DNA from: Priestia megaterium NBRC 15308 = ATCC 14581
Lineage (GTDB): Bacteria; Bacillota; Bacilli; Bacillales; Bacillaceae_H
Reading direction: 5' to 3'
Length of the DNA stretch: 64,000 nt
NCBI RefSeq assembly: GCF_000832985.1
Contig: NZ_CP009920.1
Coordinates: forward strand, 3,776,501 to 3,840,500
This document shows, in pieces, positions 1 to 64,000 of this stretch (position 1 is the stretch's first letter; each line of letters opens with the position of its first letter). A program made the translations under genes and the position numbers. The notes beneath the pieces were generated by a model. It saw only the letters and a list, made by a program, of their open reading frames with translations, was not told the origin of the DNA and searched no databases.

Positions 1-413
1 ATGACAAATACATTTTAGTCCCTGAGAGTGAAATAAATGAGACTTTAAAAAGAGATATAGTAAAGTTGGAAGAAGTAGGAGAGGCATACTGCAAAAGTCT
101 TCAGCACAAATATAGAAGTGAATTTGAACGTGATGGTAAGCAGAACTTAAAAATATGGGTGTGCCGAGATATTGATGGCGACCAACTACCAAATCTAAGT
201 TCGAAGCAGTGTTTAGAAAAAGAATATCGTTCCCAGATTGCAATAAACTTTGATGGATTTACAGATGAAGAAGATGCATACGTTTATTACATCCAGTTGT
301 GGTATTACGTTGGTGGGTATTTTAAAGGGACAGGCACTTTGTATGATTTGTCAAAAAATCATTTAGAAGCTGATATTGAAGAAAAGTTAGAAGAATTACT
401 GAACCAATTATAG
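1..413 (+). CDS. Hypothetical protein, 5' end outside window
   Basis: The frame is open from base 3 to the stop at 411-413, at least 136 residues, so the start is probably left of the window; an internal TTG at 66 has no good ribosome binding site. The product is charged, with a tyrosine-rich middle (YVYYIQLWYYVGGY) and an acidic, probably helical C-terminus. No signal peptide or membrane segment is visible in the part seen. I do not recognise the family. The next gene follows 49 bases later on the same strand. Confidence 0.6.
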   Translation, partial: DKYILVPESEINETLKRDIVKLEEVGEAYCKSLQHKYRSEFERDGKQNLKIWVCRDIDGDQLPNLSSKQCLEKEYRSQIAINFDGFTDEEDAYVYYIQLWYYVGGYFKGTGTLYDLSKNHLEADIEEKLEELLNQL

Positions 414-462
414 ATTTCTACTTAGCACTGAGATTATTTGTTAATACACAGGGGGAAGGAAT

Positions 463-822
463 ATGAGGGGGCGGCCACAGTTAGAAATAGAAAGGGAAAA
501 AGTTTATAAAACGAAAAAAAATCCTAACGGAACATTTATAGCGCGAATTATTCAAGTGCCTAAGGAAGAAAATATGTTAGATTTTATGCTGGAAATCAAA
601 AATTTAAAGAAAAAGGAACTTTCTTATAGAAGTTTATTAGTAAGGACTGAAAACTGGTACTATTCTTTTCGTCTTGCTAGAGGAGATCTGAAATGGGTAT
701 CTTTGCATACAGTAGCGGTATGGGACCGGCTAGGACATAAATTAGTTGAGGTAGCGGCTCCAACCGGTAAGGAAAATTATCGTATTTCCGATGAACACTG
801 TTCAGTTTACCGAGAAAAGTAA
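463..822 (+). CDS. Hypothetical protein (119 aa)
   Basis: ATG start behind a strong ribosome binding site (GGGGGAAGGA). A basic, lysine-rich soluble protein with no signal peptide or membrane segment. The middle has alternating hydrophobic residues, suggesting a small beta-rich fold. It sits between two small genes on the same strand, 49 bases after the first and 29 before the next, so co-transcription is likely. Family not recognised. Confidence 0.55.
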   Translation: MRGRPQLEIEREKVYKTKKNPNGTFIARIIQVPKEENMLDFMLEIKNLKKKELSYRSLLVRTENWYYSFRLARGDLKWVSLHTVAVWDRLGHKLVEVAAPTGKENYRISDEHCSVYREK

Positions 823-851
823 TAGTGACCATATAGTTAAGGAGAAAACGA

Positions 852-1046
852 ATGAAAAAGCATTGCTGCGATTATATGAATTATCATGCGAACTTTACGT
901 GTGGTATTCATAGTGATCCGTTTGATTGTCCAGATAATCTTATCTTATTTGATAAAACAAATAAGGCATACGGTTTAATTATCCATGATGGTGGTTCATC
1001 CATCATTGGAATTTCATTTTGTCCATGGTGTGGTGCAAAGCTATGA
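852..1046 (+). CDS. Small cysteine-rich protein, possible metal binder
   Basis: 64 residues, ATG start with AAGGAG nine bases upstream. Cysteines lie in two groups, an N-terminal HCC...C cluster and a C-terminal CPWCG, which suggests a small zinc-binding fold. It resembles DUF6980-type small proteins from memory, but this is unconfirmed. It is followed by a hairpin and convergent with the VOC gene downstream. Confidence 0.55.
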   Translation: MKKHCCDYMNYHANFTCGIHSDPFDCPDNLILFDKTNKAYGLIIHDGGSSIIGISFCPWCGAKL

Positions 1047-1056
1047 ATTAAGAAAT

Positions 1057-1089
1057 GAAGAGGTATCTTTTGCTTAAGAGATCCTCTTC
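1057..1089. terminator. Hairpin between convergent genes
   Basis: GAAGAGG (1057-1063) pairs with CCTCTTC (1083-1089), and ATCT/AGAT extends the stem after a one-base bulge. There is no strong T tract. It lies between two convergent genes. Confidence 0.45.
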
Positions 1090-1139
1090 GCTCTTGGAAT
1101 AGGGGGATAAAATCACGAACATAAATCAAAACAGTTTTA

Positions 1140-1532
1140 CTATTGTATTGAATAAGCCTGAGAAAACCTTAGCAAGTAGCCATCTGGGTCTTGAACTATA
1201 AATTCTTTCTGAGTAAAGCCACTATAGTTATTTATCATAGTGTCTCTAAAAAGTGAAATATTATGGTTCTTTAAGTTTTGTAAAATAACCTCTATATTTT
1301 CTACTTCAATTTGAAAATTAATCCCTCGGCCATATGGGTATTCAAGTTCAGCAGTTTCCCAATGACCATTACATTGCTCAATCATCATTTGTGCTCCGTT
1401 TAGTGAAATAAATGTAAATTGGTCCTCAGTACGTTCATAGTTAAGTTTAAATCCAAGTATCTCTAAATAAAACTTTTTTGATTTGTGAATATCTTTTACT
1501 GATAGTTCTGGTATTAACTTATTAAATTTCAT
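1140..1532 (-). CDS. VOC (glyoxalase/bleomycin-resistance) family protein
   Basis: 130 residues with the vicinal oxygen chelate layout of two beta-alpha-beta-beta-beta modules. The N-terminal PELSVKDIHKSKKFYLEILGF and C-terminal VQDPDGYLLRF are typical. The E in MIEQC and the E in KEFIVQDPDG are in the usual metal or dimer-interface regions. The length is normal for single-domain members such as bleomycin-binding or FosB-like proteins; the substrate cannot be inferred. ATG start with AGGAG upstream; monocistronic. Confidence 0.8.
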   Translation of the reverse strand: MKFNKLIPELSVKDIHKSKKFYLEILGFKLNYERTEDQFTFISLNGAQMMIEQCNGHWETAELEYPYGRGINFQIEVENIEVILQNLKNHNISLFRDTMINNYSGFTQKEFIVQDPDGYLLRFSQAYSIQ

Positions 1533-1728
1533 ATAATTGCTCCTTTATTTACAGGGCTGCTGTTTGTTTTAATAATACCGTATAGATATAAGCTGCACAC
1601 GCCTTATTCTTTATTACGTAGAAGTAAAGCCAGAATTTCTTTTATGTTAACAAAAGGTGTATACGATATTCATAGTAGTTTAAAGCCATAGTATTGTAGA
1701 TATAAAATACCGAAATGGGGGATTAGGC

Positions 1729-1917
1729 TTGATCTTACGTTATCTAGCTATGTTATCTGGGTTGGGAATAGCTTTATTAAACCTTTTTGATCCTATACAT
1801 CAAGGGATTACGCGCTGGTTAATGGTTATCTGTGGCTTGTTAATTTTTATTAGCCATTTAAAATTCATCGTAGATAAGAAGTCAAAAAGAATAGATAATC
1901 AAAATAAGACCTACTGA
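1729..1917 (+). CDS. Small membrane protein (62 aa)
   Basis: TTG start six bases after GGGGGA. Two hydrophobic helices (about residues 2-20 and 30-48) are followed by a basic tail rich in Lys, Arg and Asn, so the C-terminus probably faces the cytoplasm. No family recognised. It is one of a run of small membrane or lipoprotein genes between 1.7 and 14 kb. Confidence 0.5.
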   Translation: MILRYLAMLSGLGIALLNLFDPIHQGITRWLMVICGLLIFISHLKFIVDKKSKRIDNQNKTY

Positions 1918-2053
1918 TAAGATTTTCTTTTGATTTAGTCCTGTTGATAAACGGTGTTATGTAAACGAAAAAATTTTTGAATATGTAGAGAAATAAAAGA
2001 GAGAATTATATGTTATAATAATTATGAATATCCAAATAAAGGAATTATTTATT

Positions 2054-2248
2054 ATGATCAATCGTAAATTTAATTCTCTATTTATAGTCTATCCTATCGT
2101 TTTCTTTGTAGTGCGTACTGTTTTTTCTTTTGTGAAAAATAGCGCTGCGGAATCTGTCTATGAGACGTTAGCTATACTTGCCATGTATTACTTTGCAGTT
2201 AGTGTTTTCTATTCGATTGACTTATATATGCAAAAGAAAAATAGTTAA
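2054..2248 (+). CDS. Small membrane protein (64 aa)
   Basis: I chose ATG 2054 because AAAGGA lies nine bases upstream; an in-frame ATG at 2024 has no ribosome binding site. Two predicted membrane helices, near residues 8-26 and 38-58, end in a basic tail. Function unknown. Confidence 0.5.
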   Translation: MINRKFNSLFIVYPIVFFVVRTVFSFVKNSAAESVYETLAILAMYYFAVSVFYSIDLYMQKKNS

Positions 2249-2305
2249 TAAATTAGAAAGTACTGAGAGCCAGAGTAAAAACAAATGATATAAAGGAGTC
2301 TAACA

Positions 2306-2830
2306 GTGCGCATTAAGAATTATTTTGTGTTTATTTTTCTACTCGTTTTACTATTAGTAGCTAGCTGTGATCCATCTTCTACACCTAAAGAAAAATACTA
2401 TTCAAGCACCAAAAGCACAAACCTTCAATCAGAAAACGTTAAGGCAGTATCAATAGGAAGGTCTAAATATGACGTAGCAAGTTGTTTGAGGAAGAAACCA
2501 AAATTTATAGAGGTTACTGAGCAGCCTCCGTACACTACCTACATTTATGGAAAAAGTACAGAAAAGTATGATGTTGAATTTAAAATAGTAGATAATAAAG
2601 TCAGCAGATATTATTTGCTTAGTGACAAGTATGCTACAGAGAAGGGAATACATACTGGTGACAGCAAAAAAGATGTTATTAGGGCGTATGGAGAAAATTA
2701 TTACGAAAGAGAAGATACCGGAGCAACAATAGTAGGGTATTTTGATAAAAATCATAAATTCAATATTGAGTTTTCTTTAGATGACAAGGATAAAGTTGGA
2801 GGCATTTTGGTTCAAAAAATGAATAATTAA
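2306..2830 (+). CDS. Predicted lipoprotein (174 aa)
   Basis: GTG start with AAAGGAG upstream. A signal peptide (positive start, hydrophobic core) ends in the lipobox LVASC with Cys21 as lipidation site, so the mature protein should be anchored outside the membrane. The mature part has two similar halves, one around SIGRSKYDV and one around TGDSKKDV. Such repeats recall BLIP-like or SmpA/OmlA-type folds, but that is only a resemblance. Substrate or partner unknown. Confidence 0.6.
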   Translation: MRIKNYFVFIFLLVLLLVASCDPSSTPKEKYYSSTKSTNLQSENVKAVSIGRSKYDVASCLRKKPKFIEVTEQPPYTTYIYGKSTEKYDVEFKIVDNKVSRYYLLSDKYATEKGIHTGDSKKDVIRAYGENYYEREDTGATIVGYFDKNHKFNIEFSLDDKDKVGGILVQKMNN

Positions 2831-2940
2831 GATGAGTAATAATCATTTTTGCTGCAGCTTTTAATATGTACTCATTTATGTAAATTGAGTATGTTTGAGC
2901 TATAAATCTAAAACAAATAAACAGAAAGGGTTTTTTCCTA

Positions 2941-3255
2941 TTGAGTACGTTTACTAAAGTAGTACCGTCAGCTTTTATACTTCTCTATATAGTATTTTTC
3001 TTTTTAGATATTTCTTATCATTATGGTGTTCCTTATTCATATAGCTTTTTTCTTTTTTTATTTTTGTCGTTAATATCTCTAGTCTTATGTTTAGTAATAT
3101 GGTTTAAGGACAAGGAACGTCTTTTTCTATTTTTGAGTGTAGTTTCAACCCTCCAACTTACGTTTACTGTCTTTATTTATCTTTTGCCAGAAGCAGGAAC
3201 TAAACCATTAATTTATGAAAAAGTAATCACAAAAGAAGATGTTTTACATAAATAA
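2941..3255 (+). CDS. Membrane protein (104 aa)
   Basis: TTG start after AGAAAGGG. Three hydrophobic segments are evident (about residues 8-26, 33-54, 60-80), rich in Phe and Leu, then a short charged tail. No family recognised. It is followed by a hairpin at 3303-3334. Confidence 0.5.
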   Translation: MSTFTKVVPSAFILLYIVFFFLDISYHYGVPYSYSFFLFLFLSLISLVLCLVIWFKDKERLFLFLSVVSTLQLTFTVFIYLLPEAGTKPLIYEKVITKEDVLHK

Positions 3256-3302
3256 GCTTACACAAAAAAACTTGAAGGATGTGTATCTAGTATAAGGTTA
3301 TT

Positions 3303-3334
3303 AAAGAGATCCCTTAAATAAAGAGGATCTCTTT
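3303..3334 (+). terminator. Perfect 10-bp stem, terminator-like
   Basis: AAAGAGATCC pairs with GGATCTCTTT across a 12-base loop. The T run after it is weak. Confidence 0.55.
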
Positions 3335-3521
3335 GGTGTAGGTTTTTGTAATAGTAATTATATTAAATAGATCTGTATACTTCTTCATTACAACGTGGTG
3401 TTTCATACTTATTAAAAAAAGAAATGTGTACAGTTAGTATAAGAAAAGGGATCTAACAAAAACCATTAATTTATATTTTAACCATAATATGTTATAGTAT
3501 TTTAAAAATGGTGGTGTAATA

Positions 3522-3737
3522 ATGAACGAAGAAAAAGAAACACCCGAAAGAAAAAGAGAGAGATTAAAATACGAAGAGTTAAAAAGAAACCCCGCAGGGA
3601 ATATGAATGATGCATTTAATAGAAATGAAGCTGGAAACCTATCTGGTTTAGCAGGCAGCTTAGGATGGAAGGGGCTAGGTATACTTATTACTGTACTGAT
3701 TATAGGCTTTATCGTTGTGTCCCTATTTTTAAAATAA
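3522..3737 (+). CDS. DUF6366-like small membrane protein
   Basis: 71 residues. A charged N-terminal half (TPERKRERLKYEELKRNPAGN, then NEAGNLSGLAGSLGWKG) precedes one C-terminal membrane helix, the layout I associate with the uncharacterised DUF6366 family of Bacillaceae. The ATG follows GGTGGTG. Single-gene unit; cellular role unknown. Confidence 0.6.
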   Translation: MNEEKETPERKRERLKYEELKRNPAGNMNDAFNRNEAGNLSGLAGSLGWKGLGILITVLIIGFIVVSLFLK

Positions 3738-3775
3738 TATGAGGTTTATAAATTAAGAGTACTGGAGGAGCCATT

Positions 3776-4012
3776 TTGAAAAATTATGCAGTGTTTATTG
3801 GTAGTTTTATAGTGTTACTGTTTGCTTTTCAAATTGTTTCTGGGCTATTTCTTACACTTACATATGTACCTGAGACTTCACAGCATTTGAGTAGCTCAAC
3901 GATCAGTATTTTTTCTTTTAATTATCCATTTTTAAGTTCTATTATAGCAGCGACTTTTTCATTTATTATTTCAAAGAAAGTATGTAAAGTTAAAAAGAGC
4001 ACCTATAAATGA
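3776..4012 (+). CDS. Small membrane protein (78 aa)
   Basis: TTG start with GGAGGAG nine bases upstream. Two hydrophobic segments (residues 5-28 and 48-66) are separated by a Ser/Thr-rich external loop, and the tail is lysine-rich. The stop codon lies inside the terminator stem. Function unknown. Confidence 0.5.
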   Translation: MKNYAVFIGSFIVLLFAFQIVSGLFLTLTYVPETSQHLSSSTISIFSFNYPFLSSIIAATFSFIISKKVCKVKKSTYK

Positions 4013-4026
4013 TTAGGTGCTTTTTG
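3993..4026 (+). terminator. Intrinsic terminator
   Basis: GCACCTA (3999-4005) pairs with TAGGTGC (4014-4020) and is followed by TTTTT; A residues precede it. It overlaps the end of the upstream gene. Confidence 0.8.
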
Positions 4027-4128
4027 TGCTGAGAACATTCATTATGGTTTTTAACAACTGTAGGTTTTCCTTTTTATGGTATTATATATAAATACATATT
4101 TAATACTGCCGAAAGAGGGAGATACTTA

Positions 4129-4800
4129 ATGTTGCAATCACTGATTTTTGATATGGACGGAACGCTGTTTCAAACAGATAAGATTTTAGAATTATCGCTT
4201 GATGATACCTTTAACCATTTGCGCACAATCAATCAATGGGACGCTAGTACTCCTATTGATAAGTATCGTGAGATTATGGGTGTACCTTTACCAAAAGTAT
4301 GGGAAGCTTTATTACCTATTCATTCAGATGAAATGAGAAAGTATACGGATGACTATTTTTTGAAAAGCTTAGTGGAGAATATAAGAAAAGGGAAAGGTGC
4401 TTTATATCCCAATGCAAAAGAGGTCTTTAGCTATTTAAAAGAAAATAATTGTTCCATTTACATAGCAAGTAACGGTTTAAAAGAATATTTAGAAGCAATT
4501 GTAGACCATTACGATTTGAATAATTGGGTGACAGAAACATTTAGTATTCAACAAATCCAAACCCTCGATAAAGGTGATTTAGTCAAAACAATTATAAAAA
4601 AATATGATATCAAACATGCTGCAGTAGTAGGAGACCGCCTATCTGATATCAATGCTGCAAGAGATAATGGTTTAATGGCAGTGGGGTGTAATTTTGATTT
4701 TGCTCAAGAAGCTGAGCTTGCGCAGGCTGATGTGGTAATAGATGATTTGAAGGAGTTAAAAAGGATTGTATCTAACATAAATAATAGCTTGTCAGTCTAA
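4129..4800 (+). CDS. HAD superfamily hydrolase, phosphatase type
   Basis: 223 residues with the HAD motifs in order: DMDGT near residue 8 (nucleophile and general acid Asp), SNG near residue 120 (motif II), a Lys near residue 150, and GDRLSDINAA (motif III/IV acidic residues). The helical cap between about residues 15 and 90 fits the Gph/PgmB-like subfamily I. Probably a cytosolic small-molecule phosphatase; substrate unknown. ATG with AGAGGGAG upstream; monocistronic. Confidence 0.85.
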   Translation: MLQSLIFDMDGTLFQTDKILELSLDDTFNHLRTINQWDASTPIDKYREIMGVPLPKVWEALLPIHSDEMRKYTDDYFLKSLVENIRKGKGALYPNAKEVFSYLKENNCSIYIASNGLKEYLEAIVDHYDLNNWVTETFSIQQIQTLDKGDLVKTIIKKYDIKHAAVVGDRLSDINAARDNGLMAVGCNFDFAQEAELAQADVVIDDLKELKRIVSNINNSLSV

Positions 4801-4935
4801 TGGGCTTTTATGCATTATAAAAAAAGGATTAATCTCATTTGTCATCACAAATATATTCATAGTAGCATTAGAGCTAAAAAGCTGGGGCTAGGTTGAAAGA
4901 TAAAACTTTTTCATTATGAGAAAGGCGGGGATGAA

Positions 4936-5226
4936 ATGGCAATAGGAATCGCATTAACTGTTTTAGTATTAGGTCTTATGTTTGCGAGTGGACTAAGCCA
5001 AGGAAAGTTAGCTAAAAGAAAATATATAGTATGGGGAACGACTATTATATTAATAATAACTCCATTCTTTTCATGGGTTGTTTCTATTCTGTTTGGTATT
5101 AATCAAGGAGATGGTTTTGCAGCAGTTGGTTTAATGATGTTATTATTGCCGCTTTTCTTTTTAATCGGAGTCGTTACTCTTCTGATAGGTATTTTTAAGA
5201 AGGACAATATGAATAAATCTATTTAG
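4936..5226 (+). CDS. Membrane protein (96 aa)
   Basis: ATG start with AAAGGCGGGG upstream. Three hydrophobic segments (about residues 2-19, 31-51 and 62-86). No family recognised. It converges with the YesK-like gene across a shared bidirectional terminator. Confidence 0.55.
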   Translation: MAIGIALTVLVLGLMFASGLSQGKLAKRKYIVWGTTIILIITPFFSWVVSILFGINQGDGFAAVGLMMLLLPLFFLIGVVTLLIGIFKKDNMNKSI

Positions 5227-5231
5227 AAAGC

Positions 5232-5275
5232 AAAGAAAGCTCTAAGATTTATTCATGGGGCTTTCTTTACTTTTT
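5232..5275. terminator. Bidirectional terminator
   Basis: AAAGAAAGC (5232-5240) pairs with GCTTTCTTT (5260-5268), with T-rich sequence after it on the plus strand. It serves two convergent genes. Confidence 0.7.
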
Positions 5276-5523
5276 ATTATCTCACTTAACGATAGGATGA
5301 TTATAGATATAATTGATCCTATAAAAATAGCAAAATTAACTACTCCAATTCCCATACCAGTTAATCCTCCGTAAAAATAGCTTATGACAACAACACTTAG
5401 ACTAACTATTCCTGCAATTAAAGGTATTGTATATTTTAAAGAGGATGTTGTTCTGCCCAGTTTGTATGAAAGTAAAAGTAAGCAAGCAACTGTAGTTATA
5501 ACAATCAAGTACATTATAGCCAT
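5242..5523 (-). CDS. YesK-like membrane protein (93 aa)
   Basis: The start is ATG at 5523, with AAGGAGG at ideal distance; the longer open frame to 5622 has no ribosome binding site. Three membrane helices. The loop GGLTGMGIGVVNF resembles the conserved GGxTGMGIGF segment I recall from the small YesK family. Function unknown. The C-terminus is encoded within the shared terminator hairpin. Confidence 0.6.
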   Translation of the reverse strand: MAIMYLIVITTVACLLLLSYKLGRTTSSLKYTIPLIAGIVSLSVVVISYFYGGLTGMGIGVVNFAIFIGSIISIIILSLSEIIKSKESPMNKS

Positions 5524-5749
5524 TTTTAACCTCCTTGAGCTGTATGACATAAATATTACCATAAATTTACACGTCGATAAATGGTTTTTTGAATCTAGAA
5601 ACAACGATTGGAAATAAATCATAGCCTGTCTATCTCATAGATTTTAAAAGCGAGTTTATACCAACCCAACATATGTATGTGTAATTTACCAAAGAAGTTT
5701 GTTGAAAAAGAAATTTTGTAATTAGTATCTATTAAAGAAGGAAGCGAAT

Positions 5750-6187
5750 ATGCAAGATAAAACGATGATAACAAAAGTTATGGCTTACATAACTAGATTC
5801 AATGAGCCCTATACAGAGTTACTAGTTTGCGAACACAAAGATTATCCAGAAGCAGGAGTTCAAGTTCCAGCCGGTACTGTAGAAGAAGGAGAAACAATTG
5901 AAGAAGCTTTATATAGAGAGGTCAAAGAAGAGTCTGGGTTAATGGATTTTTTATCGGTGAACAAAATAAAAACATACGTTTATCATCATGAAAGTAAAAG
6001 TCAGTATCATGAACGACATGTTTTTCATTTAGAAGTTCAAGAAGAAACGGCAGAAAGGTGGGAATATAAGGTGAATTCTGAAGGGGAAGATGCAGGATTA
6101 ATCTTTTTCTATTATTGGGTTCCTGTTGGAGCTGTTCCTAAACTAGCTGCAAATCAAGATGACTGCATTAATCAGTTATTCGTATAG
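5750..6187 (+). CDS. Nudix hydrolase
   Basis: 145 residues. A Nudix box near residues 43-65 (GTVEEG...EALYREVKEESGL) carries the metal-binding REVKEE core, so it should hydrolyse a nucleoside diphosphate linked to another group. The rest of the fold is of normal length. Substrate not predictable from the motif. ATG with AAGGAAG upstream; monocistronic. Confidence 0.85.
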   Translation: MQDKTMITKVMAYITRFNEPYTELLVCEHKDYPEAGVQVPAGTVEEGETIEEALYREVKEESGLMDFLSVNKIKTYVYHHESKSQYHERHVFHLEVQEETAERWEYKVNSEGEDAGLIFFYYWVPVGAVPKLAANQDDCINQLFV

Positions 6188-6281
6188 TTTTGAATTTACT
6201 CATAAAAGAAACATGCAGTTAAACAAAAAATAAAACCGATTTTCACATTATATTAAACCGTCCATAAGGAGAATAGGAAAC

Positions 6282-6665
6282 ATGCTTAATCAATTAAAGC
6301 TGTGGGCTAAAAAGTTAAAAAAGCAGCTATTTATCTTATACTTAGCTTATAAAGATGAACGAGTATCTTGGTATACCAAATTATTTACTGCTTGTGTTGT
6401 TGCATATGCCTTCAGTCCAATCGACTTAATTCCTGATTTTATACCGGTTTTAGGCTATATTGACGATATAATCATTGTTCCTTTAGGAATTATGATTGCT
6501 TTGAAGATGCTGCCTAAAAATGTAATAGAGGACTGCACACTAAAAGCAGAAGAGCTCATTCACAATGAAAAACCTAAAAACTGGGTTGCAGGTTCAATTA
6601 TTATCATAGTATGGCTACTTATTTTTATGTGGAGTTGTTTTATTGTTTTTAAGTTTTTAAACTGA
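6282..6665 (+). CDS. DUF1232 (YkvA-type) membrane protein
   Basis: 127 residues. The central DUF1232 signature YAFSPIDLIPDFIPVLGYIDDIIIV (two overlapping parts, residues about 41-66) is clear, followed by a C-terminal membrane helix near residues 100-122. Family members are small membrane-associated proteins of unknown role. ATG after AAGGAGAA. Confidence 0.85.
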   Translation: MLNQLKLWAKKLKKQLFILYLAYKDERVSWYTKLFTACVVAYAFSPIDLIPDFIPVLGYIDDIIIVPLGIMIALKMLPKNVIEDCTLKAEELIHNEKPKNWVAGSIIIIVWLLIFMWSCFIVFKFLN

Positions 6666-6743
6666 ATGTACTCTTATAAAGAAAAAAAGATATATATAAG
6701 GAAGCTAAACAATCTCTAGAGAGTTTATTGAGTAGTAGGTCAA

Positions 6744-6965
6744 ATGCTTGGAATGGGGCTTGTAGTAAATGATTTTATCGGAAGAATCAACTGGAGAAAT
6801 ATACTTGCATACAATCCTGTAGAATACTTTGCATTAATCCTAGCAGCTAGCGGGGTCATCATCTCTCTGATACTAGGTATACAAAGTTTGTACCGATGGA
6901 TAATTGACCAAAGAAATCGAAAAAAATGGGTGAAACAGACTGTGTTATCTTCAACAAAGGAGTGA
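6744..6965 (+). CDS. Small membrane protein (73 aa)
   Basis: One strong hydrophobic segment near residues 28-46, then a basic tail (RNRKKWVK). Only a weak AGGT site precedes the ATG. It may be co-transcribed with the DUF1232 gene 78 bases upstream. No family recognised. Confidence 0.45.
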   Translation: MLGMGLVVNDFIGRINWRNILAYNPVEYFALILAASGVIISLILGIQSLYRWIIDQRNRKKWVKQTVLSSTKE

Positions 6966-7020
6966 GAGCAGATCCTTATTTCCTCCATATGCATCTTAAA
7001 GCAGAAACAAAGGTTGTATC

Positions 7021-7062
7021 TTAGCCCATAGTTGGTAACCACAGGTATCAATTATGGGCTAA
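7021..7062 (+). terminator. Perfect 10-bp inverted repeat
   Basis: TTAGCCCATA (7021-7030) pairs with TATGGGCTAA (7053-7062) over a 22-base loop. Terminator-like, but with no long T tract. Confidence 0.5.
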
Positions 7063-7171
7063 TTTATCTCTATGCCTTTTGAAGAAATGTTCAGGTTAAT
7101 GGTTATATTTTTATATAAATTATATTGATTTACAATTAGAAATAAAGGTTGAAATTAAACTAATAATCCAT

Positions 7172-7672
7172 TTATTTAGTACGTTTTTTTATTATCCATT
7201 TTTTAGAGATGTAGTGTAAGAGAAAGCCTCTGTACTGATTTATAATATAGTAACTAACAATATAGAGTATACTTCCAAACAAAAAGCTATTAAGAAACAT
7301 TCCCGTTAAAAAATTCTTTCCTACTTTCGCTCCTAGTTCTAGTCGATTATCCAAATTTCCATCTGCACTTTGAAGTAAAGTTTGATCAAAATCAAGTGGA
7401 AATATATATCCTCCAACTACTGTATTCAAATAAAACATCAACGGAAAAGCCCACATAAAAAACATTCCACCAACGAGTCCTGCTATGCTGTTTCCTTTAC
7501 ATAACTTAGCTAAACCTACGGATATTATAAGGCCAAATCCAAAGGTAGGAACAAAGTTCACAACAGAACCTAGACTAAAACCTAGCGCAACTTTATGTGA
7601 ATGATCTTTTAATCGTAATAGTTTAATAAGTAAGTATTTAAACCGGCGCTTCAAAACCACTATTTTGTTCAC
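7172..7672 (-). CDS. DUF2062 membrane protein
   Basis: 166 residues, GTG start with AGGAGG six bases upstream. The DUF2062 pattern is visible: HKVALGFSLGSVVNFVPTFGFG near residues 26-47, then helices around residues 48-65, 67-90 and 120-145. The family is found in envelope-related loci but its biochemical role is unknown. Monocistronic and divergent from the NlpC/P60 gene. Confidence 0.75.
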   Translation of the reverse strand: MNKIVVLKRRFKYLLIKLLRLKDHSHKVALGFSLGSVVNFVPTFGFGLIISVGLAKLCKGNSIAGLVGGMFFMWAFPLMFYLNTVVGGYIFPLDFDQTLLQSADGNLDNRLELGAKVGKNFLTGMFLNSFLFGSILYIVSYYIINQYRGFLLHYISKKWIIKKRTK

Positions 7673-7970
7673 ATTATTCCTCCTATCTCTTTACGCTTGT
7701 ATCCTATTTTTTCTTTTTATGGTTACAACCATAAAAAGGTGCTTTATTGTATGAAAGATTTAGCGGTATATACGTAAAAAGAAGAGTAACTTTAACCATT
7801 ATAAGTATATTTATACTTTATATGACAAAATAAATAATTACCTCCTAATAAATCAAGTGTTTTTTTAATTGTCACAAAAAATTCACAAATAGGTTGTTTC
7901 TTTTCTATTTCTCCCTGCTAAAATTTTATAGTCAAGAACAAGAAAAATATAACATCGGGGGATATACTTA

Positions 7971-8882
7971 GTGAAAAAGATAATTTCTTCATTAGCTTTA
8001 TGCTCATCATTGATTGTTTTGCCAACAATCAGCCATGCAGCTTTAGGAGACAAGCTATTAAAAGAAGGTATGACAGATCCAGACGTAAAAGAATTACAGG
8101 ATGTTTTAAGACAGAAGGGCATATTTTCAGCTACTTCGACTGGCTATTTTGGTTCAATTACAAAAGATTCAGTTCTAAGCTTTCAGCGTTCTCATAGTTT
8201 AACCGCTGATGGAATTGTAGGATCTAATACATATCAAGCGCTAATAGGTAATTCAACAAGTGCGGTTACGAGCAGTACGCTTCTAAAATATGGAATGACT
8301 AGCAATGAAGTTGAAAAAGTACAGCAATTGTTAAAGGAAAAAGGTTACTTTAATGCCACACCAACAGGCTATTTTGGTACAGTTACTCAAACTGCGGTTA
8401 TGAATTTCCAACGGGATCATGGCTTAGCCGTGGATGGAATAGTAGGTCCAGCTACTTTGAATGCCTTAAATAACACATCTAGCAGCTCCACTGGTTCTTC
8501 AACTGTCAATAGTTCAACGCAAGCGACAGCTAGTGATATTGTTGCTTATTCCAAAAAATTCATAGGCGTACCATATGTGTGGGGAGGAACGTCTCCGAGT
8601 GGTTTCGATTGCAGCGGTTTCATTTATTACGTGTTTAAAAATGGAGGTGGAGTAACTGTACCGCGAACAGTAGCTACCTTGTATCAGTCAGGAAAAAGTA
8701 CATCTACTCCAAATGTAGGAGATATTGTGTTCTTTGATACTACTGGAGGTCCTTCACATGCTGGAATTTATATTGGAAACGGGCAGTTTATTCATGCTGG
8801 CAGTTCAACGGGTGTAACTATTGCATCGTTAAGCAATTCTTACTGGGCACCTCGTTATTTAGGAAGTAAATCTATCCTCTAA
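7971..8882 (+). CDS. Secreted NlpC/P60 endopeptidase with two peptidoglycan-binding domains
   Basis: 303 residues, GTG start after GGGGGA. A signal peptide ends near SHA-A (residue 23). Two PG_binding_1 repeats (about 35-92 and 107-167, each with TGYFG and DGIVG) precede a Ser/Thr linker and an NlpC/P60 domain (187-303). The catalytic Cys214 is in FDCSGF, His263 in PSHAG, and His275 in FIHAG. Expected to cut gamma-D-Glu-diamino acid bonds in the wall, in growth, separation or sporulation. The family is established; the exact role is inferred. Confidence 0.92.
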   Translation: MKKIISSLALCSSLIVLPTISHAALGDKLLKEGMTDPDVKELQDVLRQKGIFSATSTGYFGSITKDSVLSFQRSHSLTADGIVGSNTYQALIGNSTSAVTSSTLLKYGMTSNEVEKVQQLLKEKGYFNATPTGYFGTVTQTAVMNFQRDHGLAVDGIVGPATLNALNNTSSSSTGSSTVNSSTQATASDIVAYSKKFIGVPYVWGGTSPSGFDCSGFIYYVFKNGGGVTVPRTVATLYQSGKSTSTPNVGDIVFFDTTGGPSHAGIYIGNGQFIHAGSSTGVTIASLSNSYWAPRYLGSKSIL

Positions 8883-8951
8883 TAGATTACTAGTAAAAAA
8901 ATATAGCAATTGAAACTAAGCAGCTTTATTCTTATTTGTGTAAATAAAGTG

Positions 8952-8983
8952 AAAAGTCCTGATATATAGTCAGGACTTTTTGT
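8952..8983 (+). terminator. Intrinsic terminator of the NlpC/P60 gene
   Basis: AAAAGTCCTGA pairs with TCAGGACTTTT over a short loop and ends in a T run. Confidence 0.9.
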
Positions 8984-9038
8984 TATAGCAGCGAACAATG
9001 GTCTTAATATAAATGATGTAACTAACTCTCTTTACACT

Positions 9039-9067
9039 AAAAAACTGACCATTATGGTCAGTTTTTT
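9039..9067. terminator. Second, bidirectional terminator
   Basis: AAAAAACTGACC pairs with GGTCAGTTTTTT around ATTAT. It stands 56 bases after the first terminator with no gene between them. Confidence 0.85.
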
Positions 9068-9374
9068 AAGGTTAATAAATAAGTTATTTTGCTCACTTCT
9101 CATATCGTTTGTAATTTTATCATTAAAAAATGAAAAATAAGTAAAAAAACAATATTAATACAAATAAGTGAAAAAATATTTAAGTTTGTATAAAATTCAT
9201 GTGATTCACAAAAATATTGAGAAAGAACGTTCGTTGAAATTTTTAATGTTAACTTTTATATAAAAGCTGTGATTGCTTACAGAATGCAAAGTTCTTTTGA
9301 AAGCACCTTTTTATTTTTATGAATATTGAGCTTTATGATACGATATGAAGTGAACTTTTTAAATGAGGGTCTAT
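9068..9374. other. AT-rich intergenic stretch
   Basis: No convincing gene. It must hold the promoter of the YdcF-like gene; several weak TATAAT-like boxes exist and none stands out. Confidence 0.4.
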
Positions 9375-9971
9375 ATGCAAAAAATTAAAGGTAAAAGAAT
9401 AAAAATCAGTATATTTATGCTGGGATTAGGGATTGTTTTTTTTCTGTTTGCCGGGAAAGAGCTTGTGGTAAACGAAAAGCCGGTAAAATCTGACGTGATT
9501 ATTGTGTTAAGCGGTGATAATGATCGACTGGAGAAAGGAATTGAATTATATAAAAAAGGCTATGCCTCTCATTTAATCCTTTCGAATGGTCAAGAGAATA
9601 ATTTTTATCATCAAGCCAAGGAATCAGGGGTACCTGAGAATTCAATTATATTAGAAAATCACGCTACAAGTACTACGGAAAATGCTAAATTCACAAAAAG
9701 GCTAATGATGAACTATCATTTTCAATCCGCTATCGTTGTTTCTTCCAACTATCATATGAAAAGGGTAGAAAAAAACTTTAATAAAGAATTTAAGGATACC
9801 CAAATACAATTAACCTATTGTTCTAGTGGAAGTCGCTATTATAATCCACAGAGATGGTGGGAAACTGCTTTAAATAGAAAAGTTACCTACACAGAATACG
9901 TCAAGCTTATTGGCAATTATTTTGGTTTTAGCGGAAAGAAATCTAAAGAATTATTAAGAGAATTTATCTAA
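9375..9971 (+). CDS. YdcF/SanA family (DUF218) protein
   Basis: ATG 9375 has GAGGG at good distance, so I prefer it to the in-frame ATG at 9363; 198 residues. An N-terminal membrane anchor (about residues 9-27) is followed by the DUF218 domain: VIIVLSGDNDRL, a central ENHATSTTENAKF, and SAIVVSSNYHMKR. The family (SanA, YdcF, ElyC) acts at the cell envelope; the biochemical activity is not established. Followed by a strong terminator. Confidence 0.8.
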   Translation: MQKIKGKRIKISIFMLGLGIVFFLFAGKELVVNEKPVKSDVIIVLSGDNDRLEKGIELYKKGYASHLILSNGQENNFYHQAKESGVPENSIILENHATSTTENAKFTKRLMMNYHFQSAIVVSSNYHMKRVEKNFNKEFKDTQIQLTYCSSGSRYYNPQRWWETALNRKVTYTEYVKLIGNYFGFSGKKSKELLREFI

Positions 9972-9982
9972 CAAAATCGTAT

Positions 9983-10019
9983 AAAAAGTCCAGAGGGGAT
10001 GTCTCTATGGACTTTTTGC
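9983..10019. terminator. Intrinsic terminator
   Basis: AAAAAGTCCA pairs with TGGACTTTTT across a 15-base loop. It probably serves both the YdcF-like gene and the convergent DUF998 gene. Confidence 0.85.
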
Positions 10020-10083
10020 TATTTAAAATTACGAGTAGTTGAACGTAATCTTGTAAGCTCATATGAAACGGAATGATAATGGA

Positions 10084-10701
10084 TTACTTGTTTAACATAA
10101 AGGAAAGCACGGTGCCCCATATAAAGATTACTAAATAGAATAATCTTTGCAGCAGACCGGTAGGCATAGGAACAAAAAATACAAACATAATGAGTATGAG
10201 GATGAATAGTAAGGAGACTAAACAGCCATAAGTCCAATACTTGCCGCTGGTTAAAGAAGATGCATATATCCAAAAACCAGCTAAAACAGTGATCATGCCA
10301 AGTTGAGCGAATATTGAATGCCAAAATAAATTTATATCAGCCGGTATAAAGCCTGAAACAATGTTACCCAAAGCTAATATAAGAATAAAAGCTGTTGCTA
10401 GTTGGGTTATTTTTGTTTTCTTTAGGTTTTGTGAAATGTACAGAACACCAATTGAAAGTGTTAATCCGTTTATAATAAACAATACATTCATCCAGAAATT
10501 GTGAGGAGAGCAAATTTCATGAGGTGCAATTGAATAGGTGTAGGTTCCACAAGAAGTTACGCCAAGATCACTCATTGCGTGATGTAAAAAACTGTAGGAA
10601 GCAGTTGAAGTCAAAATAAAAAAAGGTTCAACTAAAAAATACAAGCAAGTAGCAAACCAGCTTAAAATGCCAAGCTTTTTCGATATATACAGAATCATCA
10701 C
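10084..10701 (-). CDS. DUF998 family membrane protein
   Basis: 205 residues with six hydrophobic helices. The segment HHAMSDLGVTSCG and the later IVSGFIPADINLFWHSIFAQLG are typical of DUF998 proteins, which are multi-pass and uncharacterised. The 5' end reads GAGGTG-ATG-ATT-CTG, so the ribosome binding site nearly touches the GTG/ATG codons and the exact start is uncertain. Confidence 0.7.
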   Translation of the reverse strand: MMILYISKKLGILSWFATCLYFLVEPFFILTSTASYSFLHHAMSDLGVTSCGTYTYSIAPHEICSPHNFWMNVLFIINGLTLSIGVLYISQNLKKTKITQLATAFILILALGNIVSGFIPADINLFWHSIFAQLGMITVLAGFWIYASSLTSGKYWTYGCLVSLLFILILIMFVFFVPMPTGLLQRLFYLVIFIWGTVLSFMLNK

Positions 10702-10842
10702 CTCTTAAAAAGTATTATATACGAATTGTATATCCAAATAATGTTAAACAGAATGGTCTTGAAGCCTATTTTTAAGTAGGGCTTGAGGTTGATGCGAGGA
10801 AGGAGGACAAAGTGTTTAAACTTGAAGGTGCTTAGGAAAAGG

Positions 10843-10875
10843 CCTCTTTACTAATGTTTTGTAGCGGTAAAGAGG
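10843..10875. terminator. Hairpin in the DUF998/PH-domain interval
   Basis: CCTCTTTAC pairs with GTAAAGAGG. No T tract follows; it may be the end of a unit on the minus strand. Confidence 0.4.
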
Positions 10876-10960
10876 TTCAAAAGCTGCTTAATTAGAAATG
10901 AATAACGGCTGATTATGCACCCCCATACGTAAAGTTAATGTATTCCAAACGCGGTGACAT

Positions 10961-11395
10961 TCAAGACATTTTCTCTAGAATTTTATAATCTGATGTTTTT
11001 TGAATATCTACATCATATTCATGTGCAAATGTTTCTAATTCCTTAAAAACATTTGGTGGATTAAATAATGCTATTCGCATATTCCACCCGTTTTCTACTT
11101 TTACTACTGCTAATTTTGTTTTCCAACTTAACCGTTTAAATACAATTTTTTTAATGTTCCTTGGTTTAACAGTTTTTGCATATACTTTAAACCGTAATAT
11201 ATATGTTCTATAGGTTAAAGTATCTTTGTCTATCTGAAATTCATATCTGAGGAAAAGGGAAAGAAACGAACAAAGGATAGCAAAAAGAAGTAAAAAATCA
11301 AGTGCTTTATATTGAACTGCTTGAATGTATAACAAAGCATTTAAAGGTAATAGAGTGAAAATAATAGTTTTTTGAGCGGTAGCTTTAAATAACAT
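10961..11395 (-). CDS. Membrane protein with PH-like domain
   Basis: Start at ATG 11395, because AAAGGAG sits at proper distance; an upstream in-frame codon at 11425 lacks one. 144 residues: two N-terminal helices (about 10-27 and 32-48), then a beta-rich part with FQIDKDTLTYRTYI and RNIKKIVFKR as in bacterial PH-like domains anchored to the membrane. No specific function can be assigned. Confidence 0.55.
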   Translation of the reverse strand: MLFKATAQKTIIFTLLPLNALLYIQAVQYKALDFLLLFAILCSFLSLFLRYEFQIDKDTLTYRTYILRFKVYAKTVKPRNIKKIVFKRLSWKTKLAVVKVENGWNMRIALFNPPNVFKELETFAHEYDVDIQKTSDYKILEKMS

Positions 11396-11491
11396 AGAAT
11401 CTCCTTTCTTTAGTAAATAAGCCAACTGGTTTTTTCTATGATATTATTTAAGTGTTAATTTAGATTAGATTTATATTGGGAGGTCTTTTAC

Positions 11492-11995
11492 ATGTATAAC
11501 ACCATTTCAGATTTTATCAAAGAATGGAACAGCGAAGCCATGCTAACTCAAAAAGTTTTGGATAGCTTAACAGATGATTCATTGAAACAACAAGTTTACC
11601 CTGAAGGACGTACGTTAGGAAGAATTGCTTGGCATTTTACAACAAATATTCCAGATTATCTAACTGAATTCGGACTGAGCATAGACAGAATAGAAAGTAC
11701 AGCAAGCGTTCCATCTTCAGCACAGGAAATCGCTATAACCTTTAAAAATGTAAGTTCTCACGCTGCTAAAATCATTGAACAGCAATGGACAGATGAATCT
11801 TTAGAACTCACTCAAGAAGCGTTCGGAAGAACCCAATCAAATGCCACAATCTTAATGGGACTAATCAAGCATATTGTTCATCACCGAGGTCAAATTACCA
11901 TTCTGATGCGTCAAGCAGGACTAAAACCCCCTGGAGTTTATGGACCTCCAAAAGAAGATTGGGTTCATTTAGGTGTGGAAAACCCACCGCTTTAA
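11492..11995 (+). CDS. DinB-family four-helix-bundle protein
   Basis: 167 residues. Three metal-binding histidines are in place: GRIAWHF near residue 51, and KHIVHH near 131-134. Members coordinate a divalent metal, and some are bacillithiol-dependent transferases; the substrate here is unknown. ATG after GGGAGG. A hairpin at 12017-12064 follows. Confidence 0.85.
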   Translation: MYNTISDFIKEWNSEAMLTQKVLDSLTDDSLKQQVYPEGRTLGRIAWHFTTNIPDYLTEFGLSIDRIESTASVPSSAQEIAITFKNVSSHAAKIIEQQWTDESLELTQEAFGRTQSNATILMGLIKHIVHHRGQITILMRQAGLKPPGVYGPPKEDWVHLGVENPPL

Positions 11996-12016
11996 TAATA
12001 TCAGGTAAATAAAAAA

Positions 12017-12064
12017 GAGGCTGTTCATAGAAAATACTATAAAATTTTTTTCTAGGCAGCCTTT
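12017..12064 (+). terminator. Terminator-like hairpin after the DinB gene
   Basis: AGAGGCTG pairs with CAGCCTTT, and an inner TAGAAAA pairs with TTTTCTA. Confidence 0.55.
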
Positions 12065-12092
12065 ACGTAAAACCTAATTAATCAGTTAGTAC

Positions 12093-12299
12093 TTACTCTG
12101 AAAAAGCTTTTGAGTACTGCACAACACCTTGCATATTTTTTGATAATCCCTCTGTTAACTCTAAGGTCATAAAGAATTCTTCAGGCACGTCAAAATGTTC
12201 TTTCTTATCGCTGTATTCTTCATTTAAAAAAGCGCTTTTCACAACTTCTTCAGTTTTATTATATTCTTCAGTGAGTTCTTGTTTAATTAAGATATCCAT
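12093..12299 (-). pseudogene. Internally deleted GNAT acetyltransferase
   Basis: A 68-residue open frame joins the start of a YhbS-type N-acetyltransferase (IKQELTEEYNKTEEVVKSAF, then EYSDKKEH) to its extreme C-terminus (FDVPEEFFMTLEL, then GVVQYSKAF). The whole acetyl-CoA binding core, about 100 residues in family members, is missing between residues 35 and 36. The fusion is in frame and no ribosome binding site precedes the ATG. Read from family memory; almost certainly inactive as an enzyme. Confidence 0.65.
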
Positions 12300-12429
12300 A
12301 ATTAGTATGTGTATATTTTATAGTGTTATATTTTATGAGTCCACCCTTAATACATAATATTTGTAAATTTTTATGGTAAAATATACTATATATGTTAAAT
12401 TAGAGTGTGTGAATAAGGGGTAATATCTG

Positions 12430-12735
12430 ATGTTGAACGTATTATTTATATGTTTAGTAAGCTGCTTCATTATTTATATTGGGAAACGTGTATGGAAAAA
12501 AGGTAATACTAGTTTCATTGCTGGGTATGGAAAGATATTTACACCTAAGGATGAAAAACAGCTCGCTAAAGGAATTGGCCTTATTATTATGTTATTTGGC
12601 TTTGAATCTATAATATTCCCCATTCTCTCTTTGTTTTTTGAAGGGATTGGATTTTATTATGGATTGCTGGTTGTATTAAACTTCTTCGCTATATTTGGAC
12701 TTATGATAAAGGATCAGGTGCAGGGAAAAGTCTAA
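12430..12735 (+). CDS. DUF3784-like membrane protein
   Basis: 101 residues with three helices (residues 3-18, 48-70, 75-94). The segment RVWKKGNTSFIAGYGK matches the WK...SFIAGY signature I associate with DUF3784. ATG after AAGGGGTAA. First of three tightly spaced membrane-protein genes (12430-13178), probably one operon. Confidence 0.6.
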   Translation: MLNVLFICLVSCFIIYIGKRVWKKGNTSFIAGYGKIFTPKDEKQLAKGIGLIIMLFGFESIIFPILSLFFEGIGFYYGLLVVLNFFAIFGLMIKDQVQGKV

Positions 12736-12748
12736 GGAGGAGAAAAAG

Positions 12749-12928
12749 ATCAATAAAAATATTCGACTTATGATTGGTTTACTCAGCACTATTATCCTGT
12801 GTTTCTATGGAGTAAGAGGTTTATTCATACATGAAACAATACCGTTTTCTTCTTACCTCTTTGCGGTAGGTGGAGCTATCTCCACCATTACTCTTATCTG
12901 GGAATTAAAAAAGAAAGATACTGCTTAA
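12749..12928 (+). CDS. Small membrane protein, possible ATC start
   Basis: AAGGAGG follows the stop of the upstream gene and is eight bases from ATC at 12749. That frame stays open for 59 codons to TAA at 12926-12928. The product has two membrane helices and a lysine tail. The first standard start in frame, ATG 12770, has no ribosome binding site. Either a rare ATC start is used or the start codon is mutated. Confidence 0.45.
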   Translation: MNKNIRLMIGLLSTIILCFYGVRGLFIHETIPFSSYLFAVGGAISTITLIWELKKKDTA

Positions 12929-12947
12929 AAGTGGAAGGAGTGATGAT

Positions 12948-13178
12948 GTGAAAAGACGATGGATTTCCTGGTGGATAGCTAATATAATTTGGATCATACT
13001 TTTCGTCGTAGGCACAGCTGTTGTCTGGACAAGAGAAGTGGATGGAGCGGGTGTTACCCAAACACCAGAGCTAAAATTGTTCGCATTTATAGTGTTGCTA
13101 ATTGTATTTATTTTCCCTTTGATTATTCAAGTTATATGGCTAATTATTAATTTTAAAACTAGTAAGCATGTACTATAG
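12948..13178 (+). CDS. Small membrane protein (76 aa)
   Basis: GTG start with GGAAGGAG nine bases upstream, 19 bases after the previous gene. Two helices (residues 7-27 and 45-68) with a tryptophan-rich N-terminus (RRWISWWIANIIW). Third gene of the probable 12430-13178 operon. No family recognised. Confidence 0.55.
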   Translation: MKRRWISWWIANIIWIILFVVGTAVVWTREVDGAGVTQTPELKLFAFIVLLIVFIFPLIIQVIWLIINFKTSKHVL

Positions 13179-13210
13179 AAACTAGGAATGATGTTATGGA
13201 ATAGAGAGGG

Positions 13211-13421
13211 ATGATGTGTATGTACAGCAAAAAGTGCTCTAAATGTGATTCAACTCTAATCAAAGCTCGTATTCAATCATCACCTGGTACAGTAGGTGTA
13301 AATAAAACACCGAGCAGCATATTAAACAACAATCACAATTACAGTGAGTTAATACCTTATGTTTGTTCAAGCTGCGGTTATGTGGATTTTTTATGTGGAG
13401 GAGCCTGGAAAGTTTGTTTAA
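13211..13421 (+). pseudogene. Zinc-ribbon protein with frameshift in a T6 tract
   Basis: The first 58 codons encode a zinc ribbon with two CxxC knuckles (KKCSKCDS and YVCSSCGY). After 13387-13392 (six T) the frame continues as an atypical tail to 13471. Removing one T gives YVDFYVEEPGKFV and a stop at 13419-13421, an ending typical of Bacillus zinc-ribbon nucleic-acid-binding proteins. So a one-base insertion, real or a sequencing error, has probably altered the C-terminus. Confidence 0.6.
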
Positions 13422-13540
13422 TAGAACTTTTAGGATTGTTCGTTTTCGAATACACTATGATACGTTACTGAACTTGGTATATCCTCTAATGTCTATTTTA
13501 ATTAAAGGGCAAGGAAAATGGTTTGCGGAGGCTGCTTATT

Positions 13541-13891
13541 ATGAAGAGAACACTTAGTTTTCTGTCAGTAGTTTATTTAACCGTTCTAACTGCATGTAAC
13601 CAAGAAAGTACAGGAATAAATATAGAGAGCTCTGCTATCATTGTGATAGTTGGAAATAAGGAATATAACGGAACAGAAGATAAATTAGATCAAACACAAG
13701 AAATAGGAGACCAAATAGGAACAATAGAAAAGAAAACTAAAGCAACTAAAATGCCGGCAGGTAATAATCAATCAAACTATTTTACAGTTGGTTCAGAAAT
13801 CTATTCAGTAAAAGGAACAGAGGATTATATTATAGTTAAAGATAAAGATCATAAAAGTCAGTTAATGAAAAAGGTAGCCCAAAAAAGGTGA
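13541..13891 (+). CDS. Predicted lipoprotein (116 aa)
   Basis: Start ATG 13541, with GGAGG nine bases upstream; the TTG at 13523 is not needed. A signal peptide ends in lipobox LTAC (Cys19). The mature part is hydrophilic and lysine-rich, with a middle segment like those in small DUF3221-type lipoproteins (VGNKEYNGTED), but the match is weak. External, membrane anchored; function unknown. Confidence 0.6.
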   Translation: MKRTLSFLSVVYLTVLTACNQESTGINIESSAIIVIVGNKEYNGTEDKLDQTQEIGDQIGTIEKKTKATKMPAGNNQSNYFTVGSEIYSVKGTEDYIIVKDKDHKSQLMKKVAQKR

Positions 13892-14001
13892 GTATTATTT
13901 AAGTTGACTACTTTATCTTTTAGAAAATACGTTCTATGTGAGCGTATTACATATATCAAAACCTAATTATAGTAAAACAAAAAAAATTTAAGAGGTCGAA
14001 A

Positions 14002-14334
14002 GTGAATAAAAAAATTCGATGGAGCTTAGCTAGTTGTATAACAATTATAGGGGCGTTAAGTATATATTTTTTGTTCTTTTCTTACGATAAGTTTTATGTA
14101 ACAAAAGACGAGAATATGTTTAACACAAAGCTTTTAAGTGATACATATGGAAATTATGAGTGCGTGGAGATGGCTGATCAAACAAAGTATGACTCTAAGA
14201 AATATTTTAGAGCCTTTTGTAAAACACAAAATGGGGATCTTGTTTATGCTATTAAAGGTGATCCTAAGCATAAACAAGTGCTGCTAGTTGAAAACACAGA
14301 GATGCCTATGTGGTTTTTATATTCTAGTCAATAA
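14002..14334 (+). CDS. Membrane-anchored hypothetical protein (110 aa)
   Basis: GTG start with AAGAGGTCG upstream. One N-terminal helix (residues 8-27), then an external soluble domain containing two cysteines (YECVEM and RAFCKTQ) that could pair outside the cell. No family recognised. It lies among lipoprotein genes on the same strand. Confidence 0.5.
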   Translation: MNKKIRWSLASCITIIGALSIYFLFFSYDKFYVTKDENMFNTKLLSDTYGNYECVEMADQTKYDSKKYFRAFCKTQNGDLVYAIKGDPKHKQVLLVENTEMPMWFLYSSQ

Positions 14335-14429
14335 AGGGGCTAAAGTGTCTACAAAATCCATTATGTTAATTAAAGAGGATGTATTATTTTTCTCTTGAAA
14401 TATAGTTGGAATAAAGAAGGCGCTGCGTT

Positions 14430-15004
14430 ATGAAAAAGTTCTCTCTTAGTTTATTTATTGCTTTTCTAGTATTTATAATTTCAGCTTGTTCAAATACAGA
14501 GTATGTAAACAATGTCGAGCACTTAAAATTACAAAAAACAGAGGTAAGGCTAACAGATGATAAAAAAATCGTTGGGGAGATGATAGTACCTGATAAAAAG
14601 AATAAAAGTAAACGTATCGTTCCAACCGAGTTATACTATACATTCACGATGGAAAACACGTCCAATAATATTATGGCTCTCTCTGATCTCGATAAAACAA
14701 AACTTCGCATAGAACCAGATAAGGAGTTAGTATCAGCTGTAAAAGAAGCAATTGGTTCAAATATTTATAATATGGATAACAATAAGTTAGGTATTGGTAT
14801 GAGTATAGGAGAAATTCCATCTAAAGGAACAAGTAAATTTACTCTTAGTTATACCTTAGGAGCAAAACAAAAAATAATGAATTACCTCTTTTGCCAGCTG
14901 AAGAAAAACTAAAAAAGCTACAGGCTAATGCATTAAAAGGCACACTCATTATCTCTCAAGATGACAAGGACATTGCGGAGTTCAGGTTAGATTCAAGACA
15001 ATAA
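14430..15004 (+). pseudogene. Lipoprotein gene with one-base frameshift
   Basis: The lipobox ISAC (Cys20) and the first 149 residues are intact. After CAAAAAAT (A6 tract 14869-14874) the frame ends early at 14912. One added A restores KQKNNELPLLPAEEKLKKL and continues to TAA 15002-15004 through GTLIISQDDKDIAEF. The restored length would be about 191 residues. The gene is either a recent pseudogene or carries a sequence error. Function of the intact protein unknown. Confidence 0.65.
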
Positions 15005-15022
15005 ACATGATTTCAAGTGTAA

Positions 15023-15080
15023 ATAAGCGAATAATCCACTTACTCTGGCAACATACGGAGTTAGTGGATTATTCGCTTAT
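15023..15080 (+). terminator. Long hairpin (about 24-bp arms)
   Basis: The arm at 15023-15046 pairs with 15057-15080 with one internal mismatch (CCACTTACTC against GAGTTAGTGG). It follows the lipoprotein pseudogene directly. It is unusually long for a terminator. Confidence 0.6.
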
Positions 15081-15131
15081 ATTTAAGCGCTTTTATGTGA
15101 CAACTTTTTTTACGTGTGAGATTAGTTTTAA

Positions 15132-15251
15132 TCATTTAGTCACGATAAGCGCTCGAATAATTTCATTCCAATAGTATTTGAAGTTTTTTTCGCTGGTATC
15201 TTTTTTCGCTAGACTCATTGATTCCTTCGTATTCTCTTTTTTTATAGACAT
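15132..15251 (-). CDS. Possible 39-residue small protein
   Basis: ATG 15251 has AAGGGGA upstream on the minus strand. The predicted peptide is lysine-rich (N-terminus MSIKKENTKESMSLAKK) and has no membrane helix. It may be a real small protein or a remnant. Confidence 0.25.
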   Translation of the reverse strand: MSIKKENTKESMSLAKKDTSEKNFKYYWNEIIRALIVTK

Positions 15252-15379
15252 TATGATTTCCCCTTATCTCTTTATATTTAGTATGTTGTGGTTTGATTTA
15301 CCATATTTTATAATGAAATTAGCAATCATTACAGATGAACATTACGATTGAATCAATCGAAATATCCGATTATATAGAG

Positions 15380-16312
15380 GTGAGGAAAATCGAAATAAAA
15401 CAACTAATTACATTTAAAACAGCTGCAGAAAATTTAAATTTTACCTATACAGCTAAAGTTTTAAATTTTGCTTAATCAAGCGTTACCGCTCAAATAAAAG
15501 CTCTTGAAAATGAACTTGAAACGCCTTTGTTTGAACGTTTAGGGAAGCGCTTAGTTTTAACAGAGGCGGGTAGAGAATTTAAAAGATACGCTGATAAAAT
15601 GATTCAATTGACTAAGGAAGCAAAAAACGCTGTAAGCGGAGTGGAGGAGCCTGCGGGTACACTTATTATTGGATCTTCTGAAAGCCAGTGCACGTACAGG
15701 TTACCTCCAATATTAAAAGAGTTTAAGGATCAATTTCCAAAGGTTAAAATGATTTTTAAGCCCATTTACTCTCACACACAAACAAGAGCGCAGCTACTAG
15801 ACGGTACTCTTGATATCGCCTTTACAATGGAGCCTATTCAGCATCATGATGCAAATTTACATACACAATGTCTTGTTGCAGAAGACTTAAAAATTATTGC
15901 TTCTCCTCAGCATCCTTTAGCTGATAAAACGGATATCTACTTAGAAGAGCTTGAAAATGAGACTCTTTTATATACTGAGTCGGGTTGTTCATATCGGGTA
16001 GTATTGGAAAACTTGTTTCGCGAGGCAGGTATTTGTACATCAACTAAATTTGAATTTGCAAGCGTGGAAGCTATTAAGCAATGTGTCATGCTGGATTTAG
16101 GTATTGCCATATTGCCCGAAGTAGTAGTAAAAGGAGAGCTTGAGAAAGGCATATTAAAAGAATTGGCTTGTACTAAAGTTGATACGCCCCTTTATACACA
16201 AATGGTTTGGCATAAAGATAAATTTATGTCTCTTCCTTTACAATCTTTTATTCAATTGGCTTGCAGTACTTTTGGTTTAAATTATATAGGTATCCAAAGT
16301 GAAAAACTCTAG
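15380..16312 (+). pseudogene. LysR-family regulator with in-frame stop
   Basis: Translation gives the LysR HTH (IEIKQLITFKTAAENLNFT, then VLNFA-stop-SSVTAQIKALE) with TAA at 15473-15475 where members have CAA (Gln). Downstream the full effector-binding domain is open to 16312. GAGG is placed eight bases before ATC 15389, exactly where a LysR gene would have ATG; a GTG at 15380 is the only standard start. The HTH is split, so DNA binding should be lost. It may once have controlled the adjacent hydrolase gene. Confidence 0.75.
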
Positions 16313-16481
16313 GTACGTTAATTATGCTGACTAAAGAATTACACAGGATATATAAAATAATCTAATGTCTTTCCCAATAAGATAAAAGGTGAAGGAAATC
16401 TTCATTCCTTCACTAATATATAGATGAACCTTAATAAACTAGATTTTAATTGGTGAAATCTGAGTTAGGAGTTGATCTGAT

Positions 16482-17171
16482 TTGGAAATGAGAGTAAATC
16501 AAATCGAACTAAATGGTTTAACATTTCAATATCGAGAGGCGGGTGAAGCTTCGGCACCCGCCATTATTGCACTTCACGCTTTGGGAATGAGTGCAGAGTC
16601 TTGGGATGAAGTAGCAGCTGTATTAGGGAAGGAATATCGGTTTCTAGCTTTAGATCAGCGAGGGCACGGTGGAAGTGAGAGAACCGGCACCTATACGTTT
16701 GAACTTATGTGCGATGACTTGCTTCAGTTTGTAAATGCGATGAATTTGAAGAGCTTTACGTTGATTGGGCATTCTATGGGTGGTACGGTGTCCTATCTTT
16801 TTTCTGAAACATTTCCAGAAAGGGTAGATCAATTGATTGTTGAAGACACTCCTCCACCTTTTACAGGAGAAAAGTTCGAAATTCCTGCCAAAGCGCCTGG
16901 TCCTTTACCGTTTGACTGGGAGGTTGTACCTTCAATTCTTCAACAGTTAAATAACCCCAATCCTAAATGGTGGGAAAGTCTTACAGAGATAATTGCACCT
17001 ACTCTCGTCATAGGAGGAGGATCCAGCCATATTCCTCAAGATAAATTGCAAGAAGTTTCTAAGCGCATTCCAAATTGTAAATTAGTAACGATAGAAGGGG
17101 CTGGACATGAGGTGCATGCAGGAAACTTATCCGCTTTTTTAACTGCTGTGAAAAGCTTCCTTGATTCGTGA
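16482..17171 (+). CDS. Alpha/beta hydrolase
   Basis: TTG 16482 is preferred, because AGGAG is ten bases upstream; ATG 16488 is in frame. About 229 residues. HALGMSAESW gives the oxyanion loop, GHSMGG the nucleophile Ser elbow, and GAGHEVH the catalytic His near the end. The length is slightly short for the family and the cap region is compact. Substrate unknown. It follows the broken LysR gene on the same strand. Confidence 0.8.
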   Translation: MEMRVNQIELNGLTFQYREAGEASAPAIIALHALGMSAESWDEVAAVLGKEYRFLALDQRGHGGSERTGTYTFELMCDDLLQFVNAMNLKSFTLIGHSMGGTVSYLFSETFPERVDQLIVEDTPPPFTGEKFEIPAKAPGPLPFDWEVVPSILQQLNNPNPKWWESLTEIIAPTLVIGGGSSHIPQDKLQEVSKRIPNCKLVTIEGAGHEVHAGNLSAFLTAVKSFLDS

Positions 17172-17205
17172 CTTTCTGGAGCTTTTATTTAATTTGAAAG
17201 TTTGG

Positions 17206-17847
17206 TTAAGTAAATAGAAAACAAATAAAGAGCCTTAAATAAGGCTCTTTATTTGTTCTTAATTCTTTTACGATAGGAACATTCTTAAAAAATTGTTCTC
17301 GAATAGTTGCCGATTTAACTGCTTTATTAATCTTCTCTTTATTATTATCTATAAATTGCTGTGCGTTTTCTTTATCAAATAACTCATTGCTACTTGGTAA
17401 AGTTTGAATGTTTTTGGAAATGAATTGTTTCATTTCTTGTCTAGATACTGAGAATTTCTGATCATCTATTTTAAAACTGTACCCTTCAGCATTAGGTATT
17501 AGTATCGTTAAATAAATAGCATTATAAAGAAAGTTTTTCTCTAGTGTATCCTTACCGTCGAGCCAATATTTTAATATTTCATCTTCTGATAAAGAGTCCT
17601 CTTTAGTACCATACATTATTTTTGGTGTTTTATTATGTAAATTAATTTCTTTAAACGTTTCTCCTCCAGGCAATGCTCTTACAATAGCTACTACGTTAGA
17701 ATTATCTCCAACATAAGTTCCACTGTGGTCTTTAAGATCTTTTACATCAACAGTGTTAATGCTTGTGACTTCTTCTTTTGAAGAACAGCCGGTTATACCT
17801 ACAAGTATTAATAAGATCAAACAAAAAAGCACCTTAAAATATTTCAT
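17206..17847 (-). CDS. DUF4825-like lipoprotein
   Basis: Start ATG 17847 with GGAGG upstream. Signal peptide and lipobox ITGC are followed by a domain with HSGTYVGDNSNVVAIVRALPGG, which recalls DUF4825. The reading frame runs through the terminator stem, so the last 13 or so residues (from NKEPYLRL) come from hairpin sequence. An alternative frame stops just before the hairpin, hinting at a one-base shift near the 3' end. Confidence 0.55.
   Translation of the reverse strand: MKYFKVLFCLILLILVGITGCSSKEEVTSINTVDVKDLKDHSGTYVGDNSNVVAIVRALPGGETFKEINLHNKTPKIMYGTKEDSLSEDEILKYWLDGKDTLEKNFLYNAIYLTILIPNAEGYSFKIDDQKFSVSRQEMKQFISKNIQTLPSSNELFDKENAQQFIDNNKEKINKAVKSATIREQFFKNVPIVKELRTNKEPYLRLFICFLFT
17221..17256. 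terminator. Bidirectional terminator, 17-bp arms
   Basis: The arms 17221-17237 and 17240-17256 are perfectly complementary (core AAAGAGCCTTA/TAAGGCTCTTT). It serves the convergent hydrolase and lipoprotein genes. Confidence 0.85.
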
Positions 17848-18020
17848 AAAAACCTCCATTTTCTTACTTTAATACCCTTATGTGGATATTTAACGAATTA
17901 TCAGCGTATCGTAAATATGATGTTTTGAAAAGATGTAGGTACTTTTGTACAAAATACTCTTTGCTATAGGAAAAGTTTTGTCTACTGTAAGTAGAAGGAA
18001 GGAACTTTGAAACATGAAAA

Positions 18021-18056
18021 GACCCCAAAGCTTTCTTAAAAAAGCGCTTTGAAGTC
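18021..18056 (-). terminator. Terminator of the downstream hydrolase gene
   Basis: GACCCCAAAGC and GCTTTGAAGTC form an imperfect stem, with TTTT following on the minus strand. Confidence 0.65.
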
Positions 18057-18077
18057 TGCATATCTCATGTTTTGATT

Positions 18078-18917
18078 TTAGGAGCTAATCTCTACAATTG
18101 ATTTGATGATTTGTTCCCAGTCTTCACTATGGACTTCATGTCCTGTACGCTCAAGAGCTATTAGATTAGCATGAGCAATAGCTTTTGCAAGAGCAAGTCC
18201 ATGTTCGTATGGGAGTGCCGGATCTTCTGTTCCATGAATAATCAGTGTAGGTATGTTAATTTCACTCAGCCTGTCATAATATTGTCCGCCTCCTTGAAGC
18301 AAAGCATGATTAAATCTACTCGGCAGCTGTTTAGCACGGGCAGCTTCTCTTTCTGCTAGCTTATACATTCTTTTCTCTTCATAAGGTTTTGTTCCACTTA
18401 AAATTTTCCATCCACCTGCAAGGTAGGGAACGGTTTCCTCTTGATTTGACCAGTCTATGGAAGTGCTCTTCGTGTGGTAATCAAGTATCTGCTGATCCAT
18501 TGGGGGCAATTTTTCCGCCTCCGTTCCAAATACGCTTGATGCAATTAAAGTAAGGGAGTCTATGCGATCCGGATATCTAAGAGCAAGGATTTGTCCTATC
18601 ATCCCGCCCAAAGACATTCCCACAATATGAGCTTTGTCTATAGAGTAAGCATCTAAAACACCAATTGCATCGTCAGCCATATCCGTTATTGTATAGTTAG
18701 ACGTACCGGGTGGATAAGTGGTAGATCGCCCTAAATCACGATGGTCGTAACGAATAACAAATCTCTCATGTTCAGCGAGGCGAAGACAGAAGTCTTCATC
18801 CCACCAATCTAACGAAGACATTGCTCCCATTATTAAAAGTACAGCAGGATTCTTGGGGTTTCCAAAACTTTCTGTACAAATCTCAACGTTATCAATTTTT
18901 ATTATCTCTTCATTCAT
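18078..18917 (-). CDS. Alpha/beta hydrolase
   Basis: 279 residues of typical family length. LLIMGAMSSLDWWD forms the oxyanion region, GMSLGG the Ser nucleophile elbow, HGTEDPALPYEHG the catalytic Asp loop, and RTGHEVHSEDW the catalytic His. It resembles uncharacterised hydrolases often annotated as esterases or aclacinomycin methylesterase-like. ATG with AAGGAGG upstream. Cytosolic and monocistronic, with its own terminator. Confidence 0.88.
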   Translation of the reverse strand: MNEEIIKIDNVEICTESFGNPKNPAVLLIMGAMSSLDWWDEDFCLRLAEHERFVIRYDHRDLGRSTTYPPGTSNYTITDMADDAIGVLDAYSIDKAHIVGMSLGGMIGQILALRYPDRIDSLTLIASSVFGTEAEKLPPMDQQILDYHTKSTSIDWSNQEETVPYLAGGWKILSGTKPYEEKRMYKLAEREAARAKQLPSRFNHALLQGGGQYYDRLSEINIPTLIIHGTEDPALPYEHGLALAKAIAHANLIALERTGHEVHSEDWEQIIKSIVEISS

Positions 18918-18929
18918 TCGTGTACCTCC

Positions 18930-19300
18930 TTTTAAGTGTTAGAGAAATGAAAAGCAGTCCTTTATTCAGTTCTCTAACATAGGGATATTTCCTTTTAGAA
19001 TTTTATTTAGGAAATCGGTTATTCTACCTATCTCTTTACCTTTTTACTAAAAAGTAAAATATAGCGTTCTTGAAAATGTAACTAAGGAAAGAGCCTAAAC
19101 TTGTTGGAGACTAGGGGGATTCAGCTTTTGCTGTCTGAAACATGTTGATAAGGCAGGAAAGTTGAATGCATGTATGGAAAAATACTTATGTGAGGTGAAA
19201 TAAGAATGAATGATTACTATGGAGAAAATACCTTTTAAACTTTAATTATATTTTTTTATTTATTACAACTTGATAGATTAATATACATATACGGGATTGC
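18930..19300. other. Intergenic region without clear gene
   Basis: Two divergent units start from here. Only a 10-codon open frame at 19206 (after GAGGTGAAATAAGA) is seen, possibly a gene remnant. No riboswitch-like structure recognised. Confidence 0.35.
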
Positions 19301-19335
19301 TGAATTCGTGTGCTATTGATAAGCATATGAATTCA
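19301..19335 (+). promoter_or_regulatory. Dyad in the leader of the SDR gene
   Basis: TGAATTCGTGTGC (19301-19313) and GCATATGAATTCA (19323-19335) are inverted repeats with two mismatches, both G-U compatible in RNA. It ends 10 bases before the ribosome binding site, so it may be an operator or a translation-controlling hairpin. Confidence 0.4.
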
Positions 19336-19358
19336 ACGTTCTCATGAGGAGATGCTTT

Positions 19359-20135
19359 ATGAAGCGGTTAATAAATAAAATTGCGATTGTTACTGGTGCT
19401 AGTCGGGCAAAAGGTATTGGTACTGAAATATGCAGGGAATTAGCTAGAGAAGGCGCAGATATTTTTTTCACTCATTGGTCAAAGTATGATCGTTTAATGG
19501 ATTATTTTAATGAGGATGATTTTAAATGGTCGAAACATCTTATGGAAGAGATTCGCAGTCTGGGAGTGCGATGTGAATCAATGGAATTGGATTTATCGCA
19601 ACCCGATGCACCAAGAAAGTTGCTTGATGAAGTTCAAAACAAACTAGGTTCTCCATCAATCCTTGTAAATAATGCAACACATTCCGTGGACGTAGATTTT
19701 CGTTCTATAGATGCTGATATGCTTGATGCTCATTATAACGTGAATATTAGAGGGACATGTCTTTTGACTGTTGAGTTTGCACGTCTAATCGAAGGCAAGC
19801 ATGGCGGTCGAATTATTAATATGGTTTCAGGTCAAGATAAGTCACCTGAGCCTGGGAATTTGGCTTATGTTGCAACAAAAGGGGCTGTGTCTACGTTTAC
19901 TAAATCAGTTGCTATTGAATTAGCACCTCTTAAAATTACCGTTAATGCTGTAGATCCTGGACCAACTAACACTGGCTGGATGAGCAGTGAGTTAAAGGAA
20001 GAGCTACTGTCAAAGTTCCCAATGGGTCGACTTGGTGAGCCCCGGGATGCCGCAAAATTAGTTATCTTTTTAGCAAGTGAAGAATCAGAATGGATTACCG
20101 GACAAATTATTCACTCAGATGGAGGCTTTTGGTGA
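19359..20135 (+). CDS. Short-chain dehydrogenase/reductase (SDR)
   Basis: Start ATG 19359 with GAGGAG seven bases upstream; 258 residues. The nucleotide-binding motif is TGASRAKGIG, the structural NNA is in ILVNNATHSV, and the catalytic YxxxK is AYVATKG. PGPTNTGWM and the C-terminal GQIIHSDGGF are typical. The insert after the Rossmann start (FFTHWSKYDRLMDYFNEDDF) marks a FabG-like subgroup found in Bacillus. Substrate unknown. Confidence 0.88.
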   Translation: MKRLINKIAIVTGASRAKGIGTEICRELAREGADIFFTHWSKYDRLMDYFNEDDFKWSKHLMEEIRSLGVRCESMELDLSQPDAPRKLLDEVQNKLGSPSILVNNATHSVDVDFRSIDADMLDAHYNVNIRGTCLLTVEFARLIEGKHGGRIINMVSGQDKSPEPGNLAYVATKGAVSTFTKSVAIELAPLKITVNAVDPGPTNTGWMSSELKEELLSKFPMGRLGEPRDAAKLVIFLASEESEWITGQIIHSDGGFW

Positions 20136-20192
20136 TTTAACATAGTAGCGGTCTTCCACTTTTTAGCGGATTTTTGCATGAAACAAGCAGTT

Positions 20193-20224
20193 AAAAGGAT
20201 CTTCGAATGAAGATTCTTTTTTAT
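20193..20224 (+). terminator. Terminator of the SDR gene
   Basis: AAAGGATCTTC pairs with GAAGATTCTTT (one G-U) and ends in a T run. Confidence 0.7.
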
Positions 20225-20418
20225 AATGTAACGTAATATGACGATAACCGATTTTCTCCACTTTATTAGTCAGTCCCAAAGGATTGTTGATGGGCTCCAA
20301 AAGAAAAAGTACGGGCTTTTCTAAATCAGTAGTAAGATGAGATATTTCATTTATGACGAATGCTTTATCATTTTCACTTATTGACGACAAATAGGATATA
20401 TTCAGGGGGAAGGTTTAT

Positions 20419-21210
20419 ATGTCAAGCTTTGAGGACGAAGAAGTGCTAACAGGAGGGAATGTCTCTAACGTTTATCGCTCGGGAGATACTGTACGACGAG
20501 AATTAAAATTAGATAGTCATAAATTTCATAAGCTATTAAAGCATTTAGAGAACAAAGGTTTTAGTTATGCACCAAAATTTTTAGGCATTGACGAAAAAGG
20601 AAGAGAGGTCTTATCATTTATTGAAGGTGAAGCTGGTAATTATCCCCTGAAGAAATATATGTGGTCTGATGATGTTTTAATAGAAATAGGGAAAATGCTC
20701 CGTCTTTATCATGATTCAGTGAGTGATTTTTCATTTGATGACAGCTGGAAATCAATAGATAACACTCCTAAACCATTTGAGATACTATGTCATAATGATT
20801 TTGCCATATACAACATCATTTTCAAGCACGAAAGACCAGTAGGCATCATTGATTTTGATGTTGCTGGGCCCGGTCCAAGAATTTGGGACATTGCTTATAC
20901 TCTTTATACGTGCGTCCCTTTAAGTAGATTTTATCTTTCTGAAACAGGTGAGAAGATTTATTATAATTCATTGCAGCATGCTCAACATATAAACCGAAGA
21001 GTGAAATTATTTTTTGAATCATACGGCGAAGAATTACAAGAAGGTTATTTGGAAGTGGTATTGCTGCGATTAGAGGGGTTATGTAAAACAATTACAAGAA
21101 AAGCCAGTGAAGGCGACAGTGCGTTCCAAAAAATGATACACCAAGGGCATCTTGAACATTATCAAAATGATATTAAATTTATTCGTGAACATAGGAGAGA
21201 ATGGGTTTAA
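20419..21210 (+). CDS. APH-family phosphotransferase
   Basis: 263 residues with the aminoglycoside phosphotransferase/choline kinase fold. The catalytic loop is HNDFAIYNIIF and the metal-binding motif IIDFDVAGPGPRIWDIAY. The N-terminal ATP lobe is short. Such proteins phosphorylate small hydroxyl compounds, sometimes antibiotics, but no resistance role can be claimed here. ATG after GGGGGAAGG. Confidence 0.8.
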   Translation: MSSFEDEEVLTGGNVSNVYRSGDTVRRELKLDSHKFHKLLKHLENKGFSYAPKFLGIDEKGREVLSFIEGEAGNYPLKKYMWSDDVLIEIGKMLRLYHDSVSDFSFDDSWKSIDNTPKPFEILCHNDFAIYNIIFKHERPVGIIDFDVAGPGPRIWDIAYTLYTCVPLSRFYLSETGEKIYYNSLQHAQHINRRVKLFFESYGEELQEGYLEVVLLRLEGLCKTITRKASEGDSAFQKMIHQGHLEHYQNDIKFIREHRREWV

Positions 21211-21314
21211 GGATAAGTTTTAATTAAAGAAACAACACACTTTTATTAAAAAGCGTGTCTTTAACACCCTTTATGTAAATGATGGTTGTTATTCTTTGTA
21301 GAGGAGCACTTGTT

Positions 21315-21776
21315 ATGCGAATTATTAATATTAGAGAACAGGTAGAGTACAAAGATAAAGCTATTGAATATATTCAGAGTAAGTGGGCGAGTAAAGAGAA
21401 TTTAAGACTTTATGAAGACTGTATTATACATAGCTTAAAGACAAATAGTTGTCTTCCAGTTTGGTACTTGTTAGAAGATAAAGGAGAAATTATCGGCTGT
21501 GCAGGGCTTATCACCAACGATTTTATAAGTCGAATGGATTTATGGCCCTGGGTGTGTGCTCTTTATATTGAAGAAAGTTATCGAGGTAAATCCTTAGGTG
21601 AGCAACTTCTTTTAAAGTTGAAAGAAAATACGAAAGATGCCGGATTTGATAATCTTTATTTATGCACTAACCACGTTGGATACTATGAAAAGTATGACTT
21701 TATATATATAGGTGATGGTTATCATCCATGGGGGAGTAGTTCAAGAATCTATAGGGCTAATTTAATTAAACTGTGA
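21315..21776 (+). CDS. GNAT-family N-acetyltransferase
   Basis: Start ATG 21315 with GAGGAG upstream; 153 residues. The acetyl-CoA binding motif A is ALYIEESYRGKSLGEQLL, with the RGKSLG pyrophosphate loop, and motif B is LYLCTNHVGYYEKYDF. The substrate cannot be predicted. Probably cytosolic. Confidence 0.85.
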   Translation: MRIINIREQVEYKDKAIEYIQSKWASKENLRLYEDCIIHSLKTNSCLPVWYLLEDKGEIIGCAGLITNDFISRMDLWPWVCALYIEESYRGKSLGEQLLLKLKENTKDAGFDNLYLCTNHVGYYEKYDFIYIGDGYHPWGSSSRIYRANLIKL

Positions 21777-22154
21777 TTGTATTTAATAGATTAACTATTA
21801 ATTTTTATTTGAAATGTTTTTAACTGTTTCAATCAGTGAATAGCGGGTATAGGTTGATTATACAAGCGTAGTGCCCCCCAGGAACATGCATGTATATTTC
21901 TTTTTCTTACTTACCCTGTTTGAACCCTCCTATTGTGGCGGGTTCTTTTTTTGTGTTTAAAAGATACAACTTTTTAGACTATATACACCGGACACCTTAA
22001 TCATATCTTATACTCAATGAATCAATGCAACAACAGTGTTACGAGATGAAAGAGGTTCAGTGTAGTTTTGAATTGCGGTAGCAAAAACGACCGTTACGTA
22101 CTAAAGGCTAGCTTTTTATATGTGCTCTAGAAAGAAGCATTATGTTGACTAGGA
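21777..22154. other. Non-coding stretch with one terminator
   Basis: Apart from the terminator at 21922-21952 I see no gene. The transcript it would end (about 21840-21920, with a CCCCCC run at 21876) has no open frame, so a small RNA is possible but unsupported. Confidence 0.3.
21922..21952 (+). terminator. Intrinsic terminator
   Basis: GAACCCTCC pairs with GGCGGGTTC (one mismatch) and is followed by seven T. Confidence 0.8.
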
Positions 22155-22292
22155 GTGAATGTAAGAGAGATTGTAGAAATACTATGGACAGATATAGCCA
22201 AATTTTTAATTGGTAAAATATTTTTTGTGATTTTACGCGCTTTGCTTATGCCAATTTTCATTTTTTTCATAGTATGTACTATAAATGTATAG
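22155..22292 (+). CDS. Possible 45-residue membrane protein
   Basis: From GTG 22155 the frame is open to TAG 22290-22292. It encodes an amphipathic start (MNVREIVEILW) and a long hydrophobic C-terminus (about residues 22-44). The stop overlaps the GGGAGGTGA site of the next gene, suggesting an operon. The start is uncertain because AGGA touches the GTG. Confidence 0.4.
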   Translation: MNVREIVEILWTDIAKFLIGKIFFVILRALLMPIFIFFIVCTINV

Positions 22293-22304
22293 GGAGGTGA
22301 AGTT

Positions 22305-22538
22305 ATGCCAGGACGTCGTAGTGGAGATCGTCGTACATCTCAATCTCGCTCTATAGTAGATAATTTTCGAAGAGGAGATAAAATTCAAGTTTTTTCTGCT
22401 GGAAGACAGCTTGATGGCAATGGTACGTTTATTCGAGCAGAAGGCGGATTTTTAGTATGGGAAGATAATTCAGGTAATAGAAATACGACTAGTTTAGAAA
22501 GTATCAGCGTTCGCAGATTAAGAAAACGTAGTTGCTAA
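22305..22538 (+). CDS. Small basic protein, possibly spore-associated
   Basis: 77 residues, ATG with GGGAGGTGA upstream. An Arg/Ser-rich start (MPGRRSGDRRTSQSRS) precedes a small beta-rich domain (DKIQVFSAGRQLDGNGTFI, then GGFLVWEDNSGNRNTTSL) that resembles RNA- or surface-binding SH3-like folds seen in small Bacillus spore proteins. The function is inferred only loosely. Confidence 0.55.
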   Translation: MPGRRSGDRRTSQSRSIVDNFRRGDKIQVFSAGRQLDGNGTFIRAEGGFLVWEDNSGNRNTTSLESISVRRLRKRSC

Positions 22539-22570
22539 TCTTTTGGACAGGCTCTGATTTTATATAAATA

Positions 22571-22634
22571 AAAAAACACCTTCAAGCTGAAAACCGGGTA
22601 TGGGGTACCGAGCAATCACTTGGAGGTGTTTTTT
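22571..22634. terminator. Bidirectional terminator with large loop
   Basis: AAAAAACACCTTCAAG pairs with CTTGGAGGTGTTTTTT (one mismatch) over a 32-base loop that contains its own small GGTACC dyad. Confidence 0.75.
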
Positions 22635-22708
22635 CTCATGAAAAACTGGTGATTTCGTTTTGAATGTATTCATTAGTTAGCATTTTTAGAGATTAATTTA
22701 GTTAACCA

Positions 22709-24001
22709 CTATAGATTAATACCTTTCATAAGACGGAAGGTTTCAAGAAGTAAAACGTTTAACCCTAGCCATACGCCTCCAAATACATATCCTGCTGCAA
22801 TATCGCTGGGATATTGTATGCTGAGATACAAACGACTAATCGCAATAAGCAACAAAATAAGAATGGCTGCTATTGGTGCTAATGTAGGAACCCATAATCT
22901 TTTAGAGTGTCGAACCAGCATAAACACAGCAAACCCATAAATAACAAAAGCCATTAAAGACTGTTCGCTTGGAAAGGTGTATGAAAGGTGTTCTATTAAC
23001 GACTTTCTAATAGGGGAGAAATGATGGAAAATTCGTCTCAGACTTTCTTCGTACAGCTCTCCGCCGCCTGCAACAGCTACCAGAGATAATAATTCAATTT
23101 TTTTATCTCTGCCTTTCCATAAAATCCATACAAGTGTAAAGAAAATCAATGCTACCAGAACTTGCCTGGATCCCAGCGTGAAAAATACCCGCATTGGTAC
23201 ATTCCAATCTTTATTAAAAAGGGCTGTTATTAATAGACTCGTTATTTTGTTAAAATCTCCAAACTCGTTTGCGATAAAGTCTTGCGTCATTCCAATCATA
23301 AGCAGAATAAACCCTAATGTTACTAATGCTGTAAATATAAAAACAAGCCCTGCCCGTTTCCGCGTATGAAACACATTTACTATCCACTTGAGACAATTAA
23401 TTGCTATCTTTTTAATCGTTACTTTGAACTTTTTATAAATGTAAATAGCAACGAACAAACTTACAGCTACAATCATCCCAATGATAAAGTACTTCTTGAT
23501 AGAATGATGAAACTGTTCCCACTGAGGTCCTAATAACTTTCCTAGAGTAATAAATGTGGTGACCCAAAGAAATGATCCGCTATAGGCGTACAGTGCATAC
23601 GTACGAAAAGGAAGCCGAGTAATTCCTGAAAAATATCCTGTAATATGTCTAATAACTGGGAGGAAATAAGCAATAATCAACAGTTTGTTTCCATGTACAC
23701 TAAACCATTTTGACATTCTTTCAATTCGCTCTGGCCCCATATGAAGAGTTTTTCCGTATTTATCAAAAAAAGGAGTCCCTAACTTATAACCAACTCCGTA
23801 GGCTATGGTCATTCCAACCATACTGCCCATACCGGCAACCAAGATACTTCCCACCCAGCTCAAATGTCCTTGAAAGGCAAGAACCCCAGCGTAGCCCATG
23901 AGCAGCTCCCCTGGAAGAGGAAGAGCAAGAAGTTCCAGCATCAATGCTAGAAACAGCACGATATATCCGTATTGATTTATATAAGATGTGATAAAATCCA
24001 T
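22709..24001 (-). CDS. DedA-PAP2 fusion with degenerate PAP2 motifs
   Basis: Start ATG 24001 with GAAGGA upstream; 430 residues. Residues 1-200 are a DedA/SNARE-associated membrane domain (LPLPGELLMGYAGVLA; later FLPVIRHITGYFSGI). A second hydrophobic half has the PAP2 phosphatase layout, but its catalytic motifs are altered: PSGH reads PSEQ (344-347), the second catalytic His is Gln396 in YLSIQYPSD, and the first RP is SP. The DedA half may be a lipid transporter while the PAP2 half binds lipid without hydrolysis. It is divergent from a glycolipid synthase gene, which supports an envelope role. Confidence 0.8.
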   Translation of the reverse strand: MDFITSYINQYGYIVLFLALMLELLALPLPGELLMGYAGVLAFQGHLSWVGSILVAGMGSMVGMTIAYGVGYKLGTPFFDKYGKTLHMGPERIERMSKWFSVHGNKLLIIAYFLPVIRHITGYFSGITRLPFRTYALYAYSGSFLWVTTFITLGKLLGPQWEQFHHSIKKYFIIGMIVAVSLFVAIYIYKKFKVTIKKIAINCLKWIVNVFHTRKRAGLVFIFTALVTLGFILLMIGMTQDFIANEFGDFNKITSLLITALFNKDWNVPMRVFFTLGSRQVLVALIFFTLVWILWKGRDKKIELLSLVAVAGGGELYEESLRRIFHHFSPIRKSLIEHLSYTFPSEQSLMAFVIYGFAVFMLVRHSKRLWVPTLAPIAAILILLLIAISRLYLSIQYPSDIAAGYVFGGVWLGLNVLLLETFRLMKGINL

Positions 24002-24470
24002 GGTTTGTCCTTCTTTCATAGTATGTATTTACCTAAAGCACAGTTAGTAACTTGAATTTTATTGAAAATAGGAGAAGTGAAAAGAGTAATTTCACCTTTG
24101 TTTTTTTAATGTAGCACTATTTATAAAAAAAACTGGATTTTTCATTGATTTTTAATGTTATTTTTAGCCTATTTTTAATTACAAAACGTAGACTGAAAAT
24201 GTGCTATTTGAAAGCTCAGCTTAAGACTGTATGTTTTTCTAATAAATAGTGTAAGAAATTCCTAAACAATCTATGTAACGAAAAAGAAGAAAAGATACAC
24301 CACACAAATTGATTAAAAAGGCTAAATACCCGGTATTAATTTTTTATCATGTTTACTCTTTTATTAGTAGAGTAATTTTTTACTCGTATAAACAAGAGAA
24401 CAAAAAGGTGCGTGAAACAGCCCAGGCTTTACCACATTGCAAAAGCATAAAACTACAAGGAGGGAAAGTC
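24002..24470. other. Divergent intergenic region
   Basis: It must hold promoters for the DedA-PAP2 gene and for the glycosyltransferase gene. The glycosyltransferase frame is open back to 24309, but that stretch lacks a ribosome binding site and looks non-coding. Confidence 0.4.
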
Positions 24471-25673
24471 ATGAATAATCGCGAGAAAGATAAATACCTC
24501 ATTCTTTCCGCTACATTTGGAGAGGGACATAAACAAGTGGCAAATGCGATAAGCGAGGCAGTAAATGAGATGGTTGCTGATGCTGAGCCTATTACCATGG
24601 ATATCATGGAGTGGATTCATCCCAACCTCTATCCAATCAGCCACTATATTTATAAAAAAAGCATTAAGAAGTTTCCTCAAGTGTATAGCTTTTTGTATAA
24701 AAAAACTCGTGTAAAAAATTCGTTTTCCGTTAAGCTAAATTCGATCTTTTTATCGGGCATGCAAGCTGTGCTTAAAATCATACAGGAAATAAAACCGAAA
24801 GTAGTGGTTAGTACCTATCCATTTGCCGCCGGGATTATATCAAGATTAAAAGAGCAAGGGTTAATTGATATTCCAGCGGTAACCATCATCACAGATTATA
24901 CGGATCATTCTTATTGGATTCATCCCTCTACAGATCAATATGTGGTAGGATCTGCTCGATTGCGTGATCAATTAATTGTGTTAGGGGTAGAGGCAAACAA
25001 AATTAAAAACACTGGAATACCTGTACGGAAAAGATTTATGGATGTTCTTCCAAAAGACCTTCTCTTAGATAAATATATGATCAATCCAAATATGTTCACC
25101 CTGCTCATCATGGGAGGGGGAGATGGATTTTTTGGAAAAGGGATTTCAACCTTTAAGGCATTAGAATCCATTTCCACACCGATTCAACTTTTTATAGTAT
25201 GTGGTAAAAATAAGAAATTAAAAACACAATTAGAATGGGAATTAAAAGGCTCGAAGCATGACGTGAGAATTTTTGGATACTGTGACAAGGTTGAAGAATT
25301 AATGGCTATTTCAGATTTAATGATCAGCAAGCCGGGGGGAGTAACAACCTCTGAGGCAATGGCGATGGATTTACCAATACTGCTTTATCATTCGTTACCA
25401 GGACAAGAAGAAGACAATGCAGAGTATTTATGTCGTTCGGGATTCGCACTGTCTGCAAAGTCAGAAAAAGAGTTAATTGCGCAAATTGAAAATCTTGTCC
25501 GCGATTCAGCACCTTTAAGATGGATGAAACAAAGAATGAAAAAATATCAAACCAAAACATCATCCATAGACGCTCTCCATGTCATTATCGAAGCAGCAAG
25601 ACGCGGTCCATTACGTAACGTAACAGATAGTAGAACGATACAAAAGCAAAAGGAGATAGAGGTGAGTATATAA
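24471..25673 (+). CDS. UgtP-like diacylglycerol glycosyltransferase
   Basis: Start ATG 24471 behind AAGGAGGG; 400 residues, close to UgtP/MGDG synthase length. The N-terminal MGDG-synthase domain begins ILSATFGEGHKQVANAI. The C-terminal GT28 domain has LIMGGGDGFFGKG and the sugar-nucleotide motif SKPGGVTTSEAMAMDLP followed by PGQEEDNAEYL. Expected to transfer a sugar from UDP-sugar to diacylglycerol at the inner face of the membrane. The exact sugar and processivity are not known. The next gene starts two bases after the stop. Confidence 0.85.
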   Translation: MNNREKDKYLILSATFGEGHKQVANAISEAVNEMVADAEPITMDIMEWIHPNLYPISHYIYKKSIKKFPQVYSFLYKKTRVKNSFSVKLNSIFLSGMQAVLKIIQEIKPKVVVSTYPFAAGIISRLKEQGLIDIPAVTIITDYTDHSYWIHPSTDQYVVGSARLRDQLIVLGVEANKIKNTGIPVRKRFMDVLPKDLLLDKYMINPNMFTLLIMGGGDGFFGKGISTFKALESISTPIQLFIVCGKNKKLKTQLEWELKGSKHDVRIFGYCDKVEELMAISDLMISKPGGVTTSEAMAMDLPILLYHSLPGQEEDNAEYLCRSGFALSAKSEKELIAQIENLVRDSAPLRWMKQRMKKYQTKTSSIDALHVIIEAARRGPLRNVTDSRTIQKQKEIEVSI

Positions 25674-25674
25674 T

Positions 25675-26373
25675 ATGGAGTTCATGATTTTTGCTATTAT
25701 TTTTTTTATTTTATTATACACCGTTATTCCGTATTTCTTATCACGTGGTCTAGGAGTGAACGTAGTTAAAAGAGGAAGGGATTTATCTAAAATTGCTTTT
25801 ACGTTTGATGATGGTCCGAACCCTATTTATACGCCGATACTTCTTGATTTATTGAAGAAAAATGAGGTGAAGGCAACCTTTTTTGTGGTCGGTACTAAAG
25901 CAAAAAAGTACCCTGAACTGATTCAGCGCATGCATAATGAAGGGCACTTAATCGGAATTCATAACTACGTACATCACTCCAACTGGTTTATGTCGCCTTG
26001 GAAAGTTAGAAATGGACTTAATAATACAGCCAAGGTGATTAAATCTATCACTGGAGTCACACCTATTTATTATCGCCCGCCTTGGGGAATGCTCAACCTT
26101 TTCGATTTTATGAGAAGAGGTAAATATAAGATTATTCTATGGTCAATCATGGCGGAAGATTGGCGAACCTCTGGCGGAAGCGAAAAGATTAGACAACGCC
26201 TAGCCAACATAAAAGGCGGGGATGTCATTTTGCTGCACGACTGCGGAAATACGCTCGGGGCAGAATCTGAAGCTCCAAGAAACACAATTAATGCGTTAAA
26301 AGATGTATTAAAAACAGTGCAAACAAAAGGATTCACTTGTGTCCGTGTTGATGAATTGGTAGAAAAGCTATAG
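25675..26373 (+). CDS. Polysaccharide deacetylase (NodB domain)
   Basis: 232 residues. An N-terminal membrane anchor (residues 2-20) is followed by a NodB domain with FTFDDGPNP (catalytic Asp and metal Asp), HNYVHHSNW (metal His), YYRPPWGM and ILLHDCG. Likely removes acetyl groups from a cell-wall or surface polysaccharide. Its AGAGGTGAG site lies in the end of the upstream glycosyltransferase gene, so the two are translationally linked. Confidence 0.88.
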   Translation: MEFMIFAIIFFILLYTVIPYFLSRGLGVNVVKRGRDLSKIAFTFDDGPNPIYTPILLDLLKKNEVKATFFVVGTKAKKYPELIQRMHNEGHLIGIHNYVHHSNWFMSPWKVRNGLNNTAKVIKSITGVTPIYYRPPWGMLNLFDFMRRGKYKIILWSIMAEDWRTSGGSEKIRQRLANIKGGDVILLHDCGNTLGAESEAPRNTINALKDVLKTVQTKGFTCVRVDELVEKL

Positions 26374-26457
26374 GTAGTAAGAGGATTATCTTTATTAAAG
26401 CTTGCGAATGAAATTTTAATTCTTGTTATTACCGTAACTAAATATCTTGTCTGCTAT

Positions 26458-26492
26458 AAAAAAGAACCTCTATTTTAAAGAGGTTCTTTTTT
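26458..26492 (+). terminator. Terminator of the glycosyltransferase-deacetylase operon
   Basis: AAAAAAGAACCTC pairs with GAGGTTCTTTTTT. Confidence 0.9.
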
Positions 26493-26615
26493 ATGGTCAG
26501 TAAAAATATATGGTAATATAATCATATATTGGTTATATTTATAATTTAGTGATTTTTAAAATCTGTATTGAATCAACAGTCAATTTAAACGAAATCTATG
26601 AAAGTAGGGTAATTC

Positions 26616-26798
26616 TTGAAAAAAGTTATTTTGAAATTCTTTGTATATTTTTTAATCTTCTTTGGAGGAAACTTAATGATTAATATTTTGTTTACCTCTA
26701 ATTTTGATCTTTTAACAACATTTTCAACCGCTTTTGGAGTTTCCTTTGGGATTGCTATCTTTGAGTATTATACACATAAAAAAGGCAAGGTAGCATAA
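26616..26798 (+). CDS. Small membrane protein (60 aa)
   Basis: TTG start after GTAGGG. Two hydrophobic helices (residues 4-25 and 33-50), basic tail HKKGKVA. No family recognised. Confidence 0.5.
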   Translation: MKKVILKFFVYFLIFFGGNLMINILFTSNFDLLTTFSTAFGVSFGIAIFEYYTHKKGKVA

Positions 26799-26886
26799 GG
26801 TGCAGTGTTTTTCACCCAATACATAAAAGATTTTATTAGAAACTTAAATGTCATAGTATTAAATTATAAAAATTTTGAGGTTTGAG

Positions 26887-27318
26887 ATGGGAAATTCGTT
26901 GAATTACATTTATTTTTTTATTGCCATTTTAGTTAGCTTGTACTTTTTTATCACCAATAAACACTCCAGAAAGCCACTATTCATGTTGTTACTATCGATG
27001 CTTTTATTTTATAGCAGCGCGTATTTCTTTTACTATAAGACTTATCCAATTAACTTACTCAGTACATTATCCATACTTGTGCTTTGGTGGATCATCCTTT
27101 TATTGCTAAGAGAGATTTACTCTAGAGAAGAAAATATTTTCTGGAATCTTTGTTTAATCTATGTAGCGCTATACCACTATTTGCATTATGTTTTTGATTC
27201 ATTGGCTCAAAAGAACTTTTTGTATGGATTTATCTTTTATTTTTATACAAATGTAGGATTACTTCTGCTTGGCTTGTACTATTTCTTAAGAGTCTATAAA
27301 AATAGAACCGTGCATTAG
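26887..27318 (+). CDS. Multi-pass membrane protein (143 aa)
   Basis: ATG 26887 is preferred, because GAGG is seven bases upstream. Four or five hydrophobic helices, rich in Tyr and Phe, with a short basic tail. No family recognised. The downstream membrane gene is on the same strand. Confidence 0.55.
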   Translation: MGNSLNYIYFFIAILVSLYFFITNKHSRKPLFMLLLSMLLFYSSAYFFYYKTYPINLLSTLSILVLWWIILLLLREIYSREENIFWNLCLIYVALYHYLHYVFDSLAQKNFLYGFIFYFYTNVGLLLLGLYYFLRVYKNRTVH

Positions 27319-27502
27319 AATGAAAAAAGCTCTTTGGAGATCAATGTCCACAATTCTTGTGGCGTTAAATTTTTATAACAGATTGCTTTGGAGAAAATCA
27401 ATTATTTTTCATCATTTAATAAATATTATTAAATCTTATGGACGCCTTGTATATTTTTATATTATTTACCGCACTTTAAAAGAAAAAGGTGAGGCTGATA
27501 TA

Positions 27503-27715
27503 ATGGCTAAAATAATTCCATCCTTATGCATTTTGCTCGGGGCTTATGTTCTTATTGTATTCATCGACGTTTTTCAGGGAAACTATATGTTTCAATCGTT
27601 TTATAACCTAAAACAATATTTTGTAATTGCCCGTGGGGAAGATTATTTTTTGGTTATTTTATTTGCTTCAATATTCCTTGCTGTTAGCATTTTTCCTGTT
27701 TTAAAAAAACAATAG
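27503..27715 (+). CDS. Membrane protein (70 aa)
   Basis: AGGTGAGG lies eight bases before ATG 27503, giving two or three membrane helices. The same frame is open from ATG 27320, directly after the previous stop, which would add 61 basic residues, but that start has no ribosome binding site. The upstream part may be a remnant. Confidence 0.5.
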   Translation: MAKIIPSLCILLGAYVLIVFIDVFQGNYMFQSFYNLKQYFVIARGEDYFLVILFASIFLAVSIFPVLKKQ

Positions 27716-27751
27716 CCTCCCTTCTCATGAAAGGGTAGGCTTTATTTTTTG
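27714..27751. terminator. Bidirectional terminator
   Basis: AGCCTCCCTT pairs with AAGGGTAGGCT, with T runs on both strands. It ends the membrane gene and the ger operon, which converge here. Confidence 0.75.
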
Positions 27752-28832
27752 TTTTATATATGCTGTAATCAGCAATAGGATGGGAATTGCTATATGAAAA
27801 GGGAGGTGCAATAAATAAGGAACAATTTTGAGTCCTTCATTTATATGAGCTTGGTAACTAGGAGCAATCATCAGTGAGGAGAAAAAAATAACACCGCCAA
27901 TTAAATAAATGTTTGTAACAGAAGGTTTCATCCGAAACAAATCAGCCGCGCCAATCACTGCACAAAAGAAATAGATGGTTATTTTAACAAAACCTAAAAT
28001 GACCATGAGAATAAGAATAAAGGTATCCAGTCTTTGAATAAAACTAGCTATGTTAATGTAACTCACAGCTGTAAGAGCCGGGAAAGAGGATCTTAAAACA
28101 GTCTCTGGTCCGAGTACACACAAAAGAATAATTGAATTAATGGTTAAGGCAATTCCTCCTATTATAATGGCGGATAAACCAATTGTTGCGGCCTGATTTT
28201 TTTTATTTAAATAAGGAAGAATCATAGTAAAGGTAATCAATTCCCCGAAAGGTACAGTAATGCCAAGAGGGACTAACTCTTTTCCTATGTTTCCCCATCC
28301 ATTCGCTAATACGGGTTGAAGGTTCTCCACCTTGATGTAGCCTCCTACTACATACAAAATATTTAATATAAAAAGAGTCAGTAAAATAACAACAAAACAT
28401 AAGCATGTAACTCGTGCGAATGCTTCTATTCCTAAGTGAGTACTATAAATTAACACAAAGGTCATGCATATACCCAGTGTAATAATCGATGTAACATAGT
28501 AAGAAGAGCTAATTAGTAATTCTTCAAAATCACGTAGTACTCTGGAAGCAATATAAACAAAATATATAATATAACAAAAGCTGATAGCACCGCCTACGTA
28601 CGTATTTACCCCAGATTTTAATGAGGTAGCCAGTCAAAGGCATATTAGGGTATCTCTTATATAAGGAGATATAGACTAAATACAGTAAACATCCAAAAAA
28701 AGTAGCCAAAAGGGGGACTATCCATGCATCTTGCCTAGCAGCCTTTCCGATATCTAAAAGCAGCGTACTGCCTAATATAAAGATAAACATCATACAAAAT
28801 AATTGAAACCCGTCGATTTTTATTTTAGTCAA
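27725..28832 (-). pseudogene. Spore germination receptor B subunit (GerAB type), frameshifted
   Basis: Two open frames together give one GerB-type amino-acid-permease-like protein of about 368 residues and 10 helices. The N-terminal part (TTG 28832, AGGAG upstream) reaches IKIWGKYV and then leaves frame. The other frame continues as GGAISFCYIIYFVYIASRVL into the second half. At 28595-28604 TACG is present twice (TACGTACGTA); removing one copy restores the frame. The gene follows the C subunit by 19 bases. The receptor is probably inactive unless the duplication is a sequence error. Confidence 0.85.
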
Positions 28833-28851
28833 TGCTTTTTCAGCTCCTCAT

Positions 28852-30045
28852 CTAATTTACTTCATAAGGATTTGTCCGCATTCCGGTATTTACAATACTG
28901 ACGTTCACATTCATCGATACCTTCGCACTTGAAAATAGATTCTCCCAATTCTGTTTATGCTGACGCCAATAACTAGGGTTGGTTCGAGACAAGCTATCAC
29001 CAAAGCCAAATATATCTGCCTTTTCTTTTTGTGCGATGCGAATAGTTTTTGTGATTTCCTTTTGTAATTCCTTTTGTACTTCTTTTTCCAATTCTTTCAA
29101 TACCTTAGGGTTGTTTAAATCTTTTTGGCATGATGTTTCCGTAATTTCTCCCACGACGTTCAAATCTGTATGAATGAAAGGTTGTCCACGGCGGATTGCT
29201 GTTTTTATTTGGCCTTTTATTCCAGTCGCTGTAACTGTGATATTCTCATTTATATTACAAGGGAAAACAAGGGCTGTGCTTTTCACTTCAGACGTAACAA
29301 GTTGAACAGATCGAGCCTCATCGCCATCTAGCCATCGAACTAATTTTCCTTTTCTAAACATGGCTAATCCTTTTACCTGCATAGCACTTGGGCTGGTATT
29401 CTCTAAATTGCCTGCTTCTTCTGCCTTCTGAGAGGGCTTGTTAATGCTGATTCCAGGAAGAGATAGATCTTTTCCCTCACTCAAAAGCATAGAAATAACT
29501 TCATATGCTTGTACATTACTAACTATTCCGTACATTTTTTGATTATTCTGGCTGGTACTTAGGATACTTTTGACTGGAGTAACCTCAAAAGGTTCAATCA
29601 CACCGAGCAATTTCTCAGCAGTCCCATCACGTGCAATAAAAACTGGAATACTTGTACGAGCTTGTTTGCCTCGATCCAAAGCATCAAATAATAAGCTAAG
29701 GTCATTTCTTGCTAATTTTTCACCTATAATGATAAGCGAAAGATGTGAAGTAATATGTTCTCTTGGAATGACGATGGAGGCTTTTTTTAATGCCTCTACT
29801 AGTGTTTTGGCAGTTACTGTGTAGTTAATGACAGGAAGACCCTGTCCTCCTGACGAACTGCCCTGTGATAAACCACTTGGATTAATGATCTGATAGGTTA
29901 CTTTATAAGGTTGTTCCAAATTTTCGTTCTCATCAATTCCCAATCCTATAATAACTCCTATTTGGTTTAATTCTCGGTAATTCGAACATCCTGAAACGCA
30001 TAAACAAATGGCAGCGATCCATAAAAGCGAAAGATAAGTTTTCAT
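28852..30045 (-). CDS. Spore germination receptor C subunit, Ger(x)C lipoprotein
   Basis: 397 residues with a signal peptide ending in lipobox VSGC. The opening CSNYRELNQIGVIIGLGID and the later YTVTAKTLVEALKKAS and EHITSHLSLIIIGEKLA are typical of GerAC/GerBC proteins. It would sit on the outer face of the spore inner membrane in complex with subunits A and B. ATG start; 30 bases after the A gene and 19 before the broken B gene. Confidence 0.9.
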   Translation of the reverse strand: MKTYLSLLWIAAICLCVSGCSNYRELNQIGVIIGLGIDENENLEQPYKVTYQIINPSGLSQGSSSGGQGLPVINYTVTAKTLVEALKKASIVIPREHITSHLSLIIIGEKLARNDLSLLFDALDRGKQARTSIPVFIARDGTAEKLLGVIEPFEVTPVKSILSTSQNNQKMYGIVSNVQAYEVISMLLSEGKDLSLPGISINKPSQKAEEAGNLENTSPSAMQVKGLAMFRKGKLVRWLDGDEARSVQLVTSEVKSTALVFPCNINENITVTATGIKGQIKTAIRRGQPFIHTDLNVVGEITETSCQKDLNNPKVLKELEKEVQKELQKEITKTIRIAQKEKADIFGFGDSLSRTNPSYWRQHKQNWENLFSSAKVSMNVNVSIVNTGMRTNPYEVN

Positions 30046-30075
30046 TTTCTATCCTCATTCATCTTTATACGACGT

Positions 30076-31578
30076 CTATTTATTTTGATGTTTTTTCAAC
30101 AGAGATGGTAAAGAGAATCGAACTAAAGTATCCTTTTGCTCTTTAAAATCAAAGGGAGCAAAAGGTGAAAAGTAGGGAATACCAAAAGATCTTAGACTAC
30201 TTATATGAAGCCATATACATAAGGTCATAAGCAAAATTCCATATAAGCCAATAAATGCTGAAATTAGAATCAAGATAAACCGAAAACCACGGGCCGCATT
30301 GACAATGCTAGTAGATGGCAGTGTAAAATTGCTGATGGCAGAAATAGCAACAATAATTACAACAGCCGCTGATACAAAACCTGCTTCTACAGCTGCTTGT
30401 CCTAAAATCAGTGCTCCTACAATGGAGACTGCTGGTCCGATTGCTCTAGGCATTCGGATTCCGGCTTCTCGCAACATCTCAAAAGCTAGTTCCATCACTA
30501 TCATTTCTACAATTGCTGGAAAAGGAACTCTTTCTCTTTGCGCCATTAAGCTGACCATTAATGTGTTTGGAATAAGTCCCTGATGATGCGTAATCAATGC
30601 TAAATAGATAGCAGATGCATACATAGAAAGAAAAAAAGAACCAAATCTTAGTATCCTTAAAAAGGAGGAAATGTAATAATTCTGATAATAATCTTCGGGA
30701 GACTGAAAAAATTGAGAAAAAATAGCAGGCGCAATTAATACAAAAGGTGTTCCTTGTACAATAATAGCAATTCGACCTTCTAATAAATTTCCTACAACGG
30801 CATCAGGTCGTTCCGTATTTAATAGAAGTGGAAAAATAGTGGTCCTATCATCCCGGATAAATTCCTCAATATAGTTCGACTCAAGGACCCCATCTACCTT
30901 AATCTCTTTTAAACGTTCTTTGATTTCCTCTACAATACGTTCATCTGCATTCCCTTGGATATACATGATTCCTATATCTGTTTGGGTTACGCTTCCAATT
31001 TTCATGCTGTCTAAGCGTAAATTAGAATCCTGAATTCTAGCTCGTATCAAGGAGGTATTAGTCCTTAAATTCTCTGTAAAACTATCTTTGGGTCCTCTAA
31101 CAACAGTTTGACTGGTTGGTTCTGTTACTGCGCGGGACTGAAGTTTTTTTGTATTGCCAATGAAAATTTTAGAACTTCCATTCAGTAGTATGACCGTATC
31201 ACCAGTTAAAACTGCCGACACAAATTCATGCCAATTCTCTTTTATAGTCAATTGAGATACAGTCAATATTTGAGGTATTTGTTCTTCTATCTCTTTGACG
31301 GTTACTACTTGATTACTTTCTTTAAGCCACTGAATAAGAGGCGTCATGATATTCTCATTTATAATGTTTTCATCTGCTAATCCGTCAACGTGAATAACGG
31401 CTGCTTTTAACGTTTTTTGATACGGAGACTCAACCATTCGAAACGATATATCAGAACTATTTCCTAATTCGTTTAATAGTCTCTCTATATTTTTATTTAC
31501 ATCATCATATAAGGGAGCTGCTGAACAATCTGGTGTCTTTTCTCTATTAGAGCTTTTCAGAAGATATTTTTGTCGCAC
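30076..31578 (-). CDS. Spore germination receptor A subunit (GerAA type)
   Basis: 500 residues, GTG start with AAAGGTGG upstream. An N-terminal cytosolic part (residues 1-250, with FRMVESPYQKTLKAAVIHVDG and YIQGNADERIVEEIKERL) is followed by five to six helices. The conserved ERPDAVVGNLLEGRIAIIVQGTPFVLIAP (in two parts) and PRAIGPAVSIVGALILGQAAV are diagnostic. It is expected to form the oligomeric germinant-gated part. First gene of an A-C-B operon. Confidence 0.92.
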   Translation of the reverse strand: MRQKYLLKSSNREKTPDCSAAPLYDDVNKNIERLLNELGNSSDISFRMVESPYQKTLKAAVIHVDGLADENIINENIMTPLIQWLKESNQVVTVKEIEEQIPQILTVSQLTIKENWHEFVSAVLTGDTVILLNGSSKIFIGNTKKLQSRAVTEPTSQTVVRGPKDSFTENLRTNTSLIRARIQDSNLRLDSMKIGSVTQTDIGIMYIQGNADERIVEEIKERLKEIKVDGVLESNYIEEFIRDDRTTIFPLLLNTERPDAVVGNLLEGRIAIIVQGTPFVLIAPAIFSQFFQSPEDYYQNYYISSFLRILRFGSFFLSMYASAIYLALITHHQGLIPNTLMVSLMAQRERVPFPAIVEMIVMELAFEMLREAGIRMPRAIGPAVSIVGALILGQAAVEAGFVSAAVVIIVAISAISNFTLPSTSIVNAARGFRFILILISAFIGLYGILLMTLCIWLHISSLRSFGIPYFSPFAPFDFKEQKDTLVRFSLPSLLKKHQNK

Positions 31579-31683
31579 GTTTTACCACCTTTTATATGAA
31601 TGAATATTTGTTATACAACGAGTAACGTTATCATTCCTATAAAATGTAAAAAATATGCACATGAGGAAAATACATAAAATAAA

Positions 31684-31870
31684 ATGATAGGAAATGTATC
31701 TAACTTTGTTTTCTATTTTGTCGCATTAGTTGAATGTCAAAGTAGAGCTGAGGATTCTTTAGAGTTTTTAGATGAAAATCAAAGCGGGTTAGCTAGTATT
31801 ACTTTATATCCAGTGACAGATCAGAAGGTATTGTTTTAAGAGTGAAGTAATTGGAGAGAAAAGCACCTCA
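31684..31870 (+). pseudogene. Relic copy of the 35075 lipoprotein gene
   Basis: The DNA from about 31690 matches the lipoprotein gene at 35075-35476. It has LVECQSRAEDSLEFL against LVVGCQSKAENPLEFS, then ASITLYPV against ATITLYPV. It then jumps to the 3' end (TTTTAAGAGTGAAGTAATTGG against TTTTAAAAGTTAAGTAATTAGG). About 230 bases of the middle are missing. The open frame is 51 codons without ribosome binding site and the lipobox Gly is Glu. Non-functional paralogous remnant. Confidence 0.75.
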
Positions 31871-31980
31871 CACTTCTCTGTATATCTGATGTTTTTATAA
31901 CCGATATCGTACATTGTCATAATTAAAAATGAAGTGAATATTCACATTGATTGATTCCAAAATTCCCAATGCAAAAGAAT

Positions 31981-32024
31981 AAAAAGCCCTCTCTTAAGTT
32001 TAATTGCTTAGAGATTGGGCTTTT
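31981..32024. terminator. Terminator-like hairpin
   Basis: AAAAGCCC pairs with GGGCTTTT, extended by TCT/AGA and AAG/CTT. It is downstream of the AraC gene on the minus strand. Confidence 0.6.
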
Positions 32025-32096
32025 GTATAGGAATATCTTCAGTATTATAAATGAATTTCTACGCTACGTTTCTCTTAAACAAATGGGAGTTATCTT

Positions 32097-32990
32097 TTAT
32101 GCCTTAACAGTCTGTTTTTTTACAGGAATGTAGATATCAATCTCTTTATTTTCTGAACCATAACATCTTTTATCATACAGTTCAAATTCCATTGATCCGT
32201 AGTGCTCATAACCCGATTCAGGGAACCATTCTGTAAAAACATAATTCCATGTGGACTGAATGGAAGAAGTAAAAGATTCTTCATTTGATTTTGGTGTAGT
32301 AAATACGGCATAGTCTAGTTCAGGGAAACTTCTGTAAACTGTTCCTTTAGGCGCTGAAGTGCCTTCCTTTACTTCCATGCCAATTACATAAACAAACTCA
32401 CCCGTTTCAGGATTAAAATCGGTGCAAATACCAAGCTCCGTGTTTTCTTTTAAGGGATTGGGGATTTTAGAGCCTAATCTATTTTGCATGTACTGTTGCC
32501 AAAATTCAGGAATGTCTTTGTTATTCTGGCCACCCTCGTTCTTCGTTTTTAGCTCATATCCAATGACATAAAAAGCAGATTTAGTGACTAGTTTTGGTTC
32601 CATCTTATTTCCTCCTGACAAAAGTGTGGTAGTTAGGTAGGCTTTTCCCCGCAGCGGTCCAGATATTCTCCTTGCGTTACGGTATTGCTTCGGCGAAACA
32701 TCATAAAAGTTTTTGAACGCTCTGTTAAATGATTCTTGATAGTGGAAACCAACATCAAGTGCGATATCAATGACTTTTTCATCTGTGAAAAATAAGCGTT
32801 CTGCTGCGCGTGTAAGTCTTCGTTTCCTCACATAATCCATCACCGATTCTCCAACCATGGCTTGGAAGACACGGTGATAATGAAAAGGAGAAAAGCAAGC
32901 AATTTCTGCTAACTTTTCTAAAGTAATTTGTGTCTCCAAATTCTCCTCAATGTAATCTAGCGTTCTTTGTATGCAAGTTACATAATTCAT
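32097..32990 (-). CDS. AraC-family regulator with GyrI-like effector domain
   Basis: 297 residues. The N-terminal AraC double HTH (residues 8-105; CFSPFHYHRVFQAMVGESV, then DVGFHYQESFNRAFKNFY) is followed by a Rob/BmrR-type effector-binding domain (about 130-295, ending EIDIYIPVKKQ). Such regulators bind small hydrophobic compounds. ATG after AGGTGA. The target is not clear from the neighbours. Confidence 0.88.
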   Translation of the reverse strand: MNYVTCIQRTLDYIEENLETQITLEKLAEIACFSPFHYHRVFQAMVGESVMDYVRKRRLTRAAERLFFTDEKVIDIALDVGFHYQESFNRAFKNFYDVSPKQYRNARRISGPLRGKAYLTTTLLSGGNKMEPKLVTKSAFYVIGYELKTKNEGGQNNKDIPEFWQQYMQNRLGSKIPNPLKENTELGICTDFNPETGEFVYVIGMEVKEGTSAPKGTVYRSFPELDYAVFTTPKSNEESFTSSIQSTWNYVFTEWFPESGYEHYGSMEFELYDKRCYGSENKEIDIYIPVKKQTVKA

Positions 32991-33182
32991 TTACATTCAC
33001 CTACCTTACGTTCACTATAACAGCAAACAAATCGTTGTTCTTAACATTTTTTGCTATATTCAATTAGATGAGGGTAGTTTTGCAATATACGCCTCTAGAT
33101 GTATAGTCCTAAGGGGATTTTAATGTTAAAATTTTCTATGTAAATTAATGGGATTAATACATTGGTAAAGGGAGCGTTCGAA

Positions 33183-33770
33183 TTGAAGAAACTTTATTTT
33201 AGCTTAATGATTATTTTTTTATTAGGTGCTTGTTCTTATCAGGAAAGTACAAAAGAAGTTAGTGAAGAAATTGTATTACCAACTTCTATATTTAGTTCAT
33301 CGAAAAATAATGCTGTAATTGATGAAAAGGAAATGAAAGAAAGTATAAAGACTTACTTAAATACTAACGAGGATTTATCCAATATCAGTGATCAATTTGA
33401 AGAAATGATGGATTCTGATCAACAGCTAACTAAAGCTGAAGCGAAAAAACTTGAACAACTAAACGATCTGGTCAAAGAAAATGATCGTAACTTTTCCACA
33501 TATATCTCGCACAATACTCTACCAGAAGGATATAAAAAAGAGTCAGAGAGAATTAGCCGCTTTATTATGGGTTCCAATCAAATTTTGGATGAACTGGATC
33601 AAGCCATCGATGACATGGTTGAGCATATAAGCGAAGGAGATTTTTCTGAAACAGAAATTGAGTCACTTATGAATAAAAATGAAGGTGTAAATGGAAGGGA
33701 ACAGAAAAAGATAGAGAATTTTCTAGATGACAAAAATATTGATACAAAAGCTTTTGGACGAAAGAGTTAA
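33183..33770 (+). CDS. Predicted lipoprotein with NDxxF motif
   Basis: TTG 33183 preferred, with GGGAG nine bases upstream; 195 residues. Signal peptide with lipobox LGAC. The segment ENDRNFSTYISHNTLPEGY fits the NDxxF motif lipoproteins of Bacillaceae. The rest is highly charged and helical, probably coiled coil. Located on the outer face of the membrane; function unknown. Confidence 0.6.
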   Translation: MKKLYFSLMIIFLLGACSYQESTKEVSEEIVLPTSIFSSSKNNAVIDEKEMKESIKTYLNTNEDLSNISDQFEEMMDSDQQLTKAEAKKLEQLNDLVKENDRNFSTYISHNTLPEGYKKESERISRFIMGSNQILDELDQAIDDMVEHISEGDFSETEIESLMNKNEGVNGREQKKIENFLDDKNIDTKAFGRKS

Positions 33771-33810
33771 AACAATTTAATAGATTTGCTTTGGTTAGGG
33801 GGAGTTTACT

Positions 33811-34422
33811 ATTGGAGTAGTTAAGTCTACAAATAAACTTGCATTTTCTATTATCTATTTAGTCTTCGGTACAGTTTTGGGGATAGTAGCCAAATATTTG
33901 GATACTATTGCAGGTGCTGATGGAAGCTGGTGGATGAATATTCTGCCGTATTTCGGGGATTTGTGTTCAAGGACAGGTATTTGGGTACTCATTGCTACCC
34001 TTATAGCCGCGTATAGTAAAACCAAAATTAGTGCGGCTCTTAATACATTCATGTTCTTTATAGGAATGCTAACAGGCTATTATATATATTCCGCTTTTCT
34101 ATTTGGATTTTTTCCAACTAGTTATTTTTTACTGTGGGGAAGTATGGCACTAGCGTCTCCGTTTCTGGCAGCTATTGTATGGATGGCTAAAAATAATTTA
34201 CGTCTAGCTTGGATATTACCAGCGTTGCCTATGGGGTTATTGCTAAGTCTTTCTTTAGCGGTTGGAGTATTTTATATACATGTAAATTATATTGAAAAGT
34301 TCATTATGTATGCTGTTTTATGCGGAGTCTTTTACAAAAATCCAAAGCAGCTAGCGACAACAATTTCTGTTTCGTTTATCATTTCGTTTATTATCAAACA
34401 AGTAAGTCCATTTCACTTTTGA
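33811..34422 (+). CDS. DUF6518-like membrane protein, possible ATT start
   Basis: AGGGGGAG is seven bases before ATT 33811, which opens a 203-residue frame. The first standard start in frame (TTG 33877) has no ribosome binding site and would cut the first helix. Five or six helices; LGIVAKYLDTIAG and LCSRTGIWVLIATLIAAYS resemble DUF6518 proteins from memory. Cellular role unknown. Confidence 0.55.
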   Translation: MGVVKSTNKLAFSIIYLVFGTVLGIVAKYLDTIAGADGSWWMNILPYFGDLCSRTGIWVLIATLIAAYSKTKISAALNTFMFFIGMLTGYYIYSAFLFGFFPTSYFLLWGSMALASPFLAAIVWMAKNNLRLAWILPALPMGLLLSLSLAVGVFYIHVNYIEKFIMYAVLCGVFYKNPKQLATTISVSFIISFIIKQVSPFHF

Positions 34423-34583
34423 TTTAGATTAAGGTTTAAAAAAAATGAAAGTTTACTATGTGAAAAGGGGATTTCGGTAACTAACTATAAATACAATTCA
34501 AAACGGCTTTTACATATATATTCTTCAAAATACAGTAATTAGGAAACTTTTATAGAAGTAATTCGTATAAAAGGCAGGAGGTG

Positions 34584-34766
34584 ATGGATATTAACACGGA
34601 AAAACGTCTGGATGAAATTGAAAGAAAATTAGATGATTTACATAATAAGATAAGTAAGCAAGAAAATAGAGTAAAGTATAAACCTATCTTTACAATTGTA
34701 CTCATTTTATCTGCAATTCTCATATTTTTTGTCCTGATAGGTGTTGTAAGCTTTTTTACAGGTTAA
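34584..34766 (+). CDS. Small coiled-coil membrane protein
   Basis: About 60 residues. An N-terminal heptad helix (KRLDEIERKLDDLHNKI) is followed by one membrane helix (residues 36-57). A perfect AGGAGGTGA is only two bases before ATG 34584 but eight before an in-frame ATT at 34590, so the true start is unclear. No family recognised. Confidence 0.5.
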   Translation: MDINTEKRLDEIERKLDDLHNKISKQENRVKYKPIFTIVLILSAILIFFVLIGVVSFFTG

Positions 34767-34778
34767 TTTTTTTACTAA

Positions 34779-34803
34779 TCTCTCAGAATTATTTCTGGGA
34801 GAC
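34779..34803 (+). terminator. Terminator-like hairpin
   Basis: TCTCTCAGAA pairs with TTCTGGGAGA (one mismatch); T-rich sequence follows weakly. Confidence 0.5.
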
Positions 34804-34886
34804 CTTTCATTATTTAAACTAACGACAATTCATTTTGTATAAACTTCTATATAATATACCCGCTTAAAATAAAAGGGGATAAAATT

Positions 34887-34985
34887 ATGATGGGAAATGA
34901 AAAGAAACGTTCCACATTTAGTGCGACTTTCCAAATTTACGAACAGCTATTAAAAAAGATCTTACATATGTTCTTTACTAGATAA
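34887..34985 (+). CDS. Possible 32-residue peptide
   Basis: ATG with AAAAGGGG at good distance. The product is basic (MMGNEKKRSTFSATFQIYEQ, then LLKKILHMFF) with an amphipathic C-terminus. It could be a real small peptide or a truncated gene. Confidence 0.3.
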   Translation: MMGNEKKRSTFSATFQIYEQLLKKILHMFFTR

Positions 34986-35074
34986 TATTCTACGCCATGT
35001 TAACTAAAGATATATATTTTAATAAAATATAAAGTAGTAAAAATGACATTATGGTGTTTACATGGAGGAAGAGC

Positions 35075-35476
35075 ATGAGAAAGTTTTATATTGCTTTATT
35101 TAGTCTTTTCTTTTTTATTTCATTAGTAGTTGGATGTCAAAGTAAAGCTGAGAATCCTTTAGAGTTTTCAGGTGAAACCCAAAGCTGGTCAGCTACTATT
35201 ACGTTATATCCCGTTGAAAATAGTAAAGAAACAGCTCAAATGAACTTAAATTATCTAGGTGGTAAGGTAGAATCCGTAGGAGATTTTGGGATTAATTTAG
35301 ACACTTCAAATAATCAAAATGAAATTGCAGTAAGAGACGCAAAGTTAAATAAAGAAGGGAATTTCAAAGAAAAAGTAAAGGTTGACGCTAGTAAAGATGT
35401 AATTAAACCTGAATATATGACTTTAACTGTTAAATGGAATGAAAAGTCAGAAGATATGATTTTAAAAGTTAAGTAA
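35075..35476 (+). CDS. Predicted lipoprotein (133 aa)
   Basis: Start ATG 35075 with GGAGGAAG upstream. Signal peptide with lipobox VVGC. The mature part is an all-beta domain with WSATITLYPV and YMTLTVKWNEKSEDMILKV, probably immunoglobulin-like. A decayed copy lies at 31684-31870. Function unknown. Confidence 0.65.
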   Translation: MRKFYIALFSLFFFISLVVGCQSKAENPLEFSGETQSWSATITLYPVENSKETAQMNLNYLGGKVESVGDFGINLDTSNNQNEIAVRDAKLNKEGNFKEKVKVDASKDVIKPEYMTLTVKWNEKSEDMILKVK

Positions 35477-35663
35477 TTAGGAAGAAAAGCACCTTATACT
35501 CATCTATATCAAATATTCCCTCAGTTCTTTATCCTTACTATTTGTTAAAATATAATATTATATATCAGGAATTTTATTTTTGCAGTTTAGATTAATATAG
35601 TAGCGGTTTTTTGGAAAAATCCTTAGCTCACATAATTTCTAGTTGATTCCTTAAAAGGTGAAT

Positions 35664-35691
35664 GCCCCCTCAAGCCTTCTGAGTAGGGGGC
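35664..35691 (-). terminator. Hairpin after the arylsulfotransferase-like gene
   Basis: GCCCCCT (35664-35670) pairs with AGGGGGC (35685-35691). Strong G+C stem, weak T tract. Confidence 0.6.
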
Positions 35692-35734
35692 GCTATACGA
35701 ACATTTTTAAAATCTAATAGAAGATTATTAATGC

Positions 35735-37261
35735 TCACTTTCGTCTATTTCGTCTTATTTTCACGTAAGTAGTCGGTGATGTACCAATGACGTTCCCGCA
35801 GGAGTCTAATGCTTTTACTTGAAAATAGGGACCAACTGCCTGAGCATGGATATCTGTTTCAAATCCAGTACGAGGGCTACTAAATATCACTACTGACAAT
35901 TTAAAAGGCGTTGGTCCTGCCAGTAACTGCCAAGCAACCGTTTCTGTTGAACCATTCCATGATGCGTAAGCTGTAGCTTGACCGTCATGCAATAAGTCTA
36001 CCGTTATGCTAGGCGGGTAAAGTGGTAGACCTACCCACTTATTTTTAAACGCTCGATAAGAAAGGTTCTGATTTGGATACCGCATATCATATAACAAATT
36101 AAATGAAGGATTTCTTTGTGTATTACCAGCATTCTTAAATTCTGAAAGGTAGGGCTCTTGCCCCCACCCAATGAGTTGATTTCCATTGGAAAGCTTTTGC
36201 GCATTTCCTTGACTTGGAACGTATAAAGCTGGGTCATGATAATACGTTCGATCTACATTGGCGACCTTGTGTTTATAGTCTAAGTGAAGAATTAAACCAC
36301 GCGCCTGTCCCTCAGGAGGAGAGGTTGAAGAGGCACAGCAGGCGTCATCAAACAAGCTTATCCTATTTTCGGACCTATAGCGCGCATCATGCTGCCAAGA
36401 AAATGCAGCGTTCGGTCCAAGCTTAAAATCACTTTGTTTTCCACCAAGTTGCCAAATTACCTTTCCCGTTTTTTTATCAATGTTATAAATGGCCCACATA
36501 TTACGCATACTCACTAGAAGTGTATTGTTTGGCCCTTCTTCGACTGAATTTACGTGGTAGCAATCCCATATATTATTAGAACTTGTCGCGGATGAAGCAG
36601 GTACCACTGAATCAGCTGGATTAATATGTTCAAGTGCACTCCAAAAGAAGAGAAGCTCTCCCGTCTCAATGTCTACTTCTTGAATAGAGTAATCATCAAA
36701 ATACCCGCGTAATGGTCCACCATACTTAGATAAATCTGCAGGTACTTGTTTTACTGCCGTAAACAAAGCCGTATTCCGTTCGGTGATTGTAAACTCATGC
36801 ACATCAGCTGTAAATCCTTTTTTAGCAAATAATTTTTTAATGACCTTATAATGCTGGTTGATAATTTGAAAATAAGCACCAGGTTCAGGATCGCCTGCTG
36901 GAAGGTTTGGGGTTGCGGTTTGAGTTCCTGAAATTGTTCCTTGCCACATCGTAAGAACAGGATTCCCGCAGTACATTTGTACTCGAAAGTCTGTGTTTTG
37001 GATATATCTACTAGCAAGTGGTCTAAACCACATTGGATTCCCTGTCTGATCCATAATTAGTGCCCCAGTTTGGCCAATCATCGCTGCTTCATATACCGTA
37101 TAGGGCGCAACAAATAATAGGCCGGGAGCTGTTCCGGGCTTATCAACATTAATGGTAACCTTCATGGGATGTAAATTAGGAGCCGAAACAAAATTCCATA
37201 CTTGCGGGTTTGAATGATTGGTGGATGATTGTGAATTAAAATTATCCATTCCCACTCTCAT
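35735..37261 (-). CDS. Arylsulfotransferase (ASST)-family protein, no signal peptide
   Basis: About 505 residues. The beta-propeller family features are clear: GALIMDQTGNPMWF, DVHEFTITERNTALF, DCYHVNSVEEGPNNTLLVSMRNMWAIY, KTGKVIWQLGG and FSWQHDARYRSENRISLFDDACCA. The HDARY stretch is the signature of the Arylsulfotran_2 group. Known ASST enzymes act outside the cytoplasm, but no signal peptide is seen here. The start may be ATG 37261, GTG 37255 or ATG 37249; GTG has GGAG at proper distance. Activity not proven. Monocistronic. Confidence 0.78.
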   Translation of the reverse strand: MRVGMDNFNSQSSTNHSNPQVWNFVSAPNLHPMKVTINVDKPGTAPGLLFVAPYTVYEAAMIGQTGALIMDQTGNPMWFRPLASRYIQNTDFRVQMYCGNPVLTMWQGTISGTQTATPNLPAGDPEPGAYFQIINQHYKVIKKLFAKKGFTADVHEFTITERNTALFTAVKQVPADLSKYGGPLRGYFDDYSIQEVDIETGELLFFWSALEHINPADSVVPASSATSSNNIWDCYHVNSVEEGPNNTLLVSMRNMWAIYNIDKKTGKVIWQLGGKQSDFKLGPNAAFSWQHDARYRSENRISLFDDACCASSTSPPEGQARGLILHLDYKHKVANVDRTYYHDPALYVPSQGNAQKLSNGNQLIGWGQEPYLSEFKNAGNTQRNPSFNLLYDMRYPNQNLSYRAFKNKWVGLPLYPPSITVDLLHDGQATAYASWNGSTETVAWQLLAGPTPFKLSVVIFSSPRTGFETDIHAQAVGPYFQVKALDSCGNVIGTSPTTYVKIRRNRRK

Positions 37262-37612
37262 CTCCTCTAAATTTTATTATTAGCACTGTCGAGCTATTAA
37301 TATGTCATTTACGTCAGAATATGTACATATGTTTTAGGTTTACTTGTGTCTTTTGTTTATTTTAAATGTTAATATGTAAAGACACATGAAATAAATGTAA
37401 AAAACGAGCCCTTAGCAGATAAGAGCTCGTTTTTCTTGTTCATATACCATTATATATTATCGATGCAGCAATATTTTAATCGTGTTTAAAGTTGAACTAC
37501 TAAATAGATAATAAGAGATTTCTTTTATGTCTAAAACACAGACAATTTCAAAAACTTTATGTATAATAAATGCTACATTTTTATTAATAGCTAAGATTAG
37601 GAGGTATAAATA
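37262..37612. other. Divergent intergenic region
   Basis: Contains the terminator-like hairpin at 37400-37434 and the promoters of the ASST-like and sigma-54 activator genes. No further gene seen. Confidence 0.4.
37400..37434. terminator. Intrinsic terminator-like hairpin
   Basis: AAAAACGAGC pairs with GCTCGTTTTT. It stands upstream of the activator gene with no visible gene feeding into it. Confidence 0.7.
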
Positions 37613-39427
37613 ATGATACAAGACTTTAATAAATATACGCCCTTTGATTATAACCAAATAAAAAATAACGAACTTGTTCATAGATGGATGAGACCTCTTT
37701 CCGCTAACCTGATAGAAGGTCAAACATTAAAGGAAGCCATTCATTTACTAGATATGCACGGTATTGAGGGGTTACCTGTTGTTTCCGCACAACAGAAAGT
37801 TATAGGGGTGCTGACAACTCCGGAATTATTGAGATCCTTAACTGGATGCCACTCACTAAATACCAAAGTTGAAGAAGTTATGAAGCCTTCAATAAACAGT
37901 GTTAGTCCTCATGACTCTATTGACACAGCTTGGAAAATACAAGGAGGGATTTTACCTGTTATAGATGAAAAAGAAAAATTGGTCGGGTTATTAACTAAAA
38001 CGGATATTCTTCATTCGTATTCTTTCTATTTAAAGCATCTCCAAGAAAATCCTTATGCTGTTGAAACATTAGACGCTGTTCTAGAAAGCGCTTACGAAGG
38101 TATTGTTATTGTGGACACAAATGGAATTATTAAGGAGTTTAACGCGGCCTACTGCCGTTTTTTAGGAAAAAAACGTGAAGAAGCTATTGGAAAACATGTC
38201 ACAGAGATTATAGAAAATACCCGTGTGCATATCGTTAGTGAAACGGGGACAGATGAAAGAGGTTATGTTCAACGTATCCAAGGTCAAGACATGATTGTTC
38301 ATCGTATTCCGATTAGAAAGGAAGAGAAAATTGTAGGAGCAATTGGCATGCTTATCTTTGAAGGCGTCAGTGAGCTTTATAATATCTTAGGTCGTATGCA
38401 GGAATTGTCCCGAAAAGTAACAGAATCTCATTTGCCAAATCCTGAACAAATAGAGAATAACAATCATTTTGATCAAATTATTGGAGAAAGTCCCGCAATA
38501 CAAACCGTAAAAGAGATTGCTAGAAAAGCAGCAAAAACACCTTCTACCGTATTAATTACTGGAGAAAGTGGCACCGGAAAAGAATTATTCGCAAAAGCAA
38601 TTCACTATTCTAGTCCATTTTCAGAAGGACCCTTTGTTAGTATCAATTGTGCCGCTATTCCTGAACAATTACTTGAAGCAGAGTTATTTGGCTATGAGGA
38701 AGGAGCATTTACAGGAGCACGCAAAGGAGGAAAGCCAGGTAAATTTGAACAAGCTCATAAAGGTACCTTATTTCTAGATGAAATTGGAGACATGCCCCTA
38801 CTTATGCAAGCTAAGATACTCCGAGTATTACAAGACAGAGAAGTGGAGCGAGTCGGAGGAATGAAAAGTCAACATGTAGACGTACGAATTATTGCTGCTA
38901 CTAATAAAAGGTTAGAAGAGCTAGTTAAGAAGGGAGAGTTCCGTGAAGATTTATATTATCGTTTAAACATTATTCGTTTGAGTATTCCGCCACTTATAGA
39001 AAGAAAAGAGGATATTCAAATATTACTCATACACCACCTTAAAAATTTTTGTGAAAAGTTTGGAATCATTAAAAAAAGCTTTTCTTTTGAAGCAATGCGG
39101 TATTTACAAGAATATCAATGGCCAGGAAATATACGGGAACTTGTCAATACGGTGGAAATGTTAGTAAGTCTAGTAGAAAATCAAGAAATTACGGAAGAAG
39201 ACTTACCTGCTCATTTTCGAAAAAAAGATACAAGCTCTTTTATAACAGAAAAAAATAGTGATACAAACAGACTCTTAAAAAAGGTAAGAGAAGATATTTT
39301 ATCTAGTGAAAAAGACACTATTTTGAGAACGCTTGCTGACGTGAACGGTAATAAGGCTGCTGCCGCGAGAATTCTTGGAATTCAGCGTTCTACTCTTTAC
39401 ATAAAATTAAAAAAATACGGATTATAG
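37613..39427 (+). CDS. Sigma-54-dependent activator with CBS and PAS domains
   Basis: 604 residues, ATG after AGGAGG. Two CBS repeats (about 25-80 and 88-142), a PAS domain (about 150-262), then an AAA+ domain with Walker A GESGTGKE (317-324) and the sigma-54 contact loop GAFTGA (364-369), and a Fis-type HTH at the C-terminus (NKAAAARILGIQRSTLYIKL). CBS pairs usually bind adenosyl ligands and PAS binds a small effector. It should bind the dyad just after its own stop and activate the -24/-12 promoter of the dehydrogenase operon. Confidence 0.95.
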   Translation: MIQDFNKYTPFDYNQIKNNELVHRWMRPLSANLIEGQTLKEAIHLLDMHGIEGLPVVSAQQKVIGVLTTPELLRSLTGCHSLNTKVEEVMKPSINSVSPHDSIDTAWKIQGGILPVIDEKEKLVGLLTKTDILHSYSFYLKHLQENPYAVETLDAVLESAYEGIVIVDTNGIIKEFNAAYCRFLGKKREEAIGKHVTEIIENTRVHIVSETGTDERGYVQRIQGQDMIVHRIPIRKEEKIVGAIGMLIFEGVSELYNILGRMQELSRKVTESHLPNPEQIENNNHFDQIIGESPAIQTVKEIARKAAKTPSTVLITGESGTGKELFAKAIHYSSPFSEGPFVSINCAAIPEQLLEAELFGYEEGAFTGARKGGKPGKFEQAHKGTLFLDEIGDMPLLMQAKILRVLQDREVERVGGMKSQHVDVRIIAATNKRLEELVKKGEFREDLYYRLNIIRLSIPPLIERKEDIQILLIHHLKNFCEKFGIIKKSFSFEAMRYLQEYQWPGNIRELVNTVEMLVSLVENQEITEEDLPAHFRKKDTSSFITEKNSDTNRLLKKVREDILSSEKDTILRTLADVNGNKAAAARILGIQRSTLYIKLKKYGL

Positions 39428-39433
39428 TTCAAG

Positions 39434-39451
39434 TGTCTGTATAATCGGACA
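39434..39451 (+). promoter_or_regulatory. Probable upstream activator site
   Basis: TGTCTG-TATAAT-CGGACA is an inverted repeat with one mismatch, 73 bases before the -24 element. A further half site TGGACA is at 39479-39484. Position fits enhancer binding by the activator encoded immediately upstream. Confidence 0.65.
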
Positions 39452-39523
39452 TATATCAAACACTTATGTATTTAAAAATGGACACTTTAACTAAAAGAAG
39501 CCTTTGGAATTAAGCTTTTATAA

Positions 39524-39540
39524 TTGGCACGGTTCTTGCA
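39524..39540 (+). promoter_or_regulatory. Sigma-54 (-24/-12) promoter
   Basis: TTGGCAC-GGTTC-TTGCA matches the SigL consensus TGGCAC-N5-TTGCA exactly, with GG and GC ten bases apart. It is 35 bases before the ATG of the alcohol dehydrogenase gene. Confidence 0.93.
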
Positions 39541-39575
39541 TTAATAACAGTGACGTTAATGTAAGGAGGGATTTT

Positions 39576-40778
39576 ATGAAAGGGTATTCAAAATTTTGTA
39601 TGCCTAACTCAGTCTTTTATGGGGAAAATTCTTTAGCTCAGCTTGGAGAGCAAGTGAGAGCTTATGGAAAGAAAGTACTTTTAATTAGTGATCGTGTTAT
39701 GGAAAAAATAGGACATGTAAGAAGTTGCGAAAAAATACTAGAGGATTTAAATGTTTCTTATGCTGCATACTTAGATGTTAATACAGAGCCTACGGATTTA
39801 CACGTTAATGAAGCATTAAACCTGTGTCTAAGAGAGCAATGCGGTGTTATTATCGCAATAGGTGGAGGAAGCTGCATTGATGCTGCCAAAGCTGTAGCTG
39901 TAGTAGCAACCAATGGTAGTTATATTGGTGATTTTGCAGGCGGAAAGTCTCCAATTACAGAAGATCCTCTTCCGCTTATTGCAATTCCAACTACGGCTGG
40001 AACGGGTTCAGAAGTAACAAATGTTACCGTAATTACGAATACCAAGGAAGATATAAAAATGATGATTAAACATCAAGCATTTCTTCCGAAAGTAGCGATT
40101 GTAGATCCAATTTTCACAATTTCTACTCCTCCACAAGTTACAGCAGCAACGGGAATTGATGCACTTTGTCATGCTGTTGAAGCTTATATATCACGTTTAT
40201 CTCAACCGTTAACGGAAACATTGGCTCTTTCATCGATAGAAGCTATTTTGAACCATTTAAGAAAAGTTTATCAAGATGGAGAGGATTCAGACGCAAGGGA
40301 AAAAATGGCCATTGCTTCTATGGAAGCTGGACTTGCTTTTAGTAATGCTTCTGTGACGCTAATTCATGGAATGTCCCGTCCAATTGGTGCTTTATTTCAT
40401 GTACCTCATGGTATTTCAAATGCAATGTTACTTCCAGCGGTACTTGAATTTACAAAGGAAGCTGCTATCGATTCGCTAGCAAAAATAGGACATCTAATTT
40501 ATCCAGAATCGAAATCATTAAACAAAGAAGAGCTAGCTGATGTGGCTATTGAGAAAATAAAGCAACTTTGTTGTGACTTAGATATTCCTAATATGAAAGC
40601 ATGGGGAATAGATGAACGAGAGTTTCAAAAAGTAGTTGATAAAATGGCAACGGATGCACTAGCAAGCGGCAGTCCTGGAAATAACCCAAAAGTGCCTACT
40701 CATCAAGAAATAGTGGATTTGTACTATTACTGCTATAACTACAATTTTTCAAGAAGCAAAAATACTGTTGAATCTTAA
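39576..40778 (+). CDS. Iron-containing alcohol dehydrogenase
   Basis: Start ATG 39576 after AAGGAGGG; the frame is open to 39504, but that part overlaps the promoter. 400 residues. [10 protein letters not shown] (96-105) binds the nucleotide, [11 protein letters not shown] is family typical, and the four metal ligands are Asp195, His199, His264 and His278. It should oxidise an alcohol to an aldehyde with NAD(P). Paired with a CoA-acylating semialdehyde dehydrogenase under SigL control, so a hydroxyacid (for example 3-hydroxypropionate) or diol is a plausible substrate. Confidence 0.92.
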
Positions 40779-40812
40779 AAATCTACTAGTTTATCTAAAA
40801 GGAGAATGGAAA

Positions 40813-42273
40813 ATGGAAACTACAACTAATACAAAAGTAATTCAAAACTATATTGCCGGTGAATGGGTAGAGTCATCTACAAGGATTAGAGAGAAAGTCT
40901 ATAACCCTGCAACTGGAGAAGTAATTGCAGAGGTGCCTCTTTCAACAAAAGAAGATGTAGATCAAGCTGTCCGAGCTGCGAATGAAGCATTTAAGGGCTG
41001 GTCCAAGACAGCAGTTCCAAAACGGGCGCGAATCTTATTTAAGTATCAACAGCTATTAGTAGATAACTGGGATGAATTAGCAAGGTTAGTGACGATTGAA
41101 AATGGAAAAAGCTTTAATGAAGCACATGGTGAAGTACAACGTGGTATTGAATGCGTGGAATTTGCTGCGGGCGCTCCTACCTTAATGATGGGGAAACAGC
41201 TTCCTGATATTGCGACAGGCATTGAATCTGGCATGTACCGCTATCCAATTGGCGTAATTGGAGGGATTACACCGTTTAACTTTCCAATGATGGTTCCTTG
41301 CTGGATGTTCCCTCTTGCGATTGCTTGCGGTAATACATTTGTCTTAAAACCATCTGAGCGTACGCCGCTTTTAGCTGCAAGATTAGTAGAATTATTTGAA
41401 GAAGCTGGATTGCCAAAAGGCGTATTAAACATTGTAAACGGCGCGCATGATGTGGTAAATGGTCTTCTTGAACATAAATTAGTGAAAGCTATTTCTTTTG
41501 TTGGTTCTCAGCCAGTAGCTGAATACGTATACAAAAAAGGTACAGAAAATTTAAAGCGTGTTCAGGCTTTAGCCGGTGCAAAAAATCACTCAATTGTACT
41601 AAATGATGCTGACTTAGACGTAGCAACAAAGCAAATTATTGGTGCTGCCTTCGGCTCGGCAGGTGAGCGTTGTATGGCCGCTTCTGTTGTAACGGTACAA
41701 GAGGAAATTGCAGATAAATTAATCAATCGTTTAGTAGAAGAAGCAAACAACATCGTCATTGGAAACGGCCTAGAAAAAGATGTCTTCTTAGGACCCGTTA
41801 TTCGTGAAAATCACAAAGAGCGTACGCTTAGCTACATAAAATCAGGCATAGAGGAAGGAGCTCGGTTAGTTCGGGATGGCCGTGAAGATAGTGCAGTAAA
41901 AGATAAAGGCTATTTTGTAGGGCCAACTATTTTTGATCATGTCACACAAGAAATGAAAATCTGGCAAGATGAGATTTTTGCACCAGTATTATCGATTGTA
42001 CGTGTAAAATCACTAGAAGAAGCAATTGAGGTAGCGAATAATTCCCGATTTGCAAATGGTGCTTGCATTTACACAGATAGTGGTGCAAGCGTCCGCGAGT
42101 TCCGTGAAAATATTGAGTCAGGCATGTTAGGAGTCAATGTAGGAGTGCCAGCTCCTATGGCGTTCTTCCCATTCTCGGGCTGGAAAGACTCTTTCTACGG
42201 TGATCTTCATGCAAACGGCACAGATGGCGTAGAGTTCTATACAAGAAAGAAAATGGTTACGGCTCGTTACTAA
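40813..42273 (+). CDS. CoA-acylating (methyl)malonate-semialdehyde dehydrogenase-like
   Basis: Start ATG 40813 with AAAAGGAG upstream; 486 residues, the length of MmsA/IolA. Catalytic Cys287 in GERCMA is preceded by Arg286, and Arg110 in VQRGIE is also kept; these two arginines mark the methylmalonate-semialdehyde group. The lack of the usual Glu general base region fits thioester release to CoA. Predicted to convert a malonic-type semialdehyde, NAD and CoA to acyl-CoA and CO2. Second gene of the SigL operon, 34 bases after the alcohol dehydrogenase. Confidence 0.88.
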
Positions 42274-42374
42274 AAAGATATTTAGAGACAAAGGGGAAGC
42301 TTTAAGTAATTCTCATTAATATTGTCCAAAAATAAATGTGTTTGATATTAATGCAAGTGAAATAAAAATCACAT

Positions 42375-42412
42375 AGTCGCAAAGACCTTTTCCACTAAGG
42401 CTTTGCGACTTT
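42375..42412 (+). terminator. Terminator of the SigL operon
   Basis: AGTCGCAAAG pairs with CTTTGCGACT and is followed by TTTTTT. Confidence 0.92.
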
Positions 42413-42656
42413 TTTGTGTTTTAATAATATTATAGAGACATTTGCCTGAAAATTGAAATGTCACGGGATTATTTTAATTCCTCTTAGTATTTATTAAACC
42501 ACTTTTTTATTACCTTTTCTCAAAAAATGATAATAATAATATAATAGTCAATTGTTAAAATAGAGAAATATCTATAATATAAATATATCTAGTCTAGTTA
42601 TTAACGAGTTTTTATATTAAGAAAACGTACTATAGAGGGAACAGGGAGAGGTAAAT

Positions 42657-43664
42657 ATGAAAAAAAAACAAATTAATGCAATAGAAGTGGCTAAGTTAGC
42701 TAATGTATCACAATCGACGGTTTCTAGGGTATTTACTCCAGGTGCCAAGGTGTCTCCTAGGACACAAAAACGCGTGTTAGAAGCTGCTCAAAAAATAGGA
42801 TATCGCCCAAATGCTTTAGCAAGAGGATTAATAACTAATAAGACTAATATAATTGGACTTGTAATGGGTAATATTCAAAACCCTTTTTATCCAGAAATCC
42901 TTGATGAATTCACAAAAAGTTTGTACGAAAAAGGGTATCATGTACTTTTTTTTCATACAAAGAATGATGCAATTACCCAAGATGAAGTATCTCAATTTCT
43001 TGAATACAATGTAGAGGGTGTGATAGTGACAGACGTTTTGCTATCTTCAAATGTTGTCTCCAAACTTTCTACACATGATATACCTATTATCCTTTTCAAT
43101 CGATATACCCAAGATTCTACCTGTCATTCTGTATGTTGTGATAATTATTCAGCGGGCATGAAAATCGGGGAATATTTATTTAAACAAGGTCATCAAAAGT
43201 TCACTTATATTACCGGTCGTACCAATACATCAACGAGTCGTGATCGTGAGAGGGGATTTGCTGAGTTTCTTTTACAAAAAGGAATAAAACCGGTAATTGA
43301 AGAAGGTGATTACACTTATGAAGCTGGTTACACTGTAGCAATGCGTGTACTAAAAAATAGAAATCGTCCGGATGCTATTTTTTGTGCAAATGATATTGTA
43401 GCTTTAGGAGTAATAGATGCTGCTAAAATATTAGGAATATCTATTCCAAATGAATTGTCAATTGTAGGATTTGATGATATTTCAATGGCCTCCTGGCCTC
43501 CTTATTCTTTAACAACTTGGCAGCAACCAGTAAAAGAAATGATTGAAGCAACTATTAATATGTTATTAAATACAGTGGATGGAGAAGCGACCAAGCCTCA
43601 ATCTCTACTTTTTTCAGGCAAGCTTCTTGAGAGAAAGTCTGTAAAACTTCTCAAAAATAGTTGA
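42657..43664 (+). CDS. LacI-family transcriptional regulator
   Basis: 335 residues. The N-terminal HTH (AIEVAKLANVSQSTVSRVF, then hinge GYRPNALARGL) precedes a periplasmic-binding-protein-like effector domain (IIGLVMGNIQNPFYPE; RPDAIFCANDIVALGVIDA; LSIVGFDDISMASW). Likely the repressor of the downstream hisD-like operon, whose leader has three palindromes with the central CG typical for LacI family operators. The effector should be the substrate or an intermediate. Confidence 0.93.
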   Translation: MKKKQINAIEVAKLANVSQSTVSRVFTPGAKVSPRTQKRVLEAAQKIGYRPNALARGLITNKTNIIGLVMGNIQNPFYPEILDEFTKSLYEKGYHVLFFHTKNDAITQDEVSQFLEYNVEGVIVTDVLLSSNVVSKLSTHDIPIILFNRYTQDSTCHSVCCDNYSAGMKIGEYLFKQGHQKFTYITGRTNTSTSRDRERGFAEFLLQKGIKPVIEEGDYTYEAGYTVAMRVLKNRNRPDAIFCANDIVALGVIDAAKILGISIPNELSIVGFDDISMASWPPYSLTTWQQPVKEMIEATINMLLNTVDGEATKPQSLLFSGKLLERKSVKLLKNS

Positions 43665-43770
43665 CAATGAAAGGGCTATCATTTATGATTTAGTAGACAC
43701 AATAGTGTGAATTGTGCAAATAATAGGTTTTTTCTAAAAGGGATACATAATATCTCTTTTGTAACTAAAA

Positions 43771-43788
43771 ATGCATACGTATGCAAAT
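43771..43788. promoter_or_regulatory. LacI-type operator copy 1
   Basis: Contains the palindrome TGCATACGTATGCA (43772-43785), with A/T flanks. First of three copies between the lacI-type gene and the hisD-like gene. Confidence 0.85.
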
Positions 43789-43858
43789 AGCTTTTTATTA
43801 AAGTTAGGAAGCTTACTATTAATTGAATTAATACTACTATGATTTTAAAATTCTGTTT

Positions 43859-43882
43859 CAAAATGCATACGTATGCATTTTG
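43859..43882. promoter_or_regulatory. LacI-type operator copy 2 (24-bp perfect palindrome)
   Basis: Same core as copy 1, and the symmetry extends to 12 bases on each side (CAAAA outer arm). The most symmetric and probably strongest site. Centre 92 bases from copy 1 and 49 from copy 3. Confidence 0.88.
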
Positions 43883-43910
43883 GGAATGTTGTTAAATGAA
43901 GCATGAATTT

Positions 43911-43929
43911 AATGCATACGTATACAAAT
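43911..43929. promoter_or_regulatory. LacI-type operator copy 3
   Basis: Core TGCATACGTATACA (one change from copy 1), ending just before the ribosome binding site of the hisD-like gene. Confidence 0.82.
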
Positions 43930-43946
43930 AAAGGGAGAGATTTGTC

Positions 43947-45233
43947 ATGGCGAAAGTTTTTAAACAGGGGAAAAGTCAGGAAGAAATTAATCAAAATGAT
44001 ATGCAAGTATCAGCAATAGTAAGTCAAACCATTAAAAAAATTGAGGACGAAGGAGATAGTGCAGTTAGAGAACTATCAAGAAAATTTGATAATTGGTCTC
44101 CGGAAAATTTCAGATTGAGCAATCAACAAATCATTGAGATCGTGAATAGTGTACCAAAGCAAACAATTGAAGATATTAAATTTGCTCAAAATAATGTAAA
44201 AAGATTTGCTGAAGAACAGAGAAAATCTATGCTAGACATTGAAGTAGAAACATTACCTGGTGTTATTTTAGGCCATAAAAATATTCCAGTTGGAAGTGTT
44301 GGATGTTATATTCCTGGTGGACGTTATCCTATGGTTGCTTCTGCACATATGAGTGTACTGACAGCAAAGGTAGCTGGAGTAAATCGAGTGATTGCTTGTA
44401 CTCCACCTATTGGAGGAGAAATTCCATCAGCTACAGTAGCAGCCATGCATTTAGCAGGAGCCGATGAAATCTACATTCTTGGGGGAATTCAAGCAATGGC
44501 TGCCATGGCTGTTGGTACGGAAACAATTGAACCTGTAGATATGCTGGTAGGGCCAGGTAATGCTTATGTGGCAGAAGCAAAACGTCAATTATACGGTCGT
44601 GTTGGAATTGATCTCTTTGCAGGCCCTACAGAAACATTAGTTGTAGCTGATGAAACAGCAGACGCAGAAATGATTGCCACTGACATTTTAGGACAGGGAG
44701 AACATGGACCAACTTCACCGGGAGCATTAATTACAACATCTGAAAAGTTAGCTCAAGAAACTGTAAAAGAAATTGAACGTCAGCTCGAAAAGCTCCCAAC
44801 AGCTGATGTAGCACGTGTTTCATGGGAGGATTACGGAAAAATCATAATTGTAGAAAATGAACAGGAAGCTTTAATAGAAGCAGACAAATTAGCTTTTGAA
44901 CACGTTGAAATCTTAACTGAAAATCCAGATTATTTTTTAGAAAACATGAATAATTACGGATGTTTGTTTTTAGGTCCTGAGACAAATGTAGCTTACGGTG
45001 ATAAAGTCATTGGTACAAACCATACGCTTCCAACAAAAGGAGCTGCACGCTATACTGGTGGACTGTGGGTAGGTAAATTTTTAAAAACATGTACTTATCA
45101 AAAGGTTACAGAAGAAGCTAGCGCGCATATTGGGGAATATGCAGCACGCCTTTGTCAACTAGAGAACTTCTCTGGGCATGCTGAACAAGCTTTACTTCGC
45201 GTACGTCGTTATGGAAAAGTAACAGCAAAATAA
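43947..45233 (+). CDS. Histidinol-dehydrogenase-family enzyme (HisD paralogue, HpsN-like)
   Basis: 428 residues, ATG after AAGGGAGAG. All catalytic and zinc positions of the HisD family are present: Gln250 and His253 in GQGEHG, Glu318-His319 in FEHVEI, Asp352 in YGDK, His in GTNHTLPT, Glu406 and His411 in ENFSGH. So a four-electron NAD oxidation of a primary alcohol to a carboxylate is expected. No other his gene is near. The neighbours (LacI, permease, SDR, HAD-like enzyme) argue for a catabolic substrate, as with HpsN (sulfopropanediol). Controlled by three operators. Confidence 0.85.
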
Positions 45234-45238
45234 CCAAT

Positions 45239-45273
45239 AAAAGGGATGCATAAACTTTTTATGTATCCTTTTT
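45239..45273 (+). terminator. Terminator-like hairpin after the hisD-like gene
   Basis: AAAAGGGATGCATAAA pairs with TTTATGTATCCTTTT (one extra base), then T. It may limit read-through into the permease gene. Confidence 0.65.
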
Positions 45274-45324
45274 CAGTAAGTTTTTGTTCTTTAGATGAAT
45301 TACTGATTATCCCTATTAAAATAT

Positions 45325-45338
45325 TGAAAGCGTTTGCT
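45325..45338 (+). promoter_or_regulatory. Catabolite responsive element (cre)-like site
   Basis: TGAAAGCGTTTGCT fits the CcpA consensus except near the 3' end. It lies 130 bases before the permease start, so the second part of the operon is probably carbon-catabolite controlled. Confidence 0.6.
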
Positions 45339-45432
45339 TTTAGAGGGCTAGCGGTAGAATTACTAGAGCTTAATATGGTTTAAAGGCTAAAAATTTAAAC
45401 TAAGAAAGAAAATATAATAAGTTGCGACGAGA

Positions 45433-45468
45433 AATATAGGGGGAGAAACAAATATAGGGGGAGAAACA
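45433..45468 (+). repeat. Perfect 18-bp tandem duplication covering the ribosome binding site
   Basis: The unit AATATAGGGGGAGAAACA occurs twice in direct succession, immediately before the ATG of the permease gene. Two GGGGGAG sites result, and only the second is at proper distance. Confidence 0.95.
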
Positions 45469-46905
45469 ATGGATTTAGTCATCATTATACTTGCTTTAGG
45501 GCTCTTAATGCTTATTGCTTACCGAGGTTTTTCTGTCATTCTTTTTGCGCCTCTATGTGCATTACTTGCGGTTATATTAACGGAACCTAGCTATGCTTTA
45601 CCTTTCTTTTCTAATATTTTTATGGAAAAGATGGTCGGCTTTATTAAGAACTATTTTCCAGTCTTTTTATTAGGAGCAGTTTTTGGAAAGTTAGTTGAAA
45701 TGTCTGGAATTGCTGAATCTATAGCTAAAACAATCATAAATTTAGTGGGTCGAAAACGAGCTATTTTAGCTATCGTTCTCATGTGTGCAATATTAACTTA
45801 CAGCGGAGTCAGTTTGTTTGTAGTAGCGTTTGCCGTTTATCCATTTGCAGCGAACCTTTTTCGAGAAGCTAACATTCCTAAGCGACTTATTCCTGGAACC
45901 ATTGCTTTAGGAGCTTTATCTTTTACAATGGATGCTATGCCGGGAACACCTCAAATTCAAAATGTAATACCGACTTCTTTTTTTAAGACAGATATTTATG
46001 CAGCTCCTATATTAGGAATAACTGGATCGCTCTTTGTACTTTGCCTAGGACTTCTTTATTTGGAAAGACGCCGTAAAAAAGCTCAAAGTGCAGGTGAAGG
46101 TTATTTTGGTTTTAATGGTGCTGGGGAAGAGATAGCTGTTGCTGCTGAAACAGTTAATATGTCAGCTGCTCCTTCTACTAATTCTGCTAGTATTGGGCGT
46201 CAGGTATTAGCATTTGTTCCTCTGATTTTAGTTGGAGTGGCCAATAAATTTTTCACTATATCTATTCCAAAGTGGTACCCAGAAGGTTTTGATTTTTCTA
46301 AGTTAGGTTTAGAAGCCTTTGGAAAAGTAGACTTAGCAACAGTAACAGGAATTTGGTCGGTAGAGCTAGCTTTAGTGCTAGGTATTATTACAGCACTTGC
46401 CTATGACTGGAAGCGCGTGACTAGTGGATTTCAACAAGGTATTAATGCCAGTATTGGCGGAGCTCTGCTAGCAGCTATGAATACAGGTTCTGAATATGGT
46501 TTTGGTGGAGTTATTGCATCTCTTCCCGGATTTGCAACTGTACGGGATAGCATCTCACATACTTTTACAAATCCACTTATTAATGGAGCTGTTACAACAA
46601 ACGTATTAGCTGGAATCACGGGTTCAGCATCTGGCGGAATGGGGATAGCACTGAGTGCTATGGGAGATAAGTATATACAAGCTATTACACAATATAATAT
46701 TCCTCCTGAAGTTATGCACCGTGTCGTAGCGATGGCATCGGGTGGGATGGATTCCTTACCTCATAACGGAGCCGTAATTACCCTACTTGCTGTTACTGGA
46801 TTAACCCATAAACAAGCTTATGGAGATATCTTTGCAGTGACTATTTTTAAAACACTCGCATGCTTCTTTGTAATCCTTGTTTATAGTTTAACTGGTTTAG
46901 TTTGA
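45469..46905 (+). CDS. GntP-family permease
   Basis: 478 residues with about 12 helices. GALSFTMDAMPGTPQIQN and the C-terminal ASGGMDSLPHNGAVITLLAVTGL are signatures of GntP/IT-superfamily carriers of gluconate-like and short hydroxy acids (including 3-hydroxybutyrate permeases). It probably imports the substrate of the enzymes encoded around it by proton symport. ATG behind a duplicated ribosome binding site; the SDR gene follows after 37 bases. Confidence 0.85.
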   Translation: MDLVIIILALGLLMLIAYRGFSVILFAPLCALLAVILTEPSYALPFFSNIFMEKMVGFIKNYFPVFLLGAVFGKLVEMSGIAESIAKTIINLVGRKRAILAIVLMCAILTYSGVSLFVVAFAVYPFAANLFREANIPKRLIPGTIALGALSFTMDAMPGTPQIQNVIPTSFFKTDIYAAPILGITGSLFVLCLGLLYLERRRKKAQSAGEGYFGFNGAGEEIAVAAETVNMSAAPSTNSASIGRQVLAFVPLILVGVANKFFTISIPKWYPEGFDFSKLGLEAFGKVDLATVTGIWSVELALVLGIITALAYDWKRVTSGFQQGINASIGGALLAAMNTGSEYGFGGVIASLPGFATVRDSISHTFTNPLINGAVTTNVLAGITGSASGGMGIALSAMGDKYIQAITQYNIPPEVMHRVVAMASGGMDSLPHNGAVITLLAVTGLTHKQAYGDIFAVTIFKTLACFFVILVYSLTGLV

Positions 46906-46942
46906 TAATAGAATCTATGAATCTAATAAAAGGAGGATTATA

Positions 46943-47704
46943 GTGACTTATTTTTCTGAACTCAAAGGAAAAAAAGTGCTGGTTACTGGAGGTAGTAAAG
47001 GGATTGGTAAGGATATTGCTTTGGCGCTCGCTAAACAAGGGGCAGACGTAGTCATTACAGGGCGTAACGAAGCTGATTTAGTGTCGACTACAAATGAATT
47101 AAAGCGGATTCATCCCAATTCTTTCTACTTAAAAGCAGATATACAAGATATACAAAGTGTGCATGAAATGGTAGATAACGCAGTTTCTACATTAGGTAAT
47201 ATTGATATACTCATAAACAATGCAGGCATTAATATTGCAAAACCAGCACTAGAAGTAACCGAAAAAGATTGGAATCAAGTCATAGACACCAATCTTAAAG
47301 GAACCTTTTTCTGTGCACAAAGAGTAGGCAAACATATGATAGAACAAGGAGGAGGAAAGATTATTAATATGGCGTCCCAAATGGCTTTTGTAGGGTATAT
47401 TAAGCGCTCTGTCTATTGTTCTAGTAAAGGCGGCGCAGTTCAGTTAACAAAAGCACTTGCAGTTGAGTGGGCACCCTATAACGTAAGAGTAAATGCTGTG
47501 GCTCCTACTTTTATCGAGACAGATTTTACGAAAGAAATGTTTGAAGATGAGGAATTTTATCAGGATGTTGTTTCCCGTATCCCTTTAGGAAAATTGGCTC
47601 AGCCCTCCGATGTTAGAGGAGCAGTTCTTTTTTTAGCTTCCGATTTAGCTCAGTTTATAACAGGAGAAACAATTAAAGTAGATGGAGGGTGGACAGCAAT
47701 ATGA
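46943..47704 (+). CDS. Short-chain dehydrogenase/reductase (SDR)
   Basis: 253 residues, GTG start after AAAAGGAGG. The nucleotide site is TGGSKGIG, the NNAG motif LINNAGIN, and the catalytic YxxxK SVYCSSKGG with Ser nearby in MASQMAF; it ends in ITGETIKVDGGW. Classical FabG/gluconate-dehydrogenase type. It would oxidise a secondary hydroxyl of the permease substrate or reduce the ketone. It overlaps the next gene by four bases (ATGA). Confidence 0.9.
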   Translation: MTYFSELKGKKVLVTGGSKGIGKDIALALAKQGADVVITGRNEADLVSTTNELKRIHPNSFYLKADIQDIQSVHEMVDNAVSTLGNIDILINNAGINIAKPALEVTEKDWNQVIDTNLKGTFFCAQRVGKHMIEQGGGKIINMASQMAFVGYIKRSVYCSSKGGAVQLTKALAVEWAPYNVRVNAVAPTFIETDFTKEMFEDEEFYQDVVSRIPLGKLAQPSDVRGAVLFLASDLAQFITGETIKVDGGWTAI

Positions 47705-48660
47705 GTGTTTCTAAAGAAGAATTAGCAATTATAGGTTCTGGTACAATGGGGCATTCTATCGCTTTATCTGCATCTATAGCAGGCTTCAACGTGAAAATTT
47801 GGGGAATAGATGATAATGATATTCACCGTGGGAAGCAAGGTATTGATGAAAAATTGAATTTGTTGACAACGTATGAGGTAGTGGATTCTAATGAGATAAA
47901 AAATATAAAAGAACGTATCTACTTTACAAATTCATTAAGAGAGTGTGTAAATAAGGCGAGTTTCGTGATTGAAGGAATTCCAGAAAACTTATACTTAAAA
48001 CAAAAAATGTTTCAAGAGTTAGATGAATTATGTTCCCAAAATGTAATACTTGCGAGTAACACATCCGGTTTGAGTCCAACTGATATTGCTGCTCTTACAT
48101 CATATCCGGAAAGAACAGTAGTTACACATTTTTGGAATCCAGGACATTTGATCCCTCTTGTAGAAGTAATACGGGGAGAGCAGACGTCAGAACAGACTGT
48201 TAATCGATCGCTTGAATTACTTGAAAACTTGAATAAAAAGCCTATTGTGGTTCAAAAAGATATCCTTGGTTCAATTGGAAATCGACTGCAGTATGCTTTA
48301 TTCCGTGAGGCTCAATATATTCTTGAGCAAGGGGTGGCCTCAATCGAGGATATTGATAAAGCTGTTTGTTACAGTATAGGTAGACGTTTGTCGGTGACAG
48401 GCCCATTTATGACAGCTGATATGGGAGGACTAGATGTATTTGATTCTATATCAGCCTATCTATTCCCCGATTTAAGCAATCATAATAAATCGTTTAGCAA
48501 GATAAAAAAACTTGTAGATGAGGGAAATTACGGACAAAAAACGGGAAAAGGATTTTATGAATGGTCACAGCAGCAATCAAAAAAAATGAACAAAGAACGT
48601 GAACAACAACTTATTTATTGGCTGAAAAGAGATTTAGAAGAGGAAAAAGAACAAAAATAA
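47701..48660 (+). CDS. 3-hydroxyacyl-CoA-dehydrogenase-family enzyme
   Basis: 319 residues; start ATG 47701 overlaps the SDR stop, with GGAGGG upstream. An N-terminal Rossmann fold (AIIGSGTMGHSIAL), an active-site region SNTSGLSPTDIA then THFWNPGHLIPLVEVIRG, and a C-terminal helical domain ending KTGKGFYEW. WNPGHLIPLVEV differs from the HPxNPP of fatty-acid enzymes and recalls relatives acting on free hydroxyacids (gulonate or carnitine dehydrogenases). Probably an NAD dehydrogenase of a small hydroxyacid. Confidence 0.85.
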   Translation: MSVSKEELAIIGSGTMGHSIALSASIAGFNVKIWGIDDNDIHRGKQGIDEKLNLLTTYEVVDSNEIKNIKERIYFTNSLRECVNKASFVIEGIPENLYLKQKMFQELDELCSQNVILASNTSGLSPTDIAALTSYPERTVVTHFWNPGHLIPLVEVIRGEQTSEQTVNRSLELLENLNKKPIVVQKDILGSIGNRLQYALFREAQYILEQGVASIEDIDKAVCYSIGRRLSVTGPFMTADMGGLDVFDSISAYLFPDLSNHNKSFSKIKKLVDEGNYGQKTGKGFYEWSQQQSKKMNKEREQQLIYWLKRDLEEEKEQK

Positions 48661-48710
48661 GTTCCTTTAATGAATAAATGAGCAAGTAAACCTTGAGAGG
48701 AAGTTATGAA

Positions 48711-48747
48711 AAAGAAAAGGATGATCCAAAGGGCCATCCTTTTCTTT
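48711..48747. terminator. Bidirectional terminator
   Basis: AAAGAAAAGGATG pairs with CATCCTTTTCTTT. Shared by the catabolic operon and the convergent EamA gene. Confidence 0.88.
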
Positions 48748-49646
48748 TATTTTGATACTAGAAGAGGCTTTGAGGTTTTCGGTTTTATACTGACAAGTAT
48801 TATACTGAAAATGACTAATAAGAGACCTACTAGTAGATTCATTGTAATTGGTTCTTTTAAAAATAATGAACTTGCTGTAATAGAAATAATAGGGATTAAA
48901 AAAGTATAGGTGGAAACTTTGCTTGCTTCTCCTGAACTAACAAGTGTAAAGAAATCAAGCCAACCCAGAGCAATGACGAACACAGATATGAACAACAATA
49001 CGGCGATAAAAGCCGGATTCCATGAAATAGATGACCAGCTTTCTGTAAGTGTTCCGGAAGCCATTAAAAATAATCCACCAATAATAATGTGCAGTGTAGT
49101 AAGCCAAATTCCATCAACTTTATTAGAGGTTTTTTTCATAAATACAGTACCAAAAGCCCAACTTAAAGCAGAACCTAATGCAAGACAAATGCCTGTAATA
49201 GAAATATGGCCTTTTAAACCTCCAAGACAAATGACAAGAACGCCCGCAAATCCTAAAATAAGACCTAATATTTTGAAGGGATACATTGATTCACCAAGCC
49301 AAATCCAAGAAAATAATCCCATTAAGATTGGTTGAAAGAAAACAATCGCGGTAAAAAGTCCGGCCGGTAAATAATTTAATCCAATCGTCTGAAGTCCATA
49401 GAATAAGATGATATTAAATAGTGCGGATATAAAATAAATAGGCCATGTCTCTTTAAAACGAAGCATTTTATATCTAGGAACGGCAATTATGAGTAATATG
49501 ATTCCGCCGATAAATAATCGTATACCTGCAAATAAAAGTGGTGGAGAGTAGTGCAGCGCGAATTTCGTTAGAGGCCAGTTTATTCCCCACATAAAAACAA
49601 GAAATGCAAGAAAAAATCCAATTCGCGTTTTAGAATATTGCTTCAT
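48747..49646 (-). CDS. EamA/DMT-family transporter
   Basis: 299 residues, ATG after AAGGAGG. Ten helices in two EamA repeats (WGINWPLTKFALHYSPPLLFAG, then ALSWAFGTVFMKK). Probably exports a metabolite or amino acid. Divergent from a LysR gene 97 bases away that is its likely regulator. The adjacency to the catabolic operon may be chance. Confidence 0.88.
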   Translation of the reverse strand: MKQYSKTRIGFFLAFLVFMWGINWPLTKFALHYSPPLLFAGIRLFIGGIILLIIAVPRYKMLRFKETWPIYFISALFNIILFYGLQTIGLNYLPAGLFTAIVFFQPILMGLFSWIWLGESMYPFKILGLILGFAGVLVICLGGLKGHISITGICLALGSALSWAFGTVFMKKTSNKVDGIWLTTLHIIIGGLFLMASGTLTESWSSISWNPAFIAVLLFISVFVIALGWLDFFTLVSSGEASKVSTYTFLIPIISITASSLFLKEPITMNLLVGLLLVIFSIILVSIKPKTSKPLLVSK

Positions 49647-49743
49647 GATAAAACCTCCTTGTTATGATTACATTAAACATGATACGATAGGAAGATGAAT
49701 AAAGAAAATGAATGTTTTTTATAAGGAGTATAAGTAATCACTT

Positions 49744-50622
49744 ATGATAACAATTACACAACTTCAAGTATTAGTAAAAGCTATTGACACGGGAAGTTTT
49801 ACAAAGGCTAGTCATGTTTTGAATATGACTCAGCCAGCTGTCAGCCATGCAATATCTAACTTAGAAGCTGATTTGGGCGTTAAATTGCTTCTAAGGGATC
49901 GTAAAAGAGGTCTACTTTTAACTGATATTGGGGAACGTATTTTAGTACATATTCGAGCAGTATTAAATCATATTGAAAAAGTGGAACAAGAAGTAGCAGC
50001 TGAAAAGGGGTTTGAAGTAGGAACAATAAGAATAGGAAGTTTTCCTAGTGCATCTACGAAATTTTTACCCGGAATCATTAAAGTTTTTAAACAAAAATAT
50101 CCTTCTCTCCAGCTAATTGTTCATGAAGGAACATTAGATGAAATTAAAAGTTGGCTCAAATCTAAAGCTATCGATATAGGGTTTATCGTTCTTCCAAGCA
50201 CAAGTATGGATATTGTGCCGATTGCTAAAGATGAAATGGTAGTTTTAGTACCAAAAACTCACGCTTTATCTGAAAAAAATTCTATTAGTATTAATGACTT
50301 AGATAATGAGCCATTAATTTTGTGCAGAGGAGGGTTTGAATCTCCCATTATAGATATGTTTAATAAAGCTAAAGTGAAATTAAGAGCTGAATTTACGGTT
50401 TCTCATATCAATACTCTATTAAAAATGATTCAAGAAGACTTAGGCTTGGCCATAGCTCCTAAATTTTCATTAACAAGTGTACCTGAAGGAATTGCTATAA
50501 AAAAATTAGAACCAAGGTTTTGTAGAGAAATCGCACTAGCAGTTCCAGCGTTAAAAGAAGCGTCCATTGCTGTAAAGTTATTTATTAAGGAAATGAGAAA
50601 TCTAGATAGTGAAGCTGAATAA
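49744..50622 (+). CDS. LysR-family transcriptional regulator
   Basis: 292 residues. HTH at the N-terminus (TQLQVLVKAIDTGSFTKAS, then LNMTQPAVSHAISNLEADLG), effector domain from about 90 (VGTIRIGSFPSASTKFLPGI). The closest ribosome site, AAGGAG, is 15 bases from the ATG, longer than usual. Probably controls the divergent EamA transporter gene. Confidence 0.92.
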   Translation: MITITQLQVLVKAIDTGSFTKASHVLNMTQPAVSHAISNLEADLGVKLLLRDRKRGLLLTDIGERILVHIRAVLNHIEKVEQEVAAEKGFEVGTIRIGSFPSASTKFLPGIIKVFKQKYPSLQLIVHEGTLDEIKSWLKSKAIDIGFIVLPSTSMDIVPIAKDEMVVLVPKTHALSEKNSISINDLDNEPLILCRGGFESPIIDMFNKAKVKLRAEFTVSHINTLLKMIQEDLGLAIAPKFSLTSVPEGIAIKKLEPRFCREIALAVPALKEASIAVKLFIKEMRNLDSEAE

Positions 50623-51121
50623 GAAAATGAAAAGCCTCTCCAATATTTTACCAAATTAAAGTCTTCTTCAACTAATAGAGAAAAAAAGAATAGCTAATAA
50701 AAAACATTTCTTAATTTTGAGGAATCACTTCATTCGATACTTGATTGGATCTTTCACTTATTTACTGGTAACACTTGTTATAGCATGGAATATAGATTTG
50801 TCTTGATTATTTCTCTATATGATATGTATGTTAACTTGAAAATCGTGTAATAAATTGAGTAAATAATGATAAGGAAAGCGAGAGAGAATTAGAAGAGGCG
50901 AAAGCTCAATTGATTCATAACATACAAAGGAATCTTTATTAATGCAGAGGATAGGGAATATAACGACTCGGCAATAAGAGGCTAGTTTGAACGAATCTAA
51001 GATGACTAAAAATGGTTAGTTTTCGTAGTCTCTAATAAAGTAGGACTAGTTAAAAGCGTGGATTAAATCTAACCCACGCTTTTATAGCGGGAGCTCGTTA
51101 TATCACCTTAAAATGAAAATG
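50623..51121. other. Intergenic region with gene remnant and terminator
   Basis: A short helical frame (about 50865-50942, ESERELEEAKAQLIHNIQRN) ends in TAA but has no start, so it is probably a remnant. The terminator at 51053-51086 follows. Nothing else is seen. Confidence 0.4.
51053..51086. terminator. Intrinsic terminator
   Basis: TAAAAGCGTGG pairs with CCACGCTTTTA over a 12-base loop. Confidence 0.8.
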
Positions 51122-51343
51122 TTAAGTAGAGAGTTTCCTGATATCAGAGTAACAAATACAAAGTGTATTCTCATATTCAGAGTCGTATCCTGTAAATACC
51201 AGATTTTTTTCTTTATTATCATAGTGAAATCCGATTTTCTTTAAATCATTTCTCAATATATCTTCAGTAATTTTGATGGAAGAAGCAATATCTTCATAAG
51301 AAGCACCATTATTTAACTTTTGAACAATCTCACCTATTAACAA
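51122..51343 (-). CDS. Small HTH-like protein (73 aa)
   Basis: TTG start with GGAGG seven bases upstream. The first half (IVQKLNNGASYEDIASSIKITEDILRNDLKKIGF, in two parts) reads as a helix-turn-helix, followed by a short beta part with CICYSDIR. It could be a small DNA-binding regulator; target unknown. Confidence 0.55.
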   Translation of the reverse strand: MLIGEIVQKLNNGASYEDIASSIKITEDILRNDLKKIGFHYDNKEKNLVFTGYDSEYENTLCICYSDIRKLST

Positions 51344-51470
51344 GTTATGACCTCCAGTAGCATATGTTTCTTAAGTAATAATTTAACCTAAACAGTTGCT
51401 TTTATGAAAGTTGTGTTAAAGGCCATTTTAGATTATTGGAACTTGCATTGAGTATTTCGTTTGCTAACTA

Positions 51471-51670
51471 CTAGATTAATTCTTTTTTTCTTTTACGATA
51501 ATCAGTAAAATAGTAAATTAAAGTTATTTCAATAAAAAATCAATGAAAAGACCGGTGAGACTTTCTATTTGCACACCTTTTTCTTCAATTAATTGGCGGT
51601 AAATGACTCTGAAGATCACACCAACAAAAGAGAGAATAACAGCCGCTGTGGTACTACGTAAAAAGTCAAT
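51471..51670 (-). pseudogene. Degenerate paralogue of the 56247 membrane gene
   Basis: Aligns base by base with the small gene at 56247-56447: RVIYRQLIEEKGVQIESLTGLFI against RVIYGQIIGEKDVQIESLIGLFI (each in two parts). A T6 tract before FIEI would need seven T, so the frame breaks before the last helix; the old end TDYRKRKKE is still readable. The ribosome site (AAGGGTG) precedes ATT, not ATG, as in the intact copy. Confidence 0.7.
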
Positions 51671-51791
51671 AGAATCACACCCTTTTTTAATCTATTAAGA
51701 ACGCTTGGACAAGAAACTTAAGGATGGTTATCACTTGTTTCCATTTAACGTAAAGCTAACAGATAAAAAAGAGAATAGATGGAAGTGAAGT

Positions 51792-51825
51792 AAAAAAGCA
51801 AAGAGAATATTCTCTTTGCTTTTTT
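51792..51825 (-). terminator. Terminator of the MMPL gene
   Basis: A 34-bp perfect palindrome centred on AATATT with arms AAAAAAGCAAAGAGAAT. Confidence 0.88.
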
Positions 51826-51888
51826 CTTGTTTTCATATTCATAGAAGCTACATAGTAAATTATATATATAACATCTTTGTTCAAATAC

Positions 51889-54111
51889 TTACTGCTCTTT
51901 TTCTGATACCATTTCAACTTTACCTGGCCAGAAAGCAAATCTTCCTAAAACCGTAGTAATCGCAGGTACAAGGAATGGTCGCACAATAAATGTATCTAAC
52001 AGAACACCTAAAGCCGTGATAATTCCAAACTGAACCAGAACTTGAATAGGCAGTGTTGCTAGAACCGCGAAGGTAGCAGCTAAAATGATTCCAGCTGATG
52101 TAATAACACCGCTTGTTTCGCTTACGCCTTCTTTAATTGCTTGCTTTAATGGCATGTGCTTCTTTTTCTGCCAGATGCTTGAGATCATAAAGATATTATA
52201 ATCCTCACCAAGCGCCACTAAAAATACAAATGCATATAAAGGAATCGCTCCTTGTATAGCATCTGCCCCCATGATGTTGTGAATAATGAGCCAGCCTAAT
52301 CCTAAGGCTGCACTGTAGGATAAGATAACCGTTCCAACCAAGTAAAGCATGGCTACAATGGAACGCAAGTAAGCCAATAGCAGGAGCGATATAAAAATAA
52401 TAATTAATGGGACAATGATACTGTCGTCTTTATCACTAACTGTCATTGTGTCATACTGTGTTGCTGTTTGACCGCCGATCCATACTTTGGATTTGACTGC
52501 GGAAACTCCGGACTGTGACAGTGCCTTTTCAGCTGCATCTCTCAAGTCTGGAATAGCTATCATTGCTTCTATACTATATGGATTCACATTAAACATAACG
52601 TCATATACTTTTAGATCCTCATTATTTGTACCACTTTGAGGTGCAGAAACAGTACTAATAAGGTCATTTTTCTTTAATGCTTTTTCAAGGTCAACCGATT
52701 TTCCTTCCGTATCAATGACTACTTGTGCTGGTGCTAGTTCACCAGGAGAGTAAGCATCAGAAATAATCGTAAATCCTTCACGAGAAGGCATATCTTCAGG
52801 GAAAGAAGACAATAAATCATATGTGTACTTGATTTGACTAGAGTAAATGGATAAAGCTCCAAAAAAGACTAGACAAGCTACAATGATTGTCCATGGTTTA
52901 GTCGTAACCACATTACCAATCCAATTCCCGACACGGTTTTTCGCTTTTCGGTCACGCACCGGTTTTCCTTTCTTTTTCGCCAATTCCTCTTCCATTTCAG
53001 GAGTACGAGGGACGAAAGGATAAAAAGAACCTCTTCCCATAACCGAAAGCAGGGCGGGAATAAGTGTTAAACTTGCTAATCCCATAATCAGAATAGATAA
53101 GCTAAAAGGGATTGCAAAATGATGGTAAGCACCGTATTTTGCTACGATTAAAGCTAAAAGAGAGATGACAACCGTAAAGCCACTCATCGCTATAGCACCT
53201 GAAGCACCTTTAAAGGCGTTGATAAGTGCTTGTCTCTTGTCTTTTACTTTGCGAAGCTCATCGCGATAATGAGAAATTAAAAATAAACAATAGTCTGTTC
53301 CGGCTCCAAATAATAAAACAGTCATAATGGATATGGACTGCGAGTCAACCGTAATCCATCCTTTATCTGCTAAAATACCGAGAATTGGACTCAGCACCCC
53401 ATAGGCAAAACCTACGCCGATTAAAGGAATAATCGCTAAAATTGGGGAACGATAAATGACAAGAAGTAAAATTAAGACCAATAAAACTGTCGCAATTAGT
53501 AACGAAACGTCTGCTCCTTCAAATAAGCTCGTTGCATCTACTTGAATTCCTACAGGACCCGTAACGCGCGTGCTTAATTTATCTTTTTCATCGATATCTG
53601 TCGCAAAAGAATCGTATGAAACGTTTTCTTTTACTTGTTTTTTAACCGTATCTAGATTTTTTTCTAGTACATCCGTCTCAACGTTTTCTTTAAAGAAAAT
53701 AGGCTGTACAAGCGTGGTACCATCTTTTGATATCATTTTTTGTAGAGCTGCTAACGGTAATTTGTGCAAAGGCGGAGTAGACGTTTGTTCTTCTAATGGT
53801 TTCTTTTCTAAATCTGCCGCCACTTGCTGAATAGATTTTAAGTCATCGGTATTCAAACCTGAATCTTTATGCCATGTAAGCAGGGCAGGAACCCCTGAAG
53901 AGTTAGGGAATTCTTTCTTTATAAGATTTTCAGCCTCTACGGAAGGTGAATTCTTACTTAAGTTTGGTGCATTGTTCACTTCCGTTTTATTAACGGCAGG
54001 CCAAGCAATTGTTAGAAATGCAGTTGCCAGAATCCATACGGCAATAACAACCCAACGACTCACTTTTCCAGTCATCAATCGACTGAATGTTGCTAAAGGT
54101 GATTCTTTCAT
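51889..54111 (-). CDS. MMPL/RND-family exporter
   Basis: 740 residues, ATG after GGGAG. Two repeats of an N-terminal helix, a large external loop and five helices. FGAGTDYCLFLISHYRDEL and the second-half ALGEDYNIFMISSIW are the MMPL proton-relay helices (GxxxDY). The family exports lipids or drugs by proton antiport. It is divergent from a TetR gene with a dyad between them, so it is probably induced by a toxic compound. Confidence 0.92.
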   Translation of the reverse strand: MKESPLATFSRLMTGKVSRWVVIAVWILATAFLTIAWPAVNKTEVNNAPNLSKNSPSVEAENLIKKEFPNSSGVPALLTWHKDSGLNTDDLKSIQQVAADLEKKPLEEQTSTPPLHKLPLAALQKMISKDGTTLVQPIFFKENVETDVLEKNLDTVKKQVKENVSYDSFATDIDEKDKLSTRVTGPVGIQVDATSLFEGADVSLLIATVLLVLILLLVIYRSPILAIIPLIGVGFAYGVLSPILGILADKGWITVDSQSISIMTVLLFGAGTDYCLFLISHYRDELRKVKDKRQALINAFKGASGAIAMSGFTVVISLLALIVAKYGAYHHFAIPFSLSILIMGLASLTLIPALLSVMGRGSFYPFVPRTPEMEEELAKKKGKPVRDRKAKNRVGNWIGNVVTTKPWTIIVACLVFFGALSIYSSQIKYTYDLLSSFPEDMPSREGFTIISDAYSPGELAPAQVVIDTEGKSVDLEKALKKNDLISTVSAPQSGTNNEDLKVYDVMFNVNPYSIEAMIAIPDLRDAAEKALSQSGVSAVKSKVWIGGQTATQYDTMTVSDKDDSIIVPLIIIFISLLLLAYLRSIVAMLYLVGTVILSYSAALGLGWLIIHNIMGADAIQGAIPLYAFVFLVALGEDYNIFMISSIWQKKKHMPLKQAIKEGVSETSGVITSAGIILAATFAVLATLPIQVLVQFGIITALGVLLDTFIVRPFLVPAITTVLGRFAFWPGKVEMVSEKEQ

Positions 54112-54161
54112 TAATTCTCCCTCATTTCCAAATCTGTTTGTTTCTATTACAATATATATAG

Positions 54162-54192
54162 AACCTTCGATAATTATATATACCAGAAGGTT
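54162..54192. promoter_or_regulatory. Probable TetR operator
   Basis: AACCTTC (54162-54168) and GAAGGTT (54186-54192) are perfect inverted repeats in the MMPL/tetR divergent region, with a TATATATA-rich centre overlapping likely promoters. Confidence 0.6.
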
Positions 54193-54246
54193 AATTAATC
54201 AACTAGTTTAAATGTGCCAATTTCTTGAACTAGAAGGAGGGCCCTT

Positions 54247-54867
54247 ATGAATACTGATAAGACACCGAAAAAAAAGCCTGGCAGACCTAAAATAACAACT
54301 GAAAATAATATAACAAGAGAGCAAATTTTAAAAACAGCTGCCCATCTCTTTATGGCATATGGATACGAAAAAGTTTCAATGGAGCAAGTGGCTGAAGCAA
54401 GCGATGTGACCAAGGCCAGCGTTTACTACTATTTTAAAAATAAGGCAACTTTGTTTACCGTTTCGGTATCAAGTATGTTCCAACGTATCACAAAACAGAC
54501 AGAAAAATTATTACAAAACTCCAAAGGGCTGAAACACAGATTATATGAGGTAACATTAGATCATTTAAAAAGACCGCATATTGATTTTGAAACATTATTG
54601 CAAGAAGCGACTTCTTCGCTTACAGAAGGTCATATTCATGAAATTCGTGAAGCGGAGAAAGCAATACATGAGGCATTGGAGAACGTATTCAAGCAAGCTG
54701 CAAAAAGCGGTGAAATTGTCGTAGCAAGTCCCAGATTGCTTGCGCATACATTTTCCACGGTAACAATGATTCGGAACAAAAAAGAATTAATTACAGAATT
54801 AGGAGGCCCTGAAAAAACGGCTCAGGCTCTAGTGGACCTGTTTTGGGTGGGGATTAGTCCTAAGTGA
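54247..54867 (+). CDS. TetR-family regulator
   Basis: 206 residues, ATG after AGAAGGAGGG. A basic N-terminal arm (KKKPGRPK) precedes the HTH (ILKTAAHLFMAYGYEKVSMEQ, then ASDVTKASVYYYFKNKATLF); the remaining helices form the ligand domain. Likely represses the divergent MMPL exporter gene and itself. Confidence 0.93.
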   Translation: MNTDKTPKKKPGRPKITTENNITREQILKTAAHLFMAYGYEKVSMEQVAEASDVTKASVYYYFKNKATLFTVSVSSMFQRITKQTEKLLQNSKGLKHRLYEVTLDHLKRPHIDFETLLQEATSSLTEGHIHEIREAEKAIHEALENVFKQAAKSGEIVVASPRLLAHTFSTVTMIRNKKELITELGGPEKTAQALVDLFWVGISPK

Positions 54868-54892
54868 CGTTTTTATTCCAGCGTAAAAAAAG

Positions 54893-54946
54893 AAATAAAA
54901 AGCGGCTAAAACATATTGATCAATATGTTTTAGCCGCTTTTTATTT
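54893..54946 (+). terminator. 54-bp perfect palindrome, terminator of tetR
   Basis: Both 27-base arms are exact complements around TTGATCAA; the outer part is AAAAAGCGGCTAAAA. As RNA it gives a very long stem with T-rich end. Confidence 0.85.
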
Positions 54947-55248
54947 GGCCGTAAGTACTTTGTGGAAATCGGTAAATAATAGCGATGATTACATGTTAAG
55001 TGACAAACTTATAAATAAATGGTGGTTCAACGTTTTCATTAACAACCTAACAAGGCGAAGTTATATGATGAAAACGTAAAAATTTAATAATTTGGTTTTT
55101 ATTTGTATTTTAAATAATACTTTATAAAAGGTTAGTGTTAAAATAATGAAAATCCTAGCTTTTAGAGTTGCGTTTAGTATATATGGTTATTCTATTGTAA
55201 ACAAAACCTTTAGTATAACAGCTTATATTTTGGAAAGGGGAAAATTGG
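54947..55248. other. Intergenic region before the TerC gene
   Basis: No gene supported. No yybP-ykoY manganese riboswitch is recognisable, although that would be expected before some TerC genes. Confidence 0.4.
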
Positions 55249-56022
55249 ATGGAATCTATTTGGCTTGAATATGTGTGGGCACTATTGATTCTAATCGGGT
55301 TAGAGGGGTTATTATCAGCCGATAATGCTCTTGTACTAGCAGTTATAGCTAAACATTTGCCCGAGGATCAGAAAAAAAGAGCGATTAATTACGGAATTCT
55401 TATGGCATTTATTTTTCGATTTGGAGCTCTTTTTGCCATTTCATTTATCGCCAACGTCTGGTGGATACAAGCCGTAGGAGCAGTTTATCTTCTGTATTTA
55501 GGTTTAAAGCATGTCATTCAGGCGCGGTTTGGGAAACATAATGAGAATATTCATGATGATGATGAGAAGGAGTCTGCTGGAAAGGGGTTCTGGCCGACAG
55601 TTGGGAAAATTGCGTTAGCTGACCTTGCTTTTGCCATCGATTCTATTTTAGCTGCAGTGGCCATAGCTCTTGGACTTCCGGATTCACAGTTTGGAGAAAT
55701 CGGTGGGATGGACGGAGGGCAGTTTGCAGTTGTAGTTCTTGGAGGAGTTGCAGGCCTTATCTTAATCAAGTTTGCAGCAAGCTGGTTTGTAAAACTCCTT
55801 GAAAAACGACCTGCCCTAGAAACGACAGCATACGCCATTGTTGCCTGGGTAGGTGTGAAACTTGCTGTTATTACTTTTGCACATAAAGATATTGGTGTCT
55901 TAGATCCCCATTTTCCTCATAGCACCATCTGGACTCTAATTTTCTATGGAGTATTAGTTGGTATTGCTCTATTAGGTTGGTTTGCACCTGGCAATAAGTC
56001 ATCAGAAAAATCATCGGCCTAG
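55249..56022 (+). CDS. TerC-family integral membrane protein
   Basis: 257 residues, ATG after AAGGGG. The two acidic signature helices are present: EGLLSADNALVLAVIAKHLP near residue 20 and ADLAFAIDSILAAVAIALGLP near 125. About seven helices. Bacillus relatives export manganese or help load it into secreted enzymes; the exact role here is inferred. Confidence 0.88.
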   Translation: MESIWLEYVWALLILIGLEGLLSADNALVLAVIAKHLPEDQKKRAINYGILMAFIFRFGALFAISFIANVWWIQAVGAVYLLYLGLKHVIQARFGKHNENIHDDDEKESAGKGFWPTVGKIALADLAFAIDSILAAVAIALGLPDSQFGEIGGMDGGQFAVVVLGGVAGLILIKFAASWFVKLLEKRPALETTAYAIVAWVGVKLAVITFAHKDIGVLDPHFPHSTIWTLIFYGVLVGIALLGWFAPGNKSSEKSSA

Positions 56023-56033
56023 AAGGTAATCGA

Positions 56034-56165
56034 GTGTGATAATCACCCTGAATTCATCAATTAACCTTACTCTTTCCTTCCAAACGGATCCTCGCTTTAA
56101 TATTTAAAAGCATGTTTAGATTTTATAGAAAAGTGAGTTTTGGTGATTCAGGTGTAATTATCAAG
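56034..56165. repeat. Imperfect inverted repeat flanking about 75 bases
   Basis: TGATAATCACCCTGAATTCA near 56036 and, inverted, the stretch GGTGATTCAGGTGTAATTA near 56142 are similar over roughly 22 positions. It could form a large stem between the TerC gene and its terminator. Confidence 0.35.
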
Positions 56166-56198
56166 TGCGTTAATCCAAGCTGGGTTAACGCACTTTTT
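56163..56198 (+). terminator. Intrinsic terminator
   Basis: AAGTGCGTTAA pairs with TTAACGCACTT, then T. Confidence 0.88.
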
Positions 56199-56246
56199 AA
56201 TTGAAACTTTTTAATTGAAATGGTTGCGCAAACTAACTTGGTTATT

Positions 56247-56447
56247 TTATTTCTGATTTTTGTGCCTTTTACGATAGTCAGTAAAGCAGGAAATTAAGAA
56301 AATCCCAATAAAAAAACCAATAAAAAGACCGATAAGACTTTCTATTTGAACATCTTTTTCTCCAATTATTTGACCGTAAATTACCCTGAATATAACATCA
56401 ACAAAAGAGAGAACAAAAGCCTTGATGGTAATATGTAAACAATTAAT
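56247..56447 (-). CDS. Small membrane protein, possible ATT start
   Basis: AAAGGTG lies seven bases before ATT 56447, giving 66 residues with two helices and a basic tail (TDYRKRHKNQK). The frame is open to a TTG at 56480, but that has no ribosome site. A frameshifted paralogue at 51471-51670 preserves the same site-to-ATT spacing. No family recognised. Confidence 0.5.
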   Translation of the reverse strand: MNCLHITIKAFVLSFVDVIFRVIYGQIIGEKDVQIESLIGLFIGFFIGIFLISCFTDYRKRHKNQK

Positions 56448-56735
56448 AAAATCACACCTTTTACAAAATGTATTACGCAATTTTAAACGATTAAAAAGGT
56501 CTAGAAAGAAAGACTTACAATTTAAGATTCATTGAAGGGTTACATATTACACCTAAAGGGATTTATTCTGCAATACAATAGAAGGTCAATTGCAAAAACA
56601 GGTGATTATTTTTGTTAGTTTTAATATTCCTGTTTCTTTTTCTAAAACTTTTAAAAAATAACGAATACTTGTTTAAATGGAATTGATTTGGGAATATAAT
56701 TCACAAGTCAAAAAAATGACAAGGAGGATGAAAAC

Positions 56736-56933
56736 ATGGCAAAGGGACTAGCTATGCACGAAACGCTAGAAGTTCATGAAATCTTAACGCTTAAAACATC
56801 ATGTGTAACAAAAGGAACAGCGATGTTGGAATTGGTAGAGGATGAGGAATTAAAAAAGATTCTTGAAGAAGATGTCCAAGCATCTACTGAAGCGATTAAA
56901 GAATTGAAAAAAATCTTAAAGAAAGCTCAATAA
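56736..56933 (+). CDS. Small spore-coat-like protein (65 aa)
   Basis: ATG after AAGGAGG. An all-helical, ferritin-like fragment (MHETLEVHEILTLKTSCVTKG, in two parts) as seen beside CotF-type coat genes in Bacillus. It forms an operon with the next gene, 17 bases apart. Role in the spore coat is inferred from family and context. Confidence 0.65.
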   Translation: MAKGLAMHETLEVHEILTLKTSCVTKGTAMLELVEDEELKKILEEDVQASTEAIKELKKILKKAQ

Positions 56934-56950
56934 ATAGGAGGGGTAGAAAA

Positions 56951-57241
56951 ATGGCCACTAAAAGTACTCTTACTAAAACGTTAGACGATCTTGCTATTGC
57001 GACTGATTTATTATTGTCAGCTAAGAGTGGTGTACGAACATATGCTGTAGCGCTTACGGAAACAGCGACGCCGGAAGTTCGAAAGGTATTAAAAAAACAA
57101 TTAAATGAAACCATCGAGCTTCATGAAAAGATTGCTCAATATATGATTGATAATGAAATGTATCACGCCTATGATGTAGAAGAACAAGTAAATCACGATT
57201 TAAAAAAGGCAGATAAAGCGTTAGATTTAGCGAAAGGTTAA
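56951..57241 (+). CDS. CotF-like spore coat protein
   Basis: 96 residues, ATG after AGGAGGGG. The Coat_F helical hairpin is recognisable: DLAIATDLLLSAKSGVRTYA, then HEKIAQYMIDNEMYHAYD. Members are coat proteins made in the mother cell. A sigma-E/K promoter could not be identified with confidence. Confidence 0.75.
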   Translation: MATKSTLTKTLDDLAIATDLLLSAKSGVRTYAVALTETATPEVRKVLKKQLNETIELHEKIAQYMIDNEMYHAYDVEEQVNHDLKKADKALDLAKG

Positions 57242-57243
57242 CT

Positions 57244-57279
57244 AAAATTCCCCCTCTGACAATAGAGGGGGAATTTTTT
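57244..57279 (+). terminator. Intrinsic terminator of the coat genes
   Basis: AAAATTCCCCCTCT pairs with AGAGGGGGAATTTT and is followed by T. Confidence 0.92.
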
Positions 57280-57425
57280 AAGGTTACATAAAAAGTTCTC
57301 TTTTGATATTTCTACAAAGGAAAAGAAGTCTATATTTTATTCTCTTAGAAGTAGATAACTTACCCCACTTTATACAATATTTAGATGATATTTTATAGTC
57401 TTTTATCCCATATCCGAATAAATTG

Positions 57426-57450
57426 GTTTTAATTGGCTGCTGAAGGATAT
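57426..57450 (+). promoter_or_regulatory. Possible sigma-B promoter
   Basis: GTTTTA and GGATAT are spaced by 13 bases, close to the SigB pattern GTTTAA-N12-15-GGGTAT. It is 50 bases before the stress-protein gene. Confidence 0.4.
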
Positions 57451-57499
57451 ACCTATTAGTAGAACGACATATTCTATGGGGATAGAGGAGGAGAAAATA

Positions 57500-57826
57500 G
57501 TGAAGGAAATTAAAGTAGCAGAAAATAGTGGTCAGGCAAATAAGTTTATTGAAGAGTTTTTTGCTAACGGGTTTAGTAAAAACGAAATTTATTTATTGAC
57601 CTATAATAAAGAGCGCTCGGAATATTTAACAAATACAACAAATACAAAAGAATATCGAGCTTCTGAACAAGGAGTTTTTGAATCCGCAGTTAATAAGTTA
57701 TTTTCTCGTGAAGATGAACTTCATTCTAAAATGGCCTCGTTAGGTTTAACCCAAGAAGAAGCTAAACAGTGTGTCGGTGAAATGAAACAAGAACGTATAA
57801 TCATTATTGCAAAAAAAGATATGTAA
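57500..57826 (+). CDS. General stress protein 17M-type (YflT-like)
   Basis: GTG 57500 preferred, because GAGGAGG lies at proper distance; the ATG at 57476 is in frame upstream. 108 residues with the pattern of the 17M domain: NKFIEEFFANGFSKNEIYLLTY, then LHSKMASLGLTQEEAKQC and ERIIIIAKKD. In Bacillus these proteins belong to the SigB general stress regulon; the biochemical activity is unknown. Confidence 0.75.
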   Translation: MKEIKVAENSGQANKFIEEFFANGFSKNEIYLLTYNKERSEYLTNTTNTKEYRASEQGVFESAVNKLFSREDELHSKMASLGLTQEEAKQCVGEMKQERIIIIAKKDM

Positions 57827-58012
57827 TGGTTTTTCCTGGGAATAACTTTCGAAGAAACTAACTGATCGAGAACTATTAGTAAATCATACTAGCATGTTGC
57901 TTTATATATAATATTTGTTCTTCTGTACAAAGGGTTTATGAATAGGAAAGCTACTGAACGAAAAGTATATTACTAGAGTCGTTTACTACTCTCATATGGA
58001 GGTGAAAGGATA

Positions 58013-58201
58013 ATGATTCAATTTTTTGGTATCCACATAGGGACGTTATACTTTCCTACAAGTATCCTTCTAATTACTTTATTAGTTTTAGTAGGTTTTA
58101 TTATCTATTTTCTTAGTAGAAGAAAAAGAAATAGAGATCAAACGATTCATTCAAATGAGAATAGGGTAAAGGGCAAAAGAGGAAAAGATAAAACTCTGTA
58201 A
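58013..58201 (+). CDS. Small membrane protein (62 aa)
   Basis: ATG after GGAGGTGAAAGG. One strong helix (residues 17-36) then a very basic tail (SRRKRNRDQ, KGKRGKDK), so the tail is cytoplasmic. No family recognised. Confidence 0.5.
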   Translation: MIQFFGIHIGTLYFPTSILLITLLVLVGFIIYFLSRRKRNRDQTIHSNENRVKGKRGKDKTL

Positions 58202-58349
58202 ATGATCTAAAAGAAGAATTAATATATTTCGTCATCAAACAGAATTTCAGTTTGAAGTGAAAGTAAATCATTCTCACCTTACAGTTCCTGATAAGCCTTA
58301 CACCATATTTAAACCTTGAGAAGGTATGATTTAAATAAATGCAGAGAGG

Positions 58350-58380
58350 GCCCTTGAATTCATTTCCAAGGGCTGTTTTT
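58350..58380 (+). terminator. Intrinsic terminator
   Basis: GCCCTTG pairs with CAAGGGC and is followed by TGTTTTT. Confidence 0.8.
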
Positions 58381-58551
58381 ATTTGTATTCTGTAAAGGAC
58401 AGACGACCTTTTAATCTTTTATTTTCTTACTATTTCTTATTTATAACTTCAAAAGAAACTTTATTATCGTTTTTTAAGATCTTAAACAAGCAATTGAACC
58501 CTTGATAAATTTGAAATAGTAGTCTAACCTTCATATTAAGGAGTGAAAATT
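58381..58551. other. Short intergenic region before the PAS-STAS gene
   Basis: AT-rich; must contain the promoter of the next gene. No clear SigB-type element seen. Confidence 0.3.
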
Positions 58552-59313
58552 ATGAACGAAAACATTTCGGGTATTGATTATCAAGAAGTCATTGAATATG
58601 CGTTAGATCCACTCATTATTCATTCAAATCATAAGATTATATATGTTAACCACGCAGCTGAACATTTTTTTAGAGGAAAAAGGGAAGATATCATAGGTGC
58701 CAGTCCTTTAGATATATTTCAAGAAACATCTAAAGCAGCAATAAGGAAAAGAATCCAATCTGCTTATGAACGTCCAGCAGAGCTTATTGAGGAAACCATA
58801 TTTAGATTGGACGGGACAACTGTTAATGTTGAATTATATTGTCATCCCTTGCTGCTGGGAGATAAAAAAGTAATCCAAACCTATGTGAGAGATATTACGG
58901 TAAAAAAAGAGAGTGAAACAAGACAAAAAGAAATAATAAAGCAAATAAATGAACTGTCTACAACCCTTGTTCCTCTTTTAGAGGGAATCGCTGTACTTCC
59001 CTTAGTAGGATCCATAGATGAGCAAAGAGCAAACCAACTTTTAATGGCTGTTCCAGTAAAAGTGCAGACGCAAAATATAAATTGTTTAATTATAGATTTT
59101 TCCGGTATTTATACATTGAATTCAATTGTAACGGAGCATCTTTTTAAAATTAATAGCGTTATGTCACTACTTGGAGTGCAATGTATCTTAACAGGATTAA
59201 GGCCAGAATTATCTCGCTCTGCTGTACAGCTAGGTATTAATTTAGATTCTACCCGGACAATGGCTACTGTAAAAAACGCACTTCATTTTTTGGGAATTAC
59301 TTCTAGTAAATAA
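58552..59313 (+). CDS. PAS-STAS protein (RsbR/YtvA-like)
   Basis: ATG 58552 with AAGGAG eight bases upstream; 253 residues. An N-terminal PAS domain (YALDPLIIHSNHKIIYVNHAAEHFF; GTTVNVELYCHPLL) is followed by a linker helix and a STAS domain from about residue 140 (CLIIDFSGIYTLNSIV, then GVQCILTGLRPELSRSAVQLGI). It looks like a stressosome-type protein. The usual phosphorylatable Thr positions appear to be Ser (LNS and SRS). The PAS lacks the LOV-type NCR cysteine, so it is not a light sensor of that kind. Confidence 0.82.
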   Translation: MNENISGIDYQEVIEYALDPLIIHSNHKIIYVNHAAEHFFRGKREDIIGASPLDIFQETSKAAIRKRIQSAYERPAELIEETIFRLDGTTVNVELYCHPLLLGDKKVIQTYVRDITVKKESETRQKEIIKQINELSTTLVPLLEGIAVLPLVGSIDEQRANQLLMAVPVKVQTQNINCLIIDFSGIYTLNSIVTEHLFKINSVMSLLGVQCILTGLRPELSRSAVQLGINLDSTRTMATVKNALHFLGITSSK

Positions 59314-59506
59314 CCTGTAAAATGAAAATAACTAAAGTAACTTCTACGTTTTTAAAGATACATATGATATGAATCTTTAGATGGTGCTACTTTCAGAGGA
59401 AGTTTCTTATTAAAGAAATAGTGGCATCGTCTTTATGGTTTCGTGCTGTTTTAAATATTTTTAGATGGTTTTTTAAAATTAGATTTGTATCTTGTATACA
59501 TTAGAA

Positions 59507-59551
59507 AAACAAAAGAAACTCCTGAACATATACCAGGAGTTTCTTTTGTTT
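59507..59551. terminator. Strong bidirectional terminator
   Basis: 18-base arms (59507-59524 and 59534-59551; core AAAGAAACTCCTG) around a nine-base loop. Confidence 0.92.
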
Positions 59552-59618
59552 AAAATAACATATTGTGCAATCGCACGTTTGTTAAATAAAAGATAGAAGA
59601 ATCATTGAATCGCTTTCT

Positions 59619-59831
59619 TCAGTTTAAGATCTTGTATAAAGCTTCAGAAGCGTTATCTATATCATAATCGTTATAATTTAAGGTTTTTTGATCCGTAAGT
59701 GTAGTGATTTGAAAAATCTTAGATGTTTTACAATACGACAGTTCCAGTACTTGAGGAATGGTATGAGTAATAGCACTATCCTCATATTGAATCAGAGTAT
59801 AAAGCGTCTTTTTTATTTCAAGTATATTCAT
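59619..59831 (-). CDS. YkuJ/DUF1797-like small protein
   Basis: Start ATG 59831, with AAAGAGG upstream; 70 residues. The second half (KIFQITTLTDQKTLNYNDYDIDNASEALYKIL, in two parts) has the F-x-I-T...Y-x-D-x-D pattern I recall from the small YkuJ family. Soluble; role unknown. Confidence 0.55.
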   Translation of the reverse strand: MNILEIKKTLYTLIQYEDSAITHTIPQVLELSYCKTSKIFQITTLTDQKTLNYNDYDIDNASEALYKILN

Positions 59832-60075
59832 AAAAGTACCTCTTTCCATTATAAGGAAACCCAGGGTACAAAGAGACCATATAATTTTAATTTATGTTCT
59901 TTCTCTATTGTAACATATGAACGTATAGAAAAATACCTGTCGAGAACAGACAGTATGGTAACTGCAATTGTAAATTCTATGCACTTCTAATTTTGCTAGC
60001 TGGTCAGTTAAAAAGGTGACCATTAACAGAACATGTTCTTCTTATAATAGAATTACCTTGAATAGATTCAGTAAT

Positions 60076-60102
60076 AAAAAAGAGTAGATTATTAATCTAC
60101 TT
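60076..60102 (-). terminator. Terminator of the Lrp-type gene
   Basis: AGTAGATTATTAATCTACT is palindromic, and on the minus strand CTTTTTT follows. Confidence 0.8.
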
Positions 60103-60519
60103 TATGGCTTTATAAACAACTGGTGAGGAAAGTTTAATCAATGTAGATGGCTGCCCAAAAGCCATAGATTCATCAATGAATGTTTCAAGAGATTGAACGG
60201 AATTAGTTAAAACTTTTACTAAGTAGTTGTATTGACCTGCCAGACGATGACATTCGATAACTTCAGGGTGTTCTTTGCAATATTCTACAAATTGTCTGCA
60301 GTTTGTATTGCTGTATAAAATAAAAGCAGTTACAGGTTTGTTAAAATTTTCAGGATTAATTATTGCTCTATATCCATCTATTATATTTTTTTCTTCAAGT
60401 TTTTTTACTCTTTCATTAACAGCAGGGGTAGATAAACCAACCAGCTTTCCCAACTGTGTAACGGACAAACGAGCATTCTCTTGTAGATGTAGTAATATAT
60501 TTTTATCAATTTCATCCAT
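60097..60519 (-). CDS. Lrp/AsnC-family regulator
   Basis: 140 residues, ATG. HTH at residues 4-60 (DKNILLHLQENARLSVTQLG, then LVGLSTPAVNERVKKLEE), RAM effector domain from about 66 (VTAFILYSNTNCRQF, later VIECHRLAGQYNYLVKV). Binds an amino acid or similar. Standing alone, it may regulate distant genes. Confidence 0.9.
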   Translation of the reverse strand: MDEIDKNILLHLQENARLSVTQLGKLVGLSTPAVNERVKKLEEKNIIDGYRAIINPENFNKPVTAFILYSNTNCRQFVEYCKEHPEVIECHRLAGQYNYLVKVLTNSVQSLETFIDESMAFGQPSTLIKLSSPVVYKAIK

Positions 60520-60663
60520 AAAACATACCCCGCTTTAAATTATAAATTAAAATAATAGGTTTTCCGTCAATATTAAAGTTATTATTTAGTAATACAATAA
60601 GAAACATATGTAAAAATAGAAATTTATAGAATACAATTTAATTATATCAAAAGGAGGGATTTA

Positions 60664-60870
60664 ATGGCTTTAGAAATGAGAAATACATGCGAAAAGTGCA
60701 ATAAGAAACTCCATAATAGCTCTGTTGCTTATATCTGTACACATGAATGTACATTTTGTGATAAATGTAGTGAAAACGAGATGTATATTTGTCCTAACTG
60801 TGGAGGAGAACTAGTTAAAAGACCAAGGGGTAAAGAACATTCGTTAAGTTGCTCACTGAGCTTGTCATGA
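60664..60870 (+). CDS. DUF1272 zinc-binding protein
   Basis: 68 residues, ATG after AAGGAGGG. MALEMRNTCEKCNKKL, then YICTHECTFCDKCSENEM and ICPNCGGELVKRP match the DUF1272 family. Seven or eight cysteines should bind two zinc ions. Role unknown. Confidence 0.85.
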   Translation: MALEMRNTCEKCNKKLHNSSVAYICTHECTFCDKCSENEMYICPNCGGELVKRPRGKEHSLSCSLSLS

Positions 60871-60970
60871 ATTTAGATGCAACACTACATAGATAGTGCA
60901 GTCAAAACAGCTACTATCAATGAGGTGGGCATTCAACAGCGAGCCGCAACAGGTTTAAGTACGGAACAAA

Positions 60971-61174
60971 TTATAAAGCATCATAGTGAAAGTTTACATG
61001 GTCATTGCAATGTTGCACACTTTCAATTGTCAGAGAATAAGGTAATTCTTCTTGTTTATGTGAAGCAAGCTCCATATTAATATCAGTTATTGCGTTAATC
61101 GTCGGAAGATGGCCTCTTTCACCTCGCAGTGATTTGATAAGCGCATTACGAAATGCTGTATTCGTTTGTGTCAT
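60971..61174 (-). pseudogene. N-terminal fragment of a DinB-type protein
   Basis: ATG 61174 with AAAGGCTG upstream. FRNALIKSLRGERGHLPTINAITDINMELA, in two parts, then LPYSLTIESVQHCNDHVN resembles the first helices of DinB proteins (the LPHSIW...H region). The remaining two thirds of the family length are absent. Reading from memory; a true short protein is not excluded. Confidence 0.4.
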
Positions 61175-61387
61175 GTTTTTTCAGCCTTTCTTTTTCAAAG
61201 TATTAAGCTTGTAACAGTCTAACACAAATCAGTTTAATATATGTACTTCTGTGATTAACGACTTACTATAACAAAGCCACTAAAATAAATAGTATCAATC
61301 ACAATTTTTTGTTTGTAAGTCACCTTTATATGAAGAAATATGGTTTAATATAAAATATATAGAAATAAGTAGAAAAAGGTACCCTTT

Positions 61388-62182
61388 ATGGAAAGTGAAA
61401 AAGATTATGTGATTTTGAGAAAGACGATAACAACTCTTTCTACAAGCTTTATTTTAGCTTACCTTTTGACAATAACAGGTCTGGTTCAACAGCTAACTGA
61501 CGGAGAAGAACTATCGTATCATACTGGAAATGACATGGCAGGGTGGTTCCTTGTATATCTTTTTTATGTAGGGGCAGTTATTGCTGTATACGGAAATTTT
61601 GTCTCAGTTATACTGGACGCTATTCGAAAGAAATGGCTTCCCAACATGAGATGGCTATTTGTCTTCTTCCACGGCATATTAGGCTTAATTAACGGCTTGT
61701 TTTTTCAAGATACATATTTGGCTTATTACGGGATGGCAGCTGCTATGTTATATGCATGTATAGATGTGTGGATAGAAAGAAGAATTGACAGGGAAAAAAG
61801 TACAAAAGTATTGCTAATTATACCTCTTATTCTTTTACTTCTCAGTTGGAGTATACTAGAAGCAATATCACCTAGTCTTCCGCCATTTACGAAAGAAGAT
61901 GCTATAGAGTTTGCGACAAGTGGTGAAGGAACGGATATTGATCTATTTCCTGATAAAGCGGGAACGTGGAAAGGAACGTTTGAGGGATATCACGTTCAAA
62001 GAAGCACCCGTGCTAAAAAGTTAAATAAAGAGTTATACCTTGTGACCTTTGAAGAAAACTGGACCAACGGGAAACGAAAAGGACACTATGTAATGTCTTA
62101 TAAAGTAAATCGCAGCAGTGTCTCAGGGTATGGCGGAAGTGATACAACACCTCCTTATTATGAAAAGGTATTAGAACAATAA
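61388..62182 (+). CDS. Membrane protein with external C-terminal domain (264 aa)
   Basis: ATG with AAAGGTACC upstream. Five helices (residues about 17-35, 50-72, 85-105, 108-126, 137-156) are followed by a soluble part of 100 residues with PPFTKEDAIEFATSGEGTDI and GHYVMSYKVNRSSVSGYGGS. No family recognised. It may form an operon with the next gene, 41 bases downstream. Confidence 0.6.
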   Translation: MESEKDYVILRKTITTLSTSFILAYLLTITGLVQQLTDGEELSYHTGNDMAGWFLVYLFYVGAVIAVYGNFVSVILDAIRKKWLPNMRWLFVFFHGILGLINGLFFQDTYLAYYGMAAAMLYACIDVWIERRIDREKSTKVLLIIPLILLLLSWSILEAISPSLPPFTKEDAIEFATSGEGTDIDLFPDKAGTWKGTFEGYHVQRSTRAKKLNKELYLVTFEENWTNGKRKGHYVMSYKVNRSSVSGYGGSDTTPPYYEKVLEQ

Positions 62183-62223
62183 AATAGTAAAAATTAAGTT
62201 TATGAATAAAGGAGCTTTGATCT

Positions 62224-62736
62224 ATGTCTAAAATTTCCCTAGCAGAGGCTGTGAAATTGAAAAGTGTATTATCAAAACGAATACACGAATTAGAAGAAGA
62301 GATGGATCGTGTTGCATTTGTAGAGATTGAAAAAGGGGAGAAGATTCCTCCTCAGGCTCGATCACTATCTGATGTTGAACAGGATTTAGAGGACATTCGA
62401 AAGGATTTGCGTCTACTTGATAAATTAATGTATCAGGCCAATATCCAAAATAATATTACTTATAATGAACACAAACTAACAATTGTAGAAGCGATTGAAT
62501 ATGCCACTCAATTACGTGCTAAAGCAAGAAAATACAAAGAGTTTGGATCATCGTCTAAAGAAGAATATCCCTACTATGGAGAAGGGGTATCCATTATTAA
62601 AGTGGCTACATTTGATCCTGAAGAATATCGTCTAAGAGGGCTAGAGGTTGAAAAAAAAGCAAATAGATTATCAAATTTAATTAACGCTAAAAACTATCAA
62701 ATAGAGTTAGAGTTTGATGGAGATAAATATTTTTAA
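62224..62736 (+). CDS. DIP1984-like coiled-coil protein
   Basis: 170 residues, ATG after AAAGGAG. Two helical hairpins (ISLAEAVKLKSVLSKRIHEL; LTIVEAIEYATQLRAKARKY) and long coiled coils, reminiscent of DIP1984/septicolysin-type proteins. The C-terminal ANRLSNLINAKNYQIELEF fits the family ending. Function unknown. Confidence 0.5.
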   Translation: MSKISLAEAVKLKSVLSKRIHELEEEMDRVAFVEIEKGEKIPPQARSLSDVEQDLEDIRKDLRLLDKLMYQANIQNNITYNEHKLTIVEAIEYATQLRAKARKYKEFGSSSKEEYPYYGEGVSIIKVATFDPEEYRLRGLEVEKKANRLSNLINAKNYQIELEFDGDKYF

Positions 62737-62737
62737 C

Positions 62738-62765
62738 CCTTGAAGAGGTGAGACTCCCTTCAAGG
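62738..62765 (+). terminator. Terminator-like hairpin
   Basis: CCTTGAAG pairs with CTTCAAGG directly after the stop codon. Confidence 0.55.
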
Positions 62766-62927
62766 CATAGAAGGAGAATGTTTAGTGTACTCAAAGTACT
62801 ATTGTGATGGCAAGTGATAAAACCAATAATCCAATGACCCATTACACTGTTACTATTTACCAATAACTAACTATAGCAATGGACGGTCGATGACCAATAC
62901 CTCCTTGTTTTTAACTCCTTCTATGGT

Positions 62928-62954
62928 GCCCTTACTTGTAAGTTAAGTAAGGGC
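62928..62954. terminator. Terminator between convergent units
   Basis: GCCCTTACTT pairs with AAGTAAGGGC over a seven-base loop. Confidence 0.75.
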
Positions 62955-62973
62955 CTTATTTATCTTATTTTTA

Positions 62974-63285
62974 TTAGAAAGCTTTCAGTATAATAACACC
63001 TGTAATAATAAGAGTAACCGAGATAATCTTTCTTTTGTTTTTTGATTCCTTAAATATATAAATACCTAACAGCGTTGTACTAACAATCGTCAGCCCTGCC
63101 CATATAGCAAAAACGATTCCAATTTCAAAATAGTGCGTCGTTAGAGAAATAAAATAAATACAAGCAATGAAGAGTAGAAATGCGCCTATCGTGGGAACAG
63201 TTTGTCTAAGGCCTTTAGATAGTTTTACACACATTTGGCCTGCAATGCCTAAAACTAAGCCCATCGTTAAAAATACGTATCCCAT
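62974..63285 (-). CDS. SMR-family transporter subunit
   Basis: 103 residues, four helices. AIWAGLTIVSTTLLGIYIF corresponds to the third-to-fourth helix of small multidrug resistance proteins, but the Glu in helix 1 (as in EmrE Glu14) is absent, as in the partner subunit of asymmetric pairs. It overlaps the upstream SMR gene (TAATG), so both form one heterodimer. Confidence 0.85.
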   Translation of the reverse strand: MGYVFLTMGLVLGIAGQMCVKLSKGLRQTVPTIGAFLLFIACIYFISLTTHYFEIGIVFAIWAGLTIVSTTLLGIYIFKESKNKRKIISVTLIITGVIILKAF

Positions 63286-63623
63286 TACGCTGTCCTTCTT
63301 TCTTTAGAGCTCCCTTTAATGTTAAGAGAAACTGCACCGATTATAATAAGAGAAACTCCTAAAATTTTAGATAAAGAAATAGTTTCATCAAAAAAGATAA
63401 TACCTGTGACAACAACAAGTACAGTTGCTCCTCCTGCATACAAAGCACTTGCTACTCCTACTTCACCTTTGGCGTTAATTAGCATATAAGCAGCAATTGA
63501 AGAACAATAAAATAGTATGGCGAGAACAGTAGGAACAAAGTTTGTGAATCCATTTGTAAGATTAAGAAAAAATACTGCGATTACCTCCAAGATGATGGCA
63601 AGAAACAATAGTAAATAAAACAA
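63285..63623 (-). CDS. SMR-family transporter subunit
   Basis: 112 residues, TTG start after GGAGGAG. Four helices; Glu13 in ILEVIAVFFLNLTNGF is at the position of the essential Glu of EmrE. ALYAGGATVLVVVTGIIFFDE follows the SMR pattern. With the next gene it resembles EbrAB/YkkCD pairs, which export cations or guanidinium-type compounds. No guanidine riboswitch was seen upstream. Confidence 0.88.
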   Translation of the reverse strand: MFYLLLFLAIILEVIAVFFLNLTNGFTNFVPTVLAILFYCSSIAAYMLINAKGEVGVASALYAGGATVLVVVTGIIFFDETISLSKILGVSLIIIGAVSLNIKGSSKERRTA

Positions 63624-63807
63624 TCAGATCTCCTCCTTTCAGTCACCTGATTTTAAGAACTTTACGTAATTGCTACTAAATAATTGCAATAGCACTCGGA
63701 TGTCATTATTTTATCTAGAGCTTGATATCTTGTAAAATAATGATAAATGATTATAGATATCACTATTATTAATACCTAAATCAATGTAAGTGGAAAGGAG
63801 GATGTTT

Positions 63808-64000
63808 ATGGAAGTAGAAGATATACGCATATTTATGGCTGTAGCAGAATACGGCAGTGTAAGCCTTGCCGCTGATAAGCTAGGCTATGTCCAACCAAAT
63901 GTAACAGCACGTATTCGGTCTCTTGAACGAAAAATTGGACACCCATTGTTTCATCGTCACAGACGAGGAATGACATTAAATGTAGAAGGTCGAAAACTTT
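63808..64000 (+). CDS. LysR-family regulator, 3' end outside window
   Basis: ATG after AAAGGAGG. The 64 residues seen are the LysR HTH ([20 protein letters not shown], then [20 protein letters not shown], then LFHRHRRGM). The gene runs off the window. Divergent from the SMR pair, which it may regulate. Confidence 0.9.

Follow-up and report, generated by a model that had tools for sequence, protein, structure and literature searches.

Five reading frames, all open in an ORF check and all on the + strand, occupy positions 42657 to 48660 of the window, that is, of the whole 64,000-nucleotide stretch of DNA that was analysed. They encode, in order, the LacI-family regulator of the operon (42657..43664; Pfam LacI and Peripla_BP), a paralogue of histidinol dehydrogenase (HisD) that is sister to HpsN, carries the motif GRYPM and is a predicted zinc/NAD dehydrogenase (43947..45233; Histidinol_dh, 466 bits), a GntP-superfamily permease that is a probable carboxylate importer (45469..46905), an SDR dehydrogenase (46943..47704; adh_short) and a 3HCDH-family hydroxyacid dehydrogenase (47689..48660; 3HCDH_N and 3HCDH). 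The last two genes both begin with GTG and share 16 bases of overlap. The permease scored 22.4 bits against the Pfam GntP cut-off of 22.5; with that match taken as borderline, the open frames and family matches confirmed the set of LacI regulator, HisD paralogue, GntP-type permease, SDR and 3HCDH-like enzyme that the first-pass annotation had claimed. A predicted operator array (43770-43928) precedes the HisD paralogue and comprises three LacI-type copies: copy 1, AATGCATACGTATGCAAA (43770..43787), and copy 3, AATGCATACGTATACAAA (43911..43928), both pattern matches, and copy 2 (43859..43882), a perfect 24-base palindrome that also matches the pattern. AATGCATACGTATGCATT is the putative target of the LacI protein. 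Beyond the operon, a 14-base-pair stem with convergent genes on either side (48710..48748) was seen in the sequence as a possible bidirectional terminator; it is absent from the list produced by our terminator scan, and the promoter and terminator scan of the window gave no excess over shuffles (37 vs 43.3 and 3 vs 7.0, respectively).

The only other Histidinol_dh match of the genome (C6:1894596) is the canonical hisD, located 1.9 Mb from the operon among his genes (its flanking ORFs resemble HisZ/HisG and HisB-H-A-F-I, named by reading), as expected from the earlier statement that the paralogue lies far from any his gene. The two proteins share 34% identity. We placed the paralogue in a quick, midpoint-drawn tree that raised long-branch warnings and included three canonical HisD sequences, with two further canonical HisD loci (L029 and L031) left out; the 129 clade rows, which included duplicates, were reduced to 112 once rows with identical last 300 residues were removed. 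The clade of the paralogue was sister to HpsN and apart from canonical HisD, with SH-aLRT values of 99 for the clade and 97 for the clade and HpsN pair, and its members were found in Bacillota, Bacteroidota, Pseudomonadota, Deinococcota and Chloroflexota. A PDB search returned HpsN, the (R)-DHPS 3-dehydrogenase of Cupriavidus pinatubonensis (8v35-8v37, 9cp7-9cp9) and Ruegeria pomeroyi (8wwe), as the nearest solved structures, at about 45% identity. The comparison with HpsN made in the first-pass annotation was thus sound.

Residue conservation across the clade separates the features shared with HpsN from those that differ. Every one of the 112 sampled members has Gln248, His251, Asp352, His411, Glu318 and His319 (CpHpsN numbering), which agrees with the claim that all catalytic and zinc residues are present. 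The HpsN report (PMC11382572) gives these residue classes and names His126 and Lys353 as the sulfonate contacts, with His126 conserved across HpsN. In our sample His126 occurs in 4/4 HpsN-type loci, whereas position 126 of the clade is Met (105) or Leu (7) and His in 0/112; the HpsN motif G-R-Y-A/S-H was not found in the paralogue of the window, which has GRYPM. The clade further differs from HpsN at position 131 (His in 109/112, not Tyr), and the paralogue has Thr at 226 where CpHpsN has Ser. Lys353 is retained in 112/112 members; in the 3 canonical HisD sequences of the sample this residue is Tyr. The paralogue and HpsN share the superfamily fold, the zinc ligands, the catalytic Glu/His, Lys353 and the GRY of the motif. 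With known HisD the paralogue has the superfamily in common, and two hydride transfers are expected; it differs in its separate clade, its motif region and residue 353, and its position outside the his operon. The active-site contacts were taken from the alignment only, because the structure model had pLDDT <50 in the active-site loops and a fold search with it gave an rmsd near 20.

A gene-neighbourhood check showed that the five-gene set recurs in other genera. Among the best 80 of at least 562 confirmed loci, a sample that leans to close relatives and in which L042, L045 and L097 stop at contig ends where genes may be missing, all four partners lie no more than 7 kb from the HisD paralogue in 33. 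Within the same distance, a permease relative of at least 30% was found in 47 of these best 80 loci, an SDR relative of at least 50% in 43 and a 3HCDH relative of at least 49% in 42; loose clustering gave LacI in 65, SDR in 48, GntP in 46 and HCDH in 45. LacI and permease without such an SDR or 3HCDH nearby were seen in 9 of the 80; in six of these nine genomes that were searched, the best 3HCDH relative was 33-38% in five and 68%, elsewhere in the genome, in L072. Clade members in Proteobacteria, Deinococcus and Bacteroidota adjoin aldolases, hydrolases, SnoaL-like proteins or glycosidase-like genes, so substrates may vary by lineage across the broad clade. The SDR of the window is 36% identical to HpsO, a value within the 31-45% it shares with partner SDRs in other phyla; we therefore rejected it as a direct HpsO orthologue and regard the analogy as one of role only. 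Annotated clade members in plasmid listings are mostly labelled hisD or histidinol dehydrogenase, labels that would mislead pathway reconstruction.

The predicted operator follows the regulator. The LacI palindrome WTGMATACGTATKCAW stands ahead of the HisD paralogue in 62 of the best 80 of at least 562 confirmed loci, comprising 62 of the 65 with a LacI relative (loose clustering) and 0 of the 15 without. Upstream positions account for 85 of the 101 operator sites in these best 80 loci, whereas 200 permuted palindromes averaged 0.43 sites overall and 0.1 upstream. These counts point to a LacI-regulated operon with a predicted palindromic promoter operator conserved together with its regulator. 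In L116-L119, L122 and L124 the operator is also present ahead of the 3HCDH-SDR pair, which ties these two genes to the same LacI regulator. A wider LacI regulon in this genome was considered and rejected: apart from the three operators, a single match (C1:4726) has 2 mismatches and the others have 3. The window itself holds five matches with at most 2 mismatches, the two elsewhere being at 23594 and 41520. In relatives chosen as carriers (of which G199 and G309, with matching coordinates, are apparently the same genome), 11 of 63 exact forward operator sites are located apart from the HisD paralogue (G133, 2; G135, 2; G300, 4; G304, 2; G316, 1). Near those on G304 C2, G300 C38 and in G135 (L040) there is another LacI-type cluster, which includes an SDR (53%), a HisD-type protein (39-41%), an HpcH-type aldolase, a hydrolase and SnoaL-like proteins; Pfam tests covered part of L197 and L198, and the other family assignments go by likeness. 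Nothing was recognised around the G316 C3 operator; the surroundings were an ABC importer on G300 C33 and an SDR of 35% on G133 C8.

Taken as a whole, the locus reads with roughly even odds (about 0.5) as a catabolic operon under LacI control whose substrate is a small hydroxylated carboxylate, probably free of sulfur. The permease would import the acid, and the HisD paralogue would use two NAD-linked steps to oxidise the acid's terminal CH2OH, which adjoins a carbinol that binds zinc; Lys353 would grip the acid tail where HpsN grips the sulfonate, and the product of this four-electron NAD/Zn oxidation would be a 2-hydroxy acid. The SDR and 3HCDH-type enzymes may convert one stereoisomer into another or carry out oxidation of the secondary hydroxyl, as in the role proposed for HpsO/HpsP. 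Some relatives retain LacI, the HisD paralogue and the permease but neither SDR nor 3HCDH, so the product would feed straight into central metabolism. Conversion of 3,4-dihydroxybutyrate to malate is a candidate that fits the minimal cluster without a lyase, a guess from chemistry. More tentatively, the clade may be a third class of the HisD superfamily, doing for carboxylates what HpsN does for sulfonates; SDR and 3HCDH-type enzymes of opposite handedness would convert a dihydroxy acid to a single handedness, and its four-electron oxidation by the HisD paralogue would yield a 2-hydroxy dicarboxylate, for instance malate, without any lyase. Such a class would show how one zinc enzyme fold was adapted from imidazole to sulfonate and on, probably, to carboxylate side groups. 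The pathway, put forward in the first-pass annotation as a candidate undescribed one, is a well-supported candidate, short of an established fact; no paper describing the clade was recognised in the open-licence literature, judged by titles and the starts of abstracts. A recurrent LacI-run set with a defined predicted operator makes the inducer, and hence the substrate, directly testable.

Other substrates can be set against the small hydroxylated carboxylate. An aldonic acid of four to six carbons is a doubtful choice; oxidation of its end carbon would give an aldarate, and oxidation of C3 a beta-keto acid. L-gulonate 3-dehydrogenase is a member of the 3HCDH family, SMP-30/gluconolactonase relatives adjoin clade members in L140 and L158, L139 has an enolase-superfamily protein and an L-arabinonate dehydratase is annotated in L069; however, the operon of the window lacks a dehydratase, kinase or aldolase, and an aldarate would have no local exit in the minimal LacI-HisD-permease clusters. 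A neutral diol or polyol (glycerol, propanediol or a tetritol), giving an aldonic or 2-hydroxy acid, seems about as doubtful. LacI proteins often bind sugars or polyols, sugar-type ABC importers adjoin members in L154 and L157, and glycosidase-like genes, recognised by sequence reading, lie near some Bacteroidota members. Against this, a GntP relative is nearby in 47 of the best 80 of at least 562 loci, and Lys353, the anionic-group contact of HpsN, is invariant; among 15 non-Bacillota plasmid loci, sugar ABC transporters stand beside the cluster in 2, with TTT binding proteins in 2, TRAP in 1 and MFS in 3. Permease type and the conserved Lys353 thus favour the acid side of the polyol or hydroxyacid originally suggested.

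It is unlikely that the paralogue is a true DHPS or sulfonate dehydrogenase, an HpsN of Bacilli whose product would be sulfolactate or a related sulfonate. Among characterised enzymes HpsN came out closest, Lys353 is retained, and the C. pinatubonensis hps cluster shares the plan of LacI, HisD-type, SDR and transporter genes; yet His126 is gone in 112/112 clade members, and the ORFs and family matches of the operon include neither an MDR-type HpsP, in whose place a 3HCDH-family partner stands, nor a sulfolyase (suyAB, xsc, cuyA). In this genome SuyB gave no match and Xsc none over cut-off, and a far-off 48% relative of CuyA/D-cysteine-desulfhydrase-type proteins makes one sulfonate exit possible. 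When the three were looked for in 26 genomes chosen as carriers, SuyB-like at 64% occurred in 1, Xsc over cut-off in 2 and CuyA-like at 48% or more in 3, leaving 22/26 with none at those levels; weaker SuyB matches (29-40%) in 12 other carriers are indistinguishable here from other UxaA-family enzymes. The earlier suggestion of a sulfur-free substrate accordingly gains from the loss of His126 and the SuyB and Xsc searches, and is weakened by the CuyA-like relative. Weakest is a spare histidinol dehydrogenase for histidine synthesis or histidinol catabolism: Pfam and TIGR00069 models do name the gene hisD, but we rejected this as highly improbable given the canonical hisD amid the his genes of the same genome, the separate clade (three canonical sequences only) and the LacI and operator at the paralogue's promoter.

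Upstream of the LacI-run operon lies a neighbouring module (its enzyme genes at 39576-42273), all on the + strand: a CBS-PAS-sigma54 activator (37613..39427; Pfam CBS, PAS, Sigma54_activat, HTH_8), a predicted sigma54 (-24/-12) promoter TGGCACGGTTCTTGCA (39525..39540) that is the only exact match in the window, an iron-containing alcohol dehydrogenase (Fe-ADH; 39576..40778), assigned by family match with its start picked after a ribosome site downstream of that promoter, and an IolA-type (methyl)malonate-semialdehyde dehydrogenase (40813..42273; TIGR01722, 606 bits, cut-off 448.5; best PDB match 1t90, 768 bits). A second, 91% identical copy of the latter is present elsewhere in the genome. After it, a 9-base-pair stem and T run on the + strand (42376..42415) form a possible terminator between the two units, absent from the list of the terminator scan, whose limits its 16-base loop exceeds. 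The C. elegans enzyme HPHD-1 is presumably of the Fe-ADH family. Fe-ADH-type and ALDH6A1-type enzymes of C. elegans act on 3-hydroxypropionate and malonic semialdehyde, according to PMC4951191. The module, like C. elegans HPHD-1/ALH-8 and Bacillus IolA, combines these Fe-ADH-type and CoA-acylating semialdehyde dehydrogenase families; unlike the worm system it is bacterial and sigma54-driven, the likeness being one of family. Most likely the pair converts a 3-hydroxy acid such as 3-hydroxypropionate through the semialdehyde to acetyl-CoA. Fe-ADH and semialdehyde dehydrogenase genes recur with the five-gene set in some relatives, and an exact sigma54 match stands upstream of Fe-ADH in 12 of 18 Fe-ADH rows from other loci (one genome accounts for two of the 12). 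In L079 and L114 the Fe-ADH and IolA-type genes have no sigma54 promoter and come after LacI-HisD in the same orientation, separated from it by 409 bases in L079.

The five genes that the first-pass annotation had placed at 42657-48660 (a LacI regulator, a HisD paralogue, a GntP-type permease, an SDR and a 3HCDH-family enzyme) were confirmed in position, all on the + strand, and in family, with the GntP match of the permease being borderline (22.4 bits, cut-off 22.5). The strain's own genome contains two Histidinol_dh matches, the paralogue at 43947-45233 and another at 1894596 of contig C6, which is flanked by open frames reading as hisZ/hisG and hisB-H-A-F-I (names assigned by reading). Because this other match sits among his-type frames, the paralogue is not the histidine gene; a HisD identity was rejected. 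Two more permeases, 84% and 74% identical to that of the operon, are encoded at C6:4897635 and C6:3861177.

Among solved structures, the paralogue matched HpsN, the DHPS 3-dehydrogenase, best (385 bits; 361 bits for R. pomeroyi HpsN), with the best HisD structure lower at 278 bits, and a fold search from a weak model also put HpsN first. A quick tree of 129 sequences placed the enzyme inside a clade of 112 members (SH-aLRT 99), sister to four HpsN-type sequences (SH-aLRT 97) and separate from three canonical HisD, with ten more HisD-type sequences falling outside both the clade and the HpsN group. According to the text of the HpsN study (PMC11382572), the sulfonate is contacted by His126 and Lys353, zinc is bound by Gln248, His251, Asp352 and His411, catalysis involves Glu318 and His319, and the HpsN motif is GRY(A/S)H, as opposed to GSAPL in HisD. 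In CpHpsN numbering, all 112 clade members share Lys353 and the full set of zinc and catalytic residues. At position 126, 105 members have Met and 7 have Leu, and 109 carry His at position 131; His126 is present in all four HpsN-type loci sampled. An HpsN identity was rejected since the defining motif and the gene company do not fit, and the window enzyme may work like HpsN on a different side group. For its network, as the text describes it, that study narrowed 1000 sequences down to the 272 that have hpsO and hpsP in their vicinity, a filter that would omit members lacking an MDR-type hpsP, the window enzyme included.

Counting against a non-sulfonate side group, possible sulfonate exits were seen among 26 carriers, namely a SuyB-like protein at 64% in one, Xsc over the cut-off in two and CuyA-like proteins of at least 48% in three, the own genome being one of these three; the SDR, only 36% identical to HpsO, was also counted against the explanation. 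HpsN-type genes with His126 in two other loci (L161, 5941-7206; L162, 5941-7254) adjoin genes for an aminotransferase, an amino acid racemase, a D-cysteine desulfhydrase and a sulfate exporter, a set that looks like a cysteinolate to cysteate route.

Partner genes were counted within 7 kb of the HisD paralogue in the best 80 of at least 562 loci, where LacI (at least 40%) was found in 61, a permease relative (at least 30%) in 47, the SDR (at least 50%) in 43, the 3HCDH type (at least 49%) in 42, all four together in 33, and LacI plus permease without SDR or 3HCDH at those limits in 9. The top 3HCDH relative in 17 genomes searched was 100% identical in the own genome, 65-68% in G168, G199 and G299, and at most 39% in the other 13. 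In G299 (locus L201) the SDR and 3HCDH genes are separated from the HisD paralogue and follow genes for a sigma54 activator, an Fe-ADH, a permease and an IolA-type enzyme. Clade members of other phyla adjoin quite different genes, which makes one substrate for the whole clade unlikely. Those of Emticicia, Rhizobium rhizogenes and Novosphingobium (L064, L065, L152) have fumarylacetoacetate-hydrolase, VOC or FAD-monooxygenase genes as neighbours, suggesting an aromatic-compound setting. A haloarchaeal plasmid (L164) groups SDR, HisD-type, short aldehyde-dehydrogenase-family and 3HCDH-type genes, its HisD-type enzyme being more distant (about 40%). A contig titled Pseudomonas sp. ISL-84 (L122) falls within Bacillaceae in the tree with the gene order of Cytobacillus, and the assembly is probably mislabelled.

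An orthologue of at least 70% identity occurs in 21 of 299 genomes of the order, own genome counted and one (G253) partial, and in none of the 8 other same-genus genomes searched, so the gene set is accessory. The best place reached at least 60% identity in 124 of 380 matching plasmid records; the plasmid matches listed come from Bacillota, Bacteroidota, Pseudomonadota and Deinococcota, and among 60 in a spread listing none lay between 49.1 and 60.7%. A Chloroflexota bin also carries a clade member (L150).

Upstream of the HisD paralogue we found three copies of a putative LacI operator, a palindrome at 43770-43787, a perfect 24-base palindrome at 43859-43882 and a copy with 2 mismatches at 43911-43928. 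The window holds 5 palindrome matches at up to 2 mismatches, compared to 0.16 expected, two of them away from the operon promoter; genome-wide, matches with 0 or 1 mismatch occur only upstream of the HisD paralogue, and 2 mismatches are seen in the third copy and at a single further site (C1:4726). The best 80 of at least 562 loci contain 101 sites with at most 1 mismatch, and 85 of these, spread over 62 loci, are upstream of the HisD paralogue; 200 permuted palindromes gave on the same loci a mean of 0.43 sites (0.1 upstream) and at most 7 loci. The putative operator is present in 62/65 of these loci with a LacI relative versus 0/15 without, and by sequence operator and LacI go together; in six loci it is also found ahead of 3HCDH-SDR. 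Of 40 genomes picked as carriers, 36 contain the exact pattern (63 forward sites, 11 elsewhere than the HisD-paralogue locus), with the reversed pattern, taken as control, giving 0 or 1 occurrence per genome. A simple promoter and terminator scan showed no excess, which was counted against the explanation. The gap from HisD paralogue to permease contains a 16-base inverted repeat (88%; 45239-45273) that shares the word ATGCATA with the operator and could be an attenuator or processing site. A second recurrent set (L040, L197, L198, L060; also L153, L154, L157) combines a HisD-type gene, an SDR and often LacI with an HpcH or RraA aldolase, alpha/beta hydrolase, cupin, SnoaL-like ('ester cyclase') proteins and occasionally an amidase; the sets of L040, L197 and L198 bear the same operator sequence.

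Upstream of the LacI operon, a second module (37613-42273) comprises a CBS-PAS-sigma54 activator, an exact -24/-12 promoter (39525-39540), an Fe-ADH and then an IolA-type semialdehyde dehydrogenase, with a stem and T run at its 3' side. Of 18 Fe-ADH rows from other loci, 12 have an exact sigma54 promoter ahead of the gene (two of these 12 come from one genome), and none lies ahead of Fe-ADH in L079 and L114, where LacI-HisD is followed on the same strand by Fe-ADH, permease and IolA-type gene, nor ahead of four more distant Fe-ADHs. The module's link with the operon is recurrent, not general, because within 7 kb in the best 80 of at least 562 loci Fe-ADH (at least 50%) occurs in 9 and the IolA type (at least 45%) in 7. 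Since the IolA-type enzyme exceeds the TIGR01722 cut-off and has a 91% identical second copy elsewhere in the own genome, it probably acts on malonate or methylmalonate semialdehyde. In C. elegans, HPHD-1 and the ALDH6A1-like ALH-8 are described as acting on 3-hydroxypropionate and malonic semialdehyde (PMC4951191).

Beyond the observed gene content, residues, clade and operator, we infer a mechanism in which an acid would be taken up into the cell and the HisD paralogue would carry out a two-step NAD oxidation of a CH2OH next to a zinc-bound carbinol, with Lys353 recognising the side group. The SDR and 3HCDH enzyme might work as an opposite-handed pair on the secondary hydroxyl, by analogy with the action proposed for HpsO and HpsP in the text of PMC11382572. 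The best solved match of the 3HCDH enzyme is FHMPC dehydrogenase (198 bits), an enzyme named for a substrate other than a CoA ester. Some relatives make do with only a LacI gene, the HisD paralogue and the permease, so a common metabolite is the expected product. One candidate, picked by chemical reasoning and not evidence, would be conversion of 3,4-dihydroxybutyrate to malate, the equivalent for carboxylates of the step from DHPS to sulfolactate.

Elsewhere in the window, a gerX-type operon has a seemingly shortened gene for a spore germination permease (27725-28465, - strand), whose frame of 246 residues matches family positions 122-356 only; by eye, its missing start seems to lie upstream in another frame, at about 28466-28832.
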